This document shows positions 1 to 64,000 of a DNA stretch of 64,000 nt, one piece after another. Every line of letters starts with the position of its first letter. Position 1 is the stretch's first letter. The DNA comes from Hansschlegelia quercus. GTDB lineage: Bacteria > Pseudomonadota > Alphaproteobacteria > Rhizobiales > Methylopilaceae. The translations under genes were made by a program, and so were the position numbers. The stretch is from the NCBI RefSeq assembly GCF_004310425.1, contig NZ_SIUB01000012.1:1-64000 (forward strand), written 5' to 3'. Under the pieces are notes generated by a model, which saw only the letters and a program-made list of their open reading frames with translations, had not been told where the DNA came from and searched no databases.

Positions 1-715
1 GATCGTGTGGCGGCGAGGGTTTCGAACGCCGGCTCCAAAGGCCGGAGGACGAAGTCTTCGCCCGAGGCCGAGCCTCAACGGGTTGGGCCGGGAAAGCCGC
101 GAGGTCCCGGAGTCGTCTGCGGAGTTCGCAAAAATGCCGTGCGTGGAGCGCCGGGCGACCGGCAACTGAACTACCCCCTGACGGTGGCCCGGCGCTCCCG
201 CGCTTCCCATCAGACTTCGCTGTTTGATCAGAGCTGGACGAGTTTCTTCCGGGCCGCCGGAGGATGTCGCACATCCATATCCATCGCTCCGCCGTCATAC
301 CGAGATCCATAAACGCGACGGCGCTGGCACGAGCGGGACGTGCGTTGCGGCTCATCCTCGTCCCCCAGCGGCGACTGATTCCAGAACAAGCGCGGCACGT
401 CGAGGGCGCCGTCTGACGCACAGCGCCGGTCCGCTGGACATCCACGCCGCCTCCCTTTGATCGCATCCGCGCAGCCGCTTTCGCCGCGCCGCACACGACG
501 CCGCCTTTCGCGTTCTTGACACCCCCCACGGGCGTGGCCACCTAATCCATCGAAACGTCGCCGCTGTTCTTTGAGTCTCAAAGGCTGCGGGCGACGCGCC
601 CCCCTCGGGCGGCCGATCGCGAGGCCTCTGACAGGCTCGCGGGGAGCGCCGCGCCGGCATAAGCGGTCCAAGCGTCTTCCTCCCGAGACGCCGGCCGTTG
701 AAAGGACAGAACGCC
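1..715. other. Upstream region of lon, no gene recognised
   Basis: About 715 bases precede lon and no convincing gene is visible on either strand; open frames here have the skewed Arg/Pro/Ala composition of antisense frames in GC-rich DNA. In relatives clpX usually lies upstream of lon, but no ClpX C-terminus can be read here. A CTTGAC hexamer at 515-520 followed 17 bases later by CCACCTAAT (538-546) could be a heat-shock (RpoH-type) promoter for lon; the match is loose. Confidence 0.5.
515..546 (+). promoter_or_regulatory. Possible RpoH-type promoter of lon
   Basis: CTTGAC at 515-520 and CCACCTAAT at 538-546, separated by 17 bases, about 170 bases before the lon start. Lon is a heat-shock protease in proteobacteria, so a sigma-32-like promoter is expected, but the -10 element is only an approximate match. 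Confidence 0.3.
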
Positions 716-3142
<2,427 letters not shown>

Positions 3143-3164
3143 TCGAATCGGCATAGCCTGACTT

Positions 3165-3194
3165 GGAGGCCCGGGACCACCGTCCCGGGCCTCC
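3165..3194 (+). terminator. Terminator after lon
   Basis: Perfect 13-bp inverted repeat GGAGGCCCGGGAC / GTCCCGGGCCTCC around a CACC loop, starting 22 bases after the lon stop codon and followed by TTGCGTT. It should separate lon from hupB. Confidence 0.85.
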
Positions 3195-3345
3195 TTGCGT
3201 TACCTCCCGAGGCGTAAAAAGGCTCAAAACTGAGAGATTTCTAGGTTTACCGCACTTGCGTGCACGGCGATTTCGATAAAGGGTGCGCCCCTTATTCGAG
3301 GGGGCTCGCCGCGACGCGGGTCCGATCGCGCTCATGGAGATAATG

Positions 3346-3621
3346 ATGAACAAGTCCGATCTGATCGCGGAAGTCGCGGAGACGTCGGGTCTCACCAAGC
3401 TCGACGCAGCCAAGGCCGTCGACGCCACCTTCGACGCGGTGATCTCGGCGCTGAAGAAGGGCGAGGAAGTCCGTCTTGTCGGCTTCGGCACCTTCGCGGT
3501 CGTGAAGCGCGCCGCCGGCGTCGGCCGCAACCTGCGCACGGGCGAAACCATCAAGATCCCGGCGTCCAAGACGCCGAAGTTCAAGGCCGGCCAGGCCCTC
3601 AAGGACGCCGTCAACGTCTGA
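3346..3621 (+). CDS. hupB: DNA-binding protein HU
   Basis: 91-residue nucleoid protein of the HU/IHF family that bends DNA without sequence specificity as a homodimer. It begins [12 protein letters not shown], has the core [17 protein letters not shown] (the turn leading into the DNA-binding arm) and ends in [14 protein letters not shown], all typical of HU. Two adjacent ATGs occur at 3343 and 3346; the second has GGAG six bases upstream. It is transcribed separately from lon, because the lon terminator lies between, and is followed by two GC-rich hairpins and the two tRNA genes. Confidence 0.95.
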
Positions 3622-3667
3622 CGCGACAAGCCCGGCGTTCGCCCTAAGGATAGGGCCGCTGGGCCGC

Positions 3668-3723
3668 GCCGGCCCGCCCGGGTGATAGCCCCGGGCCGGC
3701 AGGGGAGCGCCGATGGCGCTCCC
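3668..3723 (+). terminator. Two tandem hairpins after hupB
   Basis: GCCGGCCCG (3668-3676) pairs with CGGGCCGGC (3692-3700), and GGGAGCGCC (3703-3711) pairs with GGCGCTCCC (3715-3723) across a three-base loop. No T-run follows, so termination is likely but not certain; they could also bound the tRNA precursor. Confidence 0.6.
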
Positions 3724-3758
3724 TGAACTTCAGCGGTCTCGATCGAGTCCGCGCTCCC

Positions 3759-3834
3759 GGGCGGTTAGCTCAGTTGGTAGAGCATCTCGTTTACACCGAG
3801 AGGGTCGGCGGTTCGAGCCCGTCACCGCCCACCA
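3759..3834 (+). tRNA. tRNA-Val (UAC)
   Basis: 76-nt cloverleaf with acceptor GGGCGGT/ACCGCCC, a D-arm containing AGCTCAGTTGGTAGAGC, anticodon stem TCTCG/CGAGA with loop TTTACAC (anticodon TAC), a TTCGAGC T-loop and encoded CCA at 3832-3834. It lies just downstream of hupB, the standard place in Rhizobiales. Confidence 0.95.
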
Positions 3835-4013
3835 GAGTCTCTGAAAATCCAGGCTCTTGGCTCTTGCTGATCCACAGCCCGGCGCGCCGCGGGAGGCGCG
3901 GCGTGACGTCTTTATGCAACGCGGCGATCTTCCCCGGCCGAGGCTGGCCGGCGCGCTTGACAGCCCCCGCCGGCTCCCGTACCAACCCCGAACTTCGTCG
4001 GGCCAGCCCGATT

Positions 4014-4093
<80 letters not shown>

Positions 4094-4421
4094 TTCTCTA
4101 GGGGTTGGACAGAACCCTTAGAAGCCGAAAGCCTCAGGCCGACCGGCGAGTTGATACGTCTCCCTCTTCTTTACCCGTCGCGCCGTTTGCCCGGTCTGCC
4201 TTGCGCCAAGGCGTAGAGGAGGGCCGCGAGCGCACTCTTCGACGCCTCATCAGCGACGCCGGCAAAACGCTTGATCTCCGGGGACTAGAAGGCTTGGCCA
4301 TGCCCCCGATGGTGTGGAAGACAGCTAAGAAGCTGTGCCCTTGAACTATTCGACCTCCTCCGGAACTAACATTGCCGTCCCAACGCTGTCTGATCACGCT
4401 CCTGTGATTGAGTAACAGCCT
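4094..4421. other. Gap between tRNA-Asp and DUF2252 gene
   Basis: About 330 bases without a recognisable gene. An integrase gene would be expected next to the tRNA if the island were young; none is seen on either strand. The first 60 bases show patchy similarity to the DNA after the decayed tRNA copy at 13936. The only regulatory candidate is the EcfG-like motif at 4362-4387. Confidence 0.5.
4362..4387 (+). promoter_or_regulatory. EcfG-like promoter before DUF2252 gene
   Basis: GGAAC (4362-4366), a 17-base spacer and CGCT (4384-4387), 34 bases before the ATG at 4422. The consensus for the alphaproteobacterial general stress sigma factor EcfG is GGAAC-N16/17-CGTT; this site has one mismatch. 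Confidence 0.4.
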
Positions 4422-5612
4422 ATGCCTTCTACCGCCGAACGTAGCCGCCTGCTGGAGCAGGCACGCAGGTTCAAAATGGCGCGGTCCGCACATGCTTATG
4501 TCCGAGGAAACACCCTCAAATTCTATGAGTGGTTGGCCGCTTCTCCCTTGGCTGCTGAGGTGCCGGAAGGCCCCTCAGTCTGGATCTGCGGTGATTGCCA
4601 TCTCGGCAATCTGGGCCCTCTCGCCGACGGCAAGGGCGGGCTGGAGATCCAGATCCGCGACCTCGACCAAACGGTGATCGGGAACCCCGCGCTCGACATC
4701 ATCCGCCTCGGTCTGTCGCTCGCGAGCGCCACCCGGGGGTCGGATCTGCCGGGCGTCGTTACCGCGCAGATGATGGAGCAGGTCGTCGAAGGCTACGAAG
4801 CCGCGCTGCTCGATCCAGCGGCGGAGATTGAAGAAGCCGGACCGGAACCTGACGTCGTCAGGACAGTGCGTCGTCGAGCGCTCGGCCGGCGTTGGCACCA
4901 CCTTGCCCGCGAGCGTCTCGAAGGCGCCGATCCGCGAATCCCGATCGGGAAGAAGTTCTGGGAGCTAGGAGAAGACGAACGCCAGAAATTGGCGGAAGCG
5001 CTTGCGAACCCCGTCATAGCGCGGACGGTCCTGTCGCTGCCGACCAATGAGTTCAAGGCGCGACTTGTCGACGCCGCTTACTGGATGAAGGGCTGCAGCT
5101 CCCTTGGCCTTCTGCGATATGCCGCAATCATCGGCGTGCGGCGCAAGGGCAAGCGAGAGCGCTTCGCCCTCATCGACATAAAAGAGGCGGCCGAGCCGGC
5201 GGCGCCGTCGACCGACAGGGCTTCCATGCCGACCGATGATGCTGAGAGGGTCGTTGCGGGCGCTCGCGCATTGTCGCCACACCTCGGTGAGCGGATGGCG
5301 GCGACAACGCTTGATGGACGCTCCATCTTCATTCGAGAACTCCATCCTCAAGATCTGAAGCTGGAGGTTGAGCAATTCAGCCGGTCGGAAGCGCTCCGCT
5401 CCGCTCGGTATCTCGCATGGGTCGTCGGTCGGGCCCATGCTCGGCAGATGGCCTCGGAAGACCGAAAGGCCTGGCGGGGTGCGTTGGCGGCGCAGCGAAA
5501 GAGCGACCTCGATGCTCCGCTGTGGCTCTGGCGAAGCGTGGTCGAGCTCTCCGGCTCGCATGAGGTCGCCTATCTTCAGCACTGCCGTGATTATGCGATG
5601 GCAGAAGCTTAG
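4422..5612 (+). CDS. DUF2252 family protein
   Basis: 396-residue predicted soluble protein of the DUF2252 family, whose biochemical function is not established. Typical elements are FKMARSAHAYVRG near the start, WICGDCHLGNLGPL and IRDLDQTVIGNPALD (a kinase-like pocket arrangement of His, Asp and Asn around residues 55-90), and RELHPQDLKLEV in the C-terminal half. No signal peptide or membrane segment is seen. First gene of the accessory block after tRNA-Asp, standing alone, with an EcfG-like motif upstream that would make it stress-inducible. The ATG at 4422 is the first in frame and fits the family start. Confidence 0.8.
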   Translation: MPSTAERSRLLEQARRFKMARSAHAYVRGNTLKFYEWLAASPLAAEVPEGPSVWICGDCHLGNLGPLADGKGGLEIQIRDLDQTVIGNPALDIIRLGLSLASATRGSDLPGVVTAQMMEQVVEGYEAALLDPAAEIEEAGPEPDVVRTVRRRALGRRWHHLARERLEGADPRIPIGKKFWELGEDERQKLAEALANPVIARTVLSLPTNEFKARLVDAAYWMKGCSSLGLLRYAAIIGVRRKGKRERFALIDIKEAAEPAAPSTDRASMPTDDAERVVAGARALSPHLGERMAATTLDGRSIFIRELHPQDLKLEVEQFSRSEALRSARYLAWVVGRAHARQMASEDRKAWRGALAAQRKSDLDAPLWLWRSVVELSGSHEVAYLQHCRDYAMAEA

Positions 5613-5734
5613 CGCCCGCGCAGGCGCCCGAACTTCTCGCCTCGGCGGTTTTCCGCGCCTGGCAGATCGCCGATAATCAGCGGGCGTGAAGGTCTCGAAC
5701 AGGGCACTTCACTGTATGGATGGAGTTGCCTGGC

Positions 5735-6220
5735 ATGCGTCTTGGCTTTGTCGTAACGGCCTTAAGCCTGCTCGTCGCGCCCGCGGCATACGCTCAGCAA
5801 CCAGCGGATCCAGCCGCTTTGGAGGCTGCAAAAGCGGTTGTCGCGAAGATGCAGGGCGATAGGACTGCGTTGTTCGCATCCATGGCGGACCCCATGGTCG
5901 GTTACGTTCAGCAAGCCGGCGTGCCTGACCGCGAGAAGGCGAACGCCGTCGTGCGGGAAGTCGTGCTTCCGCTGATGAGCGATCACTACGACGAGCTGTT
6001 GGCAATTACGGCGCAGTCGTTCGCCCAGGCGCTTAACCCGGCCGATCTCCATGCGATCTCGGCCTTCTACGATACGCCGGCCGGCCGGGCGCTCTTAAAG
6101 GCCCAACCCCAGCTGGCGCAGGCTCAGGTGAACGGCATCTCGCAATGGATGGCGCGCCTTGCGCCTGAGCTGCAGGCGAAGGTGGCGGCGACCGCCAAAG
6201 CCCATGGGTGGACGAAGTAG
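5735..6220 (+). CDS. Exported DUF2059 domain protein
   Basis: 161-residue protein with a clear Sec signal peptide: a short basic start, a hydrophobic core to about residue 17, and an AYA/QQ cleavage site near residue 20. The mature helical protein matches the DUF2059 pattern of periplasmic proteins in its later part (NPADLHAISAFYDTPAGRALL). The function of the family is unknown. ATGs at 5716 and 5720 are further upstream; 5735 gives the best-proportioned signal peptide. It stands alone in the island. Confidence 0.75.
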   Translation: MRLGFVVTALSLLVAPAAYAQQPADPAALEAAKAVVAKMQGDRTALFASMADPMVGYVQQAGVPDREKANAVVREVVLPLMSDHYDELLAITAQSFAQALNPADLHAISAFYDTPAGRALLKAQPQLAQAQVNGISQWMARLAPELQAKVAATAKAHGWTK

Positions 6221-6324
6221 CCTCTACGGACGCGATAGCCGCGTCATCGACGTCGCGTCCTAGGATTTATGGATCGCGATGCGCTTTGCGCAGAGAGAGA
6301 CCAAGCTCCAAGGCATCTGCCTTA

Positions 6325-6350
6325 GGAACTAAGACCAGCGTCTGTCGGTT
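6325..6350 (+). promoter_or_regulatory. EcfG-like promoter
   Basis: GGAAC (6325-6329), 17 bases, then GGTT (6347-6350), one mismatch from the EcfG consensus, 47 bases before the small gene at 6398. Confidence 0.45.
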
Positions 6351-6397
6351 GAATTCGGCATAAGCGAGTTGCGTCACCTGCCTTCCGGAGGAAGACG

Positions 6398-6592
6398 ATG
6401 AGCAAACTGTCCCTTGCAGTTGAGATCGCCGACGTGGTCGTGGGCTCAAAAGGCCCGCTGGACGTGCAATCGGCGGCGACCGAGCTTCACAAGGCCTTTC
6501 CGGAGGCCTCGGTGACGCAAGAAGAGATCGCGCAGACGCTCACTTCCGAAAGTGAAGCTGTCGGTCTTCCAACAGTTGAAACTACCGCCTAA
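6398..6592 (+). CDS. Small hypothetical protein
   Basis: 64-residue acidic, probably helical protein beginning MSKLSLAVEIADVVV. No motif is recognised. Gene reality is supported by a strong ribosome-binding site (GGAGGAAG ending five bases before the ATG), an EcfG-like promoter 47 bases upstream and a convergent hairpin downstream at 6695-6726. The charge pattern (LHKAFPEASVTQEEIAQTL) is that of a soluble cytoplasmic protein. Probably a stress-induced small protein; function unknown. Confidence 0.6.
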   Translation: MSKLSLAVEIADVVVGSKGPLDVQSAATELHKAFPEASVTQEEIAQTLTSESEAVGLPTVETTA

Positions 6593-6694
6593 CAGCAACG
6601 CGATCGCAGACAAAGGCCGTCAGCGCGGTTTTGGTCGCTCTCGCTCCATGTGGCGGGGGCGTTGAACCCTCCGGGGCTCGATGACCGCTTCAGA

Positions 6695-6726
6695 GCGTTG
6701 AGGCGAGCATCGGCCCGCCTCAACGC
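6695..6726. terminator. Hairpin between convergent genes
   Basis: Perfect 10-bp inverted repeat GCGTTGAGGC / GCCTCAACGC with a 12-base loop, lying between the plus-strand small gene ending at 6592 and the minus-strand gene ending at 6747. AAAA follows on the plus strand, so a T-run is on the minus-strand entry side. Probably a shared terminator. Confidence 0.5.
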
Positions 6727-6746
6727 AAAACCGGGGCCTAGGGAGC

Positions 6747-7190
6747 CTATGCGAGGTCGGCGGGCACCTTGCCGCCATTCGCCTTGAGTTTCGCGATGAC
6801 CTGCTTGTGGAGCCATACGTTCAAGGCGGCGCTGTCGGACTTGTCGCCGGAGTATCCGAGTTCCTCAGCGAGCTCGTGCCGCTTGGAGAGACTGCTGTCG
6901 AGGCCGAGCGCCTTCATGAGGTCGACGATCGAGTGGCGCCAATCGAGCTTCTGACCGCTTTTGGCGACAGCTCCGTCGAGCACCGCAGCGACATCGACCT
7001 CGCTGGAGGAAGATTGCGGAGACGCGCTCGAGGTGGCGGCTGGGCTGGCGGAGGGAGACGTGGTCGGAGCAGCGGTCCGGTCGGCCGATGGCGAGATTGT
7101 CGGTGCAGGCGTTGCAGGTGAAGTCTGAGCCTCACTCGCCTTCGCTTCCGATCCGAAGATGGCGTTCTTGATTGTCTCGAAGATACTCAT
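6747..7190 (-). CDS. DUF3597 domain protein
   Basis: 147-residue protein beginning MSIFETIKNAIFG. The middle (about residues 17-65) is a Ser/Ala/Pro/Thr-rich low-complexity linker. The C-terminal 80 residues contain the DUF3597 features WRHSIVDLMKALGLDSSLSKR and ELGYSGD, followed by a WLHKQVIAKLKANGGKVP tail; this domain resembles LysM-associated helical modules of unknown function. The ATG at 7190 fits the family start; an in-frame start 24 codons further upstream would add an uncharacteristic leader. Monocistronic on the minus strand. Confidence 0.75.
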   Translation of the reverse strand: MSIFETIKNAIFGSEAKASEAQTSPATPAPTISPSADRTAAPTTSPSASPAATSSASPQSSSSEVDVAAVLDGAVAKSGQKLDWRHSIVDLMKALGLDSSLSKRHELAEELGYSGDKSDSAALNVWLHKQVIAKLKANGGKVPADLA

Positions 7191-7525
7191 GATTCGGCCT
7201 TCCTGGCTCTGATTGGTACGTGCCGAACTAGCGTTAGGAGATGCTGTGACCACCGGCTCCATGCAAAAACAGAGAGTTGGCGCCGTCGATCAGCACGAAA
7301 CGTCCGCAATCGCTAAGCAGTGAAAATGCCCATGGCGCTCGTAGCGCATCGCTACCTATTGAGGGCCGGCATAAGCTGACCGGCAGACCGGTATCTGAGA
7401 ACAAAACGGCCTAGGCCCGATTCGTTCTCATCGACAGACGCAGAACGCTTTCAGACGCCGAAACCTTAAGAAACAATGCTCGACGCGGTTTTAAGCGGAA
7501 GCCGCGTCGAGCCGTTCGGCGTTGA
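7191..7525. other. Gap with an inverted repeat
   Basis: 335 bases between two minus-strand genes without a gene. It contains a nested palindrome: GAGAAC (7397-7402) and GTTCTC (7424-7429) flank GGCCTAGGCC (7408-7417). This could be an operator or part of the end of the alpha/beta hydrolase transcript. Confidence 0.4.
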
Positions 7526-8341
7526 TCAGCCGATGAACGCCATGAGGTCTCTGTTCAGTCGATCAGGCGCGGTGGCGAAGAGACCGTGGGGCTCGCCGTC
7601 ATACTCGATGAGCTGTGCGCCTGCGATCCCGCGAGCGGCTGCGCGCCCCGTCGCATCGATCGGGATCGTTTTGTCGGAGGTCCCGTGGATGATGAGAGTC
7701 GGGACTGTGAAGGATGCTAGATCTCCCCGGAAGTCCGTCCGGCTGAAAGCGTCGACGCAGTCGATGGTCGCCTTTGGGCTCGCCATGAGCGCGAGAGTGA
7801 ACGTCCAGTCCAGCAGCGCTTGGCTTACCGGCTGCGAGATGAGACCCACGCCATAGAACTGCTTGCCGAACGTCTGAAGGAAGTCAAAGCGGTCCTTCCG
7901 GATGTTTGCTCGGATTTCCTCGAAAACGCTTTCGTCGACACCGTCCGGATTGGAGCCGTCCTTGAGGACATAGGGAACCACGGAGCCGACAAGCACCGCC
8001 TTGGCAACCCGGGAGGCGCCGTACCGGGTGAGGTAGCGCGCGATTTCGCCGCCCCCCATCGAGAAGCCGACCAGGTTCGCCTGGGTAAGGTTCAGCTTGT
8101 CCAGCACGGCGGCGAGATCGTCGGCGAAGGTGTCGTAATCGTAGCTGCCGGCAGGATGACCGGATTGGCCGAAGCCTCGACGATCGTAGGTGATCACGCG
8201 ATAGCCGGCTTCGAGCAGGGCCAGGGTCTGGTACTCGAACATGTCGCCAGTCAGCGGCCAGCCGTGGATGAGGACTACGGGTTTGCCGGTCCCGGCGTCC
8301 TTCACGTGCAGGTTCGTTCCGTCTTTGGCTTCAACAAACAT
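7526..8341 (-). CDS. Alpha/beta hydrolase (non-heme haloperoxidase-like)
   Basis: 271-residue cytosolic alpha/beta hydrolase. Oxyanion-hole motif VLIHGWPLTGD lies near residues 22-32, the nucleophile elbow GFSMGGGE near 93-100, the acid residue probably in HGTSDKTIP, and the catalytic His in GEPHGLFATAPDRLN near the C-terminus, so the triad is complete. The family is usually annotated as non-heme chloroperoxidase or esterase; the substrate is unknown. The ATG at 8341 starts MFVEAKDGTNLHV, the normal family start. An EcfG-like motif on the minus strand lies about 65 bases upstream. Confidence 0.85.
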   Translation of the reverse strand: MFVEAKDGTNLHVKDAGTGKPVVLIHGWPLTGDMFEYQTLALLEAGYRVITYDRRGFGQSGHPAGSYDYDTFADDLAAVLDKLNLTQANLVGFSMGGGEIARYLTRYGASRVAKAVLVGSVVPYVLKDGSNPDGVDESVFEEIRANIRKDRFDFLQTFGKQFYGVGLISQPVSQALLDWTFTLALMASPKATIDCVDAFSRTDFRGDLASFTVPTLIIHGTSDKTIPIDATGRAAARGIAGAQLIEYDGEPHGLFATAPDRLNRDLMAFIG

Positions 8342-8407
8342 GAGGTCTCCGTGACTCGCCGCGTGCGCAGCGAGCTGTGCGCGGTTCGGAAGGGCTGATT
8401 GCTCTCG

Positions 8408-8432
8408 AACGTCGCAGCCAGCGTTTTGTTCG
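8408..8432 (-). promoter_or_regulatory. EcfG-like promoter of alpha/beta hydrolase
   Basis: Read on the minus strand: CGAAC (8432-8428), 16 bases, CGTT (8411-8408). The -10 element is perfect and the -35 has one mismatch. Confidence 0.4.
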
Positions 8433-8557
8433 CCGTGACCTTCTGATCCGTGCGGCAAGAAGCGAGCCTAATGCCCCAAGCTCACAATTCCGGCTCCATT
8501 GATCAGGCAGTGCGCGCGTGTGCTGTACGGATCCTTAAACCCTTTTTGGAAATTCTA

Positions 8558-8582
8558 GGAACTGCCCTGCCGGTCAGCCGTT
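8558..8582 (+). promoter_or_regulatory. Consensus EcfG (general stress) promoter
   Basis: GGAAC (8558-8562), exactly 16 bases, CGTT (8579-8582): a perfect match to the EcfG promoter consensus, 24 bases before the ATG of the NepR-like gene. Transcription should start near 8589. Confidence 0.75.
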
Positions 8583-8606
8583 GGCCCAATGGGAAGGTGG
8601 GCGACA

Positions 8607-8786
8607 ATGGATGAGAGACAGACGCTGATTGTCGAAGAACTTGGCAGAGCGCTGCGGGATGTCATGCCGGCTGAGGGCGCTCACAAGCTTCCCTCCAGCC
8701 TCCACGATCTGCTCGGCAGACTGCGGGCGACCGACGACTCGCCGCAGTTTTCGGCTCAGACAAACAGTCTTCATAACGCCGGGTGA
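8607..8786 (+). CDS. NepR-like anti-sigma factor
   Basis: 59-residue protein. Residues 9-35 follow the NepR pattern with exact spacing: LGRALRDVM (helix 1), Pro 13 residues after the conserved Leu-Arg pair, then LHDLLGRL (helix 2), as in LRxMYDxVxxEPVPDRFxDLLxxL of known NepR proteins. NepR binds the stress sigma factor EcfG and is released by phosphorylated PhyR. GGAAGG lies 10 bases before the ATG, and a perfect EcfG promoter sits directly upstream, so the gene would be under feedback control. No phyR or ecfG is nearby, so it would be an orphan copy. The Glu-Pro before the second helix is not conserved. Identification is by eye. Confidence 0.55.
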   Translation: MDERQTLIVEELGRALRDVMPAEGAHKLPSSLHDLLGRLRATDDSPQFSAQTNSLHNAG

Positions 8787-9107
8787 CTAAGCGGCCGGTC
8801 GCAAAGGTCGAGCACGGACGGTCTGTGCCGATTCAGCTAGTCGATGGCTGGTGATGCAAGCCTCCGATGCCGAATCGCGCCCAATTGCAAAATGGCCGTC
8901 GTGTATGACGGCTCTTCCCTCATCGTCCATAGCCACAGATCCCTCAGCCGAGCGGGTTCTCAAGCGATCGGTGAGGCCGACCTTGCTTTACAAGATCGAG
9001 CCAACGGTGGCTGTCTTAATAAACGAGGTCCAGAAGCCACATCGTTGCACGGGATGCCGCCGCTCCTGTCGCGATGGCGGGAGCGGCGGTCAGCCAGGTC
9101 GGCGGCG
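8787..9107. other. Gap between nepR-like gene and membrane-protein gene
   Basis: About 320 bases with no recognisable gene. It holds a hairpin at 9057-9089 that probably ends the minus-strand transcript of the membrane protein. Confidence 0.5.
9057..9089 (-). terminator. Hairpin after membrane-protein gene
   Basis: Perfect 10-bp inverted repeat CCGCCGCTCC / GGAGCGGCGG with a 13-base loop, 19 bases after the minus-strand stop at 9108. No clear T-run. Confidence 0.45.
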
Positions 9108-10172
9108 TTACCTGTGGTAGGTAAGGCCCCGCCAGATCCGGCCTTCGTTGCGATGACGTCCGCCCCAGACCGCTCCGATAAACGCCGCCGCAGCAGCGAT
9201 GAGAGCCGAGGCGGCGAGCAGGAACGCCGTCAGGATACTTGCCACTCTGGCCTTCTCGGCTGCTTCCTCGGCCTGAGCTTTGGCGTCGTCAAAACGCTTC
9301 TGAGCTTCGACCTTCAGGCGCTCGGCTTCCGCTTTGGCGTCGTCGACCTTCTTCTGAGCCTCGGCGCGGATCGCTTGCGACTTGTCCACGGCCTCCTTCA
9401 CGCGCGCATCGGCTTCCTCCGCGCTCAAACCAGTTCGCGCCACCACCTGATCGCGAAGAAACACGCGATCTGAGTCAGAAATATTGCCGGTGCTGACCAC
9501 GTTCGTAAGGATCGTGGCGATTTGCTTTTGCGCCGCAGCGGGATCCTGTGGCTGGCCGGGATTTTGGCCATTCGGCCGCGCCATCTGATCGACCAGATAG
9601 TCCACCGGATTTCCCTGCGCTCCCGCGGGAAGCATGTCTTTGAGCGAAGGCGCGGCGCTTGCTGCGCCTCCAACGGCTTGTCCAACGCCGCTGACAGCGC
9701 CTCCGAGAAGTTGCCCGGCCCCCTGAGCAAGACCACCTGCCGCCGAGCCAGTCGCCTGGACCGCCGTCTGGGCGGCGCTTCCTACCGTCCGCGCAGTGCC
9801 GCCGATAAGGGACGCAGCAAAGCTTCCCGCGACGAGCATGCCGAGACCCCAAACGACGAGGCCATGGAGCCCGTCCCGTGCTGTGGTTTCGTCACGAGTG
9901 GCGTCGGCGACGCCGCGCCGCATGCGGCCGGCCACGTAGCCGCCCAGCATGTAAACAGCGACAATGGAGATGGCGACGAAGAGCGCCGTGATTATCAGTC
10001 CGAAGGTGCTAATCCCGCCGTCTTTTCCGACGGAGACCGATCCCAGTCCAAGGGCGCTCGCGAAGGTCGTGAAAACGAGCGATACGCCCGCCGCCACGAC
10101 TGCTCCCGCGAAAATCGCGCCCCAGTCGACGTACCCAGCCTCGCTGGATGTTGCCGGCGTGCCCTCGTTCAT
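9108..10172 (-). CDS. Four-helix membrane protein with long coiled coil
   Basis: 354-residue inner-membrane protein of unknown function. Two N-terminal hydrophobic segments (about residues 18-43 and 55-80) and a third near 105-125 are followed by a Gly/Ala-rich repetitive stretch (about 130-185). A charged coiled coil rich in Ala, Glu and Lys (about 255-315, repeats such as VDDAKAEAERLKVEAQKRF) leads into a last membrane segment (about 318-345). The type is often found next to stress and envelope genes in Rhizobiales. It is translationally coupled to the 24-codon gene upstream: the ATG shares one base with that gene's TGA. Confidence 0.75.
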   Translation of the reverse strand: MNEGTPATSSEAGYVDWGAIFAGAVVAAGVSLVFTTFASALGLGSVSVGKDGGISTFGLIITALFVAISIVAVYMLGGYVAGRMRRGVADATRDETTARDGLHGLVVWGLGMLVAGSFAASLIGGTARTVGSAAQTAVQATGSAAGGLAQGAGQLLGGAVSGVGQAVGGAASAAPSLKDMLPAGAQGNPVDYLVDQMARPNGQNPGQPQDPAAAQKQIATILTNVVSTGNISDSDRVFLRDQVVARTGLSAEEADARVKEAVDKSQAIRAEAQKKVDDAKAEAERLKVEAQKRFDDAKAQAEEAAEKARVASILTAFLLAASALIAAAAAFIGAVWGGRHRNEGRIWRGLTYHR

Positions 10173-10246
10173 CAGCGGAGCCCCAAAAGCGACAGGATGA
10201 AGAGAACGACGACCACCAAACCTACGAGATAGATAATTGAATTCAT
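10172..10246 (-). CDS. 24-residue membrane micropeptide
   Basis: The predicted peptide begins MNSIIYLVGLVVVVL and ends LLGLR: one hydrophobic helix with a basic tail. Evidence for a real gene is an ideal AGGAGG ribosome-binding site 8 bases before the ATG and a TGATG junction in which its stop overlaps the start of the following membrane-protein gene. It may act as a small partner of that protein or serve to couple translation. On the minus strand GGAAC (10367-10363) and GCTT (10346-10343) with a 16-base spacer are a weak EcfG-like match upstream. Too short for routine gene finders. Confidence 0.6.
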   Translation of the reverse strand: MNSIIYLVGLVVVVLFILSLLGLR

Positions 10247-10511
10247 GGGACCCTCCTGAGAGTAGGCGCGGCTGGCTCGCGCAACGAAAACCGCCTTAGT
10301 CGACTAGCCTCGCGCTTTGCGGGGCGCGAGACGCAAGGGAATAAGCCTCCGCGCTTATGATCGTTCCAAGCGTCTGCGCTTAGAGGAACAGCTGCGAGCT
10401 GGTCACCATGAGGAAGACCTCGCGGTTCTGCGGGCATTTCGTAGGCGGACGACCAACAAGAGCTAGAGGATGGGCGTCGTGAGATCCGACTCTGTGCGAT
10501 GAGGCCGGGAG

Positions 10512-10536
10512 GGAACGGCGGGAGCGTTTCCCCGTT
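10512..10536 (+). promoter_or_regulatory. Consensus EcfG promoter
   Basis: GGAAC (10512-10516), 16 bases, CGTT (10533-10536), a perfect EcfG match. It ends only 8 bases before the ATG at 10545, so the transcript would start almost at the start codon. Confidence 0.65.
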
Positions 10537-10544
10537 CGATGGCC

Positions 10545-10775
10545 ATGAGCGATGAAACTGAAGCCGCGCTGGAGGAGCTTCGAAGAGACATCCGGCTTGC
10601 GGCTACGCGGGTGATGGAGCTGGCGCTCCATCAGGCCTTGCTCAGCCGGCTCGGGAAGGCGTCGGGAGCAACCGACCAAAAGCTTCTCGTGATGGAGGAG
10701 GAACTGGTCAGACTACGGGCGTCTCGCGATCTGCTACTGTTTCGCATGCGGAAAGAAGGAGACGCGGAGTCGTAA
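10545..10775 (+). CDS. Small helical hypothetical protein
   Basis: 76-residue, strongly helical charged protein (MSDETEAALEELRRDIRLAA at the start, then VMEEELVRLRASRDLL). No family is recognised; it is coiled-coil-like and cytosolic. ATGs exist at 10539 and 10545. Both lie immediately after a perfect EcfG promoter, so the mRNA would be leaderless or nearly so; otherwise translation starts at an internal ATG (10614). Probably stress-induced. Confidence 0.5.
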   Translation: MSDETEAALEELRRDIRLAATRVMELALHQALLSRLGKASGATDQKLLVMEEELVRLRASRDLLLFRMRKEGDAES

Positions 10776-10917
10776 GTCGCTCCGAGAAGCAGCGCGCGAG
10801 CAACGCTGGAATGCGCCCCAAGCGTTCATTTTGCAGCAGTTGAAGCACCGTGGAGACGCTATTTTAACTTGTAACGCTCATTATACGCAGGGGAGAGTTG
10901 CAAGCGGGCTTGTGGGA

Positions 10918-13542
10918 ATGTCGTCCGATTTCTCCGAGATGAACGCACGCTCGCCCGTTCCGGATGACGACCAGCGGAGGTCGCTGGACGCCGTCTGCCG
11001 CCTTGCGGCCGAGCTTTTCAACGTACCCTTTGCGTTCGTTTCTCAGCTCGAAGCGGAGTGTCAGTGGTTTATCGGAAGGAAGGGCCTCGAGCTCTCCTCC
11101 ACCCCCCGAGATATTGCGTTCTGCTCCCTGACATCGCTGAACTCCCCGCACGAGCCTCTCGTCGTGCTCGATACCCAAGTCGATCCGCGGTTTTCGTCGA
11201 GCCCTCTCGTTTGGGGCGAACCATTCCTCCGGTTTTACGCCGGGGTTCCGATTGCCCTCGGCGATGAGCCGAACCGGGCGACCATGTGCATCGCGGACAC
11301 CTCGCCGCGTAAAAGCTTCGGCGCCGAGGAGAGACGCTCGCTTCTAGACATCGCGGTGTTCGTCGAGTCGGCGCTACGGGTGCGCCTCGCCGGGAGCGAA
11401 GCCGAGCGCGCTCAGAAAAAGGCGCTTTCCGCGTACGAGGACCTGCAGGCGGAAGTGGCTCGGCGTTCCCTTGCCGAGGATACGTTGCGGCTGACGCTCG
11501 ATCACATGGACCAGGGCCTCGTCATGCTCGACCACGAGAACGTGGTGCGCATATCGAATCGCCGCGCTCAGATTCTGCTCGATCTCCCGGACGAGCTGCT
11601 GCGGCTTGGAACGCCCTACGAAGAGCTTCATCGAGCCCTTGTCGAACGGGGCGCTCCCGAAGATCTTGCACGAGAGGAAGGCGCAAGCTCCGCCGCGGAT
11701 CGTCTTAAGGCGCTTCGGCCCAGAATGACTTGGACGCGCGCCGGGGGGCCCGACCTCGACGTTCGCAACACGCCTCTACCAGATGGCGGGCGTGTCCTGA
11801 CGTTCACGGACGTCAGCGAGCAGCGCGCCGCCGAGAAGGGCGTTCAGGAAAGCGAAAAACAGCTGCGCCTCATCGCCGAGAACGCCAACGACGTCATCGT
11901 CCTCGGCGACCTCAATATGCAGCGTCTGTATGTCTCGCCTTCCGTTCGCACGGTGCTGGGATACGAGCCCGAAGAAATCATCGGGACCCGGCCGCAGGAT
12001 CTGGCGCATCCGGAGGACATTCCTCTGTTCCAGGAACTCTGGTCGAGGGTCTTCAACGGCAAGGGCGCCCGAGTGGTCGAGGTCGTGCGCCACCGGCACA
12101 AGGCGGGCCATTACGTTTGGGTCGAGGCGTCCGTCCGGCTGGCGCGCGATCCAAAGAGCGACGCGTTCGTGGGCTATGTGGCTGCGCTTCGGGACGTGAC
12201 CGACCGACGAAACGCCGAGGAAAAAATCCGCCACATGGCGCTTCACGATCCTCTGACCGAATTGCCCAACCGGACGTTGTTTCGCGATCGGCTCCGCAAT
12301 GCGTTGGCTCATGCCGCGCGATCCGCGGATGGGGTCGCGGTCCTGGCCTGCGACGTCGACAGGTTCAAGGCTGTGAACGACAGCTTTGGGCATATGGCCG
12401 GGGATACTCTTCTTCGCATAGTCGCCGACCGAATGAGCGCCGTCCTTAGACCCTACGACACGCTGGCGCGCCTGGGAGGCGACGAGTTCGTCGTCGTGTT
12501 GGGTTACCTGAACGAATACGAAAGCGCGGCTGGTTTCGCAGAGCGGCTGATCGCAGCTGTCAGCGAGCCCGTCCATATCGACGGCCATATGGTCGAGGTC
12601 GGTCTCAGCGTGGGGATCACCATCTCGACCAACCAGGCTGATGATGTCGACGAGGTCTTCAAACGGGCGGACATGGCCCTCTACGAGGCGAAAGCGGCTG
12701 GTCGAGGCGCGTACCGCTCGTACAACGCCGATACCGGGGCGCGGATAGCCGCGCGTAGTCAGCTTGGCCTGGATATGAAGGAGGCCGTACGCCGGGGCGA
12801 CTACCGCCTCGTCTACCAGCCCGTCATCGATTTGAAGACCGGTTTGGTGGTGTCCTGCGAAGCCCTGATGCGTTGGTCGCACCCGACGAGAGGCGAGGTG
12901 TCTCCGGCTGAGTTCATCCCGCTGGCGGAAGAGACAGGCCTGATCGTCCCGCTCGGCACGTGGGCTCTCCGTGAGGCTTGTCGAGAGGCTCGGAACTGGC
13001 CCGAGGGAGTGAAGGTCGCGGTGAATGTCTCCGGCGTTCAACTGAGGCGGGGCGGGGTTGAAGCGGCGGTCCTCGAGGCATTGACGTTGAGCGGCCTTCC
13101 GCCTCAGCGTCTGAAGCTAGAGGTGACCGAAAGCGTACTGTTGGATGATGGGGAGGCTATTTTGGAGAGCCTGCATCGCCTCCGTCAGCGAGGCGTGGCG
13201 GTTGCTCTAGACGACTTCGGCACAGGTTACTCGAGCCTGAGCTACCTTCGCAGATTTCCCTTCGACAAGATCAAGCTGGACCGCGCGTTCATCAAGGACA
13301 TCGCCGATCCAGACGCTGCCGCGATCGTCCGCGCCGTCGTCGGCATCGGCGAAAGGCTGGGTATGGGGATCGTCGCTGAAGGGGTCGAGACGGCCGAACA
13401 GCTGGAACTCGTACGTCAGGAGGGCTGTCAGCAAGTCCAAGGCTTCTTTTTCAGCCGCCCGCTGCCGCCAAAGGACATGCAGTCGTACCTTAACGCCGCT
13501 TATCGAAGCCGAGGGCGGCCGTCAGTCGTCGCAGCGGAATGA
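10918..13542 (+). CDS. GAF-PAS-PAS-GGDEF-EAL cyclic-di-GMP protein
   Basis: 874-residue soluble sensor that should both make and break cyclic di-GMP. Order: N-terminal GAF domain (about residues 20-165), a PAS-like domain (185-300), a second PAS with PAC tail (315-440), GGDEF (450-610) and EAL (625-865). The cyclase motif LGGDEF is intact and preceded by the inhibitory site RPYD five residues upstream. The phosphodiesterase motif CEALMRW and the DDFGTGYSSL loop are intact, so both activities are possible. No membrane segment. The ATG at 10918 follows GTGGGA; an in-frame TTG at 10831 would add 29 residues unlike the family. Confidence 0.9.
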   Translation: MSSDFSEMNARSPVPDDDQRRSLDAVCRLAAELFNVPFAFVSQLEAECQWFIGRKGLELSSTPRDIAFCSLTSLNSPHEPLVVLDTQVDPRFSSSPLVWGEPFLRFYAGVPIALGDEPNRATMCIADTSPRKSFGAEERRSLLDIAVFVESALRVRLAGSEAERAQKKALSAYEDLQAEVARRSLAEDTLRLTLDHMDQGLVMLDHENVVRISNRRAQILLDLPDELLRLGTPYEELHRALVERGAPEDLAREEGASSAADRLKALRPRMTWTRAGGPDLDVRNTPLPDGGRVLTFTDVSEQRAAEKGVQESEKQLRLIAENANDVIVLGDLNMQRLYVSPSVRTVLGYEPEEIIGTRPQDLAHPEDIPLFQELWSRVFNGKGARVVEVVRHRHKAGHYVWVEASVRLARDPKSDAFVGYVAALRDVTDRRNAEEKIRHMALHDPLTELPNRTLFRDRLRNALAHAARSADGVAVLACDVDRFKAVNDSFGHMAGDTLLRIVADRMSAVLRPYDTLARLGGDEFVVVLGYLNEYESAAGFAERLIAAVSEPVHIDGHMVEVGLSVGITISTNQADDVDEVFKRADMALYEAKAAGRGAYRSYNADTGARIAARSQLGLDMKEAVRRGDYRLVYQPVIDLKTGLVVSCEALMRWSHPTRGEVSPAEFIPLAEETGLIVPLGTWALREACREARNWPEGVKVAVNVSGVQLRRGGVEAAVLEALTLSGLPPQRLKLEVTESVLLDDGEAILESLHRLRQRGVAVALDDFGTGYSSLSYLRRFPFDKIKLDRAFIKDIADPDAAAIVRAVVGIGERLGMGIVAEGVETAEQLELVRQEGCQQVQGFFFSRPLPPKDMQSYLNAAYRSRGRPSVVAAE

Positions 13543-13667
13543 CGCTCGTGCTCAATCTCCTGACATGCGCGACCTAACCTCATGCTGCGCCAAGACACGG
13601 CGCCGTTCATCGTAGGTTTACCATCTATTAACCATGATACGGCTACCTGCGCCGGAGAGGTAGCGAG

Positions 13668-13877
13668 ATGCCATACCGAATTGCCTGGGGTCCAAGCGAC
13701 GGAAGTGTCGTCGTCGTCACGGAGACGGCGACAGAGGCCGTGCAGATCATCCGTGATCATCAGGATCAGCCAAAACAATCCGCCATCGAGATCGCGACGC
13801 TTGAAGGCGAAACTCTGTACGAAGCCGATCTTCTAGAACGGGCCGCCGCGGAAGGGCATAGGGCTTTGGCGAGTTGA
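13668..13877 (+). CDS. Small hypothetical protein
   Basis: 69-residue protein beginning MPYRIAWGPSDGSVVVV, with an acidic middle and a helical end. It looks like a compact alpha/beta fold (strand VVVVTETATEAVQII, strand SAIEIATLEGETLYEADLL). No family is recognised. The ATG has a GAGAGGTAGCGAG leader as a plausible ribosome-binding site. Last gene before the decayed tRNA-Asp copy. Confidence 0.55.
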   Translation: MPYRIAWGPSDGSVVVVTETATEAVQIIRDHQDQPKQSAIEIATLEGETLYEADLLERAAAEGHRALAS

Positions 13878-13891
13878 CGCCTTCGGCCCGC

Positions 13892-13935
13892 CACGCCGGA
13901 GGCCGCTGGTAGGAGTTCTGTCACTCCCTCCAAGA
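13892..13935 (+). pseudogene. Decayed tRNA-Asp 3' fragment (island border)
   Basis: 44-nt partial copy of the 3' half of tRNA-Asp (4050-4093): 38 of 44 bases identical without gaps, including CACGCCGGAGGCCGC, GTCACTCCC and CCAAGA. The 5' half of a tRNA is missing and the T-loop is altered (GGTAGGAGT for GGTTCGAGT), so it cannot be a functional tRNA. A partial tRNA repeat in the same orientation, 9.8 kb after the intact gene, is the usual signature of the far end of an integrated island. Confidence 0.7.
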
Positions 13936-14127
13936 AGTTCTGTGAGCGGGGCATAGCCCTCTGAAGCCCAGCCTCCGGTCGGGTCGGCTGAGACTTCCTT
14001 TCTCACGACTGCAGCTTCGTCCGTTCGATGTAACGCCGTTCGGCACGATCGTGACTGGCGCACCTTCAGGCATCGGGGAACCCCGCGGGATCGTGGGCCG
14101 GCGAGGGCGACGCGCGACGGCTCCCGA

Positions 14128-14334
14128 CTAGATCAACGTCGTCTCCGTTTCCGCGAGCGATGTGTTCAGCGCATCCAAGCTCGCGTGGATGTCTTCCATG
14201 TATCGCTCGGCGTGGAAGGTCGGCAAGCCTTCCCGCTTCAGTTGAGCGATCAGCTTGAGCTGCCTCGAGACCATCAGGGTCGCTCTGTCGACCCGGCGCC
14301 TGATCGTTCTTTCGTGGCGCTCATAGACCTTCAA
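14128..14334 (-). CDS. Small helical hypothetical protein (start uncertain)
   Basis: 68-residue open frame read from a TTG at 14334. The sequence is amphipathic and helical (VYERHERTIRRRVDRATL, then FHAERYMEDIHASLDALN), with composition more like a real small protein than an antisense frame. The frame stays open upstream of the TTG with no ATG or GTG, so it may be a truncated gene. No motif is recognised. Confidence 0.35.
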   Translation of the reverse strand: MKVYERHERTIRRRVDRATLMVSRQLKLIAQLKREGLPTFHAERYMEDIHASLDALNTSLAETETTLI

Positions 14335-14496
14335 CCATATCTCCCCGCGCGAGCCGCGCCTCGGCGGCCGTTGATGCGCTTGTTTGGCTGGTGGCTCATT
14401 GAGGAAAGGTGAGGAAAATCAATCGAACCCCCTGCGATCGGTCAGAAACGACGCGCCGCCGTGCTCGATGGTCGCAGCGGCGGCCGCTCCCTAAAA

Positions 14497-14522
14497 GGAA
14501 CCGGCGCACGCGCTTCGATGTT
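14497..14522 (+). promoter_or_regulatory. EcfG-like promoter of TPP enzyme gene
   Basis: GGAAC (14497-14501), 17 bases, TGTT (14519-14522): one mismatch from consensus with the GTT core kept, 44 bases before the ATG at 14567. Confidence 0.45.
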
Positions 14523-14566
14523 GCTTGAGGACACCCGGCGACCCCCCGACATAGGAGACTGGCGTC

Positions 14567-16354
14567 ATGGCCATCACAGTCGGCGACTACTTCTGGCAGA
14601 GGCTCAAGGCCTGGGGGGTGACGCGGGTCTTCGGCTATCCCGGCGACGGCATCAACGGCCTGCTCGGCGCGCTCAACAGACGAGACGGCGACATCGAGTT
14701 CGTGCAGGTCCGCCACGAGGAGATGGCGGCCTTCATGGCCTCTGCTCACGCCAAGTTCACGGGCGAACTCGGCGTCTGTCTCGCCACTTCGGGCCCCGGC
14801 GCGTCGCACCTCATCACCGGCCTTTACGACGCCCGGCTCGATCACATGCCGGTGCTGGCGATATCGGGCCAGCAGGCGCGCACCGCGATCGGCGCGCACT
14901 ACCAGCAGGAGCTCGACCTCAAGTCGATGTTCAAGGACGTCGCCGGCGCGTTCTGCGAGCAGGCGATGGTTCCGGGCCAGGTGCGCCATCTGATCGACCG
15001 CGCCTGCCGGATCGCGATCGGCGAACGACGCGTGACCGCGCTGATCTTCCCGAACGATCTGCAGGAAGCGGCTTACGAGGAGCCGCCGCGCGCCCATGGG
15101 GCGGTGCAGTCAGGGGTCGGTTATTCTCGGCCGAAGGTGGTTCCCTTCGATCATGACCTCCGCCGCGCCGCCGACGTGCTGAACGCCGGGGAGAAGGTGG
15201 CGATCCTCGTCGGCGCCGGCGCGATGCACGCCGCCGACGAGGTGATCGAGATCGCCGACCTGCTCGGCGCCGGCGTCGCCAAGGCGCTGCTCGGTAAGGC
15301 GGCGCTGCCGGACGACCTGCCTTACGTCACCGGCTCGATCGGCCTGCTGGGAACGTCCGCGAGCGCGGGCCTCATGGAAGGTTGCGACACGCTGCTGATG
15401 GTCGGCACCGGATTTCCCTATTCAGAGTTCTTGCCCGAGCCCGGCAAGGCCCGCGCCGTGCAGATAGACCTCGAGCCCGGCATGCTGTCGCTACGCTACC
15501 CGGTGGAGGTTCCCCTGGTCGGCGACGCAGTCGAGACGCTACGGGCGCTGATCCCTTTGATCGCGCGCAAGCAGGATCGCTCCTGGCGCGAAACGGTCGA
15601 GGAGAGCGTCACGCAGTCATGGAAGACGCTTGAGAAACGCGCGCTGGCGCCGGCTGATCCGGTCAACCCGCAGCGCGTGTTCTGGGAGCTCAGCCCGCGC
15701 CTGCCGGACGGCGCGGTCCTGACCTCCGACAGCGGGTCTTGCGCCAACTGGTACGCTCGCGACCTCAAGATCCGCCGCGGCATGATGGCGTCGCTGTCAG
15801 GCGGCCTCGCCTCGATGGGGGCTGCCGTGCCTTACGCGATTGCCGCCAAATTCGCCTATCCCGAGCGGCCGGTGATCGCGATGGTCGGTGACGGCGCGAT
15901 GCAGATGAACAACATGGCGGAGCTCATCACCGTCCAGAAATATTGGCGGGATTGGGCGACGCCGAACTTCGTCGTGATGGTGCTCAACAACCAGGACCTC
16001 AACCAAGTCACTTGGGAGCAGCGGGTGATGGAGGGCGATCCGAAATTCGAGGCGACCCAGGTCCTGCCGGACGTGCCCTATCACCGCTTCGCCGAGCTCA
16101 TCGGGTTGAAAGGCCTCTATGTCGACGACCCCGAGGAGCTCGGCGCCGCCTGGGATGCTGCTTTGAAAGCCGACCGGCCAGTGGTGCTGGAAGTGCGCAC
16201 GGATCCGGATACGCCGCCGATGCCGCCGCATCTCACGTTGAAGCAGATCCGCGCGTTCATGACGTCCTGGCCGCGCGACCCGAACGCCGGCCGCGTCCTC
16301 AAGCAGACCGCCCGCCAAGCGCTCGCGTCGATGCTGCCAGGGTCAGGGGACTAG
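14567..16354 (+). CDS. Thiamine pyrophosphate enzyme, pyruvate oxidase-like
   Basis: 595-residue member of the acetolactate synthase/pyruvate oxidase superfamily. The N-terminal PYR domain carries the catalytic Glu in VRHEEMAAFMASA. The central domain (about 190-330, AILVGAGAMHA) is the FAD/nucleotide-type fold. The C-terminal PP domain carries the TPP/Mg motif GDGAMQMNNMAEL with LNNQDLNQVTWEQR downstream. Closest in design to PoxB-type pyruvate:quinone oxidoreductases or poorly defined TPP-requiring proteins, so pyruvate is a likely but unproven substrate. A TAGGAG ribosome-binding site precedes the ATG. No partner subunit is adjacent. The EcfG-like promoter suggests expression in stress or stationary phase. 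Confidence 0.85.
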   Translation: MAITVGDYFWQRLKAWGVTRVFGYPGDGINGLLGALNRRDGDIEFVQVRHEEMAAFMASAHAKFTGELGVCLATSGPGASHLITGLYDARLDHMPVLAISGQQARTAIGAHYQQELDLKSMFKDVAGAFCEQAMVPGQVRHLIDRACRIAIGERRVTALIFPNDLQEAAYEEPPRAHGAVQSGVGYSRPKVVPFDHDLRRAADVLNAGEKVAILVGAGAMHAADEVIEIADLLGAGVAKALLGKAALPDDLPYVTGSIGLLGTSASAGLMEGCDTLLMVGTGFPYSEFLPEPGKARAVQIDLEPGMLSLRYPVEVPLVGDAVETLRALIPLIARKQDRSWRETVEESVTQSWKTLEKRALAPADPVNPQRVFWELSPRLPDGAVLTSDSGSCANWYARDLKIRRGMMASLSGGLASMGAAVPYAIAAKFAYPERPVIAMVGDGAMQMNNMAELITVQKYWRDWATPNFVVMVLNNQDLNQVTWEQRVMEGDPKFEATQVLPDVPYHRFAELIGLKGLYVDDPEELGAAWDAALKADRPVVLEVRTDPDTPPMPPHLTLKQIRAFMTSWPRDPNAGRVLKQTARQALASMLPGSGD

Positions 16355-16842
16355 GGTTGAGTTCGGGCGCCGACGCGTCCGGTGAGCTTGAGCCATCGTC
16401 GATAGCGCGAAGCCCTAGGCGCCGGCAGACCCGCTTCACGGCAGCGTTTGACGGTTTCGCGATGGGCGGCGGCGATCGCGCCGAACGCGAGGGGCTGGAC
16501 CGATAGCATCGCGTCGGCGACGGCCTCCAGAATATCCCGGCGCAGCGCGCCTTCCGCCAAAGGCAATCGGCCGGTCCCGGCCTCCCAACGCGTGATGCTG
16601 GCAAGCTGCCGGGCGCTCGGCGGCTTCGGCGCGGCGGGAGCGTCGGCGCCGCTCGCGCGGTCCCAGCCGTTCAGCCAACGCCGCATTTCGGCCCGGTGCG
16701 CCAACTCGCTTGGAACCGCCCGAGGATCGCCGGCCGCTTCCGCCGCCGCCCCGGAGGCTGACTGTGCCATGAGATACGCACGCAGTCGCCGCGCCCGCCA
16801 GGCCGGCACCGAAGCGCCGAAATTATTCTCCGGACCGCTCAT
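16351..16842 (-). CDS. Hypothetical protein with RMF-like segment
   Basis: 163-residue protein convergent with the TPP enzyme; the two stop regions overlap by four bases. The segment at about residues 28-65 (ASGAAAEAAGDPRAVP, then RAEMRRWLNGWDRA) resembles the short ribosome modulation factor/CrpP pattern of a Gly-Ala-rich helix followed by R-x-x-W-L-x-G-W-D. The rest is Arg/Ala-rich and helical. AAAGGG lies next to the ATG at 16842, poorly spaced. Function unknown; the RMF likeness is by eye only. Confidence 0.45.
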   Translation of the reverse strand: MSGPENNFGASVPAWRARRLRAYLMAQSASGAAAEAAGDPRAVPSELAHRAEMRRWLNGWDRASGADAPAAPKPPSARQLASITRWEAGTGRLPLAEGALRRDILEAVADAMLSVQPLAFGAIAAAHRETVKRCREAGLPAPRASRYRRWLKLTGRVGARTQP

Positions 16843-17009
16843 CCCTTTGACCGCAATCCTCGTAAATCGGCACGGCGATTTTATAGCGGCGCAACCCCCA
16901 GGGACACCTCGCGTGGCGTTCTCAAGGACGAGCCGGTTTCACGCAGTTCCTGCGGAACGAAGGGGAAGCTTGACTGCTTCTTCTGTGAAAACGCCAAGGG
17001 AGACGATCC

Positions 17010-18179
17010 ATGAAAGCGCTGACATGGCACGGCAAGGGCGACATCCGCTGCGAGAGCGTTCCTGATCCCACCATCGTTGACGCGACCGACGCGATCATCA
17101 AGGTCACGGCCTGCGCGATCTGCGGCTCGGACCTCCACCTCTATGATGGCGTGATCCCGAGCATGAAGAGCGGCGACGTCCTTGGTCACGAGACCATGGG
17201 TGAGGTCGTCGAGGTCGGCGCGGCGACCAAGAACCTCAAGGTCGGCGACCGGGTCGTCGTTCCCTTCACCATCTCCTGCGGCGAATGCTTCTTCTGCAAG
17301 CGCGGCTTTTTCTCCGGCTGCGAGCGCTCGAACCCGAACAAGGACATGGCGTCGAAGTTGTGGGGCTCGTCGCCTGCAGGCCTCTTCGGCTACTCGCATC
17401 TGCTCGGCGGCTACGCCGGCGGCCAGGCGGAATATCTCCGCGTGCCATTCGCCGACGTCGGACCGATCAAGGTGCCCGACCATCTCAGCGATGAGCAGGT
17501 CCTCTTCCTCTCGGACATTTTCCCCACCGGCTACATGGCCGCAGATTTCTGCAACATCCAGCAAGGCGACACGATCGCGATCTGGGGTTGCGGACCGGTC
17601 GGCCAGATGGCGATCCGCTCGGCCTTCCTGCTTGGCGCCGAGCGCGTCATCGCGATCGACACGGTGCCGGAGCGACTGGCCCTTGCGCAGGCCGCTGGCG
17701 CGCTGACGCTCGATTTCCATGAGGAGGACATTTACGACCGGATCATGCAGCTCACGCATGGTCGTGGCGCGGACGCCTGCATCGACGCGGTCGGCACGGA
17801 GCCCGACACGACGGCGAGCGCCGACAGTGTGCTCGACCGGGTGAAGGTCGCCCTGTTCATGGGCACCGACCGGCCGCATGTGCTGCGGCAGGCGATCCAC
17901 TGCTGCCGCAATTTCGGGACGGTCTCGATCGTGGGCGTCTATGGCGGCTTCCTCGACAAGGTCCCGATGGGCTCCGCGATCAATCGCGGGCTGACGTTCC
18001 GGATGGCTCAGACGCCGGTTCAGCATTATCTGCCGACGCTGCTGGAGCGGATCGAGAAGGGCGAGATCGACCCGTCCTTCGTCATCACCCATCGCGCGAC
18101 GCTCGAGGAAGGGCCCGAGCTCTACAAGACGTTCCGCGACAAGCACGACGGCTGCATCAAGGTGGTGATGCGGCCATGA
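17010..18179 (+). CDS. Zinc-dependent alcohol dehydrogenase
   Basis: 389-residue medium-chain dehydrogenase. Catalytic zinc ligands lie in [13 protein letters not shown] (about residues 35-47) and [12 protein letters not shown]. The four-Cys structural zinc site is [15 protein letters not shown] (about 90-104). The NAD(P) Rossmann motif is [10 protein letters not shown] near 193. The extended insert after the structural zinc site is typical of glutathione-independent formaldehyde dehydrogenase-like members, but the substrate cannot be assigned. AAGGGAG precedes the ATG. Its TGA overlaps the ATG of the next SDR gene (ATGA), so the two are co-translated. Confidence 0.9.
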
Positions 18180-18967
18180 CATCCGGAGGAAGCGTCCGCC
18201 CGCTCGCGGTGGTGACGGGCGCGTCTTCGGGCATCGGTCTCGAGCTCGCCAAGCAGTGCGTCGATGGCGGGTTCGACCTCGTCGTCGCCTCCGATGACGG
18301 CAAGATCGAAGCCGCCGCCGGCTTCTTTCGGGAGCGCGGGGCCAACGTCGTCGCTCTGGATGCGGATCTTTCGACGTTAGAAGGCGTCGACAGGCTCATA
18401 GCCGCAGTCGGCGACCGGCAGGTCGACGCGCTGCTGGCCAACGCTGGCATCGGACTCGCCGAAGGCTTCCTCGACCAGGATTTCAACGCAGCGCGGAAGG
18501 TCGTCGACACCAACGTCGTCGGCACGCTTCGGCTGGTCCATCAGATCGGGAACAGGATGCGCGCCCGCGGCTCGGGTCGGGTCCTGATCACCGGCTCGAT
18601 CGGCGGCTTCGTGCCGGGCTCGTATCACGCGATCTACAACGCGACGAAGGCGTTCCTGAACAGCTTCTCGTTCGCTTTGCGCGAGGAGCTGACAGACGCC
18701 GGCGTCACCGTCACGTGCCTGATGCCCGGCGCGACCGAGACGGAGATTTTTGACCGCGCCGGCCTGCAGGGCACGAAGGCCCAGACGATCAAGAAGGACG
18801 ATCCGGTCACCGTCGCCGCCATCGGCTTCAAGGCGATGATGAACGGCGACGGCGACGTCGTCTCAGGCTGGAAAAACAAGATCATCGCGGCCGTCGCGAA
18901 CGTCACTCCTTCGCCGGTGCTGGCCGCAATCCATGGCAAGGGCGCGAAGCCAGGGTCCGCCGACTAA
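18176..18967 (+). CDS. Short-chain dehydrogenase/reductase (first of two)
   Basis: 263-residue classical SDR. Cofactor motif [14 protein letters not shown] lies at about residues 14-27, NAG in [13 protein letters not shown], catalytic Ser in [11 protein letters not shown] and YNATK as the Tyr-x-x-x-Lys pair. Asp in ASDDGKIE after the second strand favours NAD over NADP. Overlaps the upstream dehydrogenase gene by four bases. It is clearly paralogous to the next gene. Confidence 0.9.
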
Positions 18968-19005
18968 GCGAGGCTCGCGCCAACCAAACTCGACAGGAGA
19001 TCGCA

Positions 19006-19788
19006 ATGGCTTCCCAACGTCCGCTCGCAGTCGTCACCGGCGCTTCCGTCGGCATCGGCCTCGAACTCGCCAAGCAATGCGTCGCAAACGGCTTCGACCT
19101 CATCATCGCCTCCGACGACGACCAACTGGAGTCCGCCGCCGCCACGCTGCGTCAGTCGGGCGCTGAAGTGAAGACGGTCCAAGCAGACCTCTCGACCACC
19201 GACGGTAATGATGAGCTCATCGCCGCGATCGGCGATCGTCCCGTCGACGCCCTGCTGGCGAATGCGGGGAGGGGCCTCGGCAAAGGCTTCCTCGACCAGG
19301 ACTTCGACCAGGCGCGCAAGGTGGTCGACACCAATGTGACCGGCACGATCTACCTCATCCACCGCGTCGGCAATGCAATGAGGACGCGCAACCAGGGCCG
19401 GATCCTGATCACTGGTTCGATCGCCGGCTTCATGCCTGGCTCGTTCCAGGCAGTCTACAACGGCACCAAGTCCTTTCTGAACAGCTTCTCGTTCGCGCTG
19501 CGCGACGAGCTGAAGGACACCGCCATCACCGTCTCCTGCCTGATGCCCGGACCGACCGACACCGAGTTCTTTGAGCGCGGCGACTTGATGGACACCAAGG
19601 TTGGCGTCCAGAAAAAGGACGATCCTGCGATGGTCGCTGAGGTCGGCTTCAAGGCGATGATGAACGGCGAGGGTGACGTCGTCGCCGGATGGAAGAACAA
19701 GCTCCAGTCCGCGCTGGCCAACGTCACGCCGGCGCCCTTGCTCGCAAAGGCGCATCGCAGCATGGCGGAGCCCGGCTCCGCGAACTGA
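19006..19788 (+). CDS. Short-chain dehydrogenase/reductase (second of two)
   Basis: 260-residue SDR with the same design as its neighbour: [38 protein letters not shown] and YNGTK. The two proteins share long blocks such as QDF[11 protein letters not shown] and [10 protein letters not shown], so they arose by tandem duplication. AGGAG precedes the ATG at 19006, 38 bases after the previous stop. A strong terminator follows. The substrate is unknown; the three oxidoreductase genes probably form one transcript. Confidence 0.9.
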   Translation: MASQRPLAVVTGASVGIGLELAKQCVANGFDLIIASDDDQLESAAATLRQSGAEVKTVQADLSTTDGNDELIAAIGDRPVDALLANAGRGLGKGFLDQDFDQARKVVDTNVTGTIYLIHRVGNAMRTRNQGRILITGSIAGFMPGSFQAVYNGTKSFLNSFSFALRDELKDTAITVSCLMPGPTDTEFFERGDLMDTKVGVQKKDDPAMVAEVGFKAMMNGEGDVVAGWKNKLQSALANVTPAPLLAKAHRSMAEPGSAN

Positions 19789-19812
19789 ACGCGGCAAGGA
19801 CGCTTCGACGAA

Positions 19813-19844
19813 AAAGGACCGGCGCTCAGCGGCGCCGGTCCTTT
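19813..19844 (+). terminator. Terminator after the SDR genes
   Basis: AAAGGACCGGCGC (19813-19825) pairs with GCGCCGGTCCTTT (19832-19844) across a six-base loop, followed by T. It also has an A-run on its left, so it can stop minus-strand transcripts from 20014. Confidence 0.85.
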
Positions 19845-19864
19845 TCAGATGCGCCTCACAGCAG

Positions 19865-20014
19865 TCAGACGGCTGGGCGGCCTCGTACGAGTCGCAGCAC
19901 CACGACGATCACGGCGACGATCAGCAGCAGATGGATCAGGCCGCTTGCAACGTGGAACACCACGAAGCCGAGCACCCAGGCGATAAGCAGAATAGCGGCG
20001 AGCGTCCAAAGCAT
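19865..20014 (-). CDS. Small two-helix membrane protein (lmo0937/DUF5670-like)
   Basis: 49-residue protein beginning MLWTLAAILLIAWVLGF, with a second hydrophobic segment (LIHLLLIVAVIVVVLRLV) and a basic tail ending GRPAV. This is the pattern of the lmo0937/DUF5670 family of small membrane proteins often induced by envelope or general stress. A strong GAGGAG element lies 7-12 bases before the ATG. Convergent with the SDR genes, sharing the terminator at 19813-19844. Missed by length cut-offs. Confidence 0.7.
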   Translation of the reverse strand: MLWTLAAILLIAWVLGFVVFHVASGLIHLLLIVAVIVVVLRLVRGRPAV

Positions 20015-20367
20015 GACCTGTTCTCCTCGATGACGTGGTCGTGAGGAGATCTAGCGCTCTCGCGTCCGTGATCGACTGCGGCGCGGACGCCGCGGATCGA
20101 AGCCGGGCAGGAAAGAGCAAACCGAAACCCGGTCGCGGCTTTCCTCGCCACGTAAACCAGCCGCCGAACCCCTGCGTAATCAAGGGAAAGAGCCTGGCCA
20201 GAACTGCTTGCGAACCGCAGTCTGGAATTCTTCCGTTTCCGCTTCGGCGCGCCTTGCACCTTTAGTCTCAGGGGTCTAAGCGTCCCGTAGCGGCGCCTCG
20301 TCGCAGCGCCGCGACGCCGCAAGGCGGTTCTGAAATGTCTGCGCGACGATCGGAGACTGCCGACGCG
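20015..20367. other. Upstream region of the nuo operon
   Basis: About 350 bases separate the small membrane gene from nuoA. The nuo promoter should be here but no clear sigma-70 elements were identified. No attachment-site repeat matching tRNA-Asp was found at this end of the accessory block. Confidence 0.4.
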
Positions 20368-20733
20368 ATGACGGATCTGCTCGCAGATTACCTCCCGCTC
20401 GTAATCTTCCTCGCCGTGGCGCTCGCGATTGGAGCTGCGCTGCTCGTGTCGCCGTTTCTGCTGGCCTACCAGAACCCCGATCCGGAGAAGCTTTCGGCTT
20501 ACGAGTGCGGGTTCAACGCCTTCGACGACGCACGGATGAAGTTCGACGTCCGCTTCTATCTGGTCGCCATCCTGTTCATCATCTTCGACCTCGAGGTCGC
20601 CTTCCTGTTTCCCTGGGCCGTGGCCTTCAAGCATGTCGGCCTGTTCGGCTTCTGGTCGATGATGGCGTTCCTCGGCGTGCTGACGGTCGGCTTCGTCTAC
20701 GAGTGGCGGAAAGGAGCGCTGGAATGGGATTGA
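20368..20733 (+). CDS. nuoA: NADH-quinone oxidoreductase subunit A
   Basis: 121-residue three-helix membrane subunit of complex I. Signature [23 protein letters not shown] (in two parts: ECGFN near the first loop, then KFDVRFY) and [11 protein letters not shown] in helix 2. The ATG at 20368 gives the usual length; an ATG 11 codons upstream is less likely. First gene of the operon; overlaps nuoB by 10 bases. Confidence 0.96.
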
Positions 20734-21305
20734 GCGACGTCCGCCCGCAGACGATGGTCGCGCCTCAGCCGAAGGGTCTCGTCGATCCGTCCGGCCGGCC
20801 TATCGGTCATGACGACCAGTTCTTCGGCGAAGTCAGCGCCGAACTCGCCGACAAGGGCTTCCTCGTCACCTCCGCCGAAGACCTCATTACGTGGGCGCGC
20901 ACCGGCTCGCTGATGTGGATGACGTTCGGCCTCGCCTGCTGCGCGGTCGAGATGATGCAGGCCTCGATGCCGCGCTACGACGTGGAGCGATTCGGCTTCG
21001 CGCCGCGCGCGAGCCCGCGGCAGTCCGACGTCATGATCGTGGCCGGCACGCTGACCAACAAGATGGCTCCCGCACTCCGCAAGGTCTACGACCAGATGCC
21101 GGAGCCGCGTTACGTCATCTCGATGGGCTCCTGCGCCAACGGCGGCGGCTATTATCATTACTCCTACGCCGTCGTGCGCGGTTGCGACCGCGTGGTGCCG
21201 GTCGACATCTATGTGCCGGGCTGTCCTCCGACGGCGGAGGCGTTGCTCTACGGCATCCTGCTGCTGCAGAAGAAGATCCGCCGCACCGGCACGATCGAGC
21301 GGTGA
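20724..21305 (+). CDS. nuoB: NADH-quinone oxidoreductase subunit B
   Basis: 193-residue peripheral subunit carrying the terminal [4Fe-4S] cluster N2, which reduces quinone. Cys ligands lie in [22 protein letters not shown] and [12 protein letters not shown]. The ATG at 20724 lies within the end of nuoA, indicating translational coupling. Confidence 0.97.
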
Positions 21306-21309
21306 GAGC

Positions 21310-21960
21310 ATGACCAGCTCGAACGTTTCGCAGCACGACGTCCGCCCCGAACCGACCGAGGGTCTCCAGAAACTCGCTGCCCATATCGCGGCGGGACTTG
21401 GGTCGAAGATCGGCGCCGCCGCCGTCGCGCTCGGCGAACTCACGCTGCGCTGCGAGGCCGGCGACGTCGTCGAGGTCGTGACCTTTCTGCGCGACGATCC
21501 GGAATGTCGTTTCGTGTCTTTCATCGACGTGTGCGGCGTCGACTGGCCGGCGCGCGCGAAGCGCTTCGACGTCGTGTACCACCTGCTCTCGCCCTATAAG
21601 AACGCGCGCATCCGGCTGAAGCTCGAGACCGATGACGAGACGCCGGTTGCCTCCATCACGCCGGTCTTCCCGGGCGCGCTCTGGTTCGAGCGCGAGGCCT
21701 ATGACCTCTACGGGATCCTGTTCACGGGCCATCCCGACCTGCGCCGCTTGTTGACGGATTACGGCTTCGAAGGCCACCCGCTTCGCAAAGACTTCCCGAC
21801 CACGGGTTTTGTCGAGGTTCGCTGGGACGACGAGGTCAAGCGCGTGGTCTACGAGCCGGTCCGGCTCAACCAGGAATTCCGCAACTTCGATTTCCTGTCG
21901 CCGTGGGAAGGGGTGGACTACGTCCTGCCCGGCGACGAGAAGGCGAAGCAGCCGCAGTGA
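21310..21960 (+). CDS. nuoC: NADH-quinone oxidoreductase subunit C
   Basis: 216-residue 30-kDa-type subunit of the complex I connecting arm, separate from NuoD as in other alphaproteobacteria. Motifs include [13 protein letters not shown] and the family signature [22 protein letters not shown] (in parts: [29 protein letters not shown]). It starts four bases after the nuoB stop. Its stop overlaps a possible GTG start of the GFA-type gene. Confidence 0.96.
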
Positions 21961-21968
21961 GCGTCGGG

Positions 21969-22397
21969 ATGACGGACGAGCCGGTTCGGGGGCGGTGCCT
22001 TTGCGGCGCCGTCGCGTTCTCTGCAGCCTTGAAGAGCGCCGAGATGGGCGTTTGCCATTGCGGCATGTGCCGGCGGTGGACGGGCGGCGTCTACATGTAC
22101 ACGTCCATAGAGCCGGCCAGCCTCGAGCTTTCAGGCGGAGACCAGCTCCGGTTCTATGCCTCTTCCGATTTCGGGGAACGCGGCTTCTGCTCGAACTGCG
22201 GCAGTTCGCTGTTCTGGCGCATGCGCGACGGGAGCGGCATGGAGGTTGCGGCGCAGGCGCTCGACGATCCATCCAGTCTGCCTTTTACGGCTGAGATCTG
22301 GATGGACGACAAGCCGGCGAACTACAGCTTCGCCAATCCTACCAGAAAGTCCCCGCGCGACGAGGCGACGTCCTTTGGGGAGAGCGCCGGTGGCTGA
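21969..22397 (+). CDS. GFA-family zinc protein inserted in nuo operon
   Basis: 142-residue member of the glutathione-dependent formaldehyde-activating (GFA, DUF636) fold. Zinc ligands lie in [17 protein letters not shown] and [11 protein letters not shown], all cysteines present. Catalysis of S-hydroxymethylglutathione formation is disputed for the family, so the substrate is open. It lies between nuoC and nuoD; the ATG is 8 bases after the nuoC stop (an in-frame GTG at 21957 overlaps that stop) and its end overlaps nuoD by 8 bases. It is not a complex I subunit. Same strand and tight junctions mean it is translated with the operon. Confidence 0.85.
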
Positions 22398-23574
22398 AGC
22401 CGACATCCGCAATTTCACGATCAATTTCGGCCCGCAGCATCCTGCGGCCCACGGCGTACTGCGCCTGATCCTCGAACTCGACGGCGAGGTCGTCGAGCGC
22501 GTCGATCCGCATATCGGCCTGCTTCACCGCGGCACCGAGAAGCTGATCGAGACCAAGACCTATCTTCAGGCGATGCCCTATTTCGATCGGCTCGACTATG
22601 TCGCGCCGATGAACCAGGAGCACGCGTTCTGCCTCGCCACGGAGCGCCTGCTCGGCATCGAGATCCCGATTCGCGCACAGCTCATCCGCGTTCTGTACTG
22701 CGAGATCGGCCGCATCCTCTCGCACCTCCTCAACGTCACCACGCAGGCGATGGACGTCGGCGCGCTGACGCCTCCGCTGTGGGGCTTCGAGGAGCGCGAG
22801 AAGCTGATGGTGTTCTATGAGCGCGCGTCGGGCTCGCGCATGCATGCGGCCTATTTCCGTCCCGGCGGCGTGCATCAGGATCTGCCGCCCGAACTGGTCG
22901 ACGACATCGATCATTGGTGCGTCGGCTTCTTCAGGGCGCTCGACGAGATCGACCAGCTCCTGACCGAGAACCGCATCTTCAAGCAGCGCAATGTCGACAT
23001 CGGCGTCGTGCCGCTTGACGAAGCCTGGGCCTGGGGTTTCTCCGGCGTGCTGGTGAGGGGATCGGGCGCGGCGTGGGACCTGCGCAAGTCGCAGCCCTAT
23101 GAGTGCTACGCCGACATGGATTTCGACATCCCCGTCGGGAAGAACGGCGACAATTACGACCGATACCTCATCCGCATGGAAGAGATGCGCCAGTCCGCCC
23201 GCATCATGCAGCAGGCCTGCGCGAAGCTCAGGGTCGAGAAGGGCTGCATCGCGACCATGGACGGCAAGGTCGCGCCGCCGAAGCGCTCCGAGATGAAGCG
23301 GTCGATGGAAGGCCTCATCCACCACTTCAAGCTCTACACCGAGGGCTACCGGGTGCCGGCCGGCGAGGTCTATGCGGCGGTCGAGGCGCCCAAGGGCGAG
23401 TTCGGCGTCTATCTCGTCGCCGACGACACCAACAAGCCGTATCGCTGCAAGATCCGCGCGCCGGGCTTCGCCCACCTGCAGGCGATGGATCATCTCTGTC
23501 GCGGCTCGATGCTGGCCGACGTCTCGGCGATCCTCGGTTCGCTCGACATCGTTTTTGGCGAGGTCGACCGGTGA
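22390..23574 (+). CDS. nuoD: NADH-quinone oxidoreductase subunit D
   Basis: 394-residue 49-kDa subunit forming the quinone pocket with Nuo[16 protein letters not shown] and [14 protein letters not shown] at the N-terminus are the quinone-site and hydrogenase-like signatures. The start is the GTG at 22390 (VAEADIRNF), which gives the family length and overlaps the GFA-type gene by 8 bases. Confidence 0.96.
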
Positions 23575-23599
23575 GCGCGTTCGTTGAGGGTGTGGCCTG

Positions 23600-24499
23600 A
23601 TGTCCGTCCGTCGCCTCGCAGCTGTTCAGCCCGACGACTTTGCCTTCACGCAGGACAACCTGCGCTGGGCCGAAGGGCAGATCGCGAAATATCCGGAAGG
23701 CCGGCAGATGTCGGCCGTCATCCCGCTGCTGTGGAAGGCGCAGGAGCAGCATGACGGCTGGCTGCCCGAACCCGCGATCCGCCGGGTCGCCGAGATGCTG
23801 GCGATGCCGACCATCCGCGTGATGGAGGTCGCGACGTTCTACACGATGTTCAATCTCGCGCCTGTCGGCGAGCGCTTCGTGCAGCTCTGCGGCACCACGC
23901 CCTGCGCGCTGCGCGGCGCGAACGCGCTGAAAGACGTGTGCCGCAAGGTCATCGGCGACGAGCGCCACGTGACCGCGGACGGCAAGCTGTCTTGGCTCGA
24001 GGTCGAGTGCCTCGGCGCGTGTTCGAATGCGCCGATGGTCCAGATCAACTACGATTATTACGAGGACCTGACGCCGGAGAATCTCGAGGCGCTGCTCGAG
24101 GATCTGCGCGCCGGCCGCGCCGTGAAGACCGGCTCCCAGATCGGCCGCTCGTGTTCTGCGCCGGAAGGCGAAGACACCTCCCTCACCGACGAGACGCTGT
24201 ATGACGGCTCCGTCGTTGGCGCGTGGCGTAAACGCTTCGACGAGCAGGGCGGCGCGGACGCAACCGAGGCGGATTCCGCAGGGCGTCCGGCGGAAGCGTC
24301 GCGGCCCGAAGCCAAGCTCGCGAAGGGCAAGGGCGACGCCGAGGCCCAGCCCGACGCTGGCAAGGCCGAGAAGCCGGTGCAGGCCGACGCGCGGCCGGCC
24401 GACCGCAGTCGTCGGGAAGGCCAACCGTCTTGGGCAGGCGGCAAGGGCGGCACGGACGACGTCTCGCCGCCAGCCAAGCCGCGTGGCGAGGAGGGCTGA
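23600..24499 (+). CDS. nuoE: NADH-quinone oxidoreductase subunit E with long tail
   Basis: 299-residue 24-kDa-type subunit with the [2Fe-2S] cluster N1a: Cys in [11 protein letters not shown] and [11 protein letters not shown]. The thioredoxin-like domain ends near residue 170. The remaining ~125 residues are a charged Ala/Lys/Glu/Pro-rich extension of low complexity. Other alphaproteobacteria also have extended NuoE tails of variable sequence. The ATG is 25 bases after the nuoD stop. Confidence 0.95.
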
Positions 24500-24501
24500 C
24501 G

Positions 24502-25812
24502 ATGCTGACCGATCGCGACCGCATCTTCACCAACCTCAACGGCCGCCGCGGCGCCGACCTTCAGTCTGCTCTCCGCCGCGGGGCGTGGGACGGCACCAAG
24601 TTCCTGCTCGAGAAGGGCAAGGACTGGATCATCACCGAGATGAAGGCGTCCGGCCTGCGAGGCCGCGGCGGCGCCGGGTTCCCGACGGGGCTCAAGTGGT
24701 CCTTCATGCCGAAGCCCCAGGAAGGCCGGCCGCATTATCTTGTCGTCAACGCCGACGAGTCAGAGCCCGGCACCTGCAAGGACCGGGAGATCATGCGGAA
24801 CGACCCGCATCTCCTGATCGAAGGCTGCCTGATCGCGTCCTTCGCGATGCACGCCAACGCCTGCTACATCTACATCCGCGGCGAATATGTCCGCGAGCGC
24901 GAGGCGCTACAGCGCGCCGTCGACGAGGCCTATGCCGAGAACCTCGTCGGCAAGGACAATGTCCACGGCTACCCCTTCGACATCTACGTCCACCACGGCG
25001 CCGGCGCCTACATCTGCGGCGAGGAGACGGCGCTGCTCGAGAGCCTCGAGGGCAAGAAGGGCATGCCGCGCCTGAAGCCCCCGTTCCCCGCGAACATGGG
25101 TCTCTATGGATCGCCAACCACGGTGAACAACGTCGAGTCCATCGCGGTCGCAGGCACGATCCTGCGGCGCGGCGGCGACTGGTTCGCCGGCCTCGGCAAG
25201 CCGAACAACACCGGCACCAAGCTGTTCTCGATCTCTGGCCACGTCGAGCGGCCGTGCAACGTCGAGGAGGAGATGGGGATCACCTTCCGCGAGCTCGTCG
25301 AGAAGCACTGCGGCGGCGTCCGCGGCGGCTGGGACAATCTGATGGCGGTCATCCCCGGCGGCTCGTCCGTTCCGGTCCTGCCTGAGCATCAGTGTCAGGA
25401 CCTGTCGATGGACTTCGACACGCTCAGGAACCTGAAGTCGGGTCTCGGCACCGCGGCGGTCATCGTGATGGACAAGTCGACCGACATCGTCCGGGCCATC
25501 GCCCGCATCTCCTATTTCTACAAGCACGAGAGCTGCGGTCAGTGCACGCCCTGCCGCGAAGGCACGGGCTGGATGTGGCGGGTCGTGAACCGCATGGCCG
25601 AGGGGCGCGCTGAAAAGCGCGAGATCGACATGCTGCTCGAGGTTTCGACCCAGGTCGAAGGCCACACGATCTGCGCGCTCGGCGACGCCGCGGCGTGGCC
25701 GGTGCAGGGCCTGATCCGGCACTACCGCCACGAGATCGAAAAGCGCATCGACGACTACTCGCGCAACTCGACGCCGGCGGATTATCCGATCGCGGCCGTG
25801 GCGGCGGAGTGA
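24502..25812 (+). CDS. nuoF: NADH-quinone oxidoreductase subunit F
   Basis: 436-residue NADH-oxidising subunit. [13 protein letters not shown] binds [20 protein letters not shown] contributes to the FMN site, and [11 protein letters not shown] plus a later Cys (HTICALG) bind the [4Fe-4S] cluster N3. It starts two bases after the nuoE stop. Confidence 0.97.
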
Positions 25813-25822
25813 GGGTAGGCGA

Positions 25823-27883
25823 ATGACCAAGATCATCGTCGACGGCGCCGAGGTCGACGTTCCGGCCGAATACACGATCCTGCAGGCCTGCGAGGCCGCG
25901 GGGGCCGAGATCCCGCGCTTTTGCTATCACGAGCGGCTGTCGATCGCCGGCAATTGCCGGATGTGCCTCGTCGAGGTGAAGGGCGGTCCGCCGAAGCCGG
26001 TCGCGTCCTGCGCGATGGGCGTGCGCGACCTGCGTCCTGGGCCGAACGGCGAGCCGCCGGTCGTCTCCACGCGGTCGCCTATGGTGAAGAAGGCGCGCGA
26101 GGGGGTGATGGAGTTCCTGCTCATCAACCACCCACTGGATTGCCCGATCTGCGACCAGGGCGGCGAGTGCGACCTGCAGGATCAGGCGATGGCCTACGGC
26201 GTCTCCGGCACGCGCTACTTCGAAAACAAGCGCGCGGTCGAGGACAAGTATATCGGCCCGCTCGTGAAGACCACGATGACGCGCTGCATCCACTGCACGC
26301 GTTGCGTGAGGTTCGTCGCCGAAGTCGCTGGAGCGCCTGAGATCGGCGCGATCGGCCGCGGTGAGGACATGGAGATCACGACCTATCTCGAAAGCGCGAT
26401 GTCGTCGGAGCTGCAGGGCAACGTGATCGACCTCTGCCCGGTCGGCGCGCTGACCTCGAAGCCCTACGCCTTCAAGGCGCGGCCCTGGGAGCTCGCGAAG
26501 ACCGAGTCGATCGACGTGATGGACGCGCTCGGCTCCGCGATCCGGGTGGACAGCCGGGGCCGCGAGGTCATGCGCATCCTTCCGCGGATCAACGAGGACG
26601 TGAACGAAGAGTGGATCTCCGACAAGACGCGCTTCGTGTGGGACGGTCTGAGGACGCAGCGGCTCGACCGGCCTTATGTCCGCGAGAACGGCAGGCTGCG
26701 GCCGACCTCTTGGCCCGAGGCGCTCGGCGTCGTGGCCGCGAAGATCAGGGCGGCCGACAAGGCGCGGGTCGGCGCGATCGTTGGCGACCTCGCCGCGGTC
26801 GAGGAGATGTTCGCGCTGAAGGACCTGTTCGGCCGGCTCGGCGTGATCAATGTCGACGCCCGTCAGGACGGCTCCGCGCTGCATCCAAAACACGGCCGCG
26901 CCTCCTACATCTTCAACGGCGGAATCGCCGCGATCGACGAGGCGGACGCGATCCTGCTGGTCGGGAGCAATCCGCGGCACGAGGCGCCGGTGCTGAACGC
27001 GCGCATCCGCAAGCGCTGGCGGCGCGGCGGCGTCCGCGTCGGTCTGGTCGGCGAGCGCGTGGATCTGACCTACGGCTCGGAGCATATCGGCGCCGGACCG
27101 GCTTCGCTCACCGAACTCGTCGAAGGCAAGCATTCCTTCGCTCGCGTGCTGTCGGAGGCCGAGCGTCCGCTGGTGATCGTCGGCGCTGGCGCCTTCGTCG
27201 GCGAGGGCGGCGAGGCCGTTCTGGCGGCGGCCGCGAAGCTTGCGGGAGAGAAGGGCGGCTTGTGCGTGCTCCACTCCGCGGCCTCCCGCGTCGGCGCGCT
27301 TGACCTCGGCCTCGTGCCGGACGAGGGCGGCATGACCGCAACCGAGATGGCGGCATCGGGCGCGCTCGACGTCGCCTTCCTGCTTGGCGCCGACGAGATC
27401 GACGTCGCGCCGGGCACCTTCGTGGTCTATCTCGGCACGCATGGCGACCGCGGCGCGCATCGCGCCGACGTCATCCTGCCGGGCGCGGCCTACACCGAAA
27501 AGGTCGGCCTCTACGTCAACACCGAAGGCCGCGTGCAGGTCGCAAACCGGGCGACCTTCCCTCCCGGCGAAGGCCGCGAGGACTGGGCGATCCTCCGCGC
27601 GCTCTCCGAACAGCTGGGCGCGAAGCTGCCCTACGACACGCTGAATCAGCTTCGCGCGGCGCTCTTCCAGGCGCACCCGCATATGGCTGCGCTTGGCGAG
27701 ATCGCAGCCGGCGACCCGGCTGACATCGCGAAGCTCGCTGATATCGGCGGGACGCTCGGCTCGGCGCCTTTCGCGGGCGCCATGCCCGACTTCCACCTCT
27801 CGAACCCGATTGCCCGCGCCTCCGCCGTCATGGCCGAGATGAGCGCGCTGAAGCGGACCGGTTTCGCGCAGGCGGCGGAATAG
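25823..27883 (+). CDS. nuoG: NADH-quinone oxidoreductase subunit G
   Basis: 686-residue iron-sulfur subunit. The N-terminal ferredoxin-like domain has [15 protein letters not shown] ([2Fe-2S] N1b); [17 protein letters not shown] and [11 protein letters not shown] carry the His/Cys ligands of the [4Fe-4S] clusters. The rest is a molybdopterin-oxidoreductase-like domain without cofactor motif, as usual. Short alphaproteobacterial form. Four bases precede nuoH. Confidence 0.96.
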
Positions 27884-27887
27884 ACCG

Positions 27888-28898
27888 ATGGAAACCTTCC
27901 TCCACGTCCTGCTGATTCTGGTCCAGAGCGTCGCGCTGCTCGTCGCGCTGCTGGTGTTCATCGCCTACATCCTGCTCGCCGATCGCAAGGTCTGGGCGGC
28001 GGTGCAGATGCGGCGTGGACCGAACGTCGTCGGGCCGTTCGGTCTGCTCCAGTCCTTCGCCGACCTGCTGAAGTTCGTGCTGAAGGAGCCCGTAATCCCG
28101 GCGGGCTCGAACAAGATCGTCTTCCTGCTCGCGCCGCTCGCGACCTGCTTCCTCGCGCTCGCCGCTTGGGCGGTGATCCCACTCGCCGACGGCTGGGCGA
28201 TCGCCGACCTCAATGTCGGCGTGCTCTACGTGTTTGCGATCTCGTCGCTCGGCGTCTACGGCGTCATCATGGGCGGCTGGGCTTCGAACTCGAAATATCC
28301 GTTCCTGTCGGCGCTCCGCGCCGCCGCGCAGATGGTGTCCTACGAGGTCTCGATCGGCTTCGTGATCATCACGGTGCTGCTCTGCGTTGGCTCGCTGAAC
28401 CTCTCTGACATCGTGCGCGCGCAGGACACAGGGCTCGGCTTGCTCGGCTGGTACTGGCTGCCGCTGTTCCCGATGTTCGTGATCTTCTTCATCTCCGCGC
28501 TCGCTGAGACCAACCGGCCGCCCTTCGACCTGGTCGAGGCCGAGTCGGAACTCGTCGCGGGCTTCATGACGGAATACGGCTCGACGCCGTACCTTCTCTT
28601 CATGCTCGGCGAATACGTGGCGATCCTGACCATGTGCTCGCTGACGACGATCCTGTTCCTCGGCGGCTGGCTCTCGCCGATCCCATTCATCCCCTTCACC
28701 TGGGTGCCGGGGGTCATCTGGTTCGTGCTGAAGATGAGCCTCGTCTTCTTCATGTTCGCGATGGTGAAGGCCTTCGTGCCCCGCTACCGCTACGACCAAC
28801 TGATGCGCCTCGGCTGGAAGGTCTTCCTGCCGATCTCGCTGTTCATGGTCGTTGCCGTCGCCGGGGTGCTGCAGTTCACGGGCTGGGCGCCGGGGTGA
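27888..28898 (+). CDS. nuoH: NADH-quinone oxidoreductase subunit H
   Basis: 336-residue membrane subunit with eight or so helices at the quinone entry. Signatures include [20 protein letters not shown] (its 5' loop) and [19 protein letters not shown]. Its TGA overlaps the GTG start of the next small gene. Confidence 0.96.
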
Positions 28899-29128
28899 GT
28901 CCCGCCACCCTCGGCGCTCTGATTGGAGCGCTCGCCGGGGCGCTGATCGGGCTGCTCGGCGCGAAGGCGCTAAACGCCGGTCTCGACCGGCAGATCGAAC
29001 GGGCGTCACCTGAGGACGCCGCGAAATTCACGACGATCCGCCGGCTCGCCGGTCCGGTCGTTATCGTGACGACGATCGTGGAAGTCGCGGTCGTCGGCTA
29101 CGTCGCTGCTGAGTTTCTTGCGGGCTGA
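28895..29128 (+). CDS. Small two-helix membrane protein in nuo operon
   Basis: 77-residue protein read from a GTG that overlaps the nuoH stop (GTGA). It begins [15 protein letters not shown], has a first hydrophobic segment at about residues 5-22 with Gly/Ala repeats, a charged 25-residue linker ([15 protein letters not shown]), and a second hydrophobic segment at about 49-74. It is not a known complex I subunit of the core set. Tight coupling to nuoH and only 23 bases to nuoI mean it is expressed with complex I. It could be an accessory or assembly factor; that is inference. Confidence 0.6.
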
Positions 29129-29151
29129 GCCCGCGGATGATGAGGTTCGAG

Positions 29152-29640
29152 ATGCGGCTCGACCAGGCTGCCAAACAGTTGCTGCTGAAGGAGTTCGTCT
29201 CGGCGTTCTTCCTGTCGATGCGCTATTTCTTCCGTCCGAAGGCGACCATCAACTATCCCTACGAAAAGGGCGCGCTCTCGCCGCGCTTCCGGGGCGAGCA
29301 CGTGCTGCGCCGGTATCCCAACGGCGAGGAGCGCTGCATCGCCTGTAAGCTCTGCGAAGCGATCTGTCCCGCACAGGCGATCACCATCGAAGCCGGCCCG
29401 CGCCGGAACGACGGCACGCGGCGCACCACGCGCTACGACATCGACATGGTGAAGTGCATCTATTGCGGCTTCTGCCAGGAGGCGTGTCCTGTCGACGCGA
29501 TCGTCGAGGGGCCAAACTTCGAGTTCGCGACCGAGACGCGGGAGGAGCTCTATTACGACAAGGAGCGCCTGCTCGCGAACGGCGATCGCTGGGAGCGCGA
29601 GGTCGCCCGCCGCATCGCGCTCGACGCGCCGTATCGGTGA
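29152..29640 (+). CDS. nuoI: NADH-quinone oxidoreductase subunit I
   Basis: 162-residue 8Fe ferredoxin-type subunit with clusters N6a and N6b. It has two four-Cys motifs, [16 protein letters not shown] and [31 protein letters not shown] at 29152 matches the family start; two ATGs five codons upstream are less likely. Confidence 0.96.
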
Positions 29641-29728
29641 GGCGCGTGCGAACGACTTCCGCCCGCTCTTTACCTTCCCGCCCTCACGCCGTACTCAGCC
29701 GGCAGCCCGCCGGACTCAGGGACCGCGC

Positions 29729-30364
29729 ATGACCCTGCCCGCCATCTTCTTCTACCTCTTCGCGAGCGTGACCGTGGCCTCGGGGCTGATGGTCATCTCG
29801 TCGAAGAACGCCGTCCACTCCGTGCTGTTCCTGATCCTGGCGTTCGTGAACGCGGCGGGGCTGTTTGTGCTCATGGGCGCCGAGTTTCTCGCGATGATCC
29901 TGGTCGTGGTCTATGTCGGCGCGGTCGCCGTGCTGTTCATGTTCGTGACCATGATGCTCGACGTCGACTACGCGGAGCTTCGCGAGGGCTTCCTGCAATA
30001 TCTGCCGGTCGGCGTTCTGGTCGGCCTCGTGATGCTGGCCGAACTGGTGCTGGTCGTCGGCGGGTGGACCGCGGCGGGCTCGCTGCCCGTGACTCAGGCC
30101 CGTGCGCCGATCCCGACGGACGTCACCAACGCCGAGGCGATCGGCCGTGTGCTCTATACCGACTATCTGCTGCTGTTCCAGGCGGCGGGCCTTGTGCTGC
30201 TGACGGCCATGATCGGCGCGATTGTGCTGACGCTGCGCGAGCGCCGGCTCGACGTGAAGCGGCAGGACATCACTGTCCAGAACACGCGCCGGCCGTCGGA
30301 GGCGATCGAGGTCGTCACGCCGCCGACGGGGCAGGGCATCGCTGAAGGCGGAGGCGTCCGGTGA
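29729..30364 (+). CDS. nuoJ: NADH-quinone oxidoreductase subunit J
   Basis: 211-residue membrane subunit with five helices (for example [18 protein letters not shown] and [20 protein letters not shown], the conserved third helix with its pi-bulge region) and a polar C-terminal tail. An 88-base spacer precedes it. The stop overlaps the GTG start of nuoK. Confidence 0.95.
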
Positions 30365-30666
30365 TCGGGGTCGAGCACTATCTCGTCGTCGCGGCGATCC
30401 TGTTCACGCTCGGCGTGTTCGGCATCTTTCTCAACCGCAAGAACGTCATCGTCATCCTGATGTCGATCGAGCTCATCCTGCTCGCGGTGAACATCAACTT
30501 CGTCGCCTTCTCCACCCACATGGGCGATCTGAAGGGGCAGATCTTCGCGTTGTTCGTGCTGACGGTGGCCGCGGCGGAAGCCGCCATCGGCCTCGCCATC
30601 CTCGTGGTCTACTTCCGCAACCGCGGCACCATCGCGGTCTCCGACATCAACCGGATGAGGGGCTGA
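30361..30666 (+). CDS. nuoK: NADH-quinone oxidoreductase subunit K
   Basis: 101-residue three-helix subunit. Conserved Glu residues lie in [16 protein letters not shown] and [11 protein letters not shown], both in the proton path. The GTG start overlaps the nuoJ stop (GTGA). Confidence 0.96.
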
Positions 30667-30668
30667 CG

Positions 30669-32780
30669 ATGTATTTCCTCATCGTCTTCCTTCCGCTGCT
30701 CGGCGCGATCATCGCCGGCGGCATCGCGCTCTTCGGCGCCCGTAAGCGGCATCCGGGCGCGGTCGGTCCGGTCGACGCCTTTCATCACGGTCATCACGAC
30801 CATGGCCGTGCGCACGTAAGCCATGCCGCTCACGGCGACCACGCGCATCCGACCGGCGGCGACGAGCTCACGCACGCCCATGACGACCACGATCACGGCC
30901 CCGTCGAGCCGGCGGCCTATGGCTCGCGCTTGGCGGAGCTGGTGACGACGGGGCTGCTGTTCGTTTCGGCGATCCTGTCTTGGCTCGCCTTTGTCGATGT
31001 CACGCTGAACGACGCCGACGCCCATGTCCGGATCATGCGCTGGATCTCCGCCGGCAACCTTGAGCTCGATTGGGCCTTCCGGGTCGACACGCTGACCGCC
31101 GTCATGCTGGTCGTCGTGAACACGGTCTCGGCGCTCGTCCACCTCTACTCGACGGGGTACATGCACGAGGACCCGCACCGTCCGCGGTTCTTCGCCTATC
31201 TGTCGCTGTTCACCTTCGCCATGCTGATGCTGGTGACCTCCGACAACCTCGTGCAGATGTTCTTCGGCTGGGAAGGCGTCGGCCTCGCAAGCTATCTGCT
31301 GATCGGATTCTGGTACCAGAAGCCCTCGGCCTGCGCGGCCGCGATAAAAGCCTTCGTCGTCAACCGCGTCGGCGATTTCGGCTTCTCGCTCGGCATGTTC
31401 GCGACCTTCGCGCTGTTCGGCAGCGTCTCGTTCGAGACGATCTTCACCGCCGCGCCCGACATGGCCGACAAAACCATCCACTTCCTCGGCCATGACTGGC
31501 ACGCGCTGACGGTCATCTCGTTCCTGCTGTTCATCGGCGCGATGGGCAAGTCGGCGCAGCTCGGCCTTCACACGTGGCTGCCGGACGCGATGGAGGGTCC
31601 GACGCCGGTCTCGGCGCTGATCCACGCAGCCACCATGGTGACGGCCGGGGTGTTCCTGGTCGCGCGCATGTCGCCGATCTTCGAGCACGCGCCGGATACG
31701 CTAGCCTTCGTCACGGTCGTCGGCGCGACGACGGCGATCTTCGCAGCGACTGTCGGGCTCGTGCAGAACGACATCAAGCGGGTGATCGCCTACTCCACCT
31801 GCTCGCAGCTCGGTTACATGTTCGCCGCGCTCGGCGTCGGGGCCTATGGCGTCGGCATCTTCCATCTGTTCACGCACGCCTTCTTCAAGGCGCTGCTGTT
31901 TCTCGGCTCCGGCTCGGTCATCCACGCGATGCACCATGAGCAGGACATGCGGAACATGGGCGGCCTGCGCCGCCTGATCCCGGTCACTTACTGGATGATG
32001 GTGATCGGCACACTGGCGCTCACAGGCTTCCCGCTCACGGCTGGCTATTATTCCAAGGACGCCGTGATCGAGGCGACATACGCCGCCCATTCAGGTCCCG
32101 GCCTGTACGCCTTTGTGCTGCTGGTGACGGCGGCCCTGCTGACCTCGTTCTACTCGTGGCGGCTGATCTTCCTGACCTTCCATGGCGCGCCGCGGGCGTC
32201 GCTTGAGACCATGAGCCATGTCCATGAGAGCCCGCGCGTGATGCTGGCGCCACTGTTCGTGCTGGCGATCGGCGCGCTGCTGGCCGGCATCGTGTTCCAC
32301 GGCTCTTTCATCGGCGAAGGGCACGAGGAGTTCTGGCGCGAGGCGCTCTTCACGGGCGAGCACAACGAGATCATGCATCACATGCATGAGGTTCCGGCTT
32401 GGGTCGTCTACTCGCCGTTCGTCGCCATGGTGCTGGGCTTCGCGCTGTCCTGGCTGTTCTACATCAAACAGCCGGACCTGCCGGCGCGCTTCGCCGGGAC
32501 GGCGCCAGCCGTCTACCGGTTCCTGCTGAACAAGTGGTACTTCGACGAGCTTTACGACCTGATCTTCGTGCGGCCCGCGAAGTGGGTCGGACGCTTCCTC
32601 TGGAAGACCGGCGACGGCAAGATCATCGACGGCTATGGCCCGGACGGACTATCCGCGCGGGTGATCGACGTCACCGACCGCGTGGTGCGGCTGCAGACCG
32701 GCTTCGTCTATCACTACGCCTTCGCGATGCTGATCGGCGTGGCCGCCCTGTTCACCTGGTTCATGGTTCGGGGGCTGTGA
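30669..32780 (+). CDS. nuoL: NADH-quinone oxidoreductase subunit L with His-rich insert
   Basis: 703-residue antiporter-like proton-pumping subunit. Core motifs include [20 protein letters not shown] (Glu in helix 5, in parts [11 protein letters not shown]), [21 protein letters not shown] (Lys in helix 7, in parts) and the lateral-helix C-terminus. Between helix 1 (residues 3-23) and helix 2 (about 86-105) lies an unusual stretch at residues 39-76 with 14 histidines, mixed with Asp and Gly. Relatives usually have a short loop here, though some alphaproteobacteria carry inserts. Starts two bases after nuoK. Confidence 0.96.
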
Positions 32781-32785
32781 CGGCG

Positions 32786-34288
32786 ATGACCGACTGGCCC
32801 ATCCTCTCGCTGCTGACCTTCCTGCCGATGGTCGGCGTCGTCTTCCTGCTGATCATCCGCGGGAACGACGCGGCGGCGCTCAGGAACGTCCGTCATGTCG
32901 CGCTCTGGACGACGGTGGTGAACTTCGCGGTTTCGCTCGTGCTGTGGGCTAAGTTCGACCCGTCGAATCCCGGCTTCCAGTTCGTCGAGAACGCGGAATG
33001 GCTCGGCGGCGCGATCAACTACCGGATGGGCGTGGACGGGATCTCGACCCCGTTCATCATCCTGACCGCGTTCCTGATGCCGTTCTGCATCCTGGCGTCG
33101 TGGACCTCGATCACGTTCCGGGTCCGCGAATACATGATCGCCTTCCTCGCGCTCGAGACGCTGATGATCGGCGTCTTCTCGGCGCTCGACCTCGTGCTGT
33201 TCTACCTGTTCTTCGAGGGTGGGCTGATCCCGATGTTCCTGATCATCGGCATCTGGGGCGGCGCGCGCCGGGTCTACGCCAGCTTCAAGTTCTTCCTCTA
33301 CACGCTGCTCGGCTCGCTGCTGATGCTGGTCGCCATTCTCGCGATGTACGGCGCGGCGGGCACGACCGACATCCAGCAGCTGCTCGCCTTCAAGTTCCCG
33401 GCGGGCGTGCAGTGGTGGCTGTGGCTCGGCTTCTTCGCTTCCTTCGCGGTGAAGATGCCGATGTGGCCGGTGCACACCTGGCTGCCCGACGCGCATGTCG
33501 AGGCGCCGACCGCGGGCTCGGTGATCCTCGCCGGCATCCTGCTGAAGATGGGCGGTTACGGCTTCCTGCGCTTCTCGCTGCCGATGTTCCCGCTAGCGAG
33601 CGCGGAGTTCGCGCCGCTCGTCTGGACGCTCTCGGTGGTGGCGATCATCTACACCTCGCTGGTCGCGCTGATGCAGGAGGACATCAAGAAGCTTATTGCC
33701 TACTCCTCGATCGCCCATATGGGCTTCGTGACGATGGGCATCTTTGCGCTGAACCCCCAGGGGGTGCAGGGCGCGGTGTTCCAGATGGTGAGTCACGGTC
33801 TCGTATCCGGCGCGCTGTTTCTGTGCGTCGGCGTGGTCTACGACCGCATGCACACCCGCGAGATCGCGGCCTTCGGCGGCCTCGTGAACAAGATGCCGTG
33901 GTACGCGGCGGCCTTCATGGTCTTTACCATGGCCAACGTGGGTCTGCCCGGCACGTCCGGCTTCGTCGGCGAGTTCCTGACGCTGATCGGCGCCTTCAGC
34001 GCGAACAGCTGGGTCGCGCTGTTCGCGACGACGGGCGTGATCTTGTCGGCGGCTTACGCGCTCTGGCTCTATCGCCGCGTGGTGTTTGGGCCGATCAGGC
34101 CGGGGCTGGAGGCAATCCCGGACCTTTCGCGCAAGGAGATCGCCTTGCTGGTCCCGCTCGCCGTGCTGACGATCGTCTACGGCGTGTGGCCGGCACCGGT
34201 GCTCGACATGTCGGCCGCGACCGTCGACGCGATGCTCCAGACGACGCACGCGGCGATTGACGCCGCCAGCAAGGTGGCCGCGCGATGA
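32786..34288 (+). CDS. nuoM: NADH-quinone oxidoreductase subunit M
   Basis: 500-residue antiporter-like subunit. Motifs include [24 protein letters not shown] (Glu in [10 protein letters not shown]) and [23 protein letters not shown] (Lys in VKMPMWP). The ATG at 32786 gives the family length; an in-frame GTG at 32777 that overlaps the nuoL stop is also possible. The stop overlaps an 11-codon frame leading to nuoN. Confidence 0.96.
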
Positions 34289-34320
34289 CCGAAGCCCGCA
34301 GCCCCAAGAACGAGTCCTGA
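34285..34320 (+). other. 11-codon relay frame between nuoM and nuoN
   Basis: An ATG overlapping the nuoM TGA (ATGA at 34285-34288) opens a frame [11 protein letters not shown] that stops at 34318-34320, five bases before the nuoN ATG. It could pass terminating ribosomes from nuoM to nuoN. Coding for a functional peptide is unlikely. Confidence 0.35.
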
Positions 34321-34325
34321 CCGCG

Positions 34326-35765
34326 ATGGAAGCCACCGCTCTCCCGTCGTTCGCCCCGGCGCTCCCCGAGATCGTGCTCGCGGTCGGGGCGCTCGTTCTC
34401 GTGCTGATCGGCGCCATGATGGGCGATCGCGCGACGAAACTCGTGAACGGGCTTGCGCTCGGTCTGCTCGCGCTCGCGACCGTGCTGGTCCTCGTCCTGC
34501 CCGTGGACGACGTCGCCAGCTTCGGCGGCTCGTTCAGGCTCGACTCGTTCGCGCGCTTCATGAAGGCGCTCGCCTTCATCGGAGCCTTCGCGGCGCTTGC
34601 GCTGTCGTTCGACTACATGAAGCGCCAGCACTTCGCCCGGTTCGAATACGCCATCCTCGTTGTGCTCTCGACGCTGGGGATGGCGCTGATGATCTCGGCA
34701 GGCGACCTCATCGCGCTCTATCTCGGCCTCGAGCTCCAGTCGCTCGCGCTCTACGTCATCGCCGCGATCCACCGCGACGACGTTCGCTCGACGGAAGCCG
34801 GGCTGAAGTACTTCGTCCTCGGCGCGTTGTCCTCCGGCATGCTGCTTTACGGCGCGTCGCTGGTCTACGGCGCGACAGGCGCGATCGGCTTCGCCGAAAT
34901 CGCGCAGTCGCTGTCGACAGGTCAGTCCTCGATGGCGCTGATCTTCGGCATCGTGTTCCTGATCTCAGGCTTCGCCTTCAAGGTCTCGGCCGTGCCGTTC
35001 CACATGTGGACGCCGGACGTCTATGAAGGCGCGCCGACGCCGATCACCGCTTTCTTCGCCTCCGCCACCAAGGTCGCGGGCATGGCGATGTTCGTGCGGG
35101 TGGTCTCCGAGGCGTTCCCGACGGTGACGACGGAATGGCGGCAGGTCGTGGTGTTCGTCGCGATCGCCTCGATGGCGCTCGGGTCGTTCGCCGCCATCGG
35201 CCAGAAGAACATCAAGCGCCTGATGGCCTATTCCTCGATCGGCCACATGGGCTACGCCCTCGTCGGTCTCGCCGCCGGTACGCCGGAAGGCGTGAAGGGC
35301 GTCGCGATCTATGTCGCGATCTACGTCGCCATGACGCTCGGCGCTTTCGCCTGCATCCTCTCGATGCGGATCGGCGATCGCTACGTCGAGGACATCGGCG
35401 ACCTCGCCGGTCTATCGCGCACCAAACCCGCCATGGCCTTCGTGCTGGCGATGATCATGTTCTCGCTCGCCGGCATTCCGCCGATGGCGGGCTTCTTCGC
35501 CAAGCTCTACGTCTTTTATGCCGCGGTGAACACCGGGCTTTACCCGCTGGCCGTCATCGGCTTCGTGCTGAGCGTGGTCGGCGCGTTCTACTACCTGCGC
35601 ATCGTCAAGATCATCTATTTCGACGACGCGACGGTGGAGTTCGCCCCGATGACCTTCGCGGCGAAGGTGGTTCTCGCCGTCTCGGGCGGCTTCACGATCC
35701 TCTATTTCGTCTATCCCAGCCCGCTGACGGCCGCCGCGGCCTCAGCCGCGCAGTCACTGTTCTAA
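34326..35765 (+). CDS. nuoN: NADH-quinone oxidoreductase subunit N
   Basis: 479-residue antiporter-like subunit, last of the operon. Motifs include [19 protein letters not shown] (conserved Glu) and [24 protein letters not shown] (in parts: [20 protein letters not shown]). The ATG at 34326 follows the relay frame. birA begins ten bases after its stop, so the operon continues. Confidence 0.96.
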
Positions 35766-35775
35766 GGCCGCCTCG

Positions 35776-36576
35776 ATGAGCTTTGCGCTCGGCGCGGTCG
35801 CGGTCGCCGCCGGCCACTCGCTGGAAGCCTACGACACGATTGGCTCGACCAACGCCGAAGCCATGGCGCTTGCGCGCGAGGGCAGGGGGCCGGCTTGGGT
35901 CGTCGCGCGCGCGCAGACGGAAGGCCGGGGCCGACGCGGTCGCGAATGGTCGACCGAGCGCGGCAATCTCGCGGCGAGCTTTGCGACCACTGTCGAGGCC
36001 TCGCCCGCCACCGCGGCGACGCTCGGCTTCGTCGCGGGGCTTTCGCTCGAAACCGCGCTTCGTCAGGTCGCGCCCTCGCTTCAGGCACGCGACGCGCGGC
36101 CGGAGCTGAAATGGCCGAATGACGTGATCGTCGACGGCGCGAAGCTCGCGGGGATCCTGCTGGAGGCTAATGCGCTCAAGGACAGCCGGCTCGCCGTCGT
36201 GGTGGGGATCGGCGTCAACGTCGTCTCCGCGCCGGAAGGTCTACCTTATCCCGCAACCTCGCTCGCGGCTCGCGGCGACGCGGTCGAGGCCGAAGCGCTG
36301 TTCGTGGCGCTTGCGGACTCGTTCGTCGGCTGGCTCGAAGTGTGGGATAGCGGGCGAGGCCTGCCAGCGGTCCGCAAGGCCTGGATGGCGCGCGCCGCAG
36401 GGCTTGGCGCACAGGTTTCGGTCGATTTTGGCGGCCGAACGATCCGCGGGCGCTTCGAATCGATCGACGACAGCGGCCGGCTCGTCGTACGGGCTGCTAC
36501 CGGCATCGCCACTGCGATCTCCGCCGGCGACGTTTATTTCGGCGCGGCCGCCTCGGCCCCAGCCGCGCAAGGATAG
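35776..36576 (+). CDS. birA: Biotin-[acetyl-CoA-carboxylase] ligase
   Basis: 266-residue enzyme that joins biotin to the carrier protein of acetyl-CoA carboxylase. The ATP/biotin loop GRGRRGREW and WPNDVIVDGAKLAGILLE (in parts: KWPNDV, KLAGILLE) are intact; GIGVNV follows and the C-terminal SH3-like domain is present. The N-terminal DNA-binding domain of E. coli BirA is absent, so it is the monofunctional type. Between nuoN and rnj, as in relatives. Confidence 0.93.
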   Translation: MSFALGAVAVAAGHSLEAYDTIGSTNAEAMALAREGRGPAWVVARAQTEGRGRRGREWSTERGNLAASFATTVEASPATAATLGFVAGLSLETALRQVAPSLQARDARPELKWPNDVIVDGAKLAGILLEANALKDSRLAVVVGIGVNVVSAPEGLPYPATSLAARGDAVEAEALFVALADSFVGWLEVWDSGRGLPAVRKAWMARAAGLGAQVSVDFGGRTIRGRFESIDDSGRLVVRAATGIATAISAGDVYFGAAASAPAAQG

Positions 36577-36579
36577 AAA

Positions 36580-38244
36580 ATGGCTTCGGACCTCGTCTTC
36601 GCGCCGCTCGGCGGAGTGGGCGAAATCGGCATGAACGCCGGCCTTTACGGCTATGGCGAAGGTAACAAACGACGCTGGCTGATGGTCGACTGCGGCGTAA
36701 TGTTCGGCGACGCCGCCGCGACGCCCGGCATCGACCTCATCCTGCCTGACATCCGCTTTGCGAAAGCGAGGCGCGGCGAGATCGACGCGCTGGTGCTGAC
36801 GCACGCGCATGAAGACCATTACGGCGCGCTTCTTGACCTGTGGCCCGAGCTTCGCTGCCCGGTCTACGCGACGCCGTTCGCCGCCGCGATGCTCGAGTCG
36901 AAGCGGGCGGCCGAGCGCGGCGCGCCCAAGATCGACGTGCGCGTCGTCAATCAGGGCCAGCGCTTCACCGTCGGGCCGTTCGATATCGAGATGGTCACGG
37001 TCGCACATTCGATCCCGGAATCCTGCGCGCTCGCGATCCGCACGCCGGCGGGCCTCGTGGTCCACACCGGTGACTGGAAGATCGACAAGACGCCCGTGCT
37101 CGGCCTGCCGACGGACGAGAAGCGCCTGCGCGAACTCGGTGAAGAGGGCGTCGCCGCGGTCATCGGCGATTCCACCAACGCGACGAGGCCCGGCCTGTCG
37201 CCGTCCGAGACGGAAGTCGCGACGAGCCTTGCGGGGCTGATCAAGGCTGCCAAGGGCCGCGTCGCGGTGACGACCTTCGCCTCGAATGTGGGGCGCCTGC
37301 GCGCGGTCGCGGACGCCGCCTTGGCTGCCGACCGCCAGGTCGTGCTGATCGGCCGCGCCATGTGGCGGGCGGCCGAGGTCGGCCGTGCGCTTGGCATGTT
37401 CGACGGCATCCCGGACTTCCTCGAGCCCGACGCCTACGGCTACCTGCCGCGCGACAAGGTCGTCGCGATGATGACCGGCAGTCAGGGCGAGCCACGCGCA
37501 GCGCTTGCCCGCGTCGCGCAGGGCGACCACCCGCTGGTGACGCTCGCCAAGGGCGACCGCGTGATCTTCTCCTCGCGCGCCATTCCCGGCAACGAGAAGG
37601 CGGTCGGCTCCATCATCAACGGCCTGATCGCCGGCGGCGCCGAGGTCATCACTGACCGCACCCACTTCACCCACGTCTCCGGGCATCCCCAGCAGGAGGA
37701 GCTCACGCTGCTCTACGGCTGGCTGAAGCCCAAGTTGCTGGTCCCGGTGCATGGCGAAGAGGTGCACATGGCCGAGCACGCGATCGTCGCGAAGAAGGCG
37801 GGCGTGCCGAAGGTCCTGCGGGTGCATGACGGCGAGGTCATCCGCGTCGCGGGCGGCGCCCCTGAGGTGGTCGACCAGATCGTCACCGGCCGCATGTTCA
37901 AGGACGGCAAGGTCATGATCCACGCGACTGAGCCGGCGGTCGGCGAACGTCGCAAGCTGTCCTTCGCCGGCGTCGTGTCGGTCGCGGTGGCGCTTGACGG
38001 GCAGGGCGGCGTCGCCGGCGATCCTGAGGTGCGCTTCACCGGCCTGCCGCCGCGGGATGACGAAGGCACGCCGATGCTGGAGGTCATTCGCGACACCGTG
38101 CTCGACTGTCTCGATGGCTTGCCGCGGCAAAAGCGCCGGGACCGCGGCTTGGTCGTGACCGCGATCGAGCGTGCGCTACGCTCCGAACTCAACCTGGTCT
38201 GGGGCAAGAAGCCGGTTTGCCACGTGGCGGTGCTGAAGGTCTGA
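36580..38244 (+). CDS. rnj: Ribonuclease J
   Basis: 554-residue metallo-beta-lactamase/beta-CASP ribonuclease with 5'-exo and endonuclease activity in RNA processing. The zinc motif THAHEDHYGAL lies at about residues 73-83, further ligands in VHTGDWK, and beta-CASP motifs in GDSTNATRPG, TTFASNVGR and HVSGHPQQEEL. A small C-terminal domain is present. Four bases after birA, probably one transcript. Confidence 0.94.
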   Translation: MASDLVFAPLGGVGEIGMNAGLYGYGEGNKRRWLMVDCGVMFGDAAATPGIDLILPDIRFAKARRGEIDALVLTHAHEDHYGALLDLWPELRCPVYATPFAAAMLESKRAAERGAPKIDVRVVNQGQRFTVGPFDIEMVTVAHSIPESCALAIRTPAGLVVHTGDWKIDKTPVLGLPTDEKRLRELGEEGVAAVIGDSTNATRPGLSPSETEVATSLAGLIKAAKGRVAVTTFASNVGRLRAVADAALAADRQVVLIGRAMWRAAEVGRALGMFDGIPDFLEPDAYGYLPRDKVVAMMTGSQGEPRAALARVAQGDHPLVTLAKGDRVIFSSRAIPGNEKAVGSIINGLIAGGAEVITDRTHFTHVSGHPQQEELTLLYGWLKPKLLVPVHGEEVHMAEHAIVAKKAGVPKVLRVHDGEVIRVAGGAPEVVDQIVTGRMFKDGKVMIHATEPAVGERRKLSFAGVVSVAVALDGQGGVAGDPEVRFTGLPPRDDEGTPMLEVIRDTVLDCLDGLPRQKRRDRGLVVTAIERALRSELNLVWGKKPVCHVAVLKV

Positions 38245-38323
38245 GAACCAAAGCGTCCTCCCGGACGACGCAGAACGCCGATCCGGGATCGTCATCAAAA
38301 TGGAGCGCTTGTCTCGGCGTACG

Positions 38324-38355
38324 ATCCCGGCTCTACGCTTCGCTCCAGCCGGGAT
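38324..38355. repeat. REP-like palindrome
   Basis: ATCCCGGCT (38324-38332) and AGCCGGGAT (38347-38355) around CTACGCTTCGCTCC. A related half site, CCGGGATCGTCAT, occurs at 38284-38296. The pattern matches intergenic palindromes dispersed in many alphaproteobacterial genomes. Confidence 0.55.
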
Positions 38356-38387
38356 GACGCCCGGTCGCTCTGTGGAGGGACTTTGCG

Positions 38388-38792
38388 ATGATCGGCCGCC
38401 TGAACCACGTCGCCATCGCCGTGCCGGACATCGAGGCCGCGACCGCGGTCTATCGCGATACGCTCGGCGCCAAGGTCACGCCGGTCGCCCAGGAGCCTGA
38501 TCACGGCGTCTCCGTGGTCTTCATCGAACTGCCGAACACCAAGATCGAGCTGCTTGAGCCGCTCGGCGAGAACTCGCCGATCCAGGCGTTCCTCGATCGC
38601 TCGCCGGCCGGCGGCATCCACCATGTTTGCTACGAGGTCGACGACATCATTGCGGCGCGCGATCAGCTGAAGGCTCAGGGCGCGCGCGTGCTCGGCTCCG
38701 GCGAGCCCAAGACCGGCGCGCACGGCAAGCCCGTCCTGTTCCTTCACCCCAAGGACATGCTGGGGACGCTGGTGGAGCTCGAGCAGGCTTGA
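38388..38792 (+). CDS. mce: Methylmalonyl-CoA epimerase
   Basis: 134-residue vicinal-oxygen-chelate protein that interconverts (R)- and (S)-methylmalonyl-CoA in propionyl-CoA use. NHVAIAVPDIEAA gives the first metal-binding His, FIELPNTKIELLEPLG the Glu, GGIHHVCYEVDD the second His. Length matches the family. Its position after rnj is conserved in Rhizobiales. It overlaps the next gene (TTGA). Confidence 0.92.
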   Translation: MIGRLNHVAIAVPDIEAATAVYRDTLGAKVTPVAQEPDHGVSVVFIELPNTKIELLEPLGENSPIQAFLDRSPAGGIHHVCYEVDDIIAARDQLKAQGARVLGSGEPKTGAHGKPVLFLHPKDMLGTLVELEQA

Positions 38793-39070
38793 TCTTCTCC
38801 TTCGTCAGCTGGCTTGCGGTCTACTTCGTCGTCTGGTGGACAACGCTGTTCGTGGTGTTGCCCTTCGGGGTGCGCAGCCAGTCCGAGGCTGGCGAGATCA
38901 CGCCCGGCACGGAACCCGGGGCACCAACGGTCACGCGGGTCGCGCGCATCGCGATTATCACCACGATCGTGGCGACGATCGTCTTCGGCGTCGTCTATGT
39001 CTCGCTTACCCAAACAATGTTTACCCTCGACGACATCCCTCTTTTTCCTCGCTTCGACCGGGTCAGCTAG
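38789..39070 (+). CDS. DUF1467 family membrane protein
   Basis: 93-residue small inner-membrane protein of unknown function with two hydrophobic segments (FSFVSWLAVYFVVWWTTLFVVLPFG, in parts, and IAIITTIVATIVFGVVYVS). PFGVRSQ and GTEPGAP are the family hallmarks in between. Read from a TTG that overlaps the mce stop. Its place between mce and proS is conserved in Rhizobiales. Confidence 0.85.
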   Translation: MIFSFVSWLAVYFVVWWTTLFVVLPFGVRSQSEAGEITPGTEPGAPTVTRVARIAIITTIVATIVFGVVYVSLTQTMFTLDDIPLFPRFDRVS

Positions 39071-39157
39071 GTTGCCGGTCTAGCCAATTGCAACCTTATT
39101 AACCTTTCGCCGGCTAGCTTTTCGTGTGCCCACAAAGGCGGTCTGGGGGAAGAGGCG

Positions 39158-40273
39158 ATGTTTTGGCGTAAGACAAAGACGGGTGCGGAGCAGGAGGCCA
39201 AGCTCGACGCCCTCAACAAGGTTCAGGCGATCATTGAGTTCGATCTCGATGGCAACGTAATTACCGCGAACCACAACTTTCTGAGCGTCGTGAGCTACTC
39301 GCTTGAGGAGATCACCGGCCGACATCACAGCATGTTCGTCGATCCTATAGAGGCTCAGGGGCCGGAATACCGCGCCTTTTGGCAGCGTCTGCGATCCGGA
39401 GAAATCCAGGCGACGCAGTTCAAGCGCATTGCCAAGGGAGGACGAGAAGTCTGGATCGAGGCTTCGTACAACCCGCTTAAGGACCGGTCCGGCAAACCGT
39501 ACAAGATTGTGAAGTTCGCAACCGACGTGACGTCGCAGGTCAAGCTGCTGACCGATCTCCGGCGGATCATCGACCATAACTTCACCGAGATTGATCAAAC
39601 GCTCGGCCAGTCTTCAAGCCAGTCGACGGCTGCGTCCGGCGCTACCCAGGCGGCGGCGAGCAACGTCAGCATGATGGCGGCGGCGGCCGAGGAATTGGCG
39701 GCGTCGGTGGAGCAGATCGCGGAAGGGATGGTCAAGTCTCATGCGGCGACAACGAGCGCCAGCGCCACCACGATGGCGGCTGGCGAGTCCGCGCAGCGTC
39801 TAAGTAAGGCCGCGGATTCCATGAGCGGAGTCGTCAACCTGATCCAGAACATCGCGGCGCAGATCAATTTGCTCGCCTTGAATGCGACGATTGAGTCGGC
39901 GCGCGCCGGCGATGCTGGCCGCGGCTTCGCGGTGGTCGCCCAAGAGGTGAAGAAGCTGGCTAACGATGCGGCGAAGGCGACTGAGCAGATCAGCTCCGAA
40001 ATTGATCAGGTTCAGATGATCTCGGGAGAGGTGGTCTCATCTCTCGCCTCGATCGGAAGTTCGTTCGAAGTGATGCGCGAGCATGTGGCGGCAACCGCCG
40101 CGGCAATGGAGCAGCAGCGCGGCGTGACCCGGGACATGTCGTCGAACATGCATAGCGCCTCAGGAGCGGTAAACGGCATCTTCGACAACGTCGCCGCGAT
40201 CTCCGCCGCCGTGGCTCAGGTGACCGCGGCGGTCGGCGTTACGCGGGACGCAGCTCGCGTGCTCGCCCGCTGA
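39158..40273 (+). CDS. Soluble PAS-domain chemoreceptor (MCP)
   Basis: 371-residue methyl-accepting chemotaxis-type protein without membrane segments. A PAS/PAC domain covers about residues 20-125 (IIEFDLDGNVITANHNF; WIEASYNPLKDRSGKP), typical of heme- or flavin-based internal sensors, though no ligand can be assigned. The signalling domain follows (about 150-371), with the hairpin-tip signature from INLLALNATIESARAG to GFAVVAQEVKKLA near residues 230-265. It is somewhat lower in GC by eye than its neighbours and sits inside the otherwise conserved mce-DUF1467-proS order, so it is probably an insertion. Confidence 0.9.
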   Translation: MFWRKTKTGAEQEAKLDALNKVQAIIEFDLDGNVITANHNFLSVVSYSLEEITGRHHSMFVDPIEAQGPEYRAFWQRLRSGEIQATQFKRIAKGGREVWIEASYNPLKDRSGKPYKIVKFATDVTSQVKLLTDLRRIIDHNFTEIDQTLGQSSSQSTAASGATQAAASNVSMMAAAAEELAASVEQIAEGMVKSHAATTSASATTMAAGESAQRLSKAADSMSGVVNLIQNIAAQINLLALNATIESARAGDAGRGFAVVAQEVKKLANDAAKATEQISSEIDQVQMISGEVVSSLASIGSSFEVMREHVAATAAAMEQQRGVTRDMSSNMHSASGAVNGIFDNVAAISAAVAQVTAAVGVTRDAARVLAR

Positions 40274-40781
40274 GGTCGCTTCTCGGGCCAAGAGGCGGCT
40301 TTCGGTCAAGGCGGGGGCGGCGCTCTCTTCTTCGTGGATAAGCGCCGCCGTCCGTCGAATCCGCTCAACCGACCTCCTGAAAAGCGAGGACGGGCCGATG
40401 GAAGGCAAAAAAAAGCAAGGCCGAAGCCTTGCTGCTTTTCAGTGCGCATTCCGTCCGAAGACCGACGCCGCGAGTGGTGCGGGACTTTCGGCGTCAGGCT
40501 GGAACGCCGTGAAGCGCTCCGGGGACGGGCGTCCTCCCAAGTGCGGAGCCGGGGTTGACCGGTGAGGCGAAAGCCGCCGGCTGGCTCCTTTGTTATGCGG
40601 AGAGACTAGCGGCCCCGCAGGGACTTGTCATCTCCCTAGGCACGTGGCGCCGAAAAAAGAAGCGAACGCCCCTCAGCGTCATTTACTTGTGTTTCACAGG
40701 CCCTTCGGCTTTCGTGCCGGCCGTCCGGGATATGCTGCCTGCGCCGGGCGAAGATTCGTTCGTAGGTCCTTGGGTCACTCG
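40274..40781. other. Non-coding stretch with terminator and stable stems
   Basis: 508 bases between the chemoreceptor and proS with no convincing gene. After the terminator at 40407-40440, three self-complementary stems follow: GACGCCG/CGGCGTC (40464-40470, 40489-40495); GGAC/GTCC near 40522-40533; and a nested stem GGAGCC/GGCTCC (40545-40550, 40583-40588) enclosing CCGG/CCGG and a GGC-GAAA-GCC hairpin (40566-40575). It could hold a small RNA or a proS leader; no known RNA family was recognised. Confidence 0.4.
40407..40440. terminator. Bidirectional terminator after the chemoreceptor
   Basis: AGCAAGGC (40415-40422), CGAA loop, GCCTTGCT (40427-40434), preceded by an A-run and followed by GCTTTT. 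It can act in both directions; 134 bases after the chemoreceptor stop. Confidence 0.8.
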
Positions 40782-42104
40782 ATGCGCCTCAGCCGTTACT
40801 TCCTGCCCATCCTGCGCGACGCGCCGAAAGAGGCGGAAATCGTCTCGCACCGGCTGATGCTGCGCGCCGGCATGATCCGGCAGGAGGCCGCCGGCATCTA
40901 TGCCTGGCTGCCGCTCGGCCTGAGAGTGCTGAATAAGATCTCCGACATCATCCGCGAGGAGCAGAACCGGGCAGGCGCGATCGAGCTGCTGATGCCGACG
41001 CTCCAGCTCGCCGATCTCTGGCGCGAGAGCGGCCGCTACGACGCCTATGGCGAGGAGATGCTGCGCATCAAGGACCGCAACGAGCGCGATCTGCTCTACG
41101 GCCCGACCAACGAGGAGATGATCACCGAAATCTTCCGGGCCGGCGTGCGGTCCTACAAGGACCTGCCGAAGAACCTCTACCACATTCAGTGGAAGTTCCG
41201 GGACGAGCGCCGCCCGCGCTTCGGCGTGATGCGCTCGCGCGAGTTCCTGATGAAGGACGCCTATTCCTTCGACCTCGACGCGGAGGGGGCGAAGACCGCC
41301 TACAACCGCATGTTCGTGGCCTATCTACGCACCTTCGAGCGGCTCGGCCTCAAGGCGATCCCGATGGCGGCGGATACCGGCCCGATCGGCGGAGACCTCA
41401 GCCACGAGTTCATCATCCTGGCGAAGACCGGCGAGAGCCAGGTGTTCTGCCACAAGGATTTTCTCGGCTTCGAAGCGCCGGACGCTGACGTCGACTTTGA
41501 CGATGCGGCCGGTCTGCAGGCGGTCGTCGACAAGTGGACGGCGTCATACGCGGCCACCGAAGAGATGCACGACGAGGCCGCCTTCGGCGCGATTCCCGCC
41601 GAGGCCCAGGTCACTGCGCGCGGCATCGAGGTCGGCCACATCTTCTATTTCGGGACGAAATATTCGGTTCCGATGAAGGCGCTCGTCACCGGGCCTGACG
41701 GCAAGGAGACGCCCGTCCACATGGGTTCCTACGGCATCGGGCCGAGCCGCGTCGCCGCAGCGGCGATCGAAGCCGGCCATGACGACGCCGGAATCATCTG
41801 GCCGGATGCGATTGCGCCGTTCCGGGTCGGGCTCATCAACCTGAAGCCGGGCGACGCCGGCGTCGACGCCGCCTGCGAAGACCTTTACGCCAAGCTGACG
41901 GCTTCAGGAGTGGACGTGCTCTACGACGACACGGACGATCGGCCCGGCTCCAAATTCGCGACCGCCGACCTGATCGGCTTGCCTTGGCGCCTCGTCGTCG
42001 GGCCGAAGGGCCTTGCCGCCGGCCAGGTCGAGCTCAAGCGTCGGGCGGGAGGGGCCGCGGAGACGCTGAGTCCCGAAGCCGCCCTCACCGCGATCCTCGG
42101 CTGA
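40782..42104 (+). CDS. proS: Prolyl-tRNA synthetase, short form
   Basis: 440-residue class II aminoacyl-tRNA synthetase. Motif 2 is in [17 protein letters not shown], motif 3 in [16 protein letters not shown], and the anticodon-binding domain follows ([16 protein letters not shown]). The editing insertion of E. coli ProRS between motifs 2 and 3 is missing, which is usual in alphaproteobacteria. Start is the ATG at 40782 ([15 protein letters not shown]). Confidence 0.95.
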
Positions 42105-42112
42105 CCCGGCGC

Positions 42113-43405
42113 ATGGCGGAGCGCGGCGTCGAAGCCGGTTCTCCCTTGGGCTCCACGAAGCCGTTCGCGGCGTTCGAATGGCTGATCGCCGGTCGGTATC
42201 TCCGCGCGCGCCGCAAGGAAGGCTTCATCTCCGTCATCGCGGGGTTCTCGTTTTTAGGGATCACGCTTGGCGTCGCGACGCTGATCATCGTCATGGCGGT
42301 GATGAACGGCTTTCGCACTGAACTCCTCAACAAAATCCTCGGCATCAACGGCCACGTCGTCGCCCAGCCGCTCGACGGGTCGCTGACCGATTATGCGCCC
42401 GTCGCCCAACGCCTGGAGGGCGTGCCCGGCGTCAAGTTCGTGATCCCGCTGGTGGAAGGCCAGGCGCTCGCGTCCTCTCAGGCTGGCGCAAACGGCGTGC
42501 TCGTGCGTGGCGTCCGCGCCCAGGATCTCGGCAAGCTGACGCTGGTCTCCCGAACCATCCGCGAGGGCACGCTGGAGAATTTCGACGACGGCGGCGGGGT
42601 GCTGATCGGCAAGCGGCTCGCCGAGCAGCTCGGCCTGCACGCCGGCGACACGATCACGCTCGTCAGTCCGCGCGGGGCGGTGACGCCCATGGGCGTCACG
42701 CCGCGCATAAAGGGCTATCGGGTCGCCGCGATCTTCGAGATCGGCATGTCGGAATATGACGGCGCCTTCGTTTTCATGCCGCTGTCGGAGGCCCAGGCCT
42801 ATTTCAACCGCGAGGATGACGTCACCGGGATCGAGATTTATCTCGACCGCCCGGACTCGATCGACGCCGTGAAGCCGAAGCTGCAGGAGGCGGCGGACCG
42901 GCCGCTCTACCTTCTCGACTGGCGGGACCGGAACAAGACGTTCTTCTCGGCGCTCGAGGTCGAGCGGAACGTGATGTTCCTGATCCTCACGTTGATCGTT
43001 CTTGTGGCCGCCCTCAACATCATCTCGGGCCTGATCATGCTGGTGAAGGACAAAGGCCGCGACATCGCCATCCTTCGCACCATGGGCATGACGCGCGGCG
43101 CGGTGATGCGCGTATTCCTGATCACCGGCGCCAGCATCGGCGTGGTCGGGACGCTCGCGGGCTTCGCCCTGGGGATGCTGGTCTGCTGGAACGTCGAAGG
43201 GATCCGCGCCTTCCTCGCTTATCTAACCGGGACCGAGCTGTTCTCGCCCGAAGTCTATTTCCTCAGCCGTCTGCCGGCCGACCCCGACGCGCGCGAGACC
43301 GCGACTGTCGTGCTGATGGCGCTCGTGCTCTCCGTGTTCGCGACGCTTTATCCCGCATGGCGGGCGGCGAGCCTCGAGCCGATCGAGGCGCTCAGAAACG
43401 AATGA
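42113..43405 (+). CDS. lolC: Lipoprotein-releasing ABC permease LolC/E
   Basis: 430-residue inner-membrane permease that, with LolD, extracts lipoproteins from the inner membrane and hands them to LolA. An N-terminal helix ([24 protein letters not shown], in parts) is followed by a large periplasmic domain and three C-terminal helices (about 285-310, 335-360, 395-420), the MacB/FtsX topology. The end [15 protein letters not shown] is typical. A single permease gene, as in many alphaproteobacteria, would work as a homodimer. Overlaps lolD by four bases. Confidence 0.93.
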
Positions 43406-44097
43406 CCGACGAGCCGATCCACACGCCGCTGCTGATGCTCGACCGCGTTGCTCGCCGCTACGTCCAGGGCGAGGCGACCGTCGACGTGCTGGTCGACGCC
43501 TCCGGAGTGATCGAGGCCGGGGAGGTCGTCGCGCTGATCGCGCCGTCCGGCACGGGGAAGTCGACCCTGCTTCACGTCGCAGGGCTGCTGGAGCGGCCGG
43601 ATAGCGGCGAGGTCTGGTTCGAGGGCCGGCCCACGGTCGGACTGTCCGACGCCGAGCGTACCGCGATGCGCCGCAATGAGGTCGGCTTCGTCTACCAGTT
43701 CCACCATCTGTTGCCGGAATTCTCCGCGCTCGAAAATGTCGTCATGCCGCAACTGATCCGCGGCCTGACTTCGTCCGAAGCGAAGTCGCGGGCGAAGGAT
43801 CTCCTGTCCTATCTCGGTCTCGGCGCGCGGCTCCAGCACCGACCGTCCGAGCTCTCCGGCGGCGAGCAGCAGCGCGTCGCGATCGCCCGCGCCGTGGCGA
43901 ACGCCCCAAAACTGCTGCTGGCCGACGAGCCCACGGGCAATCTCGATCCGACAACGTCGGCCCATGTGTTCTCGACCCTCATCGCGCTCGCGCGCGCCTC
44001 GGGCCTCGCCGCCATCGTCGCGACTCACAATCTTGAGCTTGCCGGCACGCTGGACCGACGGATTACGCTCAGGGACGGCGTCCTCGTCGACGCCTGA
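43402..44097 (+). CDS. lolD: Lipoprotein-releasing ABC ATPase
   Basis: 231-residue ATPase. Walker A is [11 protein letters not shown], the Q-loop in [18 protein letters not shown], signature [14 protein letters not shown], Walker [13 protein letters not shown], and the His switch in [22 protein letters not shown] is characteristic of LolD. The ATG overlaps the lolC stop. Confidence 0.95.
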
Positions 44098-44162
44098 CGC
44101 CACCTAGCCGGCCTTCTCGCCAGAATACGCTCCCGCAAATCCATCAGAGTCGCCGATGCCGC

Positions 44163-44191
44163 TTGACATGCAGAAACAAGAATGGAACAAA
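44163..44191 (+). promoter_or_regulatory. Promoter before SOS-type micropeptide
   Basis: TTGACA (44163-44168) with a 17-base spacer to AACAAA (44186-44191). The same two hexamers at the same spacing occur before gltA on the minus strand. The -10 overlaps the LexA-type operator. Confidence 0.5.
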
Positions 44192-44209
44192 AAAAGAACA
44201 TAACGGAAC
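44185..44209 (+). promoter_or_regulatory. LexA (SOS) operator, GAAC repeats
   Basis: GAAC (44185-44188), seven A bases, GAAC (44196-44199), six bases, GAAC (44206-44209). GAAC-N7-GAAC is the reverse complement of the alphaproteobacterial LexA box GTTC-N7-GTTC. It overlaps the predicted -10 region, the right place for repression. Confidence 0.7.
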
Positions 44210-44224
44210 ACAGGGACTTCAGTC

Positions 44225-44335
44225 ATGGACATGCATCCCATCCGCGCCTTCGCCATCGGCTGCCTTGAGCTCAGCTCCGTCGCGACCTTCCTCGGCGCCC
44301 TATGGGTCTGGGCCGATGTTCTCGGCCGCGTCTGA
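44225..44335 (+). CDS. 36-residue membrane peptide under SOS-type control
   Basis: Predicted peptide starts MDMHPIRAFAIGCLELSS and continues VATFLGALWVWADVLGRV: a short N-terminus and one hydrophobic helix of about 20 residues. AGGGA lies 10 bases upstream as a ribosome-binding site. It directly follows a promoter with a LexA-type operator. Caulobacter SidA, a 29-residue LexA-controlled inner-membrane division inhibitor, has the same size, topology and regulation. No sequence identity to SidA is claimed. The frame ends 83 bases before dnaE. Confidence 0.55.
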   Translation: MDMHPIRAFAIGCLELSSVATFLGALWVWADVLGRV

Positions 44336-44418
44336 TCGTTTTCTGTGGAGGAGGGCGCCCTCCGTCCGGGCGCGACCCGCCGCAGGCGCTAGGATCGCGG
44401 CTCAGCGGGAGGCGGACG

Positions 44419-47400
44419 ATGAGCGAAGGACTGAAGGCCGATCCGGGCTTCGTGCATCTCAACGTCCGGTCGTCCTTCTCTTTGCTCGAAGGCGCGCTGA
44501 CGATCGCGAAGATCGCTGCCGGCTCGAAGGCCGACAAGCGCCCGGCGGTGGCGCTCACCGACGACAATCTGTTCGGGGCGCTTGAGTTCTCCGAGAAGCT
44601 CTCATCCTCCGGCATCCAGCCGATCGTCGGCTTGACGCTGGCGCTCGATTTCAAGGATCGCGAACAGCGCGGCGCCGGCCGGCCGGTGCGGGAGACGAGG
44701 CGGCCCGGGATCGTGCTGCTGTCGCGCAGCGAGACGGGCTACCGCAATCTCATGGCGCTGAGCAGCCGCGCCTTCCTTGATGGCGATTCGGACGGATCGC
44801 CTTACGCGACGCTCGACATGCTCGACGGCCGCTGTGAGGGCCTGATCGCGCTGACGGGGGGACCTGAAGGGCCGATCGACCGCGCCTTTAGCGACGGCGC
44901 CGACGACGTCGCAGGCGTCCGGCTGGCCAAGCTTGCTGACCTGTTCGGCGACGCGCTCTATGTCGAGATCCAGCGCCACGGCCTCGCTAGCGAGAAAGCT
45001 GTCGAAGCCGCGATCGTCAATCTCGCCTATGAGCGCGGCCTGCCGATCGTCGCGACGAACGGCGCGCGCTTCGCCGAGCGGAGCGATTACGAGGCCCACG
45101 ACGCGCTGATCTGCCTCGCGGAAGGCCGCGTTCTCGCCGAGACCGAGCGACGGCAGATGTCGCCGGAGCATTATCTGAAGTCCCGCGCCGAGATGGCGGC
45201 GCTGTTCGCCGATTTGCCCGAGGCGTTGGAGAACACGGTCGAGATCGCCCGCCGCTCGGCCCATCGCCCAAAGACCGGAAAGCCGATCCTGCCGCGCTTC
45301 ACCGTTGGGGCGGGGCAGGGCGACGACGCCGCCGAGGAGGCGGCGGAGCTGCGGCGTCAGGCGGTCGCGGGCCTCGCCGTCCGCCTCGCCGCGCACGGCC
45401 CCGCGCCGGATCTTGACGTGAAGGCCTATGAGGACCGGCTCGAATTCGAGCTCGGCGTCATCGTGGGCATGAAGTTCCCGGGCTACTTCCTGATCGTCGC
45501 CGACTTCATCAAGTGGGCGAAGCTTCAGGGCATTCCGGTCGGCCCCGGCCGCGGCTCGGGCGCGGGCTCGCTCGTCGCCTACGCGCTGACGATCACAGAC
45601 CTCGATCCGCTCCGCTTTGGCCTGCTGTTCGAGCGCTTCCTCAATCCCGAACGCGTGTCGATGCCGGACTTCGACATCGACTTCTGCCAGGACCGGCGCG
45701 AGGAGGTGATCGCTTACGTCCAGAATCGCTACGGTCACGACCGCGTGGCGCAGATCATCACCTTCGGCACGCTGCAGGCCCGCGGCGTCATGCGCGACGT
45801 CGGTCGTGTGCTCGAGATGCCGTATGGGCAGATCGACAAGCTCTGCAAGTTGGTGCCGCAGAACCCGGCGAACCCCGTCACGCTTAAGCAGGCGGTGGAG
45901 GACGAGCCGAAGCTCAGCGAAGCCAGGGCCGCCGATTCCTCCGTCGCGCGGATGCTCGACATCGCGCTGAAGCTCGAGGGTCTCTACCGCCACGCCTCGA
46001 CGCACGCCGCCGGCATCGTGATCGGCGACCGGCCGTTGTCGGAGCTCGTGCCGCTCTACCGCGACCCGCGTTCCGACATGCCGGTCACGCAGTTCAACAT
46101 GAAGTGGGTCGAGCCCGCGGGTCTGGTGAAGTTCGACTTCCTTGGCCTGAAGACGCTGACGACGCTGACCACCGCCGTCGCGCTGCTCAGGAAGCGCGGG
46201 GTGGCGCTCGATCTGGAGAAAATCCCAATCGACGACGCTCCGACCTACGAGATGCTCGCGCGCGGCGAGACGGTCGGCGTGTTCCAGTTGGAAAGCGCAG
46301 GGATGCGGCGCGCGCTCGCCGATATGAAGCCCGACCGCTTCGAGGACATCATCGCGCTGGTCGCGCTCTATCGGCCGGGTCCGATGGCGAACATCCCGAC
46401 CTATTGCGCGCGAAAGCACGGTCAAGAGAAGGCGCAGTACCTGCACCCGAAGCTGGAGCCGATCCTCGGCGAGACCTTCGGCGTGGTGATCTACCAGGAA
46501 CAGGTGATGCAAGTCGCCCAGACGCTCGCCGGCTACTCGCTGGGCGAGGCCGATTTGCTGCGGCGCGCGATGGGCAAGAAGATCCGATCCGAGATGGACG
46601 CGCAGCGCGAGCGCTTCGTCACGGGCGCAGTCGAGCGCGGGATCGGCAAGGCGGATTCGGCGACGATCTTCGAGCTGCTCGCGAAGTTCGCTGACTACGG
46701 CTTCAATAAGAGCCACGCCGCGGCCTACGCGCTTGTCGCCTACCAGACGGCCTATCTCAAGGCGAACTACCCAGTCGAGTTCTTGGCGGCTTCTATGACG
46801 CTCGACATGGGGTCGACCGACAAGCTCGCGGAATTCCGGCAGGAGGCGGTTCGGCAGAAGATTTCGGTGAGCCCGCCTTGCGTAAACCGCTCAAGCGTCA
46901 GCTTCGACGTCGAGAATGGCGAGATCCTCTATGCGCTCGCGGCGTTGAAGGGAGTAGGCGGCCAGGCGGTCGAAGGCGTCGTGGCTGGTCGGCGCGAGCG
47001 GCCGTACCGCAACCTGCAGGATCTCGCCAAGCGGCTCGACGTCAAGGCGCTCCCGAAGCGCGCGCTCGAAAGCCTCGCTCAGTCCGGGGCGCTGGATGCG
47101 CTGGAGCCGGATCGGGCGCGGGCGCTGGCGAGCGTCGACGCGATCATGGGCGTCGCCTCGAAGCTGCGCGGCGACGAGGCGATCGGCCAGACAGACTTCT
47201 TCGGCGCGGTCGACGAGCCGATCCTGCCGAAGCCCTACGAGCCTTGGCCCGCCGGCGAGCGGTTGAAGCGCGAATATGAGGCGATCGGCTTCTTCCTCTC
47301 CGGCCACCCGCTCGACGACTATGGCCCGCTGCTCGAAAAGCTGAGGATCCGCCGCTACGCCGATTTCGCGATCGCCGCCAAGGCGGGCGCAACCGCGGGT

Positions 47401-47868
47401 CGTCTTGCGGCGACGGTCCTGACGCGGCAGGAGCGCAAGACGAAGACCGGCAATCGCATGGGCATCGTCACCCTCTCGGATCCGACAGGCCATTATGAGG
47501 CGGTGATCTTCTCGGAAGGTCTCGCGACCTATCGCGACCTCCTGGAGCCGAACACCGCTGTGATCGTGACGGTGCAGGCGGTGGTCGAGGGGGACGAGAT
47601 CCGCATCCGGCTCGAGCACGTCGAGCCGCTCGATCAGGCCGCGGAGAAGATGCAGAAGTCGGTGCGCGTCTTCCTGCGCGGCCCAGATGCGTTCGAAGGC
47701 CTTTCGCGCAGGCTGGAGGCGGGAGACGGCGAGGTCTCGATAGTGCTGATGCTCGACGAAGAGGAGACGGAGGTCGAGATCAGGCTTCCCGGCCGCTACC
47801 GGGTCTCGCCGCAGGTTGCGGGCGCGCTCAAGACCGCTCCGGGAGTTGTCGCGGTGGAGGCCGCCTGA
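44419..47868 (+). CDS. dnaE: DNA polymerase III alpha subunit
   Basis: 1149-residue replicative polymerase (DnaE1 type). The N-terminal PHP domain starts HLNVRSSFSLLEGAL and spans about residues 1-260. Catalytic aspartates lie in PDFDIDFCQDRR near 415-426. The helix-hairpin-helix and OB domains follow (NRMGIVTLSDPTGHYEAVIF near residues 1010-1035). Length and the lolC-lolD-dnaE order fit the replicative enzyme, not the SOS-type ImuC/DnaE2. The ATG at 44419 follows GGGAGG. Readthrough from the SOS-type promoter at 44163 is possible because no terminator is visible between. Confidence 0.95.
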   Translation: MSEGLKADPGFVHLNVRSSFSLLEGALTIAKIAAGSKADKRPAVALTDDNLFGALEFSEKLSSSGIQPIVGLTLALDFKDREQRGAGRPVRETRRPGIVLLSRSETGYRNLMALSSRAFLDGDSDGSPYATLDMLDGRCEGLIALTGGPEGPIDRAFSDGADDVAGVRLAKLADLFGDALYVEIQRHGLASEKAVEAAIVNLAYERGLPIVATNGARFAERSDYEAHDALICLAEGRVLAETERRQMSPEHYLKSRAEMAALFADLPEALENTVEIARRSAHRPKTGKPILPRFTVGAGQGDDAAEEAAELRRQAVAGLAVRLAAHGPAPDLDVKAYEDRLEFELGVIVGMKFPGYFLIVADFIKWAKLQGIPVGPGRGSGAGSLVAYALTITDLDPLRFGLLFERFLNPERVSMPDFDIDFCQDRREEVIAYVQNRYGHDRVAQIITFGTLQARGVMRDVGRVLEMPYGQIDKLCKLVPQNPANPVTLKQAVEDEPKLSEARAADSSVARMLDIALKLEGLYRHASTHAAGIVIGDRPLSELVPLYRDPRSDMPVTQFNMKWVEPAGLVKFDFLGLKTLTTLTTAVALLRKRGVALDLEKIPIDDAPTYEMLARGETVGVFQLESAGMRRALADMKPDRFEDIIALVALYRPGPMANIPTYCARKHGQEKAQYLHPKLEPILGETFGVVIYQEQVMQVAQTLAGYSLGEADLLRRAMGKKIRSEMDAQRERFVTGAVERGIGKADSATIFELLAKFADYGFNKSHAAAYALVAYQTAYLKANYPVEFLAASMTLDMGSTDKLAEFRQEAVRQKISVSPPCVNRSSVSFDVENGEILYALAALKGVGGQAVEGVVAGRRERPYRNLQDLAKRLDVKALPKRALESLAQSGALDALEPDRARALASVDAIMGVASKLRGDEAIGQTDFFGAVDEPILPKPYEPWPAGERLKREYEAIGFFLSGHPLDDYGPLLEKLRIRRYADFAIAAKAGATAGRLAATVLTRQERKTKTGNRMGIVTLSDPTGHYEAVIFSEGLATYRDLLEPNTAVIVTVQAVVEGDEIRIRLEHVEPLDQAAEKMQKSVRVFLRGPDAFEGLSRRLEAGDGEVSIVLMLDEEETEVEIRLPGRYRVSPQVAGALKTAPGVVAVEAA

Positions 47869-47884
47869 GAGACGGCGGCGCGGC

Positions 47885-47914
47885 TTGCTTTCTGCGGCTT
47901 TCTTCGCCTATACC
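47885..47914 (+). promoter_or_regulatory. Putative rpsB promoter
   Basis: TTGCTT (47885-47890), 18 bases, TATACC (47909-47914), about 115 bases before the rpsB ATG. The remaining leader could hold autoregulation by S2, but no specific structure was identified. Confidence 0.45.
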
Positions 47915-48027
47915 CGCGCCATCCCACACGCGGGTCTGACGGCGATAACCAAGCCGTTCCGGCGCCAAGGCTCGAAGGTCGAGCCGGCGGACGCCCGCGG
48001 AGGCCTAACCGGAAAGCGAACGAACCA

Positions 48028-49053
48028 ATGGCGATCCCTGATTTCACCATGCGTCAGCTGCTCGAAGCTGGCGTTCACTTCGGCCACCAGGCCCACCGCT
48101 GGAACCCGAAGATGGGCCAGTACATCTTCGGCGCCCGCAACAACATCCACATTATCGACCTCGCGCAGACCGTGCCGATGATGCACCGCGCGCTCCAGGC
48201 GGTCAGCGATGTCGTCGCCGGCGGCGGCCGCGTGCTGATCGTCGGCACCAAGCGCCAAGCGGCCGGCATCGTCGCCGATTCCGCGCGCCGCTCGGCTCAG
48301 TATTTCGTGAACTCCCGCTGGCTCGGCGGCATGCTGACCAACTGGAAGACGATCTCCGGCTCGATCCAGCGCCTGCGCAAGCTCGAGGAGATGCTTTCTG
48401 GCGAGGCCCAGGGCTTCACCAAGAAGGAGCGCCTGACGCTGTCGCGCGAGCGCGACAAGCTCGAGAAGACGCTCGGCGGCATCAAGGACATGGGCGGTCT
48501 GCCCAACCTGATCTTCGTGATCGACACCAACAAGGAGCAGATCGCGGTTAAGGAGGCCCAGCGCCTCGGCATTCCGGTCGCCGCGATCCTCGACACGAAC
48601 TCCGATCCCGAAGGCATCACCTATCCGATCCCGGGCAATGACGACGCCGGGCGCGCGCTCGCGCTCTATGGCGATCTGATCGCCCGCGCCGCGATCGACG
48701 GCATCGGCCGCGGCCAGGGCGATGTCGGCGTCGACCTCGGCGCGCAGGAAGAGCCCGTGATCATCGAGCCTGCGCTCGACGAGCCGGCGGTTCCGCTCGA
48801 GCAGGCCGAGGACGTCTACGAGCTGCTCGCCGCTCCGCGCGGCGCGCCGGACGACCTCTCGAAACTGACGGGCGTCGGTCCGCAGCTCGAGCAGAAGCTC
48901 AACGAGTACGGCATCTACCATTACTGGCAGCTTGCGGCGATGAAGCCCGAGGACGTCGCCAAGGCGGATTCAGACATGAAGCTGAACGGCCGCTTCGATC
49001 GCGACGGTTGGGTGGCGCAGGCGCGCGAGCACCTCGCTCTGCTGGCGGCCTGA
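48028..49053 (+). CDS. rpsB: Ribosomal protein S2 with C-terminal extension
   Basis: 341-residue uS2; E. coli S2 has 241. The core (about residues 1-235) is normal: [22 protein letters not shown] and [14 protein letters not shown] (in parts). After an acidic linker the last 65 residues form a helix-hairpin-helix-like domain ([17 protein letters not shown], then [16 protein letters not shown]). Extended S2 proteins occur in several alphaproteobacteria. First gene of the rpsB-tsf-pyrH-frr string. Confidence 0.96.
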
Positions 49054-49067
49054 AAACTTTTCGCTTC

Positions 49068-49127
49068 GGTCCCGCGCGATGTTCCGCGCGGGACCTCTTA
49101 GAGATTTGCGCCGCCTGAGGGCGGCGC
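49068..49127 (+). terminator. Tandem hairpins between rpsB and tsf
   Basis: GGTCCCGCGCG / CGCGCGGGACC (49068-49078, 49085-49095), loop ATGTTC, followed by TCTTAGAGATTT; then GCGCCGCC / GGCGGCGC (49108-49115, 49120-49127) just before the tsf ribosome-binding site. Probably partial termination that sets the S2:EF-Ts ratio. Confidence 0.6.
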
Positions 49128-49149
49128 ACGGCATTTTCAGAGGACTACG

Positions 49150-50073
49150 ATGGCGAACGTGACCGCGGCCATGGTGAAGGAGCTTCGCGAGAAGACCGGC
49201 GCCGGCATGATGGATTGCAAGAACGCGCTCGGTGAGGTCGAAGGCGACATCGAAGCGGCTGTCGACTGGCTGCGCAAGAAGGGTCTGGCCAAAGCCGCGA
49301 AGAAGGCCGGCCGCGTCGCGGCTGAAGGTCTCGTCGCGCTCGCAGTATCCGGCGGCAAAGGCGTCGCCATCGAGGTCAACGCCGAGACCGACTTCGTCGC
49401 GCGCAATCCCGAGTTCCAGGAGATGGTGGCGACGATCGCGACCGTCGCGATTGGCGTCGGCCAGGACGTGCCGGCGATCGAAGCGGCCAGCTATCCGGGC
49501 GGCGGCACGGTCGCGGAGAAGATCCAGGCGACCATCGCCAAGATCGGCGAGAACATGACCCTGCGCCGCGCAGCCGAAATCTCGGTTCCGGCGGGCGTCA
49601 TCGGCTCCTATGTACATTCCCCGGTGGGCCCGAACCTCGGCAAGATCGCGGTGATCGTCGGCCTCAAGTCCGAGGGCAAGGCTGAGCCGCTGCTCGCGCT
49701 CGGCCGCCAGATCGCGATGCATGTCGCGGCGACCAACCCGCAGGGCCTCAACGCCACATCGATCGATCCGGCGATCGTCGCCCGTGAGCGCGAGGTTCTG
49801 GCGTCGAAGGCGCGCGAGGGCGGCAAGCCTGAGAACGTCATCGAGAAGATCGTCGAGAACGGCGTGAAGACCTTCTACAAGGAGAACACGCTTCTCGAGC
49901 AGCCTTTCGTGCACGACGGCTCTAAGACCGTCGCGCAGGCGGTGAAGGCGGCGGAGTCGGAGGTCGGCGCCCCGATCGAGATCATCGGTTACGTCCGCCT
50001 CGCGCTCGGCGAGGGGGTCGAGAAGGAAGAGAGCGACTTCGCAGCGGAAGTCGCGGCGGCGGCCAAGGGTTGA
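49150..50073 (+). CDS. tsf: Elongation factor Ts
   Basis: 307-residue nucleotide-exchange factor for EF-Tu. The N-terminal signature [19 protein letters not shown] and the TDFVAR motif ([12 protein letters not shown]) are intact. AGAGGA precedes the ATG by 6 bases. Its stop overlaps a possible TTG start of pyrH. Confidence 0.97.
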
Positions 50074-50078
50074 TCGCG

Positions 50079-50810
50079 GTGACGCCCGCGACCGAGACGA
50101 AGCCGCTTTATCACCGCGTCCTCGTCAAGGTTTCGGGCGAGGCCCTGATGGGCCCCTCCGCCTACGGCCTTCATCAGGAGACCGTCGACCGCATCGCCGC
50201 GGACCTTGCGGCGGCGCATGCGCTCGGCGTGGAGCTGGCGGTCGTCGTGGGTGGCGGCAACATCTTCCGCGGCGTCCAGGTGTCGAAGCAGGGCGTCGAC
50301 CGGGCGACCGGCGACTATATGGGCATGCTCGCGACCGTGATGAACGCGCTCGCGCTTGCCGCGGCGCTGATGCGTCAGGGCGTGCAGACGCGGGTGCTTT
50401 CCGCGCTCGACATGCCGGCGGTGTGTGAGACGTACACACGGCCCCGCGCGCTTGCCCATCTCGACCGGGGCCGGGTCGTCATCTTCGCGGCCGGCACGGG
50501 CAACCCGTTCTTCACCACCGACACAGCGGCCGCTCTGCGCGCCGTCGAGATGGGCTGCGGCGCGTTACTGAAGGCCACTCAGGTCGACGGGATCTACACG
50601 AGCGACCCCAAACAGGATCCGGCGGCGACGCGCTACGATCGCGTCACCCATGACGAGGTCATCCAGCAGGATCTCAAGGTCATGGACACGGCGGCCTTCG
50701 CGCTTGCCCGCGAGAACGCACTTCCGGTAATCGTCTTCTCCATTCACGAGCCCGGGTCGATCTCCTCGGTGATCTGCGGCGAGGGCCGGGCGACCACGGT
50801 CGCAAGCTGA
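50079..50810 (+). CDS. pyrH: Uridylate kinase
   Basis: 243-residue amino-acid-kinase-family enzyme that phosphorylates UMP. Motifs include [23 protein letters not shown] and [20 protein letters not shown] (in parts). The GTG at 50079 is chosen because AAGGG lies nine bases upstream; a TTG at 50070 overlaps the tsf stop but has no room for a ribosome-binding site. Confidence 0.95.
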
Positions 50811-50862
50811 CGTCTGCACGACGCGCGCGTCCCGGCGACCAAAAACAGGAAGCGACCAGACA

Positions 50863-51426
50863 ATGGCCGACGCCGCGCTCGACCTCGACGACCTAAAGCG
50901 CCGCATGCATGGCGCGGTCACGTCCCTCAAGAACGATCTCGCAGGCCTGCGCACCGGCCGCGCCTCGACGAACCTGCTCGACCCGGTGGTCGTCTCGGCC
51001 TATGGCGCCGAGATGCCCCTCAATCAGGTCGCGACGGTCAGCGTACCGGAAGCGCGGATGCTGAGCGTCCAGGTCTGGGACCGCAGCATGGTCAACGCCG
51101 TCGAGAAGGCGATCCGGGAGGCCAATCTCGGCCTCAACCCGATCACCGAAGGTCAGCTGATGCGGATCCCGCTGCCGGAGCTCAACGCGGAGCGCCGCAA
51201 GGAGCTGGTCAAGGTCGCGCACAAATATGCCGAGGCCGCCAAGGTCGCCGCCCGTCACGTGCGGCGCGACGGGCTCGACACGCTGAAAAAGTCCGAGAAG
51301 GACGGCGACCTCAGCAAGGATGACCACGAGCGGCTGGCCGAGCAGGTCCAGAAGGCCACGGACGCGGCGGTCGAGGAGATCGACCAGGCGCTCGCAGCCA
51401 AGGAGAAAGACATCCTCCAGGTGTGA
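50863..51426 (+). CDS. frr: Ribosome recycling factor
   Basis: 187-residue factor that, with EF-G, splits terminated ribosomes. Signatures are [32 protein letters not shown] and the C-terminal helix [20 protein letters not shown]. Length is standard. Fifty-two bases after pyrH, likely in the same transcript. Confidence 0.96.
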
Positions 51427-51509
51427 TAGGCTGGGCTGGTCCAGCTGAGGCCGGACCCGCCGGAGCCGATACGGGCGATTGAGCCTGTATCGCCGGCGAT
51501 GATGACGAA

Positions 51510-51528
51510 CCCGCGCCTTAGGCGCGGG
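51510..51528 (+). other. Hairpin before uppS
   Basis: CCCGCGCC (51510-51517) pairs with GGCGCGGG (51521-51528), loop TTA. Another imperfect stem, CGATACGGG/CCTGTATCG, lies at about 51466-51492. No T-run follows; they may be leader or weak terminator structures between frr and uppS. Confidence 0.4.
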
Positions 51529-51564
51529 ACAGGCTTCGATCTCACTTCGCCGGGCGAACCCGCC

Positions 51565-52332
51565 ATGCCCACCATCAACGCCTCAAGATTGCCGGAGGGC
51601 GCCGTAGCCGAGGGCGACGGCGCACCGCGACACGTCGCCATCATCATGGACGGCAATGGGCGCTGGGCCGCGGCGCGCGGGCTTCCGCGCTTCGAAGGGC
51701 ACCGTCGCGGGGTCGAGGCGCTGAAGCGCGCCGTGCGGGCCGCGGGCGAGTTCGGCGTGAGCTACCTCACCGTCTACAGCTTCTCCTCCGAAAACTGGTC
51801 GCGTCCGGCAGATGAGGTCTCAGACCTCATGAATCTGCTGCGTCTTTTCATTCGCCGGGACCTGTCCGAGCTGCACAAGAACAACGTTCGAGTTCGCGTC
51901 ATCGGCGAACGCGCGGGTCTGCCAGAGGACATCGGCGCGTTACTGGTCGAGGCGGAGACCCTCACCGCGGGCAACAACGGCCTGACGCTAGTCGTCGCCT
52001 TCAATTACGGAGGCCGCCAGGAGATCGCCAGCGCCACGCGAAGAATCGCCGAGGCGGTTCGCGACGGGACGATCGATCCGGACCGGATCGATGCGGCGAT
52101 GGTGGAAGCGCATCTCGATACGGTGGGCGTGCCGGATCCTGACCTCGTCATTCGCACAAGCGGCGAATTGCGGATCTCGAACTTCCTTCTATGGCAGAGC
52201 GCCTACGCCGAGTTCGTCTTCTTGGCCGATCATTGGCCGGACTTCGATCGAACGACGTTCGAGGAGGCGATCGCGAGCTTCAGGTCGCGCCAGCGCCGCT
52301 ATGGCGGGCGCATCGCCGGGGTCGGCGCATGA
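51565..52332 (+). CDS. uppS: Undecaprenyl diphosphate synthase
   Basis: 255-residue cis-prenyltransferase that makes the lipid carrier for cell-wall and glycan synthesis. The catalytic region is [17 protein letters not shown] (Asp near residue 32), followed by [11 protein letters not shown] and the C-terminal [19 protein letters not shown]. The ATG at 51565 gives the usual length; an in-frame ATG at 51499 lies upstream of a hairpin and is unlikely. Overlaps cdsA by four bases. Confidence 0.95.
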
Positions 52333-53180
52333 CAGAGGCGCGGGCGGCCGCGCGAATGTCGGAGCTCCAGCGGCGCGTGCTGTCGGCGATTGTGATGATC
52401 GCCGCCGCGCTGTTCGCCGCCATCGTCGGCGGGTTCGTGTTCGCGGCGTTCTGGATCGTCGCGGGCGTCGCCGTCGGTGTCGAGTGGGCCTGGCTCGCCG
52501 CGCGCGAGCCGCGGGCGCGTCGTCGCGCCGCGCGCGCTGCGGGCGTAACGCTCGGTCTCGCCGGCGCGCTGGCTGCGCTCGTGACGCTTCTACCGCTCGG
52601 CCCGTGGCCCATCGCCGGCGTGTTGATCGTCGGGGCTGCGCTCGTCTCGATCCTCGGCCGCCCGGCGGCGCTCGTGGGTCTCTCGGTCCCTTACGGCGCG
52701 GCCGTATTCCTCGGCGCGATCGCGCTGCGCCGCGACCCGGAAGACGGGCTGCTCGCGATTTTCTGGCTGTTCGCCGTGGTATGGGCGACGGACATCGCGG
52801 CCTTCTTCGTCGGACGATCGCTCCGCGGCCCGAAGCTCGCTCCGAGCATCTCGCCGAACAAGACCTGGTCCGGAGCGATCGGCGGCGCCATCGTGGGAAC
52901 GGTGGCCGGGACGGTGGTGGCCGCGGCGGGCGGCGAAAGCGTTCTCCTGCCGGTCGCCGCGATCTCATTTCTCGCGGCCATTTTGGCTGAATGGGGGGAT
53001 TTGTTCGAGTCCGGCATGAAGCGCGCGTTCGGCGCGAAGGATTCGAGCAGCCTGATTCCCGGCCATGGCGGACTGATGGATCGCCTGGACGGCTTCCTCG
53101 TCGCGGCGACCTTCGCAGCGGCGATCGGCGTCGCGCGCGGCGGCTTCGAGGCAGCCGGGCAGGGGCTCCTGCGATGGTGA
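52329..53180 (+). CDS. cdsA: Phosphatidate cytidylyltransferase
   Basis: 283-residue membrane enzyme making CDP-diacylglycerol, the precursor of phospholipids. About seven hydrophobic segments. The C-terminal signature from [14 protein letters not shown] to [19 protein letters not shown] (in parts) carries the metal-binding Asp and Arg-Leu-Asp. The ATG overlaps the uppS stop. Confidence 0.93.
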
Positions 53181-54367
53181 GGCGCGAGCGCCGAAGCGTC
53201 ACGCTGCTCGGCGCCAGCGGATCTGTGGGCCGTGCGACCGTCGATCTGATCGAGCGTGGAGGCGCGGACTACAAGGTAGAGGCGGTCGTTGGCGGCCGCG
53301 ACGCCGCCGCGCTTGCGGAGATCGCCGTGAGGCTTGGCGCCAGCCTGGCGGTCGTCGCCGACGAGAGACAGGGCGGCGCGCTCGCCCGGGCCTTGGAAGG
53401 CTCGGGCGTGGCCAGCGCGGCCGGTCCTTCGGCCGCCATCGACGCCGCCTCCCGGCCCGTCGATTGGACGATGGCCGCGATCTCTGGCGCTGCGGGACTG
53501 GCGCCCACCATCGCGGCCGTGCGTCGTGGCGGGACGATCGCACTCGCCACCAAGGAGTGCCTCGTCTGCGCCGGCGCCGCATTCATGCGGGAGGTGGAGC
53601 GCGCGGGCGCCACGCTGCTCCCCGTCGATTCGGAGCACAACGCGCTCCTCCAGGCGCTCGGCGGGCAAAGTCTCGACACCGTGGAGACGATGACGCTGAC
53701 CGCCTCCGGCGGCCCGTTCAGGACGTGGCCCGCGGAGGCGATCGCCGCCGCACGTCCTCAGGAAGCCTTGAAGCATCCGACATGGTCGATGGGCGCCAAG
53801 ATCACGATCGATTCTGCGACGTTGATGAACAAGGGCCTCGAACTTATTGAGGCTCATTATCTTTTTGGAATCGGGTCTGACCGGCTCGAGGTCGTCGTGC
53901 ATCCTCAATCCATCATCCACGGCCTCGTCACGTTCCGCGACGGCGCGGTGACGGCGGGGCTGGCGGCGCAGGACATGCGCGTGCCGATCGCCCACGCGCT
54001 CGGCTATCCCGAGCGAATTTCGACGCCTGCCGCGCGGCTCGACCTCGGGCGGATCGGAACTCTTACCTTTGAGGCCCCGGACCTCACCCGTTTCCCTGCG
54101 CTGCGTCTGGCGCGGGAGGCGCTCGAGGCCGGCGGCGGCGCGGCTACGATTCTGAACGCGGCCAACGAAGTGGCGGTCGCGGCTTTCCTTGATGGTCGGA
54201 TCGGCTTTTCGGCGATCGCCGGCGTGGTCGAAGATGCGCTCTCCGATGCCGATGCCGCCACCCTACGGAACGCCCCGCAGACGGTTGAGGAGGCGCTTGA
54301 ACTCGACGCGCTCTCTCGCCGATTGGCCGACAGCAGCTTGCCAGAGGCGGCGCTGCAGGCGCACTAA
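53174..54367 (+). CDS. dxr: 1-deoxy-D-xylulose 5-phosphate reductoisomerase
   Basis: 397-residue enzyme of the MEP isoprenoid pathway. NADPH loop TLLGASGSVGRATVDLI, substrate motifs LATKECLVCAG and PVDSEHNALLQAL, catalytic loop SMGAKITIDSATLMNKGLE (in parts). Overlaps cdsA by seven bases. Confidence 0.95.
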   Translation: MVRRERRSVTLLGASGSVGRATVDLIERGGADYKVEAVVGGRDAAALAEIAVRLGASLAVVADERQGGALARALEGSGVASAAGPSAAIDAASRPVDWTMAAISGAAGLAPTIAAVRRGGTIALATKECLVCAGAAFMREVERAGATLLPVDSEHNALLQALGGQSLDTVETMTLTASGGPFRTWPAEAIAAARPQEALKHPTWSMGAKITIDSATLMNKGLELIEAHYLFGIGSDRLEVVVHPQSIIHGLVTFRDGAVTAGLAAQDMRVPIAHALGYPERISTPAARLDLGRIGTLTFEAPDLTRFPALRLAREALEAGGGAATILNAANEVAVAAFLDGRIGFSAIAGVVEDALSDADAATLRNAPQTVEEALELDALSRRLADSSLPEAALQAH

Positions 54368-54413
54368 CTTGAGAATCGACGCGCCGCCGGCTGCGTCCAC
54401 CATCGAGGTTTCG

Positions 54414-55562
54414 ATGTCCTTTTTGAACGAGATGATCGGCGCAGGCTCGGCGACACTCGGCTACCTCGTGCCGTTCCTCTTCGTGCTGACGCTCGTGATC
54501 TTCATCCACGAACTCGGCCACTTCCTGGTCGCGCGCTGGACGGGCGTGAAGGTGCTCGCCTTCTCGATCGGCTTCGGCCCGGAGCTGTTCGGCTTCAACG
54601 ACCGTCGGGGCACGCGCTGGCGCCTGGCCGCGATTCCGCTCGGGGGCTACGTGCGATTTGCAGGCGACGAGAACGCCGGCAGCGCTCCGGATGTGGATGC
54701 GCTGGCGCGGATGAGCCCGCAGGAGCGGCGCAGCAGCTTCTTCTTCGCGCCGCTGCCCGCTCGCGCCGCCATCGTCGCGGCGGGGCCGATCGCAAACTTC
54801 CTGCTGGCGATCGCGATCTTCGCCGGGATTTTCATGGCCGCTGGTCGTCCGGTGACCGACGCAGTCGTGGACGAGGTCGAGCCCGGCAGCGCGGCCGCCG
54901 CCGCGGGATTTGCGCCTGGCGACCTTGTCGTCGACATCGACGGGACGAAGATTTCGTCATTTGGCGACATGCAGCGCATCGTCGAGACGAGCGCTGACCA
55001 GACGTTGAAGGTGACGGTCGAACGCGGCGGCGCGCCGGTGAGGCTCGAGGCGACGCCCCGCCTCAAGGAGATCACGGACGGCTTCGGCAACAAGATGCGA
55101 ATCGGTCTGCTCGGTATCAAGCGCTCGACCAATCCGCAGAACGTGCGGGTTGAGCGTTTCGGACCGCTGGAGGCGGTCGCGGCTGGCGCGCAGGAGACCT
55201 GGTCTCAGGTGACGCGCACGACCGCCTACCTCGGCCGTATGCTCGTGGGTCGGGAGCCGACGGACCAGCTGGGTGGTCCGATCCGCATCGCGAAAACGTC
55301 CGGCGACTTCGCGTCGCTCGGATTTGTCGCGCTGCTGAGTCTCGCCGCGATTCTCTCGGTTTCGATCGGCCTTCTGAACCTTGTGCCGATTCCGATGCTC
55401 GATGGCGGACATCTGCTTTTTTATGGAATCGAGGCGCTGAGGGGCCGGCCGCTCGGGCCCAAAACTCAGGAGATGGGCATGCGGATCGGCCTCGCGCTCG
55501 TATTCGCTCTCATGATCTTCGCGACCTGGAACGACATCGTTCATCTTTCATCATTAGGCTGA
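54414..55562 (+). CDS. rseP: Site-2 protease RseP
   Basis: 382-residue intramembrane zinc metalloprotease that cleaves anti-sigma factors and signal-peptide remnants. Zinc motif HELGH lies at residues 32-36 in the first membrane helix. A single PDZ domain lies at about 130-200. The third zinc ligand is in NLVPIPMLDGGHLLFYG near 320. It is the shorter alphaproteobacterial form with one PDZ domain. The ATG at 54414 starts MSFLNEMIGAG. Next to bamA, as usual. Confidence 0.95.
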   Translation: MSFLNEMIGAGSATLGYLVPFLFVLTLVIFIHELGHFLVARWTGVKVLAFSIGFGPELFGFNDRRGTRWRLAAIPLGGYVRFAGDENAGSAPDVDALARMSPQERRSSFFFAPLPARAAIVAAGPIANFLLAIAIFAGIFMAAGRPVTDAVVDEVEPGSAAAAAGFAPGDLVVDIDGTKISSFGDMQRIVETSADQTLKVTVERGGAPVRLEATPRLKEITDGFGNKMRIGLLGIKRSTNPQNVRVERFGPLEAVAAGAQETWSQVTRTTAYLGRMLVGREPTDQLGGPIRIAKTSGDFASLGFVALLSLAAILSVSIGLLNLVPIPMLDGGHLLFYGIEALRGRPLGPKTQEMGMRIGLALVFALMIFATWNDIVHLSSLG

Positions 55563-55735
55563 ATTCTGAGGCGGCGTTGCCCGGCCGCAACGGCTTGGGT
55601 CAATCGTCTCGTGTGCGTTGAGTAGCGAGTTTGCACGTGCTGGAAACTTCTGTAGAAGCGGACGTGGTCGCACCGCTGACGACTGCCGTCTCTGACGGTT
55701 GCGGGCGCAAATACGGTACGGGGGTCCGTCTGCCG

Positions 55736-58123
55736 ATGAAGCGTATGGTTCGAGTAGTCGGGCGGCTCGCCCTCGCCTCGTCGGTGGCCGTTCAGGCGCT
55801 GGCGATCGGTGCCGGGGCCGGAGTTCTCGGCGCTTCCGAGGCGCATGCTCAAAGTGCGAGCGCGATCGTCGTTCGTGGCAATCAACGCGTGGACGCGGAA
55901 ACCGTTCGCTCCTACTTCACGGGCCGCGGCCCGATCACTCAAAGCGTGATCGATGAGGGCATCCGGGGCCTTTACGCCTCGGGCCTCTTCTCCGACGTGC
56001 GCGTCTCTCGCTCGGGCGGCGGCATCGTGGTCGCTGTCAGCGAGAACCAGGTCATCAACCGCGTCGCCTTCGAGGGCAACTCGAAGGTGAAGGACGCCGT
56101 GCTGATCGCCGAGGTTCAGTCCAAGGCGCGTGGCCCGTTCAACCCCGCGCTCGTGCAGGCCGACGCCCAGCGTATCCAGGAAATCTACCGTCGCTCCGGC
56201 CGCTATGAGGCGACCGTCGAGCCGAAGACGATCGCGCAGCCTAACGGCCGCGTCGACCTGGTCTTCGAGGTGAACGAGGGTGGGAAGACCAAGATCCAGT
56301 CCATCGCTTTCGAAGGCAACGAGGCCTTCGGCGACGGTACGCTTCGCGACCAGATGTCGACCACCGAGTCGAACTGGCTGAGCTGGATCAAGACCTCCGA
56401 CGTCTACGATCCGGACCGGATCAACGCCGACCTCGAGGCGATCCGCAAGTTCTACCTGAACCACGGCTACGCCGACTTCCGAGTCATCTCTGCGAACGCC
56501 GACCTGAACCGCGAGACCAACGCCTTCACGCTGAAGATCGTGGTCGAGGAAGGCGCGCAGTACCGGTACGGCCCGATCGAGGTCGAATCGAATGTCGCCG
56601 AGATCGACGCCGCGACCCTCAGGAGCAAGCTCCAGGTCTCGACGGGCTCGACCTATAATGCGAGCGAAGTCGACAAATCGGTCGAAGCCGCTTCGCTCGA
56701 GCTCGCTTCGCGCGGCTACGCCTTCGCGCAGGTCCGTCCCCGCGGCGACCGCAATCTCGAACAGCGCACGATCGGCCTGACCTTCGTGGTCGAGGAAGGC
56801 GCCCGTGTCTATGTTGAGCGGATCAACGTGCGCGGCAATACGCGCACGCGCGATTACGTCGTCCGTCGCGAGTTCGATATCGGCGAAGGCGACGCCTACA
56901 ATCAGATCTTCATCGATCGCGCGGAGCGGCGCATCAAGGCGCTCGGCTTCTTCAAGACCGTGCGGATCACGACGGAGCCCGGCTCTTCGCCTGACCGAGT
57001 CATCGTGAATGTGGACGTCGAGGATCAGGCGACCGGCGAGTTCTCGATCGCCGGCGGCTACTCCTCGCAGGATGGCATCATCGGCGAAATCGCGCTCGGC
57101 GAACGCAACTTCCTCGGCCGCGGCCAGTACGCACGCATCGCGGCGCAGTTCGGTCAGAACGTCTCGGGCTTCGACTTCTCGTTCACCGAGCCGTACTTCC
57201 TCGGCTACCGCGTCTCGGCCGGCGTCGACGCTTATGTGAAGCGCCGCGACGACACCGATTACACCTCGTACAAGGTCGACACCTATGGCGGCGGTGTCCG
57301 CTTCGGGTTCCCGGTCTCCGAGGAGATCTCGATCGGCACGCGCTATCAGGTCTACCAGCAGGACCTGAAGATCCCGAGCCGCTATCGCGATCCGACGGAT
57401 GACGACCGTGCGTCGGCCGCGGTGTTCGAAGCCGAGGGCAAGACGCTTACGTCGCTCGCCGGCCTTTCGCTGATCTACAACAACCTCGACAATCCCGCCG
57501 ACCCGACGCTCGGCTTCTATGCCGAGCTCAAGGGCGACGTGGCCGGCCTCGGCGGCGACGCGAAATATCTCCGCGGCACCTTCGACGGGCGCTACTACCA
57601 CCCGCTCTACTTCGACGGTGTGGTCGGCATGCTCCGCGCGCAAGCCGGACATATCAAGGCGTTCGGCAACGACGATCTGCGCGTGCTTGACCACTTCTCC
57701 GGCGGTCCGGACCTTGTTCGCGGTTTCGAGCCCCAGGGCTTCGGTCCACGCGATCTTGGAACGAACAACAATCTGATCGGAAGCCCGAACGACGACCCGC
57801 TCGGCGGCACGACCTATTTCGGCGGCTCGGCGGAAGCCCAGTTCCCGATCTTTGGTCTGCCGAAGGAGATCGGCCTGAAGGGCGCGCTTTTCGCCGATGC
57901 TGGTACGGTCTTCAATTACGAAGGCATCAAGTCTCTTGATGTGGACGGCACGCGGCTTGAAGTGAATGCCGCCGACAGCAAGAAGATCCGCTCCTCGGTC
58001 GGCGCCTCGCTGCTCTGGAATTCGCCGCTCGGCCCGATCCGCTTCGACTTCGCCAAGGTTCTGACCAAGGCGAAGTACGACGAGACGCAGTTCTTCCGCT
58101 TCTCTGGCGGCACGCGGTTCTGA
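55736..58123 (+). CDS. bamA: Outer-membrane assembly factor BamA
   Basis: 795-residue Omp85 protein that inserts beta-barrel proteins into the outer membrane. The signal peptide ends AHA near residue 38. Five POTRA domains follow to about residue 390 (the first begins [15 protein letters not shown]). The 16-stranded barrel ends in the C-terminal Phe (FRFSGGTRF) and contains the conserved VRGF motif ([14 protein letters not shown]). Complete and normal. The ATG at 55736 is chosen for the signal peptide. It is followed by a strong terminator, so the lpxD remnant is not co-transcribed by default. Confidence 0.96.
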
Positions 58124-58160
58124 TCCGGCGCGCCGCTTTCGCGGCGGCTCAAACTCTCTT

Positions 58161-58193
58161 AAACGGGCGGCGGCGCCAAACCGCCGCCCGTTT
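58161..58193 (+). terminator. Terminator after bamA
   Basis: Perfect 13-bp stem AAACGGGCGGCGG / CCGCCGCCCGTTT, loop CGCCAAA, followed by ACGTTTT. It stands between bamA and the lpxD-like gene. Confidence 0.9.
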
Positions 58194-58211
58194 ACGTTTT
58201 TGCAGGCTCTC

Positions 58212-58811
58212 ATGGCCGAACCGCTTTTCCTCAATGCAGCTCGCGGCCGCCCTCAAGCGGTGTTCGGCTCGGGCGTCGCGCCCGGAGCCGTCGTGCACCC
58301 GGACGCGCGGCTCGAACAGGACGTGACAGTCGATCCGGGCGCCGTCATCGGGCCGCGCGCGGAGATCGGTAGAGGCGCTGTGATCTGCGCAAACGCGGTG
58401 GTGGGGCCGGACGTCCGTCTCGGCCGTGGATCAGCCGTCGGCGCGGGCGCCACTCTCGTCAATGCGCTGATCGGCGATCGTGTCGTCATTCATCAGGGAG
58501 CGCGCGTCGGTCAGTCCGGCGCCGAAGTCGCGCCCGGGGAGGGCGCCAGTCGGGCGGGGCGCGTTATCTTACAGGACGACGTCGTGATCGGGGCCAACGC
58601 CACGATCGACCGGGGTTCGCTCCGCGACACCGTGATCGGCGAAGGCAGCCGGATCGACAATCTGGCGCATATCCGGCAGGACGTCATGATCGGGCGACGC
58701 TCGACGATCTCCGCCGGCGCCGCCATAGAGCCGGGTACCCGGCTCCCGGACTTCTCGAACAGCCTGCCCGGCGCAGCGGCCGGGCTTGCTCCGCGGGAGC
58801 TCGGCTCCTAA
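58212..58811 (+). CDS. Truncated, probably inactive LpxD homologue
   Basis: 199 residues of left-handed beta-helix hexapeptide repeats; LpxD is usually about 340-350. LpxD N-acylates UDP-3-O-acyl-glucosamine in lipid A synthesis. The core is recognisable ([20 protein letters not shown], then [18 protein letters not shown]). Missing are the ~100-residue N-terminal uridine-binding domain, most repeats after residue 170, and the C-terminal helices. The catalytic His of IDNxxxIxHNVxIG is Gln here ([14 protein letters not shown]), and the GxDGFGF segment is GQSGAEV. The ATG at 58212 is preferred over a TTG at 58200. The frame is open, so a repurposed protein is possible, but LpxD activity is unlikely. 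Confidence 0.8.
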
Positions 58812-58846
58812 GGCCCCCGCGAACCTTTCTTCAACAGGACATGATG

Positions 58847-59323
58847 ATGACCGACGACACGCCACGGGCGACGCCGACCGAGCTTGGCTCGGCCGACATC
58901 ATGCAGATCATGGCGTATCTGCCGCATCGCTATCCTTTCCTGCTGGTGGACCGGGTCATCGACATGGACGGCGACAGATCGGGCGTCGGCATCAAGAACG
59001 TCACGTTCAACGAGCCGCACTTCCAGGGCCATTTCCCCGCGGCCCCCGTGATGCCGGGCGTGCTGCTGATCGAGGGAATGGCGCAGACCGCGGGCGTCAT
59101 CTCGATCGCCGCTCGAGCGTCCACGCCTGCTCCGCGGGTCGTCTACTTCATGACGATCGACAAGGCGAAGTTCCGCAAACCGGTGACCCCTGGCGACGTG
59201 GTCGAATACCACATGACCCAGCTTCGCAAGCGGGGATCGATGTCGTGGTTCAAGGGCGAGGCGAAGGTCGCAGGACGATTGGTTTGCGAGGCCGAGATTT
59301 CCGCGATGCTCGTCGATAAGTAG
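58847..59323 (+). CDS. fabZ: 3-hydroxyacyl-ACP dehydratase FabZ
   Basis: 158-residue hot-dog-fold enzyme of fatty acid synthesis. Catalytic His is in [13 protein letters not shown] and Glu in [28 protein letters not shown] is intact. Three successive ATGs (58841, 58844, 58847) occur; the last is seven bases after AGGA. In relatives fabZ is followed by lpxA, lpxI and lpxB; here a terminator and gltA follow directly. FabZ is needed for fatty acids regardless of lipid A. Confidence 0.95.
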
Positions 59324-59348
59324 GTCGCAGGGACGCGCGCACGAAAAA

Positions 59349-59376
59349 GCCCCGGAGCGTGCGCTCCGGGGCCTTT
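59349..59376. terminator. Bidirectional terminator between fabZ and gltA
   Basis: GCCCCGGAGC (59349-59358) / GCTCCGGGGC (59363-59372), four-base loop, CTTT after it and an A-run before it. It serves both the plus-strand fabZ and the minus-strand gltA. Confidence 0.85.
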
Positions 59377-59389
59377 CTCGATGCATGGC

Positions 59390-60721
59390 TCAGCGGCGCT
59401 GTTCGATCGGCACGTAGTCGCGCTCTGCAGCGCCAGTGTAAAGCTGGCGTGGGCGGCCAATTTTCTGCGAGGGATCCTCGACCATTTCCTTCCACTGGGC
59501 GATCCAGCCGACGGTGCGCGCCAATGCGAACAGCACGGTGAACATGTCGGTCGGGAAGCCCATCGCCTTCAGCGTAATGCCCGAATAGAAGTCGATGTTC
59601 GGGTACAGCTTCTTCTCGACGAAATAATCGTCCTTGAGCGCGATCTGCTCGAGCTCCATCGCGACCTCGAGCAGCGGGTCATCCTTGATGCCGAGTTCGC
59701 CGAGGACCTCGTGGCAGGTCTTCTGCATGATCTTGGCGCGCGGATCGTAGTTCTTGTAGACCCGGTGGCCGAAGCCCATCAGGCGGAACGGATCGTTCTT
59801 GTCCTTGGCCTTGCGGACATAGGCGTCGACCTTATCGGGGGTGCCGATTTCGGAGAGCATCTTCAGCGCCGCTTCGTTGGCGCCGCCATGGGCGGGACCC
59901 CAGAGGCAGGCGATGCCGGCCGCGATGCAGGCGAAAGGATTCGCGCCAGAGGAGCCGGCGAGGCGGACCGTCGAGGTCGAGGCGTTCTGCTCGTGATCGG
60001 CGTGCAGGATGAAGATGCGATCCATCGCGCGGGCCAGCACCGGGTTGACCTTGTACTCCTCGCACGGCACCGCGAAGCACATGTTCAGGAAGTTCGCGGA
60101 GAAATCGAGCGCGTTCTGCGGGTAGATGAACGGCTGGCCGATCGAATATTTGTAGGCCATCGCAGCGAGCGTCGGGATCTTCGCCACCATGCGAATGGCC
60201 GCGATCTCCCGCTGCTCCGGGTCCGTAATGTCGGTTGAGTCGTGATAGAACGCCGAGAGCGCGCCGACGACGCCGCACAGCACCGCCATCGGATGCGCGT
60301 CGCGGCGGAAGCCGGAATAGAAGCGCGACATCTGCTCGTGCACCATCGTGTGGCGCGTCACGAGCCTGTCGAAATCCGCCTTCTGCGCCGAGGTCGGCAG
60401 CTCGCCGTGAAGCAGCAGATAGCAAGTCTCGAGGAAGTCGCCGTGGTCGGCGAGTTCGTCGATGGGGTAGCCCCGATAGAGCAGCACGCCCTGATCGCCG
60501 TCGATATAGGTGATCTTCGACTCGCAGCTCGCGGTCGAGGTGAAGCCGGGGTCGTAGGTGAAGAGGCCGGTGTTCTTGTAGAGCGTCTGAACGTCGAGGA
60601 CGGACGGACCCACGGAACCGTGCCGAATGGCGAGATCCAGGTCGGCCGAGCCGATTGTGAGGCGCCCGGTCTCCGGCTCGCCGGGGCTGTCGACCTTGAG
60701 CGTGCTGGTGGTCGCGTTCAT
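59390..60721 (-). CDS. gltA: Citrate synthase
   Basis: 443-residue type II (hexameric, NADH-sensitive class) citrate synthase of the TCA cycle. Active-site His in [16 protein letters not shown] and [15 protein letters not shown], catalytic Asp in [16 protein letters not shown]. Start is the ATG at 60721 ([16 protein letters not shown]). A good promoter (TTGACA-N17-AACAAA on the minus strand) lies about 115 bases upstream. Confidence 0.97.
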
Positions 60722-60834
60722 ACGCCAAGCCCTCTTCTCTGGAGAAAGCCCCGTCGCGCCGCTGGCGGAAGCGTCATTTCGCCGACGAAAGGAACGTGGC
60801 GTACGCAGACCGTCGCGGTGGGCGCGGCGCTACT

Positions 60835-60863
60835 TTTGTTGCAGTGCGACTTAGCGCTGTCAA
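60835..60863 (-). promoter_or_regulatory. gltA promoter
   Basis: Read on the minus strand: TTGACA (60863-60858), 17 bases, AACAAA (60840-60835). Same hexamers and spacing as the promoter at 44163. Confidence 0.55.
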
Positions 60864-60893
60864 ACGCCTCGCCAAGTATGCGTCCGCGAGGGT

Positions 60894-62339
60894 CTACGCC
60901 GCGGCGGCCTGATCCTCGATGCGGGCGAGGCTCTCTTCCCGGCCGAGCGCCACCAGAACGTCGAAGATGCCCGGCGACGTCTTCCGGCCGGTCAATGCGG
61001 CGCGAAGCGGCTGGGCAAGCGCGCCGAGCTTGACGCCCGCCTCTTCGGCAAGCGCGCGCACTTCCTGCTCCGCGCCATCCGCCGTCCAGTCGGGAAGAGC
61101 GGCGAGCCGCCCGTGCAGCTTCGCCAGCAGAGCGCGCGCGTCCGGCGTCAGCAACTGCTCGGCGGCGGGCTCTAGAGAAAGCGGCCGCTCGTCGAGCAGG
61201 AAGCGCGCCCCGTCGAGCAGTTCGACGAGGGTCTTCGCGCGTTCCTTCAACCCGGGGAGAGCGGATTCGAAGGCCGGCCAAAGGCCTGCCGCATCCAACC
61301 TCGCCTGCGCCTGAGGGCCGCCGGGAAGATGGGGCAGGGCGGCGCGCAAGGCGGTCATCAGCTCGGCGTCCGGCGTCGCGCGCATGTAATGGCCGTTGAG
61401 GTTCTGAAGCTTGGCCTCGTCAAAACGCGCGGCGGAGCGGCCGACGTCCGCCACGTCGAACCATTCTATGGCCTGCTCGGTCGAGAAGATCTCGTCGTCG
61501 CCATGGCTCCAGCCGAGCCGCGCGAGATAGTTCCTGAGCGCCGCCGGCAGGTAGCCCATCTCGCGATAGGCCTCGACGCCGAGCGCGCCGTGACGCTTCG
61601 AGAGCTTTGCGCCGTCGGGGCCATGGATCAGCGGAATATGTCCCATCTTGGGAACGGCCCAACCAAGTGCCTCGTAAATCTGGGTCTGCCGGGCCGCGTT
61701 CGTCAGGTGGTCGACGCCGCGGATGACATGGGTGACGCCCATGTCGTGGTCGTCCACAACCACGGCGAGCATGTAGGTCGGCGTGCCGTCGGAGCGTAGC
61801 AGGACGAGGTCGTCGAGGTCCTTGTTCGGAATGACCACGCGGCCCTGAACAAGATCGTCGACGACGGTCTCGCCTTCGTTCGGCGCCCTGAGCCGGATGG
61901 CGGGCTGGCGGTCGGTGGGCCGATCCGCCTCGGGCCGGTCGCGCCAGCGCCCGTCATAGCGCGGCGGGCGGCCCTCGGCCTGCGCCGTCGAACGCATCTC
62001 CTCCAGCTCCTGGGGAGTGGCATAACAGGGATAGGCGCGCCCGCTCGCGAGCATCTCGTCCACTGCCTGGCGGTGCCGGGCGGCGCGCGCAAACTGGAAG
62101 ACGGCGTCGCCGTCCCAGTCGAGGCCGAGCCATTTCAACCCGTCGAGAATGGCGGCGATCGCCGGCTCGGTCGAACGTGCGCGGTCGGTGTCTTCGATGC
62201 GCAGCAGCATCTTGCCGCCCAGGCTTCGCGCAAACAGCCAGTTGAACAGCGCCGTCCTCGCGCCGCCGATATGCAGGAAGCCGGTCGGCGAGGGCGCGAA
62301 GCGGGTGACGACAGTCTCGGCCAAGGCGTCGGATCTCAT
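60894..62339 (-). CDS. gltX: Glutamyl-tRNA synthetase
   Basis: 481-residue class I synthetase. HIGH-type motif [21 protein letters not shown]-type motif KLSKRHG, and a discriminating anticodon-binding C-terminus. The ATG at 62339 ([14 protein letters not shown]) is chosen; an in-frame ATG at 62402 would add 21 atypical residues. Gene order gltA-gltX with divergent comEC is common in Rhizobiales. Confidence 0.95.
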
Positions 62340-62430
62340 GGGGTTTCGAGCAGCGCGCCCGGCGTCTCGACGCGGCGCGGCGTGGGTGTAGCATGGGCTC
62401 AAGAGCTGGGGAAAGTCGGGGCGCGCGCAG

Positions 62431-64000
62431 GTGGCCGAGCGGCGATCGGACCATACGCGTGGCGGGCGCAGCCGCGCCGCAGCGCTGCCCGCCGGCGCTG
62501 GGGCGCGCCAAAGCGGCTGGGCGGCGGTCCTCGCGGGCGCAGCCGGGGCCTGGATCGGGGCGCGCTTCGTCGAAGAGGCGGAGGCCGGACGCCTCGCGCT
62601 CTGGCTGCCAGTCGCCTTCGCCCTCGGCGTCTCGGTCTATTTCGCCGCGTCGAACGAGCCGGCGCTGTGGGCGGCGTTCGGGCTCGTTGGCGCGACGGGC
62701 GTCGTCGCGTGGGCCGCCCGCCGGGGCTTCACGACCGCCTGGCTTGCGCTCTGCCTTCTGTTCGTGGCGCTTGGTTTTCTGGGCGGGAAGCTCGCCACCG
62801 AGCGAGCGACGGCTCCGATCCTGGCGGGGGCGATGCGCGCCGAGATCGTAGGCCGCGTGATCGAGATCGAGCCGCGCGCCCGGGGCATGCGCCGACTGAC
62901 GATCGAGATCGACGCTTTTGGGAAGCTGGAGGCAGACGCTCGGCCGCACAAAGCGCGGGTCGCGATCGCGGGCAAGCCGGAGATCGCGGCAGGCGATCAG
63001 GTTTCGCTGACGGCCTTCTGGCGCCCGCCCGAAGGTCCGGTGCGGCCCGGCGGCTACGACTTCGCCCGCGTCGCCTTCTTCAAGGGCGTCGGCGCTACCG
63101 GGTTCGGCGCGCGTGACATCCGCAATCTCGGGCCGCCGGCGCGCGTTGGAATGGCCGCCGCCGCAAACGCCGGGCTCGAACGGCTGCGACAGCGACTGAC
63201 CGATCGCGTGACCCGCGCGATCGGCGGGGCGGAAGGCACGGTCGCGGCGGCGCTCGTCACCGGGGTCGAAGGGCCGATCCCTCAGAACGTTCAGGACGAG
63301 CTCCGCGGGGCCGGGCTCAGCCACATCCTGTCGATTTCCGGCCTGCATATGGCGCTGGTCGCAGGCGCGCTGTTCTGGCTCGCGCGCGCCGCCCTGGCCT
63401 TGGCGCCCCGCGTTGCGCTGATGTGGCCGGTGAAGCAGATCGCGGCGCTGGTCGCGCTTGCCGGCGCCACCTTCTATCTCGCTTTGTCCGGCGCGGAGGT
63501 CGCGACGCAGCGCTCCTACGTGATGATCGCCATCGCCTTCCTCGCGATCATCGTCGGACGGCCGGCGCTCGCGCCGCGGAATTTCGCGCTGGCGGCGTTG
63601 ATCGTGCTCGCGATCGATCCTGAATCGCTGATGGGTCCGAGCTTCCAGATGTCATTCGCGGCGGTGGCCGGGCTGGTCGCCTGGTTCGAGACGAGGCGCG
63701 ATCGGCCGCCTGCGCCGCCCCCGGCCGACAGGTTCGGCCGGATCAGGCGGAAGATCGCCGCGGCCGTGGCGCTTGCGATCATGACGACGCTGATCGCCGG
63801 CTTCGCCACCGGCCCTTTCGCCGCTTACCATTTTCACCGCGTGACGCCTTACGCCGTGGTCGGGAACGCGCTCGCCGAGCCTGTGATCGGGCTGATCGTC
63901 ATGCCTTCGGTGGTCGCGGGACTGCTGCTTGCGCCCCTCGGACTAGACGGACTGGCTTGGGCGGTTATGGGGCAGGGGTTGTCGCTGGTGCTCGCGATCG
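62431..64000 (+). CDS. comEC: ComEC/Rec2 family DNA-uptake channel (partial)
   Basis: The first ~523 codons of a gene cut by the window end. The N-terminal helices (about 30-130) are followed by the DUF4131 domain ([19 protein letters not shown]) and the competence domain ([20 protein letters not shown] near residues 293-312, a ComEC hallmark; [16 protein letters not shown]). ComEC carries single-stranded DNA across the inner membrane in transformation. The start is probably the GTG at 62431, the only start after an in-frame stop at 62389. It is divergent from gltX. Whether the C-terminal beta-lactamase-like domain exists cannot be seen. Confidence 0.88.

Follow-up and report, generated by a model that had tools for sequence, protein, structure and literature searches.

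The lpxD region and its neighbours

The window is the whole 64,000-nucleotide stretch analysed here, from contig NZ_SIUB01000012.1 of Hansschlegelia quercus, whose assembly (G000; 17 contigs, scored 100% complete) is referred to as the window genome. The following features were identified at the locus:

55736..58123, + strand: bamA, intact (TIGR03303, 745.9 bits; cut-off 297.15)
58161..58201, + strand: GC-rich hairpin with a T-rich tail between bamA and lpxD' (compared by eye)
58212..58811, + strand: lpxD', an LpxD derivative of 199 amino acids with an ATG start (phmmer, Pfam/TIGR profiles, alignment)
58230..58493, + strand: first half of the left-handed beta-helix (LpxD residues 103–190), constrained (regional dN/dS, relative rates)
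58494..58766, + strand: second, formerly catalytic half of the beta-helix (LpxD residues 191–285), fast-evolving (alignment, dN/dS, rates)
58677–58679, + strand: codon of Gln156, in place of the catalytic histidine (alignment)
58841..59323, + strand: fabZ, intact (TIGR01750, 188.3 bits; cut-off 155.15)
59324..59389, + strand: junction without lpxA-lpxI-lpxB, with a terminator-like hairpin only (fabZ–gltA distance)
59390..60721, − strand: gltA, intact neighbour (ORF and profile comparison)

At this locus lpxA, lpxI and lpxB are absent, bamA, fabZ and gltA are intact, and lpxD is present as an ORF of 199 residues, which we call lpxD'. An earlier note on this DNA had described bamA and fabZ as intact, and both scored above their TIGR cut-offs; it had also placed a terminator and then gltA directly after fabZ, which was confirmed by a gap of about 70 bp with a terminator-like hairpin (79 bp between the profile matches).

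The window genome belongs to a GTDB genus of 13 genomes, which includes Hansschlegelia beijingensis and Methylopila capsulata (NCBI family Methylopilaceae). The lpxA-lpxI-lpxB genes were absent in 8 of these, referred to here as loss genomes, and the other 5 keep everything. The fabZ and gltA matches were 61–260 bp apart in 6 further loss genomes for which the distance was measured, and 2879–3374 bp apart in 6 genomes with lpxA-lpxI-lpxB and an adjoining gltA. The gene order that the note had given as usual, bamA-lpxD-fabZ-lpxA-lpxI-lpxB-gltA, held through lpxB in all 13 genomes checked (5/5 lipid-A-positive members of the genus, 5 other members of the family and 3/3 further genomes of the order). 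Its last step is not general; gltA follows lpxB in 7/13 (G004, G013–G017 and G036) and was not found within the fetched downstream stretch in 6/13 (G003, G006, G009, G011, G018 and G044). By eye, a hairpin similar to the one between bamA and lpxD' was also seen in G002, G003 and G005, so that it is also present where lipid A is kept, as in G003.

Sequence features of the lpxD' protein

The lpxD' product resembles LpxD (UDP-3-O-acylglucosamine N-acyltransferase) in its sequence and in a hexapeptide beta-helix, recognised by sequence as six PF00132 stretches (92.5 bits). Among LpxD structures its best phmmer match was 2iu8 (E = 1.5e-24), and E. coli LpxD (3eh0) was matched over query residues 20–175 (E = 2.5e-20). 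Unlike LpxD, it has no uridine-binding domain, no catalytic histidine and no C-terminal part. The protein had no match to PF04613 (LpxD N-terminal uridine-binding domain) and scored 140.3 bits against the LpxD equivalog model TIGR01853, under the 242.5 bits needed, in agreement with the earlier description of a 199-residue homologue without its N-terminal domain. This deletion is in frame and the start was kept, with MAEPLF in the window matching MIEPRF of G005. In the alignment of loss genomes the C-terminal LpxD segment, also said to be lost, was absent from the window protein, as it is in the other loss genomes.

The reported replacement of the catalytic histidine by glutamine (IRQD) was seen as well; Gln156 aligns with His239 of E. 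coli LpxD (IAHN), which we take to be the catalytic residue, and H156 and N157 are nearly invariant columns in the alignment of 25 sequences. Among the 7 loss genomes with reliable sequence, a histidine occupies this position only in G002 (IGHN) and G010 (IPHD). The window protein is presumed to be catalytically dead.

Lipid A genes in the genome and the genus

Lipid A is the anchor of outer-membrane lipopolysaccharide (LPS). Profile searches of the window genome found no match to PF04613 (LpxD N-domain), PF03331 (LpxC), PF02684 (LpxB), PF04413 (KdtA), PF02606 (LpxK) or PF13720 (LpxA C-domain). All six profiles find matches in the controls, E. coli and Caulobacter, and all but PF04613 do so in the 5 lipid-A-positive members of the genus, within which PF04613 was searched in the window genome alone. 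LpxB, LpxK and the LpxA C-domain were also unmatched in the 7 other loss genomes. The loss of the standard lipid A pathway that the note had suggested is thus upheld by six steps without a match genome-wide, which are also missing in 7 related genomes (LpxC being divergent in 6), and the refuting case it had named, a second complete lpxD-lpxA-lpxI-lpxB set elsewhere in the genome, was looked for and not found. The 8 loss genomes form one clade (UFboot 98), and one loss event is therefore enough. Among them, G012, a single contig of 4.45 Mb, is also without canonical LpxC, LpxB, LpxK, LpxA and LptC.

The models do miss single steps in LpxC-positive genomes: LpxB in G023, G026 and G033 (94, 84 and 88% complete, respectively), KdtA in G022, G024 and G041, LpxK in G022 and the LpxA C-domain in G023. 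Only two KdtA matches were obtained in the other loss genomes, both below the cut-off of 23.9 (22.5 bits in G005 and 21.4 bits in G007); they lie about 10 kb from the sphingolipid LptFG pair and are more likely cluster glycosyltransferases than KdtA.

A divergent second LpxC (LpxC2) was identified in 6/8 loss genomes, being absent in G005 and the window genome. Its active-site motifs look conserved by eye, and some LpxC-type chemistry may remain in these 6 genomes, though not in the window genome. We do not take LpxC2 as proof of lipid A, since in the 4 genomes inspected it is an isolated gene, flanked by genes named by eye as those of an MFS transporter and a superoxide-dismutase-like protein, and since in the loss clade it co-occurs with the loss of LpxA, LpxB, LpxK and KdtA.

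Among the literature matches listed, which largely exclude subscription journals and species descriptions, none reported that these bacteria have lost lipid A, and PMC9386255 mentions neither Rhizobiales, Hyphomicrobi nor LPS.

Retained and lost parts of the Lpt exporter

The Lpt machinery normally delivers LPS to the cell surface. Its inner-membrane genes of the LPS type (lptF, lptG and lptC) are deleted throughout the loss clade, and lptB, lptA, lptD and a second pair, lptF2G2, are retained. Between pepA and lptD, lptFG is gone in 7/7 loss genomes fetched and present in 5/5 kept ones, and the same counts hold for lptC between rnd and lptA; a 54-residue LptG stub still lies beside lptD in G005. 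LptC (PF06835) was detected in 0/8 loss genomes and in 5/5 kept members of the genus, with a model that also misses the LpxC-positive G015, G022, G038, G043 and G044; it is present in all six other LpxC-less genomes of the order.

LptD, for which the earlier note had proposed a search, is kept in the window genome. LptB (named by its ABC domain and its position beside lptA), LptA and an LptF/LptG pair are also present there, and the only such pair found is the one in the sphingolipid cluster described below. Its LptF2 shows 66% identity to LptF2 of G003 and 25% to the canonical LptF of the same genome. LptD, LptA and LptB were retained without stops; LptD evolves at 1.61 times the BamA rate in the loss clade, against a comparison value of 1.68 times, and is not accelerated, and LptA and LptB are somewhat faster-evolving in the loss clade.

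The sphingolipid cluster

The search for spt that had been proposed led to a Caulobacter-type sphingolipid cluster in the window genome (contig C11, positions 213072–226414). It brings together spt, acpR, aasR, cerS, a cpgB-like kinase gene, lptF2, lptG2 and genes for a CDP-alcohol transferase, a nucleotidyltransferase and an ABC flippase, named by Pfam/NCBIfam domains and by their order relative to the layout in the available part of PMC11324152. Spt exceeded the cut-off of the NCBIfam serine palmitoyltransferase model (NF047599, 673.8 against 500), and the clustered LptF and LptG scored as such, though under the LPS cut-offs (194.8 against 230 and 206.5 against 240). Inspection of the cluster's ORF lists by eye gave no candidate for cerR (ceramide reductase) or lptC2; the epimerase-family protein encoded next to lptA is a candidate cerR only. 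Upstream of the cluster lie two group-1/4 glycosyltransferases and an ELM1-family protein.

The CerS-like gene, named by its position in the cluster (with a weak GNAT match) rather than by comparison with the Caulobacter sequence, is present in 13/13 members of the genus (61–72% identity to that of the window genome) and in 0/5 other members of the family. By coordinates it adjoins a second LptF-LptG pair in all 13, and a Caulobacter-type cluster surrounds this pair in all 5 genomes inspected. The genus probably inherited the cluster from its common ancestor, and its presence would have made the loss of lipid A survivable.

CerS-like relatives (36–47% identical) were found in nine genomes of other families. 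Outside the family the gene is present in 6/6 genomes without LpxC and 3/37 with LpxC (G023, G036 and G043), a difference with a Fisher p of 1.4e-5 that counts genomes, not independent events. The LpxC-less G021, G039 and G054 each yielded a single LptFG pair, which lies among cluster genes; G031, G052 and G053, also LpxC-less, have further LptFG copies.

Evolution of lpxD'

Codon maximum likelihood, applied to the loss-clade N-domain alone, reached saturation (tree length 25, omega 0.043), which makes absolute dN/dS unreliable; Nei-Gojobori regional ratios and amino-acid rates relative to BamA were used instead. G007 was excluded from the rate, dN/dS and junction counts, leaving 7 of the 8 loss genomes. 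Its lpxD frameshift is likely a sequencing error, as LptF and LptG there are also split into several frames and the assembly has a completeness of 88% and a contamination of 5%.

In the first half of the beta-helix the rate is close to that of BamA, and dN/dS was 0.15–0.18 in each loss-clade pair tested (7 of a possible 21); the N-domain and catalytic half are fast-changing, at 4–5 times the BamA rate in the loss clade, or deleted. Thus, the word 'eroded' in the earlier note fits the N-domain and catalytic half, which are changed or lost, but not the part of the beta-helix that still looks constrained.

That lpxD' is an ordinary functionless pseudogene, its signal of constraint residual or artefactual, has a real chance of being correct, though short of even. 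Such a view would account for the fast rates of the N-domain and catalytic half and for the copy without an N-domain in the window; it also gains from the saturation of the codon model, from an acceleration of the first helix half itself (about 1.6-fold, 95% 1.04–2.79) and from the six other LpxC-less genomes, in which lpxD' had weak hexapeptide matches at best (7.2e-15 and 32% identity in G053). On the other hand, dN/dS is low in the first helix half, the deletion in the window is in frame with the start retained, and the frame is open in 7/7 loss genomes with reliable sequence; by a rough estimate about 8 stops would be expected in the second helix half and 4.5 in the N-domain if stops were free to occur, and none was observed. 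Simple decay is not fully rejected, but the constraint and the open frames speak against it, and lpxD' may instead survive as a non-catalytic scaffold.

Discussion

The most probable reading of these gene contents, to which we assign a probability of roughly 0.75, is that lipid A synthesis was permanently lost in an ancestor of the clade, that sphingolipids took the place of LPS and are now carried by the Lpt bridge, and that lpxD' lost its catalytic role. Anionic sphingolipids would then fill the outer leaflet. AasR, AcpR, Spt and CerS would synthesise phosphorylated, perhaps glycosylated, ceramides as the cluster products, with a head group added by the DAGK-like kinase, the CDP-alcohol transferase and the nucleotidyltransferase; the clustered ABC transporter would flip them, and LptB2F2G2 would move them via LptA and LptD to the surface. 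As LptF, LptG and LptC disappeared with the loss and LptB, LptA, LptD and LptF2G2 stayed, a sphingolipid exporter is predicted by subtraction, and since LptC is undetectable in the loss clade the inferred bridge would be short of one part. Between bamA and fabZ, lpxD would have lost catalysis, with its constrained first helix half as a possible non-enzymatic scaffold. A further-reaching proposal, tentative and on the whole rather unlikely, is that the reduced machine (LptB2-LptF2-LptG2, LptA and LptD, with no LptC) carries a sphingolipid as the main outer-leaflet lipid and, in addition, that the first helix half of LpxD has a second, non-catalytic role, hidden in bacteria with lipid A, which outlived the enzyme and is the reason the dead lpxD is kept in its place.

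It is improbable, though worth weighing, that LPS loss is real but the Lpt cargo is another glycolipid, with sphingolipids going another way and LptF2G2 merely lying within their cluster. The glycosyltransferases and the ELM1-family protein upstream of the cluster would suit such a cargo, and how Caulobacter transports its sphingolipids is still to be established (available parts of PMC11087976 and PMC11324152); against it, the sole LptFG pair found in the window genome is that of the sphingolipid cluster, and this is repeated in G021, G039 and G054.

We regard it as very improbable that lipid A is still made by highly divergent, unrecognised enzymes or an unrelated pathway and exported as ordinary LPS by the kept LptD. 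The intact LptD, LptA and LptB, the LpxC2 of 6/8 loss genomes and the single steps missed by the models in LpxC-positive genomes are compatible with it, but all six model searches fail jointly in the window genome, and five of these find their targets in every one of the 5 sister species; both LPS permease genes and lptC were cut out at the same junctions in 7/7 loss genomes fetched, and most constraint is gone from the LpxD catalytic half. An assembly or binning gap can practically be dismissed, for although several genomes are drafts, the window genome is scored 100% complete, the single-contig G012 lacks the same genes, and the junction neighbours lie close together on one contig.

With replacement of LPS by sphingolipids as the preferred reading, the clade appears to be a new variant of the LPS-free sphingolipid bacteria already known from Sphingomonas and from Caulobacter mutants (PMC10964400; available part of PMC11324152). 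Sphingomonas and other Sphingomonadales are Alphaproteobacteria with sphingolipids instead of lipid A (same sources), and the clade, judged by its genes, would be so too. The available part of PMC11324152 describes the genes for sphingolipids and their transport as scattered in Sphingomonadales, whereas the window genome has one cluster; unlike them, the clade still shows the junctions, the LptG stub, the LpxD remnant and lipid-A-positive sisters in the same GTDB genus. In gene content and clustering the closer likeness is to the ceramide (di)phosphoglycerate pathway of Caulobacter crescentus (CC_1168–CC_1152; available part of PMC11324152), with which the cluster shares an acyl-AMP ligase, ACP, Spt, kinase, CDP-alcohol transferase, LptF2, LptG2, CerS, nucleotidyltransferase and ABC flippase. 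That pathway has LptC2-LptF2-LptG2; in the cluster of the window genome neither LptC2 nor cerR was recognised by eye. Caulobacter normally makes lipid A, which is dispensable only conditionally (PMC10964400), whereas in the window genome the lipid A enzymes, canonical LptF/G and LptC were unmatched.

Lipid A is essential in most cases but can be dispensed with in some, and the reason is an open question (PMC10964400). For bacterial sphingolipids, neither a flippase nor a lipid transporter had been identified according to the available part of PMC11087976, and their route to the outer membrane is not known according to that of PMC11324152. One GTDB genus with 5 lipid-A-positive and 8 apparently lipid-A-free genomes offers a before-and-after comparison, and strains of both kinds have been deposited, with Hansschlegelia beijingensis DSM 25481 representing the loss and Methylopila capsulata DSM 6130 the kept state, which makes the exporter prediction directly testable. 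The surviving half of LpxD suggests a second role for a well-studied enzyme family and, if our reading is true, the clade would be a natural test case of how a cell builds an outer membrane without lipopolysaccharide.

The lpxD locus and the lipid A genes of the genome

The earlier note had described the lpxD homologue in the window as a 199-residue protein lacking the N-terminal domain and the C-terminal part, with Gln in place of the catalytic His, and this was borne out by alignment and domain searches. The flanking bamA and fabZ, which had been called intact, both scored over the cut-offs of their curated models.

58212-58811, lpxD remnant (lpxD′), encoding a 199-aa LpxD homologue
58841-59323, fabZ, 3′ of lpxD′

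The match of lpxD′ to the 357-aa intact LpxD of G003, a lipid-A-positive member of the same genus, was confined to residues 103–281 (68% identity), and lpxD′ ends before the C-terminal part of LpxD. Profile searches detected the N-terminal LpxD domain neither in the lpxD′ protein nor anywhere in the genome. Gln156 of lpxD′ aligns to His239 of E. coli LpxD, which we take to be the catalytic His. The gene order assumed to be normal, bamA-lpxD-fabZ-lpxA-lpxI-lpxB-gltA, held up to lpxB in all 13 lipid-A-positive loci fetched, while gltA came next in only 7 and was not found within the stretch in the other 6; in the window, gltA is convergent to fabZ across a gap of about 70 bp. A strong GC-rich hairpin (58161-58201) separates bamA from lpxD′; of the genomes compared, two further lipid-A-free ones and one that keeps lipid A have a similar hairpin. 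It is probably the bamA terminator, in which case lpxD′-fabZ would require its own promoter.

The window corresponds to contig C4 in a genome of 3.58 Mb (G000; 17 contigs, completeness score 100%), in which whole-genome family searches gave no match to LpxC, LpxB, KdtA/WaaA, LpxK or the LpxA C-domain, and no second lpx set was found elsewhere at the sensitivity of these searches. This sensitivity is good, if imperfect: single steps went unmatched in a few LpxC-positive genomes, some of them incomplete (LpxB in G023, G026 and G033; KdtA in G022, G024 and G041; LpxK in G022). G022, from another family and 99% complete, had matches to LpxC, LpxB and LpxA and none to LpxK and KdtA; it perhaps makes lipid A without the 4′-phosphate and Kdo, or has divergent enzymes. 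G023, also from another family, had matches to LpxC, LpxK and KdtA, none to LpxB and the LpxA C-domain, no LpxD orthologue, and a CerS-like gene close to its LptFG pair; this points either to an incomplete genome (94%) or to lipid A being lost a second time, with the process still underway. LptD, LptA and one LptF/LptG pair are present in G000.

A probable single loss within the genus

Among the 13 genomes of the GTDB genus, five (G003, G004, G006, G009 and G011; kept genomes) carry the full bamA-lpxD-fabZ-lpxA-lpxI-lpxB run with matches to canonical LpxC, LpxB, KdtA, LpxK and LpxA. The other eight (G000, G001, G002, G005, G007, G008, G010 and G012; loss genomes) miss lpxA-lpxI-lpxB at the locus, with no match to LpxA, LpxB or LpxK elsewhere in the genome and none to canonical LpxC; KdtA was matched in two (G005 and G007), both under the curated cut-off. 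In a tree of BamA, FabZ, GltA and GltX (21 taxa, 7 without GltA and GltX), the loss genomes formed one clade (ultrafast bootstrap 98%) and the kept genomes another (82%), and one ancestral event is the simplest account of the loss.

A second, divergent LpxC was detected in 11 of the 13 genomes (5/5 kept and 6/8 loss, being absent in G000 and G005), scoring about 230 bits with PF03331 vs about 325 for canonical LpxC. In six genomes it has outlasted the rest of lipid A synthesis. Its setting, inspected in four genomes, is that of a lone gene away from lipid genes, with an MFS transporter gene on one side and a superoxide-dismutase-like gene on the other. Two copies were located in fetched stretches, with homologues also in L081 (G008) and L082 (G001).

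L080 (G002), 8791-9717, second LpxC
L079 (G003), 8746-9651, second LpxC

Remodelling of the exporter

The neighbourhoods of lptD and lptA were fetched in 12 genomes of the genus (all except G007). All five kept genomes have canonical LptG directly next to lptD, with LptF there too where the stretch extends so far, and an lptC that separates rnd from lptA. In the seven loss genomes, the next match to lptD was pepA (0.2–0.9 kb off) and the next to lptA was rnd (26–238 bp off), with no match to LptF between pepA and lptD or to LptC between rnd and lptA. A fossil remains in G005.

G005 contig C6, L194:1249-1410, C-terminus of canonical LptG beside lptD, a stub of 54 residues between pepA and lptD with 44% identity to G003 LptG residues 335–388

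PF06835 (LptC) matched 0/8 loss and 5/5 kept genomes; since it also misses five LpxC-positive genomes (G015, G022, G038, G043 and G044), the argument for LptC loss rests on gene context.

LptD, LptA and LptB contain no stops. Relative to BamA, the amino-acid rate of LptD was about equal in the loss and kept clades (1.61 vs 1.68), and LptA (1.50 vs 0.97) and LptB (0.78 vs 0.48) were somewhat faster. As the three genes are free of stops and LptD evolves at a similar rate in both clades, the exporter seems to be still used in the absence of lipid A, and we infer sphingolipid as the obvious cargo.

The sphingolipid cluster

G000 contig C11, 213072 to 226414, sphingolipid cluster
C11:222208-224550, LptF2/LptG2 pair inside the cluster
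G000 contig C16, 115758-116882, second CerS-like protein, outside the cluster

The cluster encodes an ABC exporter, a fatty acyl-AMP ligase (AasR), an acyl carrier protein, a serine palmitoyltransferase (NF047599, 673.8 bits vs a cut-off of 500), an unnamed 312-aa protein, a DAGK-domain kinase, a CDP-alcohol phosphotransferase, a 145-aa protein with no Pfam match, LptF2, LptG2, a GNAT-like protein at the CerS position and an NTP transferase; two group-1/4 glycosyltransferases and an ELM1-family protein lie 5′ of it. Enzymes were named by analogy with PMC11324152 and PMC12275187. In layout, the cluster is similar to the phosphosphingolipid region CC_1168-CC_1152 of Caulobacter, where LptC2/LptF2/LptG2 are proposed, not shown, as sphingolipid carriers (PMC11324152). 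LptF2 and LptG2 of G000 fall under the NCBIfam cut-offs for LPS permeases, and LptF2 shares 66% identity with G003 LptF2 and 25% with G003 canonical LptF; the sole pair of G000 is not that of LPS export.

The cluster was inspected in G000, G002, G003, G005 and G012, whose stretch stops short of the ABC gene. By coordinates, the CerS-like gene adjoins an LptFG pair in 13/13 genus members, kept and loss alike (61–72% identity to the G000 copy), so the cluster is probably older than the lipid A loss; no CerS-like match was found in five other family members examined. The second CerS-like protein also occurs in 13/13 genus members, at 33–36% identity to the G000 cluster copy.

Among 43 genomes of other families of the order, one each, LpxC was missing in six (G021, G031, G039, G052, G053 and G054). 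The CerS-like gene was present in 6/6 of these vs 3/37 LpxC-positive genomes (G023, G036 and G043; Fisher p 1.4e-5, the unit being genomes, not events). In all five of the six with a fetched stretch, an LptFG pair lay amid cluster genes, with the CDP-alcohol transferase and 312-aa protein nearby; Spt was within the stretch in three (G021, G053 and G054), those of G031 and G039 holding a partial cluster. In G052, LptFG and the CerS-like gene are about 3 kb apart by coordinates. Two features of these six do not fit one common course: LptC was matched in all of them, and with lpxD′ as the query they gave no LpxD orthologue, weak hexapeptide matches being the most that was found (best G053, 32% identity).

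Apparent constraint on part of the lpxD remnant

The lpxD-derived frame is open in the seven reliable loss genomes (199–317 aa), its match ending near parent residue 285; G007 was set aside, since LptF and LptG are broken in that assembly too. An in-frame deletion took the N-domain out of the window copy and retained the start (ATGGCCGAACCGCTTTTC vs ATGATCGAACCGCGTTTC in G005).

Rates relative to BamA (loss vs kept) and acceleration (mean pairwise distances, 95% interval)
First half of the beta-helix, residues 103–190: 1.66 vs 1.01; 1.57-fold (1.04–2.79)
Second, formerly catalytic half: 4.32 vs 0.37; 7.75-fold (4.01–21.68)
N-domain: 4.96 (six loss genomes) vs 1.49; 2.33-fold (1.56–3.45)
FabZ control: 1.11 vs 1.06

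We read lpxD′ as having lost its chemistry while part of the enzyme scaffold is still useful. Plain decay is a serious rival, possible if somewhat doubtful. The first half is itself slightly relaxed, because its acceleration is 1.57-fold, and its dN/dS (Nei-Gojobori) was 0.15–0.18 in the seven loss-clade pairs compared, of 21 possible. In the same pairs, the second half gave 0.30–0.49 vs 0.03–0.13 in the four kept-clade pairs compared, of 10 possible. The N-domain, retained in five of the loss-clade pairs, gave 0.55–0.67, the closely related G008-G010 being the exception at 0.14. Codon ML was saturated and set aside. By a rough estimate over these branches, free evolution would have left about 8 stops in the second half and 4.5 in the N-domain; none was observed. 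An LpxD derivative without LpxA, as in the loss clade, differs from the pattern of a published survey, where LpxA and LpxD were always co-present or co-absent (PMC3087551).

Known and new features

Lipid-A-free sphingolipid bacteria are already known in Sphingomonas, and Caulobacter survives lipid A loss given anionic sphingolipids (PMC10964400); PMC11087976 states that the bacterial sphingolipid transport route is unidentified. Among the matches listed from the open-access literature, none described Methylopilaceae, or Hyphomicrobiales of other families, as having lost lipid A. What is new here is the combination of a single, well-bracketed loss within one genus and the matching excision of LptF, LptG and LptC, with LptF2G2 and half an LpxD surviving.
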